Part shown: one piece after another, positions 1 to 37,732 of the stretch
Numbering within the stretch: position 1 is the first letter of the stretch
Layout of the letters: every line of letters begins with the position of its first letter
Assembly: GCA_030066135.1 (NCBI GenBank)
Contig: JASJCD010000004.1
Span: 1 to 37,732 of the forward strand
Source of the DNA: Desulfobacterales bacterium
GTDB lineage: Bacteria; Desulfobacterota; Desulfobacteria; Desulfobacterales; UBA5852
Reading direction: 5' to 3'
DNA length: 37,732 nt
Made by a program: the position numbers and the translations under genes
The notes under the pieces: model-generated
The model's input: the letters and a program-made list of their open reading frames with translations, nothing else
What the model was told of the DNA's origin: nothing
The model's database searches: none

Positions 1-235
1 CCTGGAACCAGCGGGCGAACGCGGCCCCGAAACCGCTGGCCGGATAGGCTCTGGCCAGCCGGCGATAGGCATGCGCGTAGTCTGTCTTCTGGAGAACAGC
101 CGCAGCCGTGGCCACGGTCAGCACTGTGTCGTCCGTAAAGCAGGATCGTCGCGTGAACAGGGGGAACGCGGTGCTTTTGATCGGGGCGGCTTCATAGACG
201 GAGCCGATGATGTCACCGGCGACGGCACCAACCAT
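1..235 (-). CDS. ADP-ribosylglycohydrolase (DraG-like) family protein, N-terminal part, truncated by window edge
   Basis: Reverse-strand translation from ATG at 235: MVGAVAGDIIGSVYEAAPIKSTAFPLFTRRSCFTDDTVLTVATAAVLQKTDYAHAYRRLARAYPASGFGAAF; the GDIIGSVYE and FTDDT motifs are typical of the family. Confidence 0.88.
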   Translation of the reverse strand, partial: MVGAVAGDIIGSVYEAAPIKSTAFPLFTRRSCFTDDTVLTVATAAAVLQKTDYAHAYRRLARAYPASGFGAAFARWFQ

Positions 236-438
236 GGTATTGTCTCCCTTTAATGGATTTTCATACGGGTCGCATCATATTCGATTCGATCGGCACAAGA
301 AGATATCGGCATGCTTGAATCACGGGCGTATTTACCTGTAATCAACGGCTTGCAATTATCCCGAACGGTTTAGTCGACCAGGGTCGGCGCCGGAAAGCGC
401 ATGCCGGGCGGCCCTTCCCCGGCCATGAGGAGGCATCC

Positions 439-1221
439 GTGCAGATCAACAACGCGGTATACGACCGCAAGGGGCATGCCTGGTGGGACGAAAATGAAGA
501 CGGCTCCCTGATTTCGCTGCGGTACCTGAGCAATCCGGTCAAGTTCAGCTATATCCACGCGGTTATTTCGGACCGGTGGCCGACCCGAACGACAAAGCCT
601 AGACTGCTGGATGTGGGCTGCGGCGGTGGCTATCTTTCCGAGGAGCTGGCCCGGCTGGGGCTGTCGGTGACAGGTATCGACCCCTCACCAGCCACCATCG
701 GCGCTGCCCGCGCACATGCCCGGCAGACCGGGCTGGCTATCGATTATCTGGAAGGGCGGGGAGAAGCGCTGCCCTTCGTCTCGGCGCGGTTTGATTTCGT
801 CTGCTGCTGTGATGTGCTGGAGCACGTACCCGATCCTGCTTTGATCGTCGCCGAAATTGCCCGGGTGTTGAAACCGGGCGGTGTTTTCTTTTACGACACC
901 ATCAACCGCACCCTTATCAGCCGTCTGGTCATGATCAAGGTCATGCAGGAGTGGAAAAGCACGGCTTTTCTCGAACCCCGTATTCATCTCTGGCGCATGT
1001 TCATCAAGCCCCGCGAGCTGATCGCCATGCTGGCGGCCAACGGTTTGGTCAACCAGGACCTCAAGGGACTGGGACCGGGGCCCAATTTCGTCGCGCACTA
1101 TCTCAACCTGCGCCGGCGGGCCCGGGGTCGTATCGGCTGGGCCGAACTGAGCCACCGCCTGGGCCTGAGAATCAACGCCAACCTGGCCATGACCTATGTG
1201 GGCCATGCGCTGAAAACCTGA
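439..1221 (+). CDS. ubiG: UbiG-like class I SAM-dependent methyltransferase
   Basis: 260 aa; LLDVGCGGGYLSEELARLG motif I, CCDVLEHVPDP, FYDTINRT; GTG start after a gaggagg RBS. Confidence 0.75.
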   Translation: MQINNAVYDRKGHAWWDENEDGSLISLRYLSNPVKFSYIHAVISDRWPTRTTKPRLLDVGCGGGYLSEELARLGLSVTGIDPSPATIGAARAHARQTGLAIDYLEGRGEALPFVSARFDFVCCCDVLEHVPDPALIVAEIARVLKPGGVFFYDTINRTLISRLVMIKVMQEWKSTAFLEPRIHLWRMFIKPRELIAMLAANGLVNQDLKGLGPGPNFVAHYLNLRRRARGRIGWAELSHRLGLRINANLAMTYVGHALKT

Positions 1222-1232
1222 AATGGCCGGCC

Positions 1233-2495
1233 TCAGCGCCTGTCCACCGCCAGACGCGGCACGGCCTTTTCCTTTATCGGCCAGTGGACGATGCCCGCCA
1301 GGACGGCCAGCACCACACCCAGCCACCAGACAGCGTCGTAAGTGCCGGTACGGTCGTACAGCCAGCCACCCAGCCAGACACCGATAAAACTCCCGATCTG
1401 GTGGCCCAGGAAAACGATGCCGTACAACATGGCCATATAGCGTGTTCCAAACATGACGGCCACGAGGCCCGATGTCGGCGGTACGGTGGCCAGCCACAGG
1501 AAACCCATGACGGCACTGAAGATCATCACCGATGGCAGTCCTAAAGGCATGATCAGGAACAGGGCGATCGCAAGTGCCCGGCCCAGGTAGATGCCCACCA
1601 GCACGTGTCGTTTGGGGCGCCGGCCCGACCAGATTCCGGAAAGATACGCCCCGGCCACATTGCACAGACCGATCACGGCGAGACTCCAGGCCCCGATCCG
1701 CGGATCGAAACCGGCATCGGTCAGAAAGGCGGGCATGTGGGCGGTGATGAAGGCCACATGGAAGCCACAGACGAAAAACCCGGCCACCAGAAGACGAAAG
1801 GACGCGTGGCCCAGGGCTTCCGCCAGGGCCTCGGGAACGCTCTGGTTTGTTTCCGCGGCTTCCGCCGGTCCGCTGCCGGAGAAGGGGGCCAACGGCAGGG
1901 CCAAAAGCGCCATGCCCAGGGCCGAAAAGGCCAGCAGGTTGAGGGCGGTTACCCAGCCGTAATTGCCGATCAGTCCCTGGGCCGCGGGAACGACGGCAAA
2001 CTGCCCGATGGATCCGGCGGCGGTCCCCAGACCAAGCGCCCATTGACGGCGCTCTGGGCCCACGGCCCGGGCCATGGCAGGCAGGACGATGCCGAAAGAG
2101 GTGCCCGCAATCCCCGCCCCCACCAGGATCCCGGCGGAGGCATGCAGCATCCAGGGGCTGTCGATGCCGGACATCAATCCCATACCGAGGGCGTAGAAGA
2201 CGGCTCCGGCAACGATAACCCGGACATTGCCGAAGCGGTCGGCCAGGGCGCCGGCAAACACGGCGACGATACCCCAGAATAGATTCTGGATGGCCAGGGC
2301 CAGGGCGATGGTTTCGCGGCCCCAGCCGTTGGCATCGGTTATGGGCTTGACGAACAGCCCGAAGCTGGATCGATAGCCGAAAGACAACAGCAGCAGCAGG
2401 CAGGCCGTGACGATGAGAAAATAGCTGACCCGGTGTGGGGCATGATTGCTGGTCATTGGCATGGGATCCGTCCGGGCCGGCAACGTATCTATCAA
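1233..2495 (-). CDS. MFS transporter
   Basis: 420 aa, multiple hydrophobic segments, MFS-like GALADRFGNVRV loop. Confidence 0.9.
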   Translation of the reverse strand: MIDTLPARTDPMPMTSNHAPHRVSYFLIVTACLLLLLSFGYRSSFGLFVKPITDANGWGRETIALALAIQNLFWGIVAVFAGALADRFGNVRVIVAGAVFYALGMGLMSGIDSPWMLHASAGILVGAGIAGTSFGIVLPAMARAVGPERRQWALGLGTAAGSIGQFAVVPAAQGLIGNYGWVTALNLLAFSALGMALLALPLAPFSGSGPAEAAETNQSVPEALAEALGHASFRLLVAGFFVCGFHVAFITAHMPAFLTDAGFDPRIGAWSLAVIGLCNVAGAYLSGIWSGRRPKRHVLVGIYLGRALAIALFLIMPLGLPSVMIFSAVMGFLWLATVPPTSGLVAVMFGTRYMAMLYGIVFLGHQIGSFIGVWLGGWLYDRTGTYDAVWWLGVVLAVLAGIVHWPIKEKAVPRLAVDRR

Positions 2496-2826
2496 ATCGA
2501 TTTACGCCACAGGGTTGCGCCGGGGCATGGCGATCTGCGCATCCCGGGCGGTCGATGATCGACGCTTAAAATTTTCAGGACTCTGCGGAGGACATATTCT
2601 GGTCCACGATGTCTTAAGGCCTACCATGGACATTCAGGGCAAGAATGCAATACGATGGTAGATAATGCCACGGGGCCTCTTTTCACTCGGCATTGACACG
2701 GTTTCAGATTTGCCGATGTCGGTACCGTTCAAGCGCAGCGGCCAGATGCCCGTGGGAGGATTAGGCCATGACCACGCCAACAAGGTTTGCATTCGAGGGT
2801 GACCACCGGTCGGGGGGCCTTCGCTG

Positions 2827-3327
2827 ATGGGCCCGGGTCTGCGGGTGCACGCTATGATCCTGGCAGTGCTGGCCTTGGCCGGGACGGCCGTGTGGCTGAT
2901 GGAATGGTGGGCGGTGGAAACGCCCGGCGGGTTGTTCAGCCGTTATGCGTTCACCCGGATCACCTGGCTGGCGCTGGGCGTCTACGCCCTGTTTTCGAGT
3001 ACGGTGATACTGGCGACAGCCGCTCTGGCCGCATGGCGCCGGCGTCCCCTGCGGCCGATCGTGGTGGTGCTCTGCCACGTCGTTCCGGTGGCTCTCGGTG
3101 CACTGATGCTTCAGTGGGGGGTGCACGACGGGCTTCAAGGTTTAGGGTCCAAGCCGCCGGTGCTTTCAGCACCGCCCGCCCGCCATCGACCGCTTCCCCG
3201 GCGCCCATTGTCCCCACCGATCGCGCCGCGCTTGCCGGATGAGGGTAACCCGATCCGTTCGGCGCCCCTCGATCCGGTTGCACCTGAGTCACAAGTGCCG
3301 TCTCCCACCGGCCCTGGTGATAAATAA
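2827..3327 (+). CDS. hypothetical membrane protein
   Basis: 166 aa ORF with two or three hydrophobic segments and a Pro-rich tail; ATG overlaps the stop of a short upstream ORF (TGATG). Confidence 0.5.
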   Translation: MGPGLRVHAMILAVLALAGTAVWLMEWWAVETPGGLFSRYAFTRITWLALGVYALFSSTVILATAALAAWRRRPLRPIVVVLCHVVPVALGALMLQWGVHDGLQGLGSKPPVLSAPPARHRPLPRRPLSPPIAPRLPDEGNPIRSAPLDPVAPESQVPSPTGPGDK

Positions 3328-3389
3328 CGGACGATGCACGCCCTGCGGTGGCCAGAATCGTTTTCAATCCGTGAGGACGGCATTTTTAG

Positions 3390-4151
3390 ATGGAAACGGC
3401 CCTTTTAACCGACACCCATACCCACATCTGCGACACGGTCTTCGACGCGGATCGCGAGGCGGTGCTGGTGCGGGCGGCGGCGGCCGGGATCGGTGCGGTG
3501 ATTGCCGTCGGTGAGGATCTCGCGGATGCCAAAAAGAACATCGCTCTGGCCCGGGACTACCCGATCCTGAAGCCCGCGGCCGGCCTGTACCCCACCCATT
3601 TGGATCGGGCCGCGGCCGCCGCCATGATGGATTTCATCCGGGCGCACCGGCGCATGCTCGCGGCCATCGGCGAAGTGGGGTTGGACTTCTGGGTGGTCAA
3701 GACCAGCGAGGAGCGCAACATCCAACGTGAGATTTTTACGAGCTTCATCGATCTGGCGTTGGAACTGGACCTTCCCCTGAACGTCCACTCGCGTTCCGCC
3801 GGACGGCATACGGTGGAACTGCTGCTCACCCACGGGGCCCGACGCGTACAGATGCATGCCTTCGACGGTAAGATCACGGCCGCCCGTCCGGCGCTGGAAG
3901 CCGGGTACTATTTTTCAATTCCGCCCTCGATCGTCCGATCCCGCCAGAAACAAAAGCTGGTGCGCCATCTTCCCCTGGAATCCCTGCTGGTCGAAACCGA
4001 CAGCCCGGTGCTGGGGCCCGATCCCCAGGCGCGCAACGAGCCGGCCAACCTGATGGTGGCCATTGATGCCATCGCCGCAATCAAGGACCTGACACGCGCG
4101 GCCGTCAGCGCGGCCGTGGCGGTCAACACCCAAACCCTGTATGGCTTCTAA
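3390..4151 (+). CDS. TatD family metal-dependent hydrolase
   Basis: 253 aa; DTHTHICD, AAIGEVGLDFW, LNVHSRSAGRHT, ETDSPVLGP. Confidence 0.92.
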   Translation: METALLTDTHTHICDTVFDADREAVLVRAAAAGIGAVIAVGEDLADAKKNIALARDYPILKPAAGLYPTHLDRAAAAAMMDFIRAHRRMLAAIGEVGLDFWVVKTSEERNIQREIFTSFIDLALELDLPLNVHSRSAGRHTVELLLTHGARRVQMHAFDGKITAARPALEAGYYFSIPPSIVRSRQKQKLVRHLPLESLLVETDSPVLGPDPQARNEPANLMVAIDAIAAIKDLTRAAVSAAVAVNTQTLYGF

Positions 4152-4687
4152 CCGGACATCTCTACGAAATAGTACCCATAGAAAATGCCCCAGGCACTCA
4201 GAATCAGGGCGGTGTCATGCGCGCGCACCCGGGCGGGGACAAGTCTTTGGAAGAGGAAGTGCACCCCGGCCGTAACGAGTACGAAGCGGATGCCGCGGGC
4301 GGGCACCGACACCAGCATGAAGACGATCCAGCCGATATGGGCGTCGGCCGCCTGGGCGGCGTAGAGTTTGTAGGGTGTGCCGGTGAGGGGGCCCATAAAG
4401 ATCACGAGGACCCCGTGGTCGGTCAGCTGCGTCGCCACCCGCGCCACCATGGCTGGACTGATGGCCGGGACTTTTTCGATCACGGCGAGAGCCCCCGGCC
4501 GATCGTAAACGCCCCAGGCATAGACCAGCGCTCCACCTGCCAGGGCGCCGGCCAGCGCCCACAAGCAGGCCTGCAGACCGGTTTTGAGACGCCGCCGGCC
4601 GGCCAGGCTGAGCCAGACGTCGGGAACGACGAAAAACAGGGTCGCCTCCGCCAGTCCCCACAGCCCCGCGGCCAGATTTACGACCAC
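4148..4687 (-). CDS. small multi-pass membrane protein (VTT/DedA-like)
   Basis: 179 aa with several TM segments; last gene of the lipid operon, overlaps the plsC-like gene by 10 nt. Confidence 0.6.
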   Translation of the reverse strand: MVVNLAAGLWGLAEATLFFVVPDVWLSLAGRRRLKTGLQACLWALAGALAGGALVYAWGVYDRPGALAVIEKVPAISPAMVARVATQLTDHGVLVIFMGPLTGTPYKLYAAQAADAHIGWIVFMLVSVPARGIRFVLVTAGVHFLFQRLVPARVRAHDTALILSAWGIFYGYYFVEMSG

Positions 4688-5334
4688 GAGGGGAAGTTGC
4701 CTTCCTGCGACAAGGCCGACATGCTGGACTCCAGGCGGTGCATGAAGTCCCGGCGATCTTCCGCACCATATAGCGCTTCGCCCACAAAGACGTCGCAGAA
4801 GAACGGCACCAGCAGCTTTTCACCCTTGGGCAGGGCCTTGCCCAGGCCATGCAGCAGCACCGGGGTCACCGGTATCTCGGGAAATCGTGCCGCCAATTTG
4901 GCGATGCCGCCCTTGAAAGCGGCGAGTTCTTCAGGCTGGCCGCGGCTGCCTTCGGGGAAGAAAATCAGAACCTGCCCCGCTTCCAGGGCGGCGTAGCAGG
5001 GGGCCAGCAGGTCTTCGTCCGGTTTCTCCCGCTGGCGCTTGAGGGGCAGAATGCCGATGATATTCAGGGCCAACCAGGCTTTTTGCGGGGTGGCCAGAAA
5101 ATAGTCGGCGGCGGCCACGGGTTGGATCCGGGAGAGCAGACCTGCAGGCAGCAGCGTGATGAGGACCATGGTGTCCAAATGGCTGTTGTGGTTGGCCACC
5201 ACGATGGCCGGGCCCTTGCGGGGCAGGCGTTCGCGGTGGCGCACGTTGAGCCCCAGGACAATTAGGACCACCAGCCGGACGACGATCCGGTAGAAGAGGT
5301 AGCGCAGCAGGCGAATGATGAAATCCATGCGCAT
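4678..5334 (-). CDS. plsC: 1-acyl-sn-glycerol-3-phosphate acyltransferase family (PlsC-like)
   Basis: 218 aa; NHNSHLD (HX4D-type) and FFPEGSRGQPEEL acyltransferase motifs. Confidence 0.9.
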   Translation of the reverse strand: MRMDFIIRLLRYLFYRIVVRLVVLIVLGLNVRHRERLPRKGPAIVVANHNSHLDTMVLITLLPAGLLSRIQPVAAADYFLATPQKAWLALNIIGILPLKRQREKPDEDLLAPCYAALEAGQVLIFFPEGSRGQPEELAAFKGGIAKLAARFPEIPVTPVLLHGLGKALPKGEKLLVPFFCDVFVGEALYGAEDRRDFMHRLESSMSALSQEGNFPSWS

Positions 5335-5336
5335 GG

Positions 5337-6278
5337 TCAGTAGTAAAGATAGTAGATGAAGTGAAAGAAGAGGGGCGCCGTGTAGGTCAGGCTGTCGATA
5401 CGGTCCATGATGCCCCCGTGTCCGGGCAGCAGGCGGCCGCTGTCCTTGACGCCGATATCGCGCTTGACGGCCGAAATGGTGACATCGCCGACGAACCCGG
5501 CCGTGCTGATGATGATGCCGGCCAGGAAGGCCAGGGGGATGCTGAGCGGTGTGAGCAGGCCGCTCAATACCACAGCCAGGACGGTGGTGGTGCCGACACC
5601 GCCCAGGAAGCCTTCCCAGGTCTTGTTGGGGCTGACATTGGGAACGATCTTGCGCCGCCCTATGGATTTACCCCATAGAAACTGAGCCACATCGTTGGAC
5701 TGGGTTAAAAACACCAGGTAGAGCAGCAGGCCCGGGCCGCCTGCCCCGGATTCACCCGCCGTCGGAAGCACCAGGAGATAGGCCACGTGGCTGATGCTGA
5801 ACACCAGCGTCATCAAACCCCAATGCAGGGTGCCGGCCGAGCGCAGAAAATCCCGCGTCTCGCCCACGATCACCATGCAAAGCGGCAGGAAGAGAAAAAC
5901 ATAGACCGGAATGAAGACGATAAACAACCCGTACCATTCGATGCCCGCCCAGAAATACTGCAGGGGGATGGCCAGATAAGCCCATAGCAGAACCCGCCGA
6001 TCGGCACGACGGGTGGGGATGATGGATAAGTACTCTTTAAGGGCCAGGAAACTGACGACAGCGAAGAAAAACAGAGAAACATTGCGACTCAAGGCCATGG
6101 CCAGGGTGAAGATCGCAACCATCACCCACCAGGAGCGGATGCGCAGACCGATCTCGGTGAAATCCGTCGCGGGGCGCGTCTTCTTGAGAAAGAGATAAAC
6201 CACCGTGGCCACGATGAGAATCCCGAACAGACCGCCCAGCGACCAGAGCACCGTGGGGCTGATGTGACCGGTGCTCAT
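5337..6278 (-). CDS. ynbB: phosphatidate cytidylyltransferase family (CdsA/YnbB-like)
   Basis: 313 aa; C-terminal signature SPNKTWEGFLGG...AVKRDIGVKDSGRLLPGHGGIMDRIDSL. Confidence 0.88.
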   Translation of the reverse strand: MSTGHISPTVLWSLGGLFGILIVATVVYLFLKKTRPATDFTEIGLRIRSWWVMVAIFTLAMALSRNVSLFFFAVVSFLALKEYLSIIPTRRADRRVLLWAYLAIPLQYFWAGIEWYGLFIVFIPVYVFLFLPLCMVIVGETRDFLRSAGTLHWGLMTLVFSISHVAYLLVLPTAGESGAGGPGLLLYLVFLTQSNDVAQFLWGKSIGRRKIVPNVSPNKTWEGFLGGVGTTTVLAVVLSGLLTPLSIPLAFLAGIIISTAGFVGDVTISAVKRDIGVKDSGRLLPGHGGIMDRIDSLTYTAPLFFHFIYYLYY

Positions 6279-6886
6279 GCGACCTCCTCGAGCGCCTGCC
6301 GGGCGCGGTTACGAATGGTTATTCCCAGCAGGACCAGCACCCCGGTCAGAACGATGTTGACGAGCAGGTGGATTTTGAACCCCAGACCCAGAAGCAGGCC
6401 GATGAGGCCGAAGGTGAAGGCCCGGTCGCTCTTGCCCATGGGGCCGTCGTAGCGGCGCTGGGCCCCGATCTGGATGGCCACGACGCCGGTCATTTCACTG
6501 ATGAGGGCCATCACCACGGCGATCACGACCAGACTGCCACACACGCCGGGAATGAGAGCAAATGGCAGATAGAGGGCGGCATCCGAGATGACATCACCGA
6601 GTTCGTTCAGAATAGCGCCTTCGGGGCTTTGCATGGCGTGCTCGCGGGCCAGCATGCCGTCGATGGCATTCAGGGCCATGCGGATAAACAAGACAGCCGG
6701 CACCAGCAGCAGGGGCCAGTGCCAGTGATTGGCGGCCCCCAGGGTCGTCAGGAGGCCGGTGGCCAGAGAAAGGGACAGGGCCACGAGCGTGACCTGGTTG
6801 GCCGTGATGCCGCGGTTTGCGAGGCGACCGACGATCGGGCGGAGCAGGGCCTGGAAGCGCGGTTTAAGATCATAAATGGTCGGCAT
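6275..6886 (-). CDS. ynbA: CDP-alcohol phosphatidyltransferase family (YnbA-like)
   Basis: 203 aa; NAIDGMLAREHAMQSPEGAILNELGDVISD, a variant of the DX2DGX2ARX8GX3DX3D motif; ATGA overlap with the next gene. Confidence 0.85.
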   Translation of the reverse strand: MPTIYDLKPRFQALLRPIVGRLANRGITANQVTLVALSLSLATGLLTTLGAANHWHWPLLLVPAVLFIRMALNAIDGMLAREHAMQSPEGAILNELGDVISDAALYLPFALIPGVCGSLVVIAVVMALISEMTGVVAIQIGAQRRYDGPMGKSDRAFTFGLIGLLLGLGFKIHLLVNIVLTGVLVLLGITIRNRARQALEEVA

Positions 6887-7158
6887 GGTCGATATCCTGC
6901 TGGGGGTGGTTCGATCGCGAACCGGCGACCGACTGCTTTCGGCATCATTATGGAATAATAGGCCGGAAAGTCAAGGTGATCGCCAGCTTGCAACCGCTTG
7001 CCGCCGACAAGAGACCTGTGGCCCCATGCGTTAAGGGAGCATATGGATTGGATGGTCTGCAGCGGGCGCACGGCAACTCGCCCGTCATTCGGGGGAGATG
7101 CCGCGCAAACGCTTCCGCCCGCTGCCGAAATGCGCTGTGCGTTAAACCTGAAGGGGGA

Positions 7159-7569
7159 TTACCTGGCCTCGACCGGGTACTTGGCCCGGAACCATTCCCG
7201 CCAGCCGCCTTTCAGGGCGTATACATTTTTGTATCCGTCAGCCATCATCGTGCGTGCCAGACCGGCACTAGAAGCTTCGTTGGGTCAGGCGCAGTAGAGG
7301 ACGTATTTTTTATCTTTGGGATAAGTGCCCTTCCAGTCCGCATACTTGTTCGATTCGACATGGGTGGCACCTTTGATTTTGAACTCCGATGACTTCCAGT
7401 CCTTGCCCGCACGGACGTCCAAGATCACCAGATCGGGATCATCGAGCATAGGTTTAAGGTCATCCTTGGTCATCAGTCCTACGCCAGCAACGGCGGAGGA
7501 TGCCGCCAGCCCCGTCATGATGAGCATGGCGATCAGTAAGCCAAAAAGTGAAAGTCGGGGTATGATCAT
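7159..7569 (-). CDS. secreted rhodanese-domain selenoprotein; in-frame TGA (7285-7287) read as Sec at codon 95
   Basis: The ORF track stops at ...KDKKYVLYCA(TGA). Reading through gives U-PNEASSAGLARTMMADGYKNVYALKGGWREWFRAKYPVEAR then TAA at 7159-7161. GY-NVYALKGGWREW is the conserved rhodanese C-terminus. Signal peptide MIIPRLSLFGLLIAMLIMTGLAASSAVA; SD GGAAGGAG. Confidence 0.88.
7254..7268 (-). promoter_or_regulatory. putative bacterial SECIS hairpin for the rhodanese
   Basis: Minus strand GTGCC-GGTCT-GGCAC: 5-bp stem, 5-nt loop whose first G is 22 nt after the TGA. Confidence 0.65.
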
Positions 7570-8936
7570 TGTGATACTCCTTCCTTTGGATGCGACGCCT
7601 TGCGGCGACGGCTAAAAGGCCGACGGGCGGCCAATAGTCCTGCAGCGGCCAATGCGGCGGCTATCGTTATCAGAACCAGAATTGCACGTAATAGTAATAC
7701 GGGGGTTTCGTCGGTCCATACCAGTATAACTCCTGTTGAAACCATGGCCACCAAGAGCGCGAGGTGGACGATACTGCCGGCGGCAGCCCGGAGTGGCACA
7801 GGTTCTTGGTCTCGACGGGTTCCGGGGAACAGGGACGGCAGGTGAGACAGCCCGATGCTGGTGATCCAAATGATAAGCCCAGCTCGCAGGGATGTGTCCA
7901 GCCAATCCGATCCGGCGAAACCGACCGCCATCAGAAGGCCGGTCACACCCGTCATCGTCACGAGGGGCAGCCATGGCCGGGATGGCGACAGGCCGGCAAT
8001 GGCCGGCATCAACCCGCGTTCGGCCAAGACGGTCATCATCTGGGCCACGGCCTGAAAGAGGAAATTCACAGCGGCGCAGGCACCGGCGATCACGACGACA
8101 CCGATGACGAGTCGGCCGCTGGGGCCCATAATGGCCTTGGCTGCCAGGATGTGCGGAATGCTGGTATCTGCCAGCCGCGACGCGCCAACATGGGTGAGGG
8201 CGGCCGTGTTCCAGGCCCAAAAAAATAGACCGGCGGAGGCAAGGCCGATGAACACCAGGGTTCTGGCCCGGCGGTGATCGAGACCGGGTGAGGTATAGCG
8301 CAGCAGGTCGTAACCGATAAAAGCGACGGCTGCCAATCCGATGGTTTGTAAACCGCTACCGAAAGCCGTCAGGGGTTCATTCGGCGCTGACCCCCCTGCG
8401 CCGGCCAGACCGATTACCGTCAGAACGGCAAGACCGGTTAAGGAGGTCAAAAAAAACAGGGATTGAGCCAGCGCCGTTATGCGTCGGCCGGCAAGATTCA
8501 GGGCCAGCACGCTGGCCAGAAGCAGGGCGGCAAACCCGAAGTTGGGAAACCAGTAGACGAAGATCTCATTGAAAACGAAACCTGCCGTGACCAGAGTTGC
8601 CGTGGCCATAAGGATGGCCACCGCCGGCCGTGCGGCCAGCATTATAATGGATGCGCCCCATGCGCCGAAAGCGCTTCGCAAGTGGCCGACTTCATCCGTC
8701 CAGGAACTGGTGACGATATTCAATCCGTGCAGGCCCACAACCGCCGTTAGTAGCCAAAAGATGCGCCCACCGCTGGCGCCAGCGATATTGCCTTGTAATC
8801 CCAGGGCTTCGGGTGAAAGCATTATCGCCGTCAACCAAGCCAGGGCAGAAAACTGTTGGAGGCGGTTCGGCATATGGCTAAGTCGTTCGCAGTTGGATTG
8901 GCTTACACTTTTTTGAGCCGTCAGTGCTGTGATCAT
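7566..8936 (-). CDS. APC-superfamily (amino-acid-type) permease
   Basis: 456 aa, about 12 hydrophobic segments, LSPEALGLQGNIAG-type N-terminus; stop overlaps the rhodanese start (ATGA, 7566-7569). Confidence 0.78.
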   Translation of the reverse strand: MITALTAQKSVSQSNCERLSHMPNRLQQFSALAWLTAIMLSPEALGLQGNIAGASGGRIFWLLTAVVGLHGLNIVTSSWTDEVGHLRSAFGAWGASIIMLAARPAVAILMATATLVTAGFVFNEIFVYWFPNFGFAALLLASVLALNLAGRRITALAQSLFFLTSLTGLAVLTVIGLAGAGGSAPNEPLTAFGSGLQTIGLAAVAFIGYDLLRYTSPGLDHRRARTLVFIGLASAGLFFWAWNTAALTHVGASRLADTSIPHILAAKAIMGPSGRLVIGVVVIAGACAAVNFLFQAVAQMMTVLAERGLMPAIAGLSPSRPWLPLVTMTGVTGLLMAVGFAGSDWLDTSLRAGLIIWITSIGLSHLPSLFPGTRRDQEPVPLRAAAGSIVHLALLVAMVSTGVILVWTDETPVLLLRAILVLITIAAALAAAGLLAARRPFSRRRKASHPKEGVSQ

Positions 8937-9291
8937 GAAACCGACGCAATTATTCCCGAAAAATCAGACAATGATGTCGATGCGGCGTTTTTTTGTGCCC
9001 GATCCCATCATGACTTTGCATTCGACAATGTTGTCATCCTGCAAAACGCCTGGGGCCGGGGGGTGGTCGGTGCTGCAGTCGTAAAATGTCTCCGTTCTCG
9101 AACCCGATTGCTTATCATACGTGATCATACGATGGATCCTCCGTGTGGGTTTTGGATAATTACCCTGTCGTAATGATAATGTTTATGCTGGATCCAAATA
9201 AGGCAACCGGGGGCTAAGGCAGGAAAGAGTGATAGGAAAAAACCATTATGCGGGTCGAGTCACGTCATGACGGTTGGCATTCAGGCTGACG

Positions 9292-9627
9292 TCAGCCCCC
9301 TGCCATGAGAAGGTCCAGGGCCAGTATCAGGACTAGCAGAACGACCACTGCCAGGATCAGTCGAAAATTCAATGGCGGCTGTACATCCGCAGTGCTCCGG
9401 CGCTCCTCGCCGCAGAGGCTTTCTAAAATTTCATCCTTGTCAGGCGACAGCGCTTCGATGGCTGTGCGCAGCATGCGTTCGGATTCCGCCAGATGCGCGA
9501 GTTGATCGCCTGTGTCGACCGTCGACCGGGATGGTGTGCCATGCTGGCGAGCAGTGGCAATCGTATTCGACTCCGGTTGGGTCCCATCGGAAGACGAACT
9601 CAAAAGGCCTGCAATACGGAATCCCAT
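9292..9627 (-). CDS. hypothetical protein with C-terminal TM anchor
   Basis: 111 aa from ATG 9627 (MGFRIAGLLSSSSDG...) with SD aggagg; C-terminal hydrophobic segment FRLILAVVVLLVLILALDLLMAGG. Confidence 0.6.
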   Translation of the reverse strand: MGFRIAGLLSSSSDGTQPESNTIATARQHGTPSRSTVDTGDQLAHLAESERMLRTAIEALSPDKDEILESLCGEERRSTADVQPPLNFRLILAVVVLLVLILALDLLMAGG

Positions 9628-10379
9628 TGTCCCCTCCTGTGACCTGATCGGCCGCCCCCACTCTATGCGATCCGCGAAACAATTTCCAAAAAGGGCTCCG
9701 GGGCGGGATGCGATCAACAAAGCGGCGAAAGGAGGCTCATTTGCGGGGCGCGTCAGCACTGAGGGTCTTGCCGGAACAGGGGGGGAGGCTAGGTTAGCGG
9801 TGTGCGGTTTCGCCTCCTGTTTTCTTATTGCGAAACGCAGCCGGCGTCAAGGCGGTAATCCGCCGCCGAATCGACTGAACCCTGAAGCGGTCCCGATATG
9901 CGTCGTTCAAAGTTTGCCTGGCGTCCCTTTCAAGGGCATCTTGACGCTCTTGTGAGCAGACGCCTGTCGATTCCGGTCTCAGCTTCCAAGCGCTCCTTGG
10001 GGGCGTTGGTCATCGAATCTGTCGGCGGTGTTCTTACAGATGGGTTGGCTTCAAAGCGGGTAAGCCTTTATCGGGATGCGCGATGGCCGCCATCGGCCTT
10101 GGCCACAGGGCTGATCCCGGTTTTTTGACAGCTTGGGTACCATGTCGTATTTTTTAAATTATTAAATAATTCCGTCTTCTGCTGCTTTCACTCTGAATGA
10201 CGCTTCCCTGCTGCTGCTGAATGTCGCTTGTCCGACCAATCGTTCCAGCGCCACCGCAATTACCTTCGTCAACCTTACCGGCCTGAATTTTTCCGTGCGA
10301 ATCCAATCTGCTGCCACCGTGGACGGGTGTCGGCGCGTGTGATGTCTAGCCCGGAAGGAACCATGAAAGGAGGACCGCA

Positions 10380-10685
10380 ATGGCGATCAAAGTACAGATT
10401 ACAAGGAACTTCAAACCAGGCACACTCGAGCAAGCCTCCCGGATTTTGATTCGGGCGCGCTACCAGGCCATGGGCATGCCGGGTTATATTGCATCTGAAA
10501 CCTGGAGCGATCTCAATGATCCACACAAAGTGGTCGTGGTGTCCATGTGGCAGTCGATTGACAACTGGAATCAATGGCAGGACAGCCCGCAACGGGGCGA
10601 ATTCGTCACCGAGTTGGGGAAAATCATGCTGGGCGGAGAGCACCTGGCATTTTACGCCCTCGGTATAAATCAAACCACCGCTTGA
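10380..10685 (+). CDS. antibiotic biosynthesis monooxygenase (ABM)-domain protein
   Basis: 101 aa; strong RBS (aaaggagg) before ATG; PGYIASETWSDLNDPHKVVVVSMWQSIDNWNQWQDSPQR. Confidence 0.8.
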   Translation: MAIKVQITRNFKPGTLEQASRILIRARYQAMGMPGYIASETWSDLNDPHKVVVVSMWQSIDNWNQWQDSPQRGEFVTELGKIMLGGEHLAFYALGINQTTA

Positions 10686-11114
10686 CGATCGACGGCGGCA
10701 ACAATCGGCTTTCGGCGGACCGGGCCGGGCTCAGGCAACCTGGTCCGTCGGCCCATTGTAAACTAGCGCCCGCCATTCCCGGACCTTCCCAACCATCGCG
10801 CCACATAGCACCTGGCATCGCTTAAAAAAGGAGCGGTCCCGGTTCAAATCGATTTCCGCACGGGGTCATCATTTTTTTTTCCTGTAAACGCCCTCCGCGA
10901 AAAGGATAAGGGCCGTCGTCTGGCAACGGCTTTACCCACATTTATGGATTCCTTTCCTTAGCTGTGGATTTTTCGTCCCGGCGACCATTTTGATTAAGAT
11001 ATTGAATTTTGTTGGGAATATAGTTTTTTTGCGGCCTTGGAATTTTTTTTGCAACGCGGCTTGGGAATAGCTCACCCTGCGGGGGTCAAGAACTTTCATA
11101 GAGAGGATGAAACA

Positions 11115-11615
11115 GTGGTCGAGGAAAGAACGGCATCCGGTTGGAGCGCATCAGAGGGTGAGCGGCAGGAAAGGCGTTCGGGCGGCGACCGTCGTCGTCG
11201 TCAGCATTTCCGCCTGCGCTTTCTCCTCTCCGGGGGACGCCGTGTCCTGGGGCGGCGCTATGAGGACCGGCAGCGCATTCTGTTTTTCGACCGCTATCAA
11301 CAAGTGCAATTCGGCATTATCGCCGGCATTCTGTTTTTCAGTGTGATGGATGCCCTGTTGACCCTCTATTTGCTGGAGCATGGCGCCATCGAGATCAATC
11401 CCATTATGGCCTTCTATCTGGATGCCGGTCCCTACACGTTCTTATTCGTTAAATATGGGCTCACGAGCGCCGGCGTGATCATCATACTGCTCCTGCATGG
11501 TTTTTTTTTAAAAACCCTTCGCGTCAACGCGGGCGTATTGCTGTATTTTGTTCTGGTCGCCTTCCTGGGTGTTTTTTCTTGGCAGATCTACCTGATCCGC
11601 AAAGTGGCCGCCTGA
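11115..11615 (+). CDS. DUF5658-like membrane protein with Arg-rich cytoplasmic N-terminus
   Basis: GTG start after gagagga; RRSGGDRRRR segment then FSVMDALLTLYLLEHGAIEINPIMAFYLDAGPYTFLFVKYGLT. Confidence 0.65.
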   Translation: MVEERTASGWSASEGERQERRSGGDRRRRQHFRLRFLLSGGRRVLGRRYEDRQRILFFDRYQQVQFGIIAGILFFSVMDALLTLYLLEHGAIEINPIMAFYLDAGPYTFLFVKYGLTSAGVIIILLLHGFFLKTLRVNAGVLLYFVLVAFLGVFSWQIYLIRKVAA

Positions 11616-11938
11616 TGGATTTGCGCCGGTCTCCTGTGAGAAGCCGCAACCGGCAGCGCTTTCCCCTTGCGGCGGCTTGTGCTACTAAACGCCATCTCAA
11701 ATAAGTCTTTTGGCCCTCTATCGGTGTTGGGCGCGCGTTTACATCCTCGAAATACTGATGTATTCCTCCGATAGCGACCCACAAGCAATGAATCGTCCGG
11801 AGGGAAGTCCTGCGAAACCGGGAAACTCGCGGCCAGCCGTATTTGGAACCAAAATCCTGGTTTTGAGATACCATCAAAGCAGAATACAGGCTGGCACGGC
11901 TAAACTTCAAATCCGCACAATAAGGAAATTCAGACCGG

Positions 11939-12760
11939 ATGGTTGAATCCATGTCATTTCAATCCCCGCCCGATTATCACCAGGGACGTATTCTCGGGTC
12001 TGCCGATAGCTTCCAGTTCGGCTGCCACTCCGGGGTGGCTTGTTTCACGCGCTGCTGCCGGGACGCGGACATGTATCTCTACCCCTATGATGTGATTCGC
12101 ATGAAGCGCCACCTGCTTCTGTCGTCCGATGAATTCTTAAACCGGCACACGCTGATCGCCATACGCGACAATCCCTATTTTCCCCACGTGATGTTGAAAA
12201 TGTCGAACGCCCAGGACAGGGCCTGTGAATTCCTGTCCCCGGCCGGCTGCCGCATCTATCCGGATCGGCCCTATTCCTGCCGGACCTACCCGTTGGAGCG
12301 GGCCGTGGCGCGTTCGTCGGGCGGTCGTGATCGGACGGCCTACTATGGCATCGCCCGGCACACTTATTGTCTGGGGCATGCGCAGAAAACAAAGTGGACG
12401 GTTGATGCCTGGGCGGCCGATCAGGACCTGGCCGCCTTCGAGGCCATGAATGACCATTGGGTGGATATCGATTCGATTCTGCGCAGTAATCCCTGGGGTC
12501 ATAAGGGCCTTCAACATCCGGCCCTGCCCATGGTCTTCATGGCCTGCTACAATATGGATAAATTCAGACAGTTTGTCTTCGGAACGTCGTTTTTATCGCG
12601 CTTTGCGGTGCCGGCTTCACGCCTCGCGGAAATTAGGGCGTCGGACGAAGCGCTGATGCGCTTCGGGTTTGACTGGGTTCGGCGGATGCTGCGAAATGAA
12701 GGTCCGCTCGCATCGCCATCCGGAGCCCCTTCCGCGGACAGCGCTGAACCGACAGTCTGA
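11939..12760 (+). CDS. YkgJ-family cysteine-cluster protein
   Basis: FGCHSGVACFTRCCRDADMYLYPYDVIRMKRHL...CEFLSPAGCRIYPDRPYSCRTYPLE; alternative start at 11951. Confidence 0.88.
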   Translation: MVESMSFQSPPDYHQGRILGSADSFQFGCHSGVACFTRCCRDADMYLYPYDVIRMKRHLLLSSDEFLNRHTLIAIRDNPYFPHVMLKMSNAQDRACEFLSPAGCRIYPDRPYSCRTYPLERAVARSSGGRDRTAYYGIARHTYCLGHAQKTKWTVDAWAADQDLAAFEAMNDHWVDIDSILRSNPWGHKGLQHPALPMVFMACYNMDKFRQFVFGTSFLSRFAVPASRLAEIRASDEALMRFGFDWVRRMLRNEGPLASPSGAPSADSAEPTV

Positions 12761-12836
12761 CCGGCGCGATACGCCTGTCGGCCGGTCAATCCAATTCAGT
12801 TGTTTATCGCTGACCTTATGCTTCAGGAGATCAGTC

Positions 12837-13301
12837 ATGCCAGCACTCGAAACCGGCGAAAACGCCCCGAACTTCGAAGCCCCGGATCAAGATGGCAACA
12901 TGGTGCGCTTGAGCGATTTCAAAGGGCGGCCGTTGTTTATCTTTTTCTATCCCAAAGCCAATACCTCCGGGTGAGCGACCCAGGCACAGGCCGTGCGGGA
13001 CGCACGGCCCCGACTGGAGAAAATGGGTGTGGCGGCCATCGGGGTAAGTCCTGACACGCCGCGCAAACAGAAGAATTTCGACGCCAAGCACACGCTGGGT
13101 TTTCCGCTGCTGAGCGATCCCGAGCACCGCATGGCAAAAGCTTACGGGGTGTGGGGGGAAAAGAAAATGTACGGGAAAACCTTCATGGGGATCGTGCGCT
13201 CCGCCTTCCTCGTGGATGCTGAAGGACATCTCGCGGCGGTCTGGTACAAGATCAGTCCCAAGAATACGGTGCCCGAACTGTTTAAAGTACTGACTGCTTG
13301 A
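12837..13301 (+). CDS. bcp: Bcp-type peroxiredoxin selenoprotein; in-frame TGA (12972-12974) read as Sec46
   Basis: ORFs 12669-12974 and 12993-13301 share a frame. Read-through gives MPALETGENAPNFEAPDQDGNMVRLSDFKGRPLFIFFYPKANTSG-U-ATQAQAVRDARPRLEKMGVAAIGVSPDTPRKQKNFDAKHTLGFPLLSDPEHRMAKAYGVWGEKKMYGKTFMGIVRSAFLVDAEG.... Sec sits at the peroxidatic Cys of PKA(N/D)TPGCT; SD caggag before ATG. Confidence 0.93.
12989..13009 (+). promoter_or_regulatory. putative bacterial SECIS hairpin for the peroxiredoxin
   Basis: GGCCGTGC-GGGAC-GCACGGCC: perfect 8-bp stem, 5-nt loop, first loop G 23 nt after the TGA. Confidence 0.8.
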
Positions 13302-13356
13302 CCTCTCCGGGGGGCTTGCCCGATGCGGGCGACGGGACGGGCGGGGCGTTTTCGGC

Positions 13357-13794
13357 CTAGCGCTTTAATTTGTAGCGGATACGTAGACCCCCTTCGTGAT
13401 AACTGGTGGATATGATGCGAAATGCTCCGATGGCGCCGGTCGAGGATACATGGGGGCCGATGCACGGGCAGCGGTCGTAGTCGCCAACCGCAACGATGCG
13501 GATGCGGTCGCCGGCCGAGGCTGGCAGACGTGAGAGGTTGAAAGTGCGGCTGGCGGCCTCAAGGGAAATGAATTGCGCCCTCACGGGCACATCCGCTTCA
13601 ATGACGGCGTTTACGGCCGACTCGAGTTCTTCCTCTTCGGTTGCGCTCAGCGGGCGGTCGAAACGATAGTCGCATTTGGATTTTTTCTTTTCGATGTGGG
13701 CGCTGAAACAGCGCTCGCATCGGAAAAGGCGGATCATGGCCTGGTTCAGGATGTGCTCGGCCGTGTGCATGCCGGGATCAATGGCTTTCTTCAT
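13357..13794 (-). CDS. alaX: alanyl-tRNA editing protein (AlaX-type)
   Basis: 145 aa; HTAEHIL zinc motif, RCPCIGPHVSSTGAIGAFRI. Confidence 0.85.
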   Translation of the reverse strand: MKKAIDPGMHTAEHILNQAMIRLFRCERCFSAHIEKKKSKCDYRFDRPLSATEEEELESAVNAVIEADVPVRAQFISLEAASRTFNLSRLPASAGDRIRIVAVGDYDRCPCIGPHVSSTGAIGAFRIISTSYHEGGLRIRYKLKR

Positions 13795-14094
13795 TCGCTT
13801 CTCCGGTCGGCGCTGCGCCAGGCTTCATTTTTGTACTGAGTTGGGAATAATTTCACCAACCATATCCTCCCGGGCGAGAATTACCAGGGATTGCCGTCGC
13901 CTGCAAATCGATCCGGGACAAAAGCCGCGCAGATGGCAACCTGGGGCGCGAGAACCTCATTTGCCCCGCTCCTGCCCCGGCAACGGGCGACGGCATCGGT
14001 TTGACAGGGGGGCGTAAGCCCTTTATCTTTTAGTTAACATACCGATCGCCAATAGCACGCCACAGTCGATCGCATCAAGCCACCCGAGGACAGG

Positions 14095-14280
14095 ATGATG
14101 GAAACACCGCGCAGGATACGCCGTAGGATTGAAAGGCGTTCGGGCATTGACCGTCGCCGCACCAACCCGCGCCGGTATACCGGTGTTGAAAGGCGCATCG
14201 ATCCCGATTGCCGCAGCAGCCGTGACAGACGTGAAGACAACGGACAGTGGTCCGAACTGCAGATGCCCCATATCCGCTAA
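14095..14280 (+). CDS. small Arg-rich protein with repeated RRxxxDRR motifs
   Basis: 61 aa MMETPRRIRRRIERRSGIDRRRTNPRRYTGVERRIDPDCRSSRDRRED...; gagg RBS upstream. Confidence 0.55.
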   Translation: MMETPRRIRRRIERRSGIDRRRTNPRRYTGVERRIDPDCRSSRDRREDNGQWSELQMPHIR

Positions 14281-14282
14281 GT

Positions 14283-14304
14283 TTGACCCTTTTGTATGGG
14301 TCAA
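14283..14304 (+). other. hairpin after the small Arg-rich ORF
   Basis: TTGACCC-TTTTGTAT-GGGTCAA, 7-bp stem directly after the stop; no T-tract follows, so terminator function is uncertain. Confidence 0.35.
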
Positions 14305-14439
14305 TTGAGGGGGATTTGGCCCGGGGCCGTATGCATCCATACCTGACGGCCGATGAGTGGTGACCGTAGTGCACGTTCGTTTAAGCGGAGATGACTGGAT
14401 CGTATTGGACCCTGACGCTTCATGCCGGAGGAAATCATA

Positions 14440-14631
14440 ATGGATGACAGGATTGCCACCACTAACGGCGATACCCAAAGTATTCGGTTCGATATCCCCG
14501 AGAGCTTGCTGTCGAGGGTTCACAGCTACTGCAACAAACGCAATATCACCATCGAGGAATTTATCCGCGACGCGCTGTCTGAGAAACTGGAGATGGCGCA
14601 TAAAGAGCGTCGACGCAAGCAGCGTGTCTAA
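14440..14631 (+). CDS. ribbon-helix-helix (CopG-like) DNA-binding protein
   Basis: 63 aa MDDRIATTNGDTQSIRFDIPESLLSRVHSYCNKRNITIEEFIRDALSEKLEMA; RBS ggagg. Confidence 0.65.
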   Translation: MDDRIATTNGDTQSIRFDIPESLLSRVHSYCNKRNITIEEFIRDALSEKLEMAHKERRRKQRV

Positions 14632-14774
14632 ATATCGATTCATTCCGCATCACCCCTTCGGATGGTTTCCTATCCCGTCACTACGTTACTACAGCCCGGC
14701 GAAATGATGCGCCGCCAAAGTCGCAAACGCCTCGCGGCCCATGCTGGTACCAAGGCCGCCAGAGGGTTACCGCC

Positions 14775-15935
14775 ATGACCGCTCCTGACGTCATCGTGGC
14801 CGGCCTGGGGACGGTGGGGGCGGCCACCTGCCTGGCCCTGGCGCGTCAGGGCGTTGCCGTGCAGGGCTTTGACGCGTTTGCCCCGCCCCATTCCAACGGC
14901 AGCCACCACGGGCTGTCACGCAGCATCCGGCGGGCCTACCTCGAGGGTACGGTCTATGTTCCCATGGCGCTGCGGGCCTGGGAACAATGGCGCCGTCTGG
15001 AGCGGGATACGGGCCTGGAACTGCTGGTCACCTCCGGAAACCTGACCATCGGGCCCGCCGACGGGACGGCGGTATCCGGTTTCCTGGCCAGTGCGCGGGC
15101 CCACGACATTCCCCACACCTGCCTCACGGCGGCCGAGGTGCGCCGCCGCTGGCCCCAGCTGGCCGTGCCCTCGGGGCTGGTTGCGGGACTGGAACACGAG
15201 GCGGGCATTTTGCACGCGGAGCGCTGCATCGCCGCACTGCTGGACCGGGCGCGCCAAGCCGGTGCCGCCCTGCAGGTCAACGAACGTGTCCGGCACTGGC
15301 GGGTCGGCCGCCACAGCATTCGTGTCACGACCGATCGCGGGGTTTATCAGACCGGTCGCTTGCTGCTGGCGGCCGGAGCCCGCAATCCCCGGCTGCTGGG
15401 GCATGCGTTCAATCCCCTCTCGGCCAGGCGGGTGGCCGTTCACTGGATCGATCCGCCGCCCGGTGATGACTTCCGGCACGGCGTCCTGCCGGTGAATTTC
15501 TGGCAGCTGCCGCCAGACGAGGGGCACGCGGGCGGGGATTGCCGTGAGTTCTACTGCCTGCCGGCGTTTCCCCGCGGTGCCCGGGTGAAGGTCGCCGCCC
15601 ACAACCACCTTCCGACCTGCGATCCGGACAGCCCCCAGCCTGCGGTTATGGAACACGAAAAAACCGCGCGCAACGTCTTTCTGAAGACCTGCCTGCCCGG
15701 TTTGGTGCGACGGCCGTCGAGGACCACCGTCTGCTTCTACACCCAGACGCCCGATGGTGACTTCTGGCTGGGACCCCTTCCGGAGCAGCCGGATGTCCTG
15801 GTCTGCGCGCTGGCCGGACACGGCTTCAAGTTCGCACCGGTGCTGGGCGAAGTCCTGGCCGCCCTGCTCACCGATCGTACGCCGGCTTACGATCTCAGCC
15901 GCTTTGCGACCAACCGTTTCGATCGGGAGGGCTGA
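14775..15935 (+). CDS. solA: FAD-dependent oxidoreductase, N-methyl-tryptophan oxidase / monomeric sarcosine oxidase type
   Basis: 386 aa; DVIVAGLGTVGAATCLALARQG Rossmann motif, SNGSHHGLSRSIRRAY, C-terminal GHGFKFAPVLGEVLA. Confidence 0.85.
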   Translation: MTAPDVIVAGLGTVGAATCLALARQGVAVQGFDAFAPPHSNGSHHGLSRSIRRAYLEGTVYVPMALRAWEQWRRLERDTGLELLVTSGNLTIGPADGTAVSGFLASARAHDIPHTCLTAAEVRRRWPQLAVPSGLVAGLEHEAGILHAERCIAALLDRARQAGAALQVNERVRHWRVGRHSIRVTTDRGVYQTGRLLLAAGARNPRLLGHAFNPLSARRVAVHWIDPPPGDDFRHGVLPVNFWQLPPDEGHAGGDCREFYCLPAFPRGARVKVAAHNHLPTCDPDSPQPAVMEHEKTARNVFLKTCLPGLVRRPSRTTVCFYTQTPDGDFWLGPLPEQPDVLVCALAGHGFKFAPVLGEVLAALLTDRTPAYDLSRFATNRFDREG

Positions 15936-15969
15936 GGCCCGGCCGCGCCTGGAAAGGATCCCACCGCCC

Positions 15970-16932
15970 ATGGAACTTGAACGGCAAACCCGATTCGAAC
16001 AGCAGGCCCAAATGCTGGCCAATCGGGTGAGAAAACGTTTCCGCCATCTGCACAAGCGCTTCGCCCGCCAGAATATAGAGGTGTTCCGTTTGTATGACTG
16101 GGACATCCCGGAGATTCGGGCCGTGGTGGACTGGTATGACGGCCATCTGGTCATCGGGGAATACACCCGCAAGCAGACCGTGCCCGAATGGCTGCCCATC
16201 ATGGGTCGCGCCGTGGCTGAGGCCTTGGGCGTACCCGAGGACAAGGTGCATCTCAAAGCGCGCCGTGCCGGCCGCCAAGGCGGCCGGCGTTATGAGCGGA
16301 TCGATCATACGGATTGCAAGATTATCGTTTCCGAGCGGAATCTGCGTTTTTTTGTCAATCCCTTCGATTATGTGGACACGGGGCTTTTTTCCGATCACCG
16401 CAACACGCGCCAGATGGTACGCGAAATGGCCGCGGGCTGCGATTTTCTCAATCTTTACTGCTACACGGCCGCATTTACCTGCTATGCCGCCAAGGGCGGG
16501 GCCCGCTCAACGCTATCCGTCGACCGGTCGGATTCCGCCATCCGCTGGGCGCGCCAGAACCTGGTACTCAACGAAATTCCGCGGGCCGCCAACGAACTCG
16601 TCCAGATGCATGCCTTTGATTTTCTGGCCAAGGCCCGGAAAGCCGGCTTCGCATATGACCTGGCGGTGGTGGATCCCCCGTCCTACTCCACCACCCGGGT
16701 GGGGGGCGAACAGTTTGACATCCTCCGTGACCATCCGCGGCTGCTGGAGGCCGTGGTGGCGATTATGCGCCCCGGCGCAAAGGTATTCTTCTCCACCAAC
16801 CACCAGAATTTCACCCTCCGTCCGGAGGCCCTCAAGATCAAAGCACTGGAAGAGATCACCACGCAAACCATCCCGGAAGACTACGTGCGCAAGCGCACAC
16901 CCATCCACCGCTGCTGGCAAATAACGATTTAA
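15970..16932 (+). CDS. RlmK/RlmI-like class I SAM-dependent rRNA methyltransferase
   Basis: In-frame ATG 15970; NPFDYVDTGLFSDHRNTRQMVRE, DFLNLYCYTAAFTCYAAKGGA, AVVDPPSYS. Confidence 0.85.
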   Translation: MELERQTRFEQQAQMLANRVRKRFRHLHKRFARQNIEVFRLYDWDIPEIRAVVDWYDGHLVIGEYTRKQTVPEWLPIMGRAVAEALGVPEDKVHLKARRAGRQGGRRYERIDHTDCKIIVSERNLRFFVNPFDYVDTGLFSDHRNTRQMVREMAAGCDFLNLYCYTAAFTCYAAKGGARSTLSVDRSDSAIRWARQNLVLNEIPRAANELVQMHAFDFLAKARKAGFAYDLAVVDPPSYSTTRVGGEQFDILRDHPRLLEAVVAIMRPGAKVFFSTNHQNFTLRPEALKIKALEEITTQTIPEDYVRKRTPIHRCWQITI

Positions 16933-16947
16933 GGCCGCCATGCCTGT

Positions 16948-17210
16948 CTAACCCGGATATTTAACGCGTTCGAGATGTTCATTGGCGGCGTTATCAGGGG
17001 CTTGCGGTAGCAGGCGTACAGCGGCACCCCTGATGCCTTGCCAATGATCATCTCGGACGCGCCCGCAGGGTGAATTTTCTCTGCGCTCCCGGAAATCGGC
17101 GCAGTTTACAAATGGTCACCCGAAAATCACACCGCCAATAGCGCTTATATCATCAATATATTTTCATAAAGTTTATTGTGAAGAAAATTTTCATGAAATA
17201 TTCGGGCTAA
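16948..17210. repeat. intergenic structured element with imperfect terminal inverted repeats (MITE-like or IS remnant candidate)
   Basis: CTAACCCGGATATTT (16948-16962) vs reverse complement of AAATATTCGGGCTAA (17196-17210): 12/15 matches; internal ~36-bp imperfect inverted repeat 16965-17000 / 17027-17061 and nested hairpin 17068-17121. Confidence 0.55.
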
Positions 17211-17272
17211 CCCGCATCTGGTCGTGGGTGCTCTCAGGTTTGGCGCCGGGGAAAGGGCGATGCGCGCGGCTA

Positions 17273-17719
17273 TCAGGAAATCAGTTTCTGTGTCATCCAG
17301 GCAATGGCGGCATAGCGCGCGGCCTTGCCCGCGGCGACCAGAAGGGTAAAACGCCACAGGGGCACCCTCAAAAGTCCGCCCACGAAGCACAGTGGATCGC
17401 CCGCGATCGGCAACCAGGCCATCAACAGGGACCAGCTGCCCCAGCGCGCATACCAGCGTCTGGCACGCCGCTGGTCCCGGTCGCTTATCTTAAGCCAGTG
17501 CTGCAGGATATAAGGGCCACCCCAGATACCCAGTGCCCAGGTCGTCATGGCGCCCAGGGTATTGCCGAGGGTGGCGGTGCCCACCGCGACGCCGGGATCG
17601 ACCGCCTTTATCACCAGGGCGGCAAGCAACCATTCGGAGGCGACCGGCAAGACGGTCGCCGCCAGAAAGCTGACGACGAGCAGGGCTGGCAGCCCCCAGT
17701 CGATGAGAAGGGATTCCAT
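17273..17719 (-). CDS. YqaA/DedA-like (VTT) membrane protein
   Basis: 148 aa from MESLLIDWGLPALLVVSFLAATVLPVASEWLLAALV...LGNTLGAMTTWALG...ARRWYARWGSWSLLMAWLPIAGDPLCFVGGLLR. Confidence 0.8.
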   Translation of the reverse strand: MESLLIDWGLPALLVVSFLAATVLPVASEWLLAALVIKAVDPGVAVGTATLGNTLGAMTTWALGIWGGPYILQHWLKISDRDQRRARRWYARWGSWSLLMAWLPIAGDPLCFVGGLLRVPLWRFTLLVAAGKAARYAAIAWMTQKLIS

Positions 17720-18164
17720 CTCAGTTGCCGCCCTTGGCCCAGGGCCCTCCTGATGCCGGGTGCTTGAGCCTGATCGTGGGCGCGCCCATCGCCGCTTGAA
17801 GGCTGCCAATTGACGGGCGCCGGCGCGATTCCCCTCCGGCGTCACCCGAATGCAGCCGAACTGGCCGGGGCCTATGTTCACGTCGGAGTGTTTGACGCCG
17901 ATATCGAGACTGCCTGGAAGCGCGTTTCTCCATATCTTGCCGATCGTCATTGGCGGGTCGAAGAATGGCTGAATGCATTGCCCATCACTCAGGCCCAGCT
18001 CCAAACCTCAACCCGACGGCAAACGCCAATTACATGCGGGCGCTGGCATCCGGGATTTTCGCGGATTACCATTCCTGGAAATGCAGACCCGGGGCATCCG
18101 ACGGGGGGCCGTGATCAACATTACTCTGCCTGCGGCCCCGGAAAGCGCACAGGGCGCACCAACC

Positions 18165-19010
18165 TCAAATCAACTTGAACCGCTCCAGCATGAACGCCAG
18201 AAAACCATCGTCGTCGAGTTCTTTGCGCCGCCCGATGAATTCGCCGCTCAAGGGGCCGGCCGTATAGGCGGCCTGCGGTTCTTTGGCGGTCACGGCCTCA
18301 ATGATCAGTTCGGCGATCAGTTCCGGTCCCGCTGCTTGGCGCGCGGCAAAAATTTCGTCCATGGCGGCGCGGGCCTGCTGATAAAAAGGCTTGTAGTCCC
18401 CGGGCGTACGGGCCAAGACATCGCCCGTCATCCGCGTGGCCACTTCGCTGAACTCGGTGGCGATGGCACCCGGCCGGATGGCCACGACCCGGATACCCAG
18501 CGGGGCCAGTTCGATGCGCAGGGCATCGGTAATGCCTTCCACGGCGTACTTGGAGGCGGCGTAAACCCCGCTTCCCGGGAAGGGGAATTGGCCCACGATC
18601 GAGCTGACGTTGACGATAGTCCCCTGTCGCATCCGGCGCATACCGGGCAGGCAGGCCTGGGTCAGCCGTATCAGCGCGAAGAAATTGACCTCGAAAAGGC
18701 GCCGGATGTCTTCCAGCGCCACGTCTTCCACGACGCCCCGCGTGCTGTAGCCCGCGTTGTTGACCAGAACCCCAACCGGCTCTGCGCGGGCGGCGATCAT
18801 CTCACAGAATTGCGCCACCGCTGCCGGCTGGGAAAGATCCACCGGCCAGGGTTCTATCTGCGGGTGTTGCGCGGCCAATTCATCCAGTCGCGCCATCCGC
18901 CGGGCCACGGCCATCACCGTATAGCCCGCCTTTGCCAACCTCACGGCGGTTTCTCGGCCAATGCCGCTGCTCGCACCGGTCACGAGGGCGGTGGCGGGGG
19001 GTGTTATCAT
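18165..19010 (-). CDS. SDR family oxidoreductase
   Basis: 281 aa; TGASSGIGRETA, NNAG, S...YAASKYAVEG. Confidence 0.95.
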   Translation of the reverse strand: MITPPATALVTGASSGIGRETAVRLAKAGYTVMAVARRMARLDELAAQHPQIEPWPVDLSQPAAVAQFCEMIAARAEPVGVLVNNAGYSTRGVVEDVALEDIRRLFEVNFFALIRLTQACLPGMRRMRQGTIVNVSSIVGQFPFPGSGVYAASKYAVEGITDALRIELAPLGIRVVAIRPGAIATEFSEVATRMTGDVLARTPGDYKPFYQQARAAMDEIFAARQAAGPELIAELIIEAVTAKEPQAAYTAGPLSGEFIGRRKELDDDGFLAFMLERFKLI

Positions 19011-19064
19011 GCGGACCTCCTTTTTCCGCTGGGCATCCAGTTACGACGCTGGCGCCCGGCGTTA

Positions 19065-19667
19065 TCAGTCGGCGACATAGTAGCCGTATTCACGGGCATT
19101 GACATTGTGGCGTTTTTCCCAGGCCAGGGTCGATGAAGGCGTGGGGCCGTAATCGTGACCCGGCCAGACCACGGTCTCATCGGGCAATTCCATCAGACGT
19201 CGAATGGAGGCGCCCAGGGTGGGGCGATGGCCGCCGGGCAGATCGGTGCGCCCGCTGTCGCCCACGAACAGCGTGTCGCCCGTGAAAAGATGACCTTCGA
19301 CATAGAGGCAGATGCCTCCCGGGGTGTGGCCCGGGGTGTGGATCACCTTCAAAGTGATGTCGCCGATGCGGATCCTGTCATTGTCCTGCAGATGGTCATC
19401 CGCCTGGGGATAGGTGCCGGCATCTTCGGCATGGATAAGGATGCGGGCCCCGGTTTGTGACTTCAGCGCCGCGTTGCCGGCCGTGTGATCGCCGTGACCA
19501 TGGGTGTTGACGATGGTCTCGATGACCAGGTTCGCGTGCGCGGCCGCCGCCAGGATCGCAGCCACGTCACCGCTGGGATCGATCACCAGGGCTTTGCGGG
19601 TCGCCTGGCATCCGATCAGGTAACAGAAGTTGTCCATGGTGCCGACTTCAAGCTGTTTGATAATCAT
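19065..19667 (-). CDS. MBL-fold metallo-hydrolase (glyoxalase II-like)
   Basis: 200 aa; NTHGHGDHTAGN, HTPGHTPGGICL, FTGDTLFVGDSGRTDLPGG. Confidence 0.93.
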   Translation of the reverse strand: MIIKQLEVGTMDNFCYLIGCQATRKALVIDPSGDVAAILAAAAHANLVIETIVNTHGHGDHTAGNAALKSQTGARILIHAEDAGTYPQADDHLQDNDRIRIGDITLKVIHTPGHTPGGICLYVEGHLFTGDTLFVGDSGRTDLPGGHRPTLGASIRRLMELPDETVVWPGHDYGPTPSSTLAWEKRHNVNAREYGYYVAD

Positions 19668-20093
19668 CGCGCCTCCTCTGGCAGGCCAAACGGATGCATC
19701 TTATCGCGGGGGCTTCGTCCGCAGTTCTTGGCGTTACGCCTTCACTTAGAATAATTCGGCGACCGGTGCAACCGGGGCCATGGATTCAGGCCGCACCGGC
19801 ATCATTCCAGCCGTTTAATAGCGCCGGGACATATTCCCGACGGACCGCCATCCCCTGCGTGCGGGTCTTGCCATCGAAGGTATGGATGCTAAGATGGTCC
19901 CAAGCCCAACTCGTTTTGGTGATGATGCGGCCTAAGCATTGAGGTGATCGGCAAGCACCCCATCGCGGTTCCGCCCGGCATCGCGGATCATCCGTAGTGA
20001 CGGCTTCCGGATACCGATAGCCGGTGAAATGGTATGAAAATTGCTGCACTCTCTGGGCGTACTTCCATTATTGCGAGCCAAGGATACAACCAA

Positions 20094-22199
20094 ATGAAGC
20101 ATTCAGCGATGAAGCGACTGGCAGGCCTGTTCCTGATGGGTCTCCTCTTGGGGCCGGCAATGCCGCTCTCGGCGGATACATTCCCTGCTTATGAGACCAT
20201 TCAACCCAATGTATCTTTTTGGACAACTATTTACGCTGAGCATCCCACTACCCGGGCGGTCGTCCATGACAGTGTCAACCTCGGGATCGTCTACGATGTG
20301 ATCGCGCTTAAACCCGCGAACGTGCACGGGGCGCGAAAAACCAATCGTCAGCGCATGAAACGCGCCCGGGTCAAATACCGGGACATCTTGAAGCGCTTGG
20401 CCGCTGATCCTCAAACTAAAAATCGTGAGGCCCGGCGCGTGGCGGCGCTGTTCGGGCCCGGCGCCCGGCCCACTGATTTTCAGCGCGCTGCCGGCCGGGT
20501 GCGTTGCCAGATTGGTCAACGGGACCGTTTCCGGGCCGGGCTGATCCGTTCCGGCGCCTATCTGGATGAAATCCGATCCATTCTTAAAGCCTACGGCGTA
20601 CCCTCAGATCTGGCCTACCTGCCCCACGTGGAGTCATCCTTCAATCCCAAGGCCTACAGCAAGTTCGGGGCGGCCGGCATCTGGCAGTTCACGCGTTCGA
20701 CCGGCAAGCGCTTCATGACCGTGGGCTACGAAATCGACGAGCGCCGCGATCCCATCCGGGCGACCCATGCCGCCGCCCGGCTTCTCAAGGAAAACTACAA
20801 TCGGCTGGGCAGCTGGCCGCTGGCCATAACGGCCTATAACCATGGTGCTTCCGGCGTCGCCCGTGCCAAACGCAAATACGGCGACTACCCCACCATCTTC
20901 CGCGCCTACCGCAGCCGTACCTTCAAGTTCGCCTCGCGCAATTTTTATTCGGAATTTCTCGCGGCCCGTCAGGTGGCCGCCAACTATGAACAATATTTTG
21001 ACGCTCTGCCGCTGGATAAGCCCGTGCCGACCCAGACGGTAGCCCTGACGGGCTATGCGCGTTTCGAGGATTTGAGCCAGCATTTCAATGTGCCCCCGAA
21101 GGCGCTCAAGGCCCTGAACCCGGCCCTGCGGCCGCCGGTTATCAACGGGCAGAAATATGTTCCCAAGGGCTACCATCTGCGGCTGGTCGCGCCTGCTGAC
21201 GGCCGCAGCGTCTGGGCCGCCATACCGGAAAGCCTTTACCGTTCGGCCCAGAAACCAAGCCGTTTCTACACGGTTCAGCGCGGTGATACTGCCGGCCGGA
21301 TTGCCCGCACCCACGGGGTGCGCCTGTCCGACCTGATTGCCGCCAACAACTTGAACCGGCGGGCCACGATCTACCCCCGCCAGACGCTGCGTCTGCCCCT
21401 GCCGGATGAAAACGTGGTGGTCAAGCCGCCGCCTTCACCACCGCCGCTACTTGCGGCCCGAACGCCCGCCGCCGCGCCGCCCCCATCCGCCAAGGCGGAA
21501 AAACCGGCTCAACGACCGCCATTGAAAGCGAAACCGGGGGAACCCGAGCGTTCACCCGCCGGAACGAAGGAACTGCCCCGCCCGCTGATGGCATCCGTGC
21601 TGCCACTGCCGGTTGCGGAACCGGAAGCCGAAAAGCATGACAAGGCAAATATCAAACCGGCGGCAGCCCTGCAGGCCCCCAGCACCGAAATTGTGGCCGC
21701 CGATGTACGTTTTGAGCGCACCACCGAAATCAAGGGCCAGACGGTGGGCATCCTGACGGTTGAGGTGGAGGAAACCCTGGGCCATTTTGCCGAATGGGCC
21801 GGTGTGCGTACCCAGACCATTCGGCGGCTCAACGGACTGCCCTACGGCCGCACCCTGCACCTGCACCAGAAGGTCAAGATACCGCTTGAGCGTGCCAGCC
21901 GGTCGGATTTCGAGGAGCGCCGCTACGAATTTCACAAGCGCCTGCAGGAGGACTTCTTTGCGGTCTACCGGGTCAGCGAGCTGGAGGCCTACCGGGTCAG
22001 GCGCGGCGACAGCTACTGGGCGCTTTGCCGGGACAAGTTCGATATTCCGCTGTGGCTTCTGAAGCACTACAATTCCGAGGTCGACCTGGCGGATTTGCGC
22101 TACCGGCAAAAGCTGATGATTCCGATGCTCGAGAAGAGCGAGGCCGGTGATCCCGCCACGGTCACACCGGAAGACCCTGAGGCGGGCGCTGAAGGTTAG
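20094..22199 (+). CDS. mltD: lytic transglycosylase with LysM domains (MltD-like)
   Basis: PHVESSFNPKAYSKFGAAGIWQFTRSTGKRFM...AITAYNHG; LysM segment FYTVQRGDTAGRIARTHGV and further LysM-like repeats; signal-peptide-like N-terminus. Confidence 0.9.
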   Translation: MKHSAMKRLAGLFLMGLLLGPAMPLSADTFPAYETIQPNVSFWTTIYAEHPTTRAVVHDSVNLGIVYDVIALKPANVHGARKTNRQRMKRARVKYRDILKRLAADPQTKNREARRVAALFGPGARPTDFQRAAGRVRCQIGQRDRFRAGLIRSGAYLDEIRSILKAYGVPSDLAYLPHVESSFNPKAYSKFGAAGIWQFTRSTGKRFMTVGYEIDERRDPIRATHAAARLLKENYNRLGSWPLAITAYNHGASGVARAKRKYGDYPTIFRAYRSRTFKFASRNFYSEFLAARQVAANYEQYFDALPLDKPVPTQTVALTGYARFEDLSQHFNVPPKALKALNPALRPPVINGQKYVPKGYHLRLVAPADGRSVWAAIPESLYRSAQKPSRFYTVQRGDTAGRIARTHGVRLSDLIAANNLNRRATIYPRQTLRLPLPDENVVVKPPPSPPPLLAARTPAAAPPPSAKAEKPAQRPPLKAKPGEPERSPAGTKELPRPLMASVLPLPVAEPEAEKHDKANIKPAAALQAPSTEIVAADVRFERTTEIKGQTVGILTVEVEETLGHFAEWAGVRTQTIRRLNGLPYGRTLHLHQKVKIPLERASRSDFEERRYEFHKRLQEDFFAVYRVSELEAYRVRRGDSYWALCRDKFDIPLWLLKHYNSEVDLADLRYRQKLMIPMLEKSEAGDPATVTPEDPEAGAEG

Positions 22200-22221
22200 C
22201 TGCCTGCCACCATGGCGTTCA

Positions 22222-23184
22222 ATGACACAAGCCCCCTGCCATATGCGGTCGATCCTGGCCTTGGCAGTCTTTGGCGGCCTGATGCTGGCGGCCCTCGCCG
22301 CCACTGCGCAGACCCCGCTGCCAACCCGGTTTTTTTTCAGCGGCGACGGGCATATCAGCCTCGTAAGCCGTAAAAACGGCGCCGTTTTCGAGGGGGCCTA
22401 TCGTGATGCCGGCGGCCGCTACGACCCCGAGGCGCTCAAAAGGGTCCATCGTGTATTCGGTGCGCCCTACGTGCCCGGCCGCCCCCAGCTCTCCCTGCGG
22501 TTGATCGAGTACCTGGACTATCTTGAGGACCGTCTGAAGCCGGGCGCTCGCATCACTATCACCTCGGGCTATCGCAGCCCCGCCTACAACCGTCAAGTTC
22601 GCCAGGGCGGCGGCCTGGCCGCCAAGGCCAGCCTCCACCAGTACGGCATGGCAGCCGATCTGGTGATGGCGGGCGTGTCCTCGCGTAAGCTCTGGGATAA
22701 GGTCAAGCAGTTGGGTTTCGGCGGCGCCGGCTATTACCAAGGGGAGACCGTTCACATCGACGTGGGGCCGGCGCGGTCCTGGGATCAAAAAACATCGGGG
22801 GTGGGTACCGGCATCTCGGACGACAACAAGCTGATCGGCCTGGTGACGGACTACGATATCTACCCGCCGGGGGGCGTGGTGACCATGCGCTTCATCCGCA
22901 TGACCGCTTTTCCAATAGGCGTTTCGGCCGTTTTTGTGCTCCGGCGCCATGCGGCTACGGGGGCGATTGCAGCGGTGGATACCTTTGAGCCCGTTTTCAA
23001 TTCGCCCGGCCAGGAGGCATGCCATCAACTGGCCGATATCGAACAGATGGCGTTTATTCGCTGGCAGTTGCCTGGCGGACTGCCGGAGGGGCGCTACGAT
23101 ATCCTGGCTCGCTTCTGCGCCCGCCGCTGGGAGCAGATGCCGGCTGTCGTCCATACGCCGGTTTTCGCGATCGCTAAACCCTGA
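22222..23184 (+). CDS. secreted DUF882/M15-type D,D-peptidase-fold protein
   Basis: ITSGYRSPAYNRQVR, SLHQYGMAADLVM, VHIDVGPARSW; signal-peptide-like N-terminus. Confidence 0.8.
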   Translation: MTQAPCHMRSILALAVFGGLMLAALAATAQTPLPTRFFFSGDGHISLVSRKNGAVFEGAYRDAGGRYDPEALKRVHRVFGAPYVPGRPQLSLRLIEYLDYLEDRLKPGARITITSGYRSPAYNRQVRQGGGLAAKASLHQYGMAADLVMAGVSSRKLWDKVKQLGFGGAGYYQGETVHIDVGPARSWDQKTSGVGTGISDDNKLIGLVTDYDIYPPGGVVTMRFIRMTAFPIGVSAVFVLRRHAATGAIAAVDTFEPVFNSPGQEACHQLADIEQMAFIRWQLPGGLPEGRYDILARFCARRWEQMPAVVHTPVFAIAKP

Positions 23185-23617
23185 TGATGCTTCCTGCCTA
23201 CTTGGCCGCCGCCAAGGCTGCACTTGAATTCCCGGTATGGAGACCTCCCTTCGCGTATTCTGGCGCCCTGTTGAAAATTTCTACGCTATCGGCATATAGA
23301 AGGCAGGCGCGCAGGATGGGCGGCTGTTAGCCAATCCTTCCCGGGATGGTGGCGACGCGCCTCTTGGGCCGCCTTCAACCAGGGATATTCGGCTGGAAGC
23401 CCGAATCGAGCCCCGCGCCGGTGGGGGACGATCAAGTTTATTGTCAGGGGGGCGATAATAGACCCAACGATGATCGAATTCTGTTGAAGCTCGCCTGGGG
23501 CCGGGTTTTGAATGCTGTTGCCGACTTGTTCTCGCCGCCCGCCAATTTCTTCTGATTATCGCTTTGAATTCGTTTCGCCGGCGGCCGTCTGGGCCGCCGG
23601 GCGTCAGAGGTGGGCTA

Positions 23618-24106
23618 ATGAATGACATCAAAGTTTTCATCACCAGCGAAGGCGAGGCCACTTTTGTTTGTCCGCAATGTGAGCGCTCACGGACGGTGGC
23701 GGTCGCCGCTAACGCCAAGCTGTCGCGTGCATCCCGGGTTCGTGTGAAGTGCCCCTGCGGGCATCACTTCCCGGTTACCCTCGAGCGACGGCGGTATTTC
23801 CGTAAAAGCGTGAATCTGAGCGGATCCTTTTTCCAGACGGTCAACGGCCGCCATGTGGATCGAGGGGAGATGGCCGTCCGCGACCTTTCCCGAACGGGTC
23901 TGCGCATCCGCTTGAACGAGAACCGGCCGTTGCAGGTCGGCGACACGCTCCTGGTGGAATTTCACCTGGACGATCGCCAGCATTCGCTGATTCGCAAAGA
24001 GAGCATCGTACGCCGGATCGACGGATTCGACCTGGGCACCGAGTTCACCGCTCCGGAAATAACGGATGCCAATACCCGGGCGATCGGGTTCTATCTTGCC
24101 GGTTGA
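23618..24106 (+). CDS. PilZ domain protein with N-terminal Cys pairs (CPQC...CPCGH)
   Basis: RRRYFRKSVNLSGSF...VRDLSRTGLRIRLNENRPLQVGDTLLVEFHLDD. Confidence 0.8.
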   Translation: MNDIKVFITSEGEATFVCPQCERSRTVAVAANAKLSRASRVRVKCPCGHHFPVTLERRRYFRKSVNLSGSFFQTVNGRHVDRGEMAVRDLSRTGLRIRLNENRPLQVGDTLLVEFHLDDRQHSLIRKESIVRRIDGFDLGTEFTAPEITDANTRAIGFYLAG

Positions 24107-24107
24107 A

Positions 24108-24743
24108 TCAGCCTCCCCGTAGTGCTTCCATCTGGCGCCGGGTCAGCTTGATCATGGCACGGGACAAAGCCGCGGTGTCGTTGAGAATCAGCTGGTAGAC
24201 CGCGAGGGCCTCCCCCGGTTTGCCCTGCCATTCCAGATTGCGGGCCAGGCAGAAGCGGGTGACGAAATCCTGCGGGCGCGACTGCAAGGCTGCGGTCAGG
24301 TATTCGATCGCGGCTTCGGGGTCCCCGGTTTTTTCGTAGTACCGCGACAGTATGATCAGCAGGGCAAAGCGAAGATCCGCATCCCACCGTTCGCCCTCAT
24401 TGGCCAGCAGCGACAGAATATATTCCGCCGGGGTTTCAGCGGCACCATGCGCCGCCGCCCCGATGCGCTGGACGGCTTCCGGGCCGAGCTTGTCGGCCAC
24501 CTGCTGGCGGACAAACGCGTCCTGGCGCTGGATATGAAAATTGAGTTCGGCGCGGCAGTCGGCGGCACTTGCGAAAAAATGGGCCCGGACCATGGGCAGC
24601 ACGATCGAGATTCCCGCCGCCAGCAGCAGCAGTGCCAGTGGATCCACCCGGCCGCTGGTCAGCATATGGTAGACCAGGATGCAGGCGGCCACGATGGCGA
24701 GCAGGACCGCACAGGTGATGAACACCGCCTTTTTAAGCGTCAT
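24108..24743 (-). CDS. TPR-containing membrane-anchored protein
   Basis: 211 aa; two N-terminal TM segments then TPR-like helices (GDPEAAIEYLTAALQSRPQDFVTRFCLARNLEWQGKPGEALAVYQ). Confidence 0.7.
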   Translation of the reverse strand: MTLKKAVFITCAVLLAIVAACILVYHMLTSGRVDPLALLLLAAGISIVLPMVRAHFFASAADCRAELNFHIQRQDAFVRQQVADKLGPEAVQRIGAAAHGAAETPAEYILSLLANEGERWDADLRFALLIILSRYYEKTGDPEAAIEYLTAALQSRPQDFVTRFCLARNLEWQGKPGEALAVYQLILNDTAALSRAMIKLTRRQMEALRGG

Positions 24744-26011
24744 CTTGCGTCTTTCTCCCGGTCGGTGCCCGCAGTGACGGTCTTGATGCGTCGGGCCAAA
24801 TCCTTGAATCGGCGGGCCTCGCGGTCATGTCCTTGGCGGCTGTAAATCTGTGCTACGCGGGCGTAGTAGAAGGCGGCCTGATCGGGGATCTCGTTTGCCA
24901 GGGTCAGGTAGTGATCCATCAGGGCCGCATCATGCGCGCCTTGCTCGAAACACAGCTCGGCATACTCGTGCCGGATCGCGGGATCGCTCCGGCCGCGGCA
25001 ACTGCGGCCGCTTTCCACGATCTGCCGGTAGAGGGCGGCCGCTTCCTCGGTTGCGTTCATGTCGCGGCAGATGCGGGCCAGACGGTGGGCTATCCGGGGA
25101 TCCCAACCATAGCTGTCGAGAAAGCGGCGGTAGAGATCCCGGGCGCTCTCGCGCTGGCCGGAACGCTCCAGGGTTTCGCCCCTCAGCGCGGCCGCCGCCA
25201 GTGACGCGGACAATTCGGCCGGCAGCGTGTCCAGCAAATCGAGTGCCTGGTCGAAATCCTCCTGATCCCAGTATATTTCACACAAAAGCCGGCAGGCGGG
25301 CAGGGCTTCAGGGTGGCGCCGGTGATAGGCCACCAGCAGATCGTGGGCTTCGATCGCGCGATCAAGGTTCAAATAGGCCGTGGCCAGTTCCAGGGGGATG
25401 TGACTGTCCGGATGCGGGGCCTCCTTGTAGGCCTTTTCAAGATAGCGGGCGGCCGCTTGGAAGTGCCCCTGATTGAGGGCCACATACCCGCGTCTGAAAT
25501 CCAGACTGTATTGCTGGTAGGCCTGGCGGACATGATCGGGCAGCGTGTGGCAGAGGGCTGTAAAGTACTCCTCCGCCGAGCCTGCCGCCGGCCCGATATG
25601 GACATCGTTCGGCCGATCGGCAATCTGTAGCGGCAGGCTGGTATGGGACGGCTCGCTCGTCTGGGCATCGAGCACGTCAAGCTTGGCTTTCAGTTCGCGC
25701 CGGTCAGCTTCTTCGGGGCTGACTTCGATGGCCAGCATCAGCATCTCGCGGGCCTCTTCCCGGAAGCCGCCTTCCAGCAGGTCGTCGGCACTTTGCCGAT
25801 GCTCACGGGCCAGGGCATTTCGGCATTGGTGGATCTTAGTGCTCAGGCGGTGCATATGTTCGGCCTGCCAACCTGCTTGGCGGGACCGTTTTGTCCGGGC
25901 GTCTTCATAGGCGAGTTTGGCTTCGCCCCAGCGCCCGGCGGTCAGCAGCCGGTCGGCCTTCTGTTCGAGCTTCTCAGGGGTCGTGCCGATCAGACGTTCA
26001 AGCAGGGACAT
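24740..26011 (-). CDS. TPR repeat protein
   Basis: ATG 26011 (MSLLERLIGTTPEKLEQKADRLLTAGRWGEAKLAYEDA...); several TPR-like units; 4-nt overlap with 24108-24743. Confidence 0.75.
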   Translation of the reverse strand: MSLLERLIGTTPEKLEQKADRLLTAGRWGEAKLAYEDARTKRSRQAGWQAEHMHRLSTKIHQCRNALAREHRQSADDLLEGGFREEAREMLMLAIEVSPEEADRRELKAKLDVLDAQTSEPSHTSLPLQIADRPNDVHIGPAAGSAEEYFTALCHTLPDHVRQAYQQYSLDFRRGYVALNQGHFQAAARYLEKAYKEAPHPDSHIPLELATAYLNLDRAIEAHDLLVAYHRRHPEALPACRLLCEIYWDQEDFDQALDLLDTLPAELSASLAAAALRGETLERSGQRESARDLYRRFLDSYGWDPRIAHRLARICRDMNATEEAAALYRQIVESGRSCRGRSDPAIRHEYAELCFEQGAHDAALMDHYLTLANEIPDQAAFYYARVAQIYSRQGHDREARRFKDLARRIKTVTAGTDREKDAR

Positions 26012-26320
26012 GGATCTATGCTCCAATGGTTTATTTGGCGCCGATGGGTGCCGGCCGCTTAGGAGCTATCAGGCCCTCCCGGGGATTGCAAGCAGGCAGG
26101 CGTTGACCGTCCGGCCGCCGTGGAGGGGATGAACTGGAAATTAATAACTTTAGACTTATGTTAAGAAATAGTTCATAATTATTGAGTATGCACTTTTGGA
26201 TAATTGGGATCGTTTTTGCGCCCTTTGGCCGTTTGGATACGATCCGCGCACTGCTGGTGTTGGCCTGCAGCGTGATAACCGTGGTTTCGAGCAGGGGCGT
26301 TTTTCATCGGGGAGGGAAAA

Positions 26321-27226
26321 ATGGAGGATTTCATGGAAGAGGGGCAACCGATCGAGTTTGTCGTGGGGGAAACGTACGAAAATGAAAAGGGTCTCTTTGA
26401 AGTCCTGTCCATTCAGCGTGACGCCATGGTCATCAAGTGGGAAAGCGGCGAATCGATCGAGACCACGGTCAGTTTTCAGCGTCGCATTCAGGAGCGCCGG
26501 CGCTGGGAGCGGCAGATGCGAGAAAAAAAGGCAGCCGCTTCGAGCAGCAAGGCACGACGTGCGGCCGGCCGCAAACCGGGCTCGACTTTCGAAGGCTTCC
26601 ATCCCGAAGATTTCAAAAAGACCATCAGCCGTACGCCCTGGCGCAGCCGCAGCCAGTTCGGCGGAGCCGTAACTTCCCGATTGCAATCCTCGCGCTTGAA
26701 GTTCAATTCCTGGGCGGCCAAACGCCGCAACGAGGTGCACTGGGCTGACAGTAATCACTGGAAAACCAAGAGCGTGGATTATCCCGCCAAATTCTTCGCC
26801 CGGGCAGATCTGGATACGCTTGCCTGGGGTTTTTATATCGAGCGTCCCGAGACCGGCCGCAATGCTTCTCCGGACTGGCAGACCTTTCTTACCTGGCTGC
26901 GCAATGATGACAACGATAACTGGCTGCGTGAGGTTGCCCGCGAGCAGGGACTCGTTGTTTACGACGCCCACCAGCGCAGCTTTGGCGGCCTACTGGAACC
27001 GCAGGAAGAACAGTGGCGCGTGAGCAACAGCACGGGTTCTGACGCAGGCGGGCGTCTGGCCGCGATCATCGACAGCTGGCCGTCGGAAACCTGGCTGGAT
27101 CTGATGATCGCCAAGCGCATATCCAAGGATGAGGCGCTCGAGCGGGGGCAGGAAGTAGCGGCTGACGCGGCCCTGCTTTTCGGTCATCTATTCCCTCTCT
27201 ATGAAGCGGCCGCTTTCAGCAGCTGA
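26321..27226 (+). CDS. conserved-looking hypothetical protein, no family recognised
   Basis: 301 aa ORF, ATG after ggaggg; soluble, basic linker after ~70 aa. Confidence 0.65.
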   Translation: MEDFMEEGQPIEFVVGETYENEKGLFEVLSIQRDAMVIKWESGESIETTVSFQRRIQERRRWERQMREKKAAASSSKARRAAGRKPGSTFEGFHPEDFKKTISRTPWRSRSQFGGAVTSRLQSSRLKFNSWAAKRRNEVHWADSNHWKTKSVDYPAKFFARADLDTLAWGFYIERPETGRNASPDWQTFLTWLRNDDNDNWLREVAREQGLVVYDAHQRSFGGLLEPQEEQWRVSNSTGSDAGGRLAAIIDSWPSETWLDLMIAKRISKDEALERGQEVAADAALLFGHLFPLYEAAAFSS

Positions 27227-27264
27227 ATAAACGGTGGGAACGTATACCATCTGGACCTATGTTT

Positions 27265-27381
27265 TCACAAACGGATGATCCAGCGTATGCTATAGGACAA
27301 CAGCAGGGTCATTACCAGACCGCCGCACCAAAGCCCCACGAACCAGCACCATTGCCGCTGTTTTCTAGTAAGCGGTTTCAT
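27265..27381 (-). CDS. DUF2474-like small membrane subunit of cytochrome bd/CIO oxidase
   Basis: Not in the ORF track (38 aa): MKPLTRKQRQWCWFVGLWCGGLVMTLLLSYSIRWIIRL; overlaps the end of cydB by 17 nt on the same strand. Confidence 0.75.
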   Translation of the reverse strand: MKPLTRKQRQWCWFVGLWCGGLVMTLLLSYSIRWIIRL

Positions 27382-28384
27382 GTGATGCCTTCCCCCTGAA
27401 GATGTAGTAGCAATAAGCTGTATAACCCAACACCACTGGCAGCATTACCGTAATGCCGACCAGCAGAAGGGACTGGGATTCCGGTGCGGCGGCGGCATCA
27501 CGGAATGTCACGGCAGTGGGTACGATCCAGGGCCAGAGACTGATCCCCAGCCCGAGGTAGCTCAAAAGAAACACCCCGATACTGATGATGAACGGGCGAT
27601 ATTCGTTCCCTCTGTGCAGGTCGCGCCAGATGATGCCGAAGAAGACAGCTGTTAGCAGCGGCACCGGCAGGAGAAAAAAGAAGTTGGGCAGGCTAAACCA
27701 GAGTGCTCGTACGTCAGTATTCATTACAGGCATACTGACGCTTACCACGGCGATAAACAGCCCCACGTAGCCGAGGACATAGGACGCAGACTGGCGGGCC
27801 CAGCGCTGGGTCTCGCCGTCGGTCTTCATCACCAGCCAGGTACCGCCCAGAAGGGCGTATCCGAATATGAGCGCGACGCCGACCATGACACTGTAGGCGT
27901 CTATCCAGTCGAAGGCCCCCCCTGCGAACTGCCGTCCCTCAACGGTAATCCCCTGCACCACGGCACCCAAGATGACGCCCTGCATGAAGGTTGCGGTGAG
28001 CGAGCCGAAATGGAAGGCGTAGTCCCATATACGGCGTGATTTCCCGTGGGCCTTGAAACGGAATTCAAAAGCCACGCCCCTGAATATGAGGCCCAGCAGC
28101 ATGACGATGACGGGAATATACAGCGCCGGCATGAGGATGGCATAGGCCAGCGGAAAGGCCGCAAATAGTCCGCCACCGGCAAGGACCAACCAGGTTTCGT
28201 TGCCGTCCCAGAAGGGGGCGATTGAATTCATCATGCGGTCCCGGCATTGGTCAGTGGGGGCGAATGGAAAGAGGATGCCGACGCCCAGGTCAAAACCGTC
28301 CAGAATGACGTACAAAATAAGGGCGGTCATGATCAAACCGTACCAGATCAGGGGCAGATCCAAAAAGGCTTCAAAATTAAGCAT
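27365..28384 (-). CDS. cydB: cytochrome d ubiquinol oxidase subunit II
   Basis: From MLNFEAFLDLPLIWYGLIMTALILYVILDGFDLGVGILFPF; FWDGNETWLVLAGGGLFAAFPLAYA. Confidence 0.95.
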   Translation of the reverse strand: MLNFEAFLDLPLIWYGLIMTALILYVILDGFDLGVGILFPFAPTDQCRDRMMNSIAPFWDGNETWLVLAGGGLFAAFPLAYAILMPALYIPVIVMLLGLIFRGVAFEFRFKAHGKSRRIWDYAFHFGSLTATFMQGVILGAVVQGITVEGRQFAGGAFDWIDAYSVMVGVALIFGYALLGGTWLVMKTDGETQRWARQSASYVLGYVGLFIAVVSVSMPVMNTDVRALWFSLPNFFFLLPVPLLTAVFFGIIWRDLHRGNEYRPFIISIGVFLLSYLGLGISLWPWIVPTAVTFRDAAAAPESQSLLLVGITVMLPVVLGYTAYCYYIFRGKASHETAY

Positions 28385-29780
28385 GACCACCTCCTTCGCC
28401 CGCAACCAGTTCGGTGACGATGGGCGGTTTTTGGACACCATGCGCCCCGTAGGCTTCCTCATCTGAAACCGGCCCCTTGTTGATTAAATGAAAAATATAG
28501 TAGGTGCCGGCGCCGAAGATGAAAGCGTATGTGATGACGAAGGCGGTCAGCGATATGGCGATGGAGGACGCCGCCACTGGAGAAACCATGTCGCTGGTGC
28601 GCAGAATTCCGTAGACGACGTAGGGCTGGCGACCGATTTCGGTGACAAACCAGCCGGCCAATACGGCGATGAAACCCGAGGGCGCCAGCGCCATGCACCA
28701 ATACTGAAACCAACGGGTGTCGAAGAGCCGCTTCTTGAAGTGCAGGACCAGTGCGATTGCACCGGTCAGGATCATCAACATCCCGATGCCCACCATGATG
28801 CGAAAACACCAGAACACCCAGGCCACAGGCGGCCGCTCATCCCGGGGCCATTCCTTTAGTCCCCGTACCTCCCCGTCAAGGTCGTGGGTCAGGATCAGGC
28901 TTGTCAGTTTGGGGATTTCGAGTGCCCAGTGGTTGGTTTCGGCCTCCTGATCCGGCCAAGCGAAAAGCGTCATGGGCGCGCCGCGCTGGGTCTCCCACAG
29001 TCCCTCCATGGCCGCTACCTTGGCGGGCTGGTGCTCCAGCGTGTTGAGCCCGTGTAGATCACCGATGACCAACTGCGTCGGGGCCACGAAGATCGCCATA
29101 ATCATGGCCATACCCAACATAATGCGCGCCTGTTTGAGGTGCCGACCGCGCCACAGATAGAACGATGCCACCCCGGCCACAACAAAAGCCGTTGTCAGGT
29201 AGGCGGCGATGGTCATATGGGCGAGGCGGTAGGGAAAGGAGGGGTTGAAAATCACGGCCAGCCAGTCGGTGGGGTAGAAAAGGCCATCCTCGCCCACGCG
29301 AAAACCCTGGGGGGTCTGCATCCAGCTGTTGGCCGACAAAATCCAGAAGGCCGAAACCAGGGTCCCTACGGCGACGATCACCGTCGAGGCGAAATGCATC
29401 CGGGGACTCACACGATTCCAGCCGAAGAGCATGACGCCCAGAAAAGAGGCTTCCAGAAAAAAGGCTGTGAGCACCTCGTAGCCCAAAAGCGGCCCCAGAA
29501 CGTTACCGGTCCGATCCGCGAACTCAGACCAGTTTGTACCGAACTGAAAACTAAGGACCACCCCCGATACCACCCCCATGCCGAAAGCCACGGCAAAAAT
29601 TTTGACCCACATGCGGTAGATGTCGGCGTATATCTGGTTGCCCGTCCTGAGCCAGCGCCACTCGAGAACCGCCAGCCAACTGGCCAGGCCGATCGTAAAG
29701 GCCGGAAATATAATATGGAAGGAAACGGTGAAAGCGAATTGAATTCGAGCCAGCAAAACAGGATCTAAGTTTTCAAACAT
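28377..29780 (-). CDS. cydA: cytochrome d ubiquinol oxidase subunit I (CioA-like, short Q-loop)
   Basis: 467 aa; LARIQFAFTVSFHIIFPAFTIGLA, GWFVTEIGRQPYVVYGILRTSD. Confidence 0.95.
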   Translation of the reverse strand: MFENLDPVLLARIQFAFTVSFHIIFPAFTIGLASWLAVLEWRWLRTGNQIYADIYRMWVKIFAVAFGMGVVSGVVLSFQFGTNWSEFADRTGNVLGPLLGYEVLTAFFLEASFLGVMLFGWNRVSPRMHFASTVIVAVGTLVSAFWILSANSWMQTPQGFRVGEDGLFYPTDWLAVIFNPSFPYRLAHMTIAAYLTTAFVVAGVASFYLWRGRHLKQARIMLGMAMIMAIFVAPTQLVIGDLHGLNTLEHQPAKVAAMEGLWETQRGAPMTLFAWPDQEAETNHWALEIPKLTSLILTHDLDGEVRGLKEWPRDERPPVAWVFWCFRIMVGIGMLMILTGAIALVLHFKKRLFDTRWFQYWCMALAPSGFIAVLAGWFVTEIGRQPYVVYGILRTSDMVSPVAASSIAISLTAFVITYAFIFGAGTYYIFHLINKGPVSDEEAYGAHGVQKPPIVTELVAGEGGGHA

Positions 29781-29814
29781 ACAGCACCATTGGTTAAATG
29801 TTGGTCACAATTAT

Positions 29815-29833
29815 TTAGACAAAAATTAGACAA
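29815..29833. promoter_or_regulatory. tandem direct repeat upstream of cydA (candidate operator)
   Basis: TTAGACAA at 29815-29822 and 29826-29833, 11-bp period, 35-53 bp upstream of the cydA start. Confidence 0.35.
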
Positions 29834-30072
29834 GTTTTCACTTCTCATCCTAAGGATGGGCCGATGCTTGTCAAGCGCATCTCGCCTTTCGCATCGCCGC
29901 ATGGCTGGGTTCGGGACGGATTCGATTGGCCGTTTTTTCGACGTGGCGATTCCGAAACACGCGAGAGGATTACGGTGGCGTGTTGATCGAAATCCTGATT
30001 CCCGCTATAGATCGGCAAGTTTCATTAGATGTAATTGGCATTTACCCGCCCCAACATGGAGAACAAGCACCC

Positions 30073-31293
30073 ATGACCTGTATCGTTCAGAAATATGGCG
30101 GTAGTTCGGTCGCTGATGTGGATCGGCTGCGCCGAATTGCCGAGCGGATTGGCGCGGTCAAAAAACAGGCCATCGATGTGGCCGTGGTGGTTTCGGCCAT
30201 GGGCCAGACCACCGACAAACTGCTCGCCATGGCCCGAGAACTGTCCCCCAAGCCGCCGCGACGCGAAATGGACATGCTCCTTTCCACCGGGGAGCGTGTC
30301 ACCATGGCGCTTCTGTGTATGGCCTTGAACGCCCAGGGCATCGATGCGGTATCGCTCACCGGGTCCCAGGCCGGGATCATCACCAACCATCGACACAACG
30401 ATGCCCAGGTTATTGAGGTGCGCCCTTTCAGGGTTCAGGACGAGATGGCCCGCGGCCGGGTGGTCATCATCGGCGGGTTTCAGGGCGTGAGCTATCGGCG
30501 GGACATTACCACGCTGGGGCGCGGGGGATCGGATACGTCGGCTGTGGCTTTGGCCGCTGCCCTGGATGCCGATCGCTGCGAGATCTATTCGGATGTCGAC
30601 GGGGTATACTCCGCCGATCCGGCCGTTGTTGCCGAGGCGCGCCATCTGCCGGAAATCGGGTACCCGGTCATGCAGGAGATGAGCACGGCCGGTGCCAAGG
30701 TTTTGAACGCCAGCGCCGTGCAGTTCGCCAAACAAAAACAGATTGCCATCTATGCCCGCAGTTCCTTTGACACCGGGCGTGAAACCGTCGTCCGGCGCCT
30801 GTCTCCCGGGGACATCAACGGGGTTCAGGCCGTGGTCCAGGAAGCCCACATCGAGCGCGTTCGTATTGGCGGACCCGATGTGCGCGCGAGATTTGGCCGG
30901 GCGCTGCGATTCCTCGAGTCGGAACAGGTGCCGGTCAAGGAGATCGGTCTCATCCAGGATGACGGCGGGGCGACGCCGGCCATGGCCTCATTCGTGGTTT
31001 CCGCAGGACAGGTATACGGGTGGGGATCGATACGCGCGGCGCTCAGCCGGGAACTTGACGGCCAGGTCTGTTTTGACGACGGCCTGGCCGCTGTTTCGCT
31101 GATCGGCGAAGGGCTCAACCGCGACAATCGGACGCTGCTCGAAACATTGGCCTTGTTGGCGCGGCGAGGGATCGCGGTGGCCGGGGTGACCACGACCTCA
31201 TTCCGAATATCACTGCTGGTGCCGCGTGAGCGGGTCGATGAAAGCGTTCAGCAGGCCCATTCGTTTTGGGTGGCGGGTGATTCGATGGGTTGA
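30073..31293 (+). CDS. lysC: aspartate kinase
   Basis: 406 aa from [44 protein letters not shown]-terminal ACT-like region. Confidence 0.93.
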
Positions 31294-31317
31294 ACCGGGC
31301 GCGATCTGACTAAATCA

Positions 31318-31349
31318 CCCCGGATCATCGCGGTTTGGATGATCCGGGG
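31318..31349. terminator. strong hairpin between convergent lysC and slyD (bidirectional terminator candidate)
   Basis: CCCCGGATCATC-GCGGTTTG-GATGATCCGGGG, perfect 12-bp stem, 8-nt loop. Confidence 0.7.
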
Positions 31350-31361
31350 CTGGAAATCCAT

Positions 31362-31898
31362 TTACTCGGCGCTGCCGCAGCCGGGTTTGTCGGAATGGCA
31401 GCCGCAGCCTGATTTCTCTGTGTGGCCGCCGCAGCCGCCGCCGCAGCCGGCGTGCTGCTGGGTGGCCGTCGGGCTGATGCCCACGACCTCGATCGCAAAG
31501 GTCAGGGCCTGTCCGGCCAGCGGGTGATTGAGGTCGACGGTGACCTGCTCATCGTCCACGGTGGCGATTCGGGCGGGGATCTGCTGGCCGTCCGGTGTGG
31601 TCAGGGCAATGGCCTGACCCACCTGGGGATCCATGCCTTCTGGCACGTCGGACCGGGCGAAGCTGTGCATTCGCTTGTCGTCCCGCGGACCGTAGGCTTC
31701 CTCGGGGGAAAGCGTAAAGGTTTTCTTCTCATTCAGATTCATATCCGCCAGGGCGTCCTCAAACCCCTTTATCAATTGTCCCGCGCCCATCTGAACCTCT
31801 AAAGGTGCCCGTCCCTCGCTGCTGTCGAAGACCTTGCCGTTGTCGAGGGTGCCCGTGTAATGAACGCTGATGAAAAGCCCGTTTTCAACTTTCTGCAT
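31362..31898 (-). CDS. slyD: FKBP-type peptidyl-prolyl isomerase, SlyD-like with Cys/His-rich metal-binding tail
   Basis: VHYTGTLDNGKVFDSSEGRAPLEVQMGAGQLIKGFEDAL; tail CGGGCGGHTEKSGCGCHSDKPGCGSAE. Confidence 0.92.
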   Translation of the reverse strand: MQKVENGLFISVHYTGTLDNGKVFDSSEGRAPLEVQMGAGQLIKGFEDALADMNLNEKKTFTLSPEEAYGPRDDKRMHSFARSDVPEGMDPQVGQAIALTTPDGQQIPARIATVDDEQVTVDLNHPLAGQALTFAIEVVGISPTATQQHAGCGGGCGGHTEKSGCGCHSDKPGCGSAE

Positions 31899-31985
31899 GT
31901 AAGACTCCTATTATGGTTTAAAGATCGTAAAAATATCCATAAATCACCAGAATGCAAGCAAACGATCGAACGCATCGGCAATGAG

Positions 31986-32525
31986 TCAGCGCTGGTCCAG
32001 GGGCTGCTGGGGAACGTTCTGCAGGCGGGCCGTGTCGTAGCCCACGGTGGTCAGAAGATCCAGGATCCGGGCAAAATCCGCTTCAGGGATGGTCGGCGTG
32101 CGGGCCATGACCCAGACGTAGTCACGCTTGGAACGGCCGATCACGGTCTGGGTGTAGTCCTGATTCAGAAAAATGATGCGGTATTCGGCCTTGAAGGGCC
32201 AGATAAACTGCATGCCCCAGTGCGCATTGCCACTGTCATCACGGATATAGGCCCTGGATGTATAGGTCTTGAGGGGACCGTCAAAGGCCCCTTTGTTGTA
32301 AGTAAAGGTGGTGGCCACCGTGCCGTCTGCCTCCAGGCGATAGTTTTCGAGCGCGTTGTAGGCATCCTTTTCGAAGGAAGTGGGAATACTGGCAACGACG
32401 TACCAGTCGCCCATGAAGCGTTCGAGGTCGACTGACGGAACCGTGGCGATTGGCGGATGGCTCCGGCATCCGACCATGAAGGCCATGAGGACCAGTATGA
32501 TGATTGAGCGGGTAGCGGTTTTCAT
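31986..32525 (-). CDS. blc: lipocalin-family lipoprotein (Blc-like)
   Basis: Lipobox-like FMVGC; VDLERFMGDWYVVASIPTSFEKDAYNALENY; YVWVMARTPTI. Confidence 0.92.
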   Translation of the reverse strand: MKTATRSIIILVLMAFMVGCRSHPPIATVPSVDLERFMGDWYVVASIPTSFEKDAYNALENYRLEADGTVATTFTYNKGAFDGPLKTYTSRAYIRDDSGNAHWGMQFIWPFKAEYRIIFLNQDYTQTVIGRSKRDYVWVMARTPTIPEADFARILDLLTTVGYDTARLQNVPQQPLDQR

Positions 32526-32805
32526 ATCGATTTATCTCCATGTGGGCCCCATGCGGCATCCGCCTTATCTGCGACCGCGACGATGCACACGCTACCCTCG
32601 TATACGATAACCACCACCGTGAGGTGTGCGGCCTGATCGTCGAGGGCCGCCATGGTGTAGACCTGCCGCGAATTAGATGGTTTTGGCCACCCTGTGGCGA
32701 CGAGCTCATTTGCGGGCCAACGTTTTGTTGCTTCACATTTTATGCCGCCTTTAAGCCCTGTCAACTGTGATTGGGACGCCAAATTGGCAGTGGGAATAAT
32801 AGTTC

Positions 32806-32833
32806 TTGACAGTATTATTCGCATACGTAATAT
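32806..32833 (+). promoter_or_regulatory. sigma70-type promoter with overlapping direct repeats upstream of the marR-like gene
   Basis: TTGACA (32806-32811), 16-nt spacer, TAATAT (32828-32833); ATTCGCAT repeated at 32817-32824 and 32832-32839 (15-bp period). Confidence 0.6.
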
Positions 32834-32860
32834 TCGCATGTATTGTAATTGCGAGGTGTC

Positions 32861-33313
32861 ATGATATTTGAACAGCCCGACGAATGCCCATTTTATCTGG
32901 TTTCACGCGTGACCCTGCAGGTAACCTCGGCCCTCAAGAAAGGTATGGCGGCCGCCGGGATAGACGCCGTCAAGCCGGCGTATCTGGGTGTGTTGCTCTG
33001 CCTGTGGGCTGAAGATGGTCGCAAAACCGTGGAACTGGCCCGCTGTGCCCGGCTCGAACCATCCTCCCTGACGGGCCTGCTCGACCGCATGGAGCGCGAC
33101 GGCCTGATCTTCCGGGCTCCGGATCCCCGCGATCGGCGGGCCCACAGGATATGTCTGACCGAAGCCGGTCGGGCGGTTAAAAGGCCGGCCGAAGCCGTCA
33201 CCGCACAGGTTCTGGCCCGGGTGTTCGACGGGGTTGCTGCCCGCGACCTGGCCCGCACCATGGATGTCCTGCAGCAGGTCCTCACCAACATCGAGGAGGC
33301 GAACGCATCATGA
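32861..33313 (+). CDS. MarR family transcriptional regulator
   Basis: ARCARLEPSSLTGLLDRMERDGLIFRAPDPRDRRAHRICLTEAGRA winged-helix motif. Confidence 0.9.
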   Translation: MIFEQPDECPFYLVSRVTLQVTSALKKGMAAAGIDAVKPAYLGVLLCLWAEDGRKTVELARCARLEPSSLTGLLDRMERDGLIFRAPDPRDRRAHRICLTEAGRAVKRPAEAVTAQVLARVFDGVAARDLARTMDVLQQVLTNIEEANAS

Positions 33314-34365
33314 GTTCATCGACACGCGGCCGCATTGGTTTCAGCTGTGCCTACACACCGCTGCCCGCGATTGCCGCCGCAGGCTTTGTGCCCCATCGGA
33401 TATTGCCCCTGAGCGCATCCCCGGACCAGGCCGGGCGCTATCTGCACGACAATCTATGTCCGCATGTCAAACGCCTTGTCGATCGGGCCATGGACGACGA
33501 CCTGCCCCCGATGGCGGGAATGGTGGTGGTCAACAGCTGCGATGCCATGCGGCGCCTGGCGGATGCCTGGCGGCACGTGCGCCCCAAGGAACCGGTTTTT
33601 CTCCTGGATCTACCGGCCACCGGCGATGCGGCGGCCGTGGCCTTCTTTGCCACCGAAATTGAACGTCTGGCGCAAGCCCTGGACGAATGGGGTGGACGGG
33701 CGTTGGAGACGGGCGCGTTGAAGCATGCGGCCGATCGCTACAATCAGCTCGGCGCCCTGTTTGCAACCCTTCGTCAACAAATGGTGCAGGGGCGGCTTCC
33801 CGGCGGACGCTCCCGCCTGCAGGTACTTTACAACCGCGCCACTGAAATGGGACCGGCCGCCGCTGCGGACATGCTAGCGGCGGAACTGGACGCCACCGGC
33901 CAAGACTGCGGGGGTGATGGCGTGCCGATTTATTTGTTCGGCAATGTGCTGGCCGATCCCGAGGCTTTTGCCCTGATCGAGGCCGGCGGGGCGCGTGTGG
34001 TCGGGGATGATTTCTGCACGGGGTCGCGCCTGTTCAGCCCGGTCGAAATTTCCGGCGGCGGTGAGGGTTTCAAAGGCCTTGCCCGCAGCCTTCTCAAGCG
34101 ACCGCCCTGCGCCCGCACCTTCATGGCCGACAAACCCGGTGCGCTGGTGGATCATGTGCTGGCCGGCGCGGCTGCCAGCGCAGCGCGCGGTGTGATCGGG
34201 CACACCTTAAAGTTCTGCGATCCCTATCTTGCACGACTCCCTATTGTTCGGGATGCACTGCGGGATGCGGGGATTCCCCTGCTGCTGCTGGAGGGCGACT
34301 GCAGTCTGGGATCCATCGGTCAGCAGCGCACACGCATCGAAGCCTTCATTGAAATGTTGAGGTGA
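33310..34365 (+). CDS. 2-hydroxyacyl-CoA dehydratase (HgdB/BcrC-like) family subunit
   Basis: 351 aa; MAGMVVVNSCDAMRRLADAW..., C-terminal GIPLLLLEGDCSLGSIGQQRTRIEAFIEML; ATGA overlap with marR. Confidence 0.82.
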   Translation: MSSSTRGRIGFSCAYTPLPAIAAAGFVPHRILPLSASPDQAGRYLHDNLCPHVKRLVDRAMDDDLPPMAGMVVVNSCDAMRRLADAWRHVRPKEPVFLLDLPATGDAAAVAFFATEIERLAQALDEWGGRALETGALKHAADRYNQLGALFATLRQQMVQGRLPGGRSRLQVLYNRATEMGPAAAADMLAAELDATGQDCGGDGVPIYLFGNVLADPEAFALIEAGGARVVGDDFCTGSRLFSPVEISGGGEGFKGLARSLLKRPPCARTFMADKPGALVDHVLAGAAASAARGVIGHTLKFCDPYLARLPIVRDALRDAGIPLLLLEGDCSLGSIGQQRTRIEAFIEMLR

Positions 34366-35603
34366 GCGTCATGATGAAATCTTATTTCGACGACCTCGTG
34401 AGCGGGATCGAGGCCCGTCTGGCGGAGGACCCCGAAAACCGCAGCCCACGTAAAGTCTATGCCCTGGAAGTGGCCCGGTTGGGCCAGCGCCTTTACGGTG
34501 AAACCGAAAGCGTGGCCTGGTGCGGGGTCACCGCTCCATTTGACCTCCTGGCCGCCATGGGCGTCACCTCCTGCTTCGTGGAATTCGTGGGTGCCATGCT
34601 GGCCGCCACCGGCATGGAAGGTGCCTTTTTGGAGGAGGCCGAGCATGCCGGCTACGGCGGCGACACCTGCGGCTATCACCGGGCCGTCCTGGGGGCCGCC
34701 CGCAAGGACCTCATGCCGGTTCCGGATTTTCTGATCGCCACCAGCAGCCCCTGCACCGGGGGGCTGGCCGTCATGGAAAACCTGGCGCGTCATTTTGAAA
34801 AGGACCTCTTCGTTCTGAACGTACCCCAGGAGGCCTCGGATGCGGGCGTGCGCTACCTGGCCGATCAGATCAGGGACATGGCTGCTTTCGTCGCCGATCA
34901 CACCGGCCAGCGGCTGGATCCCGCGCGCCTGCGCCAGGCGATCGATAATACCAACCGCGCACGGACGCTGCTGGAAGAGGCTTACCAACTGGCCCAGCAT
35001 GTGCCTTCGCCGGTCACCGGCCGGATGATGGGCAATTTCGGCGTGGTCATGGCGCTGCTGCTGGGAACCGAGGCCGCCGTGACGGTCGCCCGGACCTATC
35101 GCGACGCATTCGCCCGCCGGGTCGAGAAGGGCGAGGGCGGACTGGCCCGTGAAAACCTTCGCCTGCTCTGGATCCAGAACCGGATTCAGTTTAAGAACCC
35201 GCTGATCGAAATGCTCGAAAAGGATTTCGGGGCCGTGGTGGTGGCCGATGAACTCAACGCCATCACCTGGGAGGCGATCGATCCGGACGACCCCTATGAA
35301 GGCCTGGCCCGGCGGGCCATATCGATTCCCTTCAACGGCCAGGGCCGTCGGCGCGTCGATCATCTTCAGAAAATGGCGGCGAGCTTTAAAGTCAACGGCG
35401 CCATCAATCCCTGCAACTGGGGCTGTCGCCAGGGCACCGGGGCGCGAGGCTTGATCGGGGAAGGGCTCAAAGCCGTCGGGGTGCCGGTATTGAACCTGGA
35501 GGTGGACTGCATCGACTCGCGCAATTTTGCCGAAGGACAGCTGCGTACACGGCTGGAGGCTTTCGCCGAGATGATTGCCGGCCGCCCCTCTCCCTGGCAT
35601 TGA
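34362..35603 (+). CDS. 2-hydroxyacyl-CoA dehydratase (HgdA/BcrB-like) family subunit
   Basis: 413 aa; INPCNWGCRQGTGARGLIGEGLKAVGVPVLNLEVDCIDSRNFAEGQLRTRLEAFAEMI. Confidence 0.85.
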   Translation: MSVMMKSYFDDLVSGIEARLAEDPENRSPRKVYALEVARLGQRLYGETESVAWCGVTAPFDLLAAMGVTSCFVEFVGAMLAATGMEGAFLEEAEHAGYGGDTCGYHRAVLGAARKDLMPVPDFLIATSSPCTGGLAVMENLARHFEKDLFVLNVPQEASDAGVRYLADQIRDMAAFVADHTGQRLDPARLRQAIDNTNRARTLLEEAYQLAQHVPSPVTGRMMGNFGVVMALLLGTEAAVTVARTYRDAFARRVEKGEGGLARENLRLLWIQNRIQFKNPLIEMLEKDFGAVVVADELNAITWEAIDPDDPYEGLARRAISIPFNGQGRRRVDHLQKMAASFKVNGAINPCNWGCRQGTGARGLIGEGLKAVGVPVLNLEVDCIDSRNFAEGQLRTRLEAFAEMIAGRPSPWH

Positions 35604-35642
35604 ACACCTCGTGCCGCTGGCCCGCGTTTTAGGAGATCGCAC

Positions 35643-36452
35643 ATGGAGGTTTTTCTCGGTATCGATATCGGCAGTCTTTCCTGTGACGGGGTATTAATCG
35701 ACAGTCACGGCAAAATCCTGGCTGCCACGGTGGTGCCCACCGGTGCCCGCAACCTGGAGGCTATCGAACGCGTCCGGCGGGAAATTTTGCAGACGGCCGG
35801 GCTAAGTGAAGCGGCGGTCCAGGCCACGGTTTCGACGGGCTATGGCCGCGACAGGGTGGAAAACCGGCTGGCCGCCGTAACTGAAATTACCTGCCATGCC
35901 AGGGGCATTCAGGCCCTCTACCCGGACACCGATATTTTGGTCGATATCGGCGGACAGGACAGCAAGGCGATCCGGCTGGACCGCCAGGGCGGGGTTCAGG
36001 ATTTTGCCATGAACGACAAGTGTGCGGCCGGTACGGGCCGTTTTCTGGAAGCCATGGCGCGTGCGCTGCAGGTGGACATCACCGAATTGGGCGGCCTGGA
36101 CCGCGGTGCCAGGGATAACCTGACCCTGAGCAGCATGTGTACCGTATTCGCCGAGAGCGAGGTCGTATCCCTGATCGCCAGCGGCACCGAAACCCGCGAG
36201 ATCGTTGCCGGGTTGAACCGCGCCATCGCCTCCCGCACGGCTTCGCTGGTCAAACGGGTCGGCGGCGATGTGAACGCCTTGAATGTGGCCATGTCCGGCG
36301 GCGTGGCGCGCAATGGCGGCGTGGTCCGCGCCATCACCGCGGTTTTAGGCCGGCCGCTGGCCGTTCCCGACAACCCCGATACCGTCGGGGCTTTCGGTGC
36401 GGCCCTGATTGCCCGCCAGCGTTTCAAGGGCACCGCTGGCCATCAGACCTGA
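35643..36452 (+). CDS. acyl-CoA dehydratase activase (HgdC/BcrD, BadF/BadG-type ATPase)
   Basis: FLGIDIGSLSCDGVLID; DIGGQDSKAI; NDKCAAGTGRFLE; SSMCTVFAESEVVSLI. Confidence 0.93.
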   Translation: MEVFLGIDIGSLSCDGVLIDSHGKILAATVVPTGARNLEAIERVRREILQTAGLSEAAVQATVSTGYGRDRVENRLAAVTEITCHARGIQALYPDTDILVDIGGQDSKAIRLDRQGGVQDFAMNDKCAAGTGRFLEAMARALQVDITELGGLDRGARDNLTLSSMCTVFAESEVVSLIASGTETREIVAGLNRAIASRTASLVKRVGGDVNALNVAMSGGVARNGGVVRAITAVLGRPLAVPDNPDTVGAFGAALIARQRFKGTAGHQT

Positions 36453-36543
36453 GCGCCAATGGGTGCCAGCGTGCGAAACCATGGCGCCGCGGCCAGGCAT
36501 TCCCGGCCCTGCAGCGCGTCATTGCCGGAAGGGGCAGAACCAC

Positions 36544-37467
36544 ATGCACAGTGGAAAACACCTTTGGGGGTGGCTCATCGTTCTGATGGTGGGGGGCAGC
36601 CTGGGCCTGTCGTCACCGGTACGGTCGGCGGAACGCTACACCCTGGTGCTCAAAGATGGCCGCCGGATCGAAATCAGCGCCTACGAAGAAGCGGACGGTC
36701 AGCTCTTCTATTACCGCTACGACGCCCGCATCGGCATCGCCCGCGACAAGATCGCGAAAATCATCACCAACACACCCGGTGACGTGAGCGTCCCGCTGGA
36801 GGACGAAATAACGGGGCGCATCACCCGTGAACATGGTATCCGTTTCAGCCTGTCTGACTTTCTGCGCGAAGATTATCTCGCCGCCGAGATCACGCCGCGC
36901 CTGTCGCCGAAGGAGCAGCAGGCTTACGTGCACAAACTGCTGGCGCTCAAAAAAGCCGCCATTTTTGAAATCGACGATTTGCGGCAGGTTGCCGAAAGGA
37001 ACGGCGATGTGGTCGAAATCGCCCGGCTCGAGAAAAGGCTGGTCCATGCGCTTGACGACTGGGCCCTGGGCCAGGAAGCCCAGGCGCAAATCGCCCGGCG
37101 CCAGGGTCCGGGAAAAACGATGGATGAACCCCAGGCCCCTGCGACCCCGAATGCCGGTAGGGCTGCGCCTTCGGCCACTGGCGCGAGCAATGCCCTTCCG
37201 GATGCTGCGTACGATGAATCTGCGGCCGCCTTGACCGGTATCGAAAGGCTGCATCAACGGCGGGACATGCTCCGGCTGGTGATTTACAAGCATTACCCGT
37301 CTGTTCAGCACCAAGGTGGTTTTCTTACCCGCCGGAAAGCCGAGGAGGAATTGCGAATCGTCGAGCTGCAGATCCAGTTTTTTGACCGCCTTGCGCCGCT
37401 ACCGCCGCCATCTGCGCCGTCCGCTTCCGAAGTCGGGTCTTCGGTGCCGATCGCCCCGGTCGAATAG
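36544..37467 (+). CDS. secreted hypothetical protein
   Basis: Signal peptide MHSGKHLWGWLIVLMVGGSLGLSSPVRSA, beta-rich N-domain then coiled helices and Pro/Ala-rich linker. Confidence 0.6.
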   Translation: MHSGKHLWGWLIVLMVGGSLGLSSPVRSAERYTLVLKDGRRIEISAYEEADGQLFYYRYDARIGIARDKIAKIITNTPGDVSVPLEDEITGRITREHGIRFSLSDFLREDYLAAEITPRLSPKEQQAYVHKLLALKKAAIFEIDDLRQVAERNGDVVEIARLEKRLVHALDDWALGQEAQAQIARRQGPGKTMDEPQAPATPNAGRAAPSATGASNALPDAAYDESAAALTGIERLHQRRDMLRLVIYKHYPSVQHQGGFLTRRKAEEELRIVELQIQFFDRLAPLPPPSAPSASEVGSSVPIAPVE

Positions 37468-37488
37468 AACCGTTCCCCTTAAAATACC

Positions 37489-37531
37489 GCGGCATGAATG
37501 CCGCCCTAGATTGCCTTTTGGGGCGATTCAT
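37489..37531 (+). other. two mutually exclusive hairpins upstream of the manC-like gene
   Basis: GCGGCAT/ATGCCGC (37489-37504) competes with ATGAAT..CGCCC/GGGCG..ATTCAT (37494-37531). Confidence 0.3.
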
Positions 37532-37631
37532 TGTTAAATATTGCCGCGCCCGATGGAGGATGCAACCGCGTGGGGCCTATCCACACGGCCTCTCCCGCAA
37601 CGCATGAATTGCGCTTTTTGGAGGATTGACA

Positions 37632-37732
37632 ATGCTTGTGCCCATCGTTCTGGCCGGTGGTGCCGGAACCCGGCTGTGGCCCCTGTCCCGGGAGCTGCAT
37701 CCCAAACAACTCCTGCAGCTGACCGGCGATCG
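37632..37732 (+). CDS. manC: mannose-1-phosphate guanylyltransferase, N-terminus (truncated by window)
   Basis: [33 protein letters not shown] nucleotidyltransferase signature; RBS ggagga. Confidence 0.93.

What the first reader, a model, noticed from the sequence alone, without database searches (positions are those of the whole stretch)
4148..6886. YnbA/YnbB-like lipid operon with an Asn-substituted CDP-alcohol phosphatidyltransferase motif
Four overlapping or near-abutting genes encode a CDP-alcohol phosphatidyltransferase, a CdsA-like cytidylyltransferase, a PlsC-like acyltransferase and a small membrane protein. The first enzyme reads N-x2-DG-x2-AR-x8-G-x3-N-x3-D where the family has D-x2-DG-x2-AR-x8-G-x3-D-x3-D, so two of four metal/catalytic Asp are Asn. 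From memory, E. coli YnbA carries the same Asn substitutions and sits next to YnbB. This suggests a dedicated, poorly understood lipid pathway rather than the housekeeping one.
Basis: partly seen in the sequence, partly recalled or inferred. Interest (0 to 1): 0.6.

Follow-up and report, generated by a model that had tools for sequence, protein, structure and literature searches.

The report
Accessory lipid operon with Asn-substituted transferase
A bacterium carries, besides its normal membrane-lipid genes, a compact second set whose key enzyme has two of its four metal-binding aspartates replaced by asparagine; this set recurs across many bacterial phyla, is the relative of E. coli ynbAB and of a Pseudomonas operon (arc1) that helps cells survive attack by rivals' lipid-cutting toxins, and what lipid it makes is still unknown.

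Summary
Observation confirmed. Window 4148-6886 (minus strand) holds four tightly packed genes: a CDP-alcohol phosphatidyltransferase homologue (ynbA-like), a CdsA-like gene (ynbB-like), a plsC-like gene, and a membrane protein that looks like a divergent VTT/DedA relative. The YnbA-like protein reads N-x2-DG-x2-AR-x8-G-x3-N-x3-D. Aligned with solved structures, the two Asn sit at D1 and D3, both metal ligands. E. coli YnbA (49-50% identical) has the same two Asn.

The N/N pair was invariant in every full-length relative read, including samples drawn without motif bias, and forms one branch of the tree. The genome has a separate housekeeping cdsA and canonical CDP-alcohol transferases; all 25 other ynbA genomes tested hold at least two CdsA genes. 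YnbA, YnbB and PlsC occur together in 69 of 80 loci from many phyla. New link: the operon is homologous to Pseudomonas arc1A-F (PA2541-PA2536), known to protect against T6SS attack, including lipase effectors; PA2541 is an N/N YnbA. The likely mechanism is an accessory PA -> CDP-DAG -> phosphatidyl-X line. The acceptor X, and whether the N/N site is catalytic, are unknown. Defence in this organism is inference.

The parts
6275..6886 (-). YnbA/Arc1A-like CDP-alcohol phosphatidyltransferase homologue; motif N73-x2-D76-G-x2-A-R-x8-G90-x3-N94-x3-D98 (two of four Asp are Asn)
   Evidence: structure model pLDDT 93.7, best fold matches are PIP synthases 5d92/5d91/6h59
5337..6278 (-). YnbB-like CDP-diacylglycerol synthase paralogue; CDS signature SAVKRDIGVKDSGRLLPGHGGIMDRID intact
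   Evidence: (50% to E. coli YnbB, 29% to the genome's own housekeeping CdsA)
4678..5334 (-). PlsC-like 1-acylglycerol-3-phosphate acyltransferase; NHNSHLD (H-x4-D) and FPEGSR motifs intact
4148..4687 (-). divergent VTT/DedA-like membrane protein, possible lipid flippase/scramblase; optional member of the operon
   Evidence: conserved next to the core genes in 19 of 80 loci

Best explanation
This is an accessory, horizontally mobile phospholipid-synthesis operon, homologous in its core to E. coli ynbAB and Pseudomonas arc1A/E/F. Proposed working: PlsC acylates lysophosphatidate to phosphatidate, YnbB turns it into CDP-diacylglycerol, and YnbA transfers the phosphatidyl group to a special acceptor, probably one that carries a phosphate, in a rebuilt active site where Asn replaces the metal ligands D1 and D3 while D2 and the presumed base D4 remain. 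The VTT/DedA-like protein may move the product (or a lyso-lipid) across the membrane; larger versions add YnbC (hydrolase + methyltransferase) and YnbD (PAP2 + dual-specificity phosphatase). The most likely benefit is repair or reinforcement of the membrane under lipid damage, as suggested for arc1 by its protection against lipase effectors. Shown: homology, gene order, the conserved Asn pair, the extra CdsA. Inferred: the acceptor, the order of reactions, the role of the Asn, and the protective role in this organism.
For: Motif and orthology to YnbA/YnbB. YnbA+YnbB+PlsC in 69/80 loci from many phyla, with no other gene recurring across more than five loci beside the ynb/VTT genes. N/N invariant, also in unbiased samples, one branch of the tree, support 93/85. 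More divergent N/N lineages are also linked to YnbB- and PlsC-like genes (L133-L138). At least two CdsA genes in 25/25 genomes. Catalytic motifs intact in YnbB and PlsC, so lipid flow into YnbA is expected. The fold is that of PIP synthases. The two arginines that bind the acceptor phosphate in PgsA1 (R155, R195) are kept as R155 and R194, while the inositol-phosphate-specific R94 is V99. PA2541 is an N/N YnbA by exact match of the published inner deletion-primer sequences; P. aeruginosa lacking arc1A is more sensitive to T6SS attack and lipase effectors (PMC8926400, PMC12663445).
Against: Asp-to-Asn or Ser changes at these motif positions strongly reduce or abolish activity in MjPSS (PMC8633023), so YnbA may not be a classical transferase, or not an enzyme. 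No substrate or product is known. The phosphate-binding arginines are shared by other members of the superfamily and do not single out an acceptor. The window operon lacks YnbC and YnbD and neither was found in the (80% complete) genome, so arc1 phenotypes may not carry over. The E. coli ynbB knockout has no clear growth or MPIase phenotype.
Confidence: 0.55

Rival explanations
1. YnbA is a non-catalytic member of the fold that binds CDP-DAG (or another liponucleotide) and hands it on, or regulates YnbB/PlsC: a scaffold or sensor rather than a transferase.
For: Two of four metal-site Asp replaced without exception; the same kind of substitution cripples MjPSS.
Against: The rest of the site is extremely conserved: D76, D98, R69, E131, GPxGKSDR and R194 are invariant across phyla; a pseudoenzyme would be expected to lose D2/D4 and other catalytic residues in some lineages.
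Confidence: 0.2
2. YnbA/YnbB make GlcNAc-PP-diacylglycerol, the MPIase precursor: YnbA would use a sugar 1-phosphate as acceptor, so the nucleophile is already an anionic phosphate and a less negative metal site would suit it.
For: YnbB overproduction raises MPIase and YnbB does not replace CdsA for bulk phospholipid (PMC6362211; PMC7018664). Arginines of the phosphate site are kept.
Against: CdsA makes the compound in E. coli and the ynbB knockout has no significant MPIase defect; ynbB was not necessary for ECA-PG. The operon is patchy, whereas MPIase is reported as essential in E. coli.
Confidence: 0.12
3. The operon is a spare copy of ordinary phosphatidylglycerol or inositol-phosphate lipid synthesis with drifted residues.
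For: Family profiles nearest to YnbA are archaetidylinositol-phosphate and PIP synthases; four arc1 products are described as resembling phosphatidylglycerol-synthesis enzymes.
Against: Scores are far below those families' cut-offs (66 versus 180 bits); R94 of inositol-phosphate users is lost (V99); N/N is fixed rather than drifting.
Confidence: 0.08

Closest known systems
E. coli ynbA-ynbB (ynbABCD operon)
   Same: YnbA 49-50% identical with the same two Asn; YnbB 50% identical; same order and tightly packed genes
   Different: E. coli has ynbC and ynbD and no plsC or VTT gene there; the window has plsC and VTT, with no ynbC or ynbD found. Budviciaceae have ynbA-ynbB-plsC-ynbC-ynbD, bridging the two
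Pseudomonas arc1A-F (PA2541-PA2536), antagonism resistance cluster 1
   Same: Arc1A is a YnbA with N/N (56% to the window protein); YnbB- and PlsC-like genes present
   Different: Six genes in the order YnbA-YnbC-YnbD-small membrane protein-PlsC-YnbB, under Gac/Rsm control; the window version is smaller and its regulation is unknown
PIP synthase / archaetidylinositol-phosphate synthase (CDP-alcohol phosphotransferases)
   Same: Same fold (TM 0.74-0.76 to 5d92/5d91/6h59) and motif spacing; phosphate-site arginines kept
   Different: D1 and D3 are Asn; R94, K135 and R137 equivalents lost; below the curated cut-offs
CdsA housekeeping CDP-DAG synthase
   Same: CDS signature in the C-terminal half
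   Different: Dissimilar N-terminal half; present in addition to another CdsA in the genomes tested

Membership tests
CDP-alcohol phosphotransferase (DxxDGxxAR...GxxxDxxxD) | Pfam CDP-OH_P_transf profile and fold | tested here: met
   29.6 bits versus cut-off 22; structure model matches PIP synthases
CDP-alcohol phosphotransferase (DxxDGxxAR...GxxxDxxxD) | four motif aspartates D1-D4 that bind two metal ions | tested here: not met
   D1 and D3 are Asn, D2 and D4 kept; it is a homologous variant, not a canonical member
CDP-alcohol phosphotransferase (DxxDGxxAR...GxxxDxxxD) | CMP-releasing transferase activity | not testable with these tools
   needs biochemistry
YnbA/Arc1A subfamily | N/N motif plus GPxGKSDR and full-length similarity | tested here: met
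YnbA/Arc1A subfamily | linked to YnbB-like and PlsC-like genes | tested here: met
Arc1 (antagonism resistance cluster 1) | YnbC- and YnbD-like genes in the cluster | tested here: not met
   not in the operon; own genome (80% complete) gives only a weak hydrolase match (24% identity) for YnbC and nothing for YnbD
Arc1 (antagonism resistance cluster 1) | protection from T6SS effectors | not testable with these tools
   shown only for P. aeruginosa (PMC8926400, PMC12663445)
inositol-phosphate-using CDP-alcohol phosphotransferases | basic residue after D4 (R94 of PgsA1) | tested here: not met
   V99 in the window protein; Val in 78 of 84 aligned rows and never Arg or Lys
CDP-DAG synthase (YnbB) | CDS signature | tested here: met
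VTT/DedA family (fourth gene) | PF09335 profile | tested here: inconclusive
   5 of 17 relatives match, best 1.8e-7, the window protein itself does not; no PDB fold match

The most novel reading that the evidence does not exclude
The N/N clade is a distinct class of lipid transferase with a non-canonical (one-metal or carboxylate-poor) active site that makes an undescribed phosphatidyl-X lipid, produced by a mobile operon spread over many bacterial phyla and used to withstand lipid-damaging attack.
Probability: 0.35. Interest if true: 0.8.

Novelty: new variant of a known kind. Interest (0 to 1): 0.55.

Why it matters
YnbA is an uncharacterised protein encoded in most sequenced E. coli (ynbA-C matched in 4577 of 5426 complete genomes), and Pseudomonas arc1 has a defence phenotype without a mechanism. 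Showing that both, and operons like this one in many phyla, share one core with an invariant Asn pair joins two separate literatures and makes a sharp test possible: what lipid does an N/N transferase make, and does it need the Asn?

Tried and rejected
(1) The substitution as sequencing error, drift or chance: rejected, invariant in all full-length relatives read. (2) Ascertainment bias: the genome-contig scan used Asn-containing patterns, so the check was repeated with unbiased searches. (3) Only cdsA in the genome: rejected. (4) Extra conserved neighbour genes beyond the ynb set: searched, none in more than 5 of 80 loci. (5) PADLOC defence models: no match for the four window proteins. (6) The VTT-like protein against PDB by sequence and by fold: no match. 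(7) Co-occurrence with Arc3A (PF10101): 8 of 19 ynbA Gammaproteobacteria versus 1 of 19 without, but genome size differs between the sets, so it is not used; none found in the window's genome. (8) Coordinates of the models were not available, so metal-site geometry could not be measured. (9) Literature searches for YnbA, or for Asn in this motif, found no functional study of YnbA in the held library.

Full report
WHAT IS THERE. The window's minus strand carries, in transcription order, a 203-aa CDP-alcohol phosphatidyltransferase homologue (6886-6275), a 313-aa CdsA-like protein (6278-5337), a 218-aa PlsC-like protein (5334-4678) and a 179-aa membrane protein (4687-4148). Genes overlap by 4 bp, are 2 bp apart and overlap by 10 bp, as in one transcription unit; the last runs 4 bp into the convergent tatD gene. 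Pfam confirms the first three. The fourth has no Pfam match alone, but five of 17 relatives found at the same place after plsC match the VTT domain (PF09335, best 1.8e-7). Its model is confident (pLDDT 92.6) but finds no PDB match.

THE MOTIF. The first protein reads NAIDGMLAREHAMQSPEGAILNELGD. Aligned with M. tuberculosis PgsA1 (6h53/6h5a), N73 is at D68 (D1) and N94 at D89 (D3); D76 and D98 match D71 (D2) and D93 (D4). In PgsA1, D68, D71 and D89 hold Mg-1, D89 also holds Mg-2, and D93 is the presumed base (PMC6506517). In MjPSS any change of the motif Asp to Ser or Asn reduces or abolishes activity (PMC8633023). So both Asn replace metal ligands. E. coli YnbA has the same pair.

IS IT MORE THAN CHANCE? 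All 80 have both Asn and KSDR. Because that scan was seeded by Asn-containing peptides, unbiased searches were added. In 395 genomes of the phylum five match at 110 bits or more, the window's own included, all N/N; the next matches (about 44 bits) are D/D proteins. In 370 Gammaproteobacteria there are 20 full-length YnbA-type hits (one is the search centre), all N/N. In the Pseudomonas family 53 of 149 genomes have it; all 30 loci read are N/N. A second lineage at 57-74 bits (CNLLDGMVA...YNE.PD) is also N/N and in five of six fetched cases lies next to PlsC- and YnbB-like genes. In a tree of 29 proteins all N/N rows are one side of a single branch (support 93/85; deep branches are long, so one origin is likely, not proven).

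GENE NEIGHBOURHOOD. Of 80 loci, 69 hold YnbA, YnbB and PlsC together, most often in that order; 19 also have the VTT-like gene and 10 have YnbC and/or YnbD. No other family recurs in more than five loci. Budviciaceae (L070, L082, L091) have ynbA-ynbB-plsC-ynbC-ynbD, so the E. coli ynbABCD operon looks like the same set without plsC. Distances of YnbB and PlsC are strongly correlated (r 0.87), those of YnbA with either more weakly (r 0.32-0.33, all above 999 permutations).

SEPARATE HOUSEKEEPING GENES. The genome (an 80% complete assembly) has another CdsA at G000:C76 in a frr-uppS-cdsA-dxr neighbourhood (gene names read from the translated sequence), and canonical CDP-alcohol transferases at C29 (two domains in one 520-aa frame) and C222. 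All 25 other ynbA genomes tested have at least two CdsA genes. The operon is patchy: 4 of 58 relatives. In the same genus G004 has it beside tatD, while G002, 99% complete, has tatD without it.

LINK TO ARC1. Pseudomonas viridiflava L090 has YnbA-YnbC-YnbD-small membrane protein-PlsC-YnbB, six genes. P. aeruginosa arc1A-F is PA2541-PA2536, six genes of which five concern phospholipids (PMC8926400). To check identity the paper's PA2541 deletion primers were used: the inner primer sequences match exactly at the start (GGACTGGCTGACATGATTTCC) and end (CAGGCCTGAGAGGGAACG) of the ynbA gene in genome G966, which has the six genes in the same order as L090. The outer primers do not match exactly, so G966 is a close relative of PAO1, not PAO1 itself (its length, 6,588,339 bases, is from memory that of strain PA7). 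Its Arc1A is N/N and 56% identical to the window protein. arc1 is induced through Gac/Rsm danger sensing and protects from B. thailandensis T6SS attack; strains without arc1A are more sensitive to lipase effectors of V. cholerae and A. baylyi (PMC12663445). A text search of PMC8926400 finds no mention of YnbA.

HOW IT PROBABLY WORKS. [quoted passage not shown] A dedicated supply of CDP-DAG to YnbA is the natural reading. YnbA keeps the two arginines that hold the acceptor phosphate in PgsA1 (R155, R195 -> R155, R194, invariant) but not R94, K135 or R137. This fits a phosphate-bearing acceptor other than inositol phosphate, but similar basic sites exist elsewhere in the superfamily. Loss of two carboxylates suggests a one-metal or otherwise altered site. 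These last points are inference.

LIMITS.

Noticed in passing
L132-L137 (G768, G656, G484, G472, G790, G778): A second N/N lineage of CDP-alcohol transferase homologues (YnbA2: CNLLDGMVA.E..YNE.PD, GPMAKQHR) that in five of six loci is also beside PlsC- and YnbB-like genes, and has lost the Arg of the AR motif.
   Followed up: partly
L176 (G004:C155) about 4884-5051: In the closest relative with the operon the VTT-like gene is reduced to a short remnant between tatD and plsC (only 19 aa of homology), so the fourth gene seems dispensable there.
   Followed up: partly
L138, L139: Two further, very divergent N/N homologues (32-34% identical to the window YnbA), one with YnbB and PlsC, one with YnbB and YnbC.
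   Followed up: partly
L007 and E. coli collection: ynbA-C is matched in 4577 of 5426 complete E. coli genomes; the five top-listed records carry insertion sequences inside the locus.
   Followed up: no
L002 (G000:C29): The genome has a 520-aa frame with two CDP-alcohol transferase domains in tandem.
   Followed up: no
window 7566-8936 (-) and 7285-7569 (-): A permease-like protein with no Pfam match sits beside a small rhodanese; both are also beside the operon in the relative G004.
   Followed up: no
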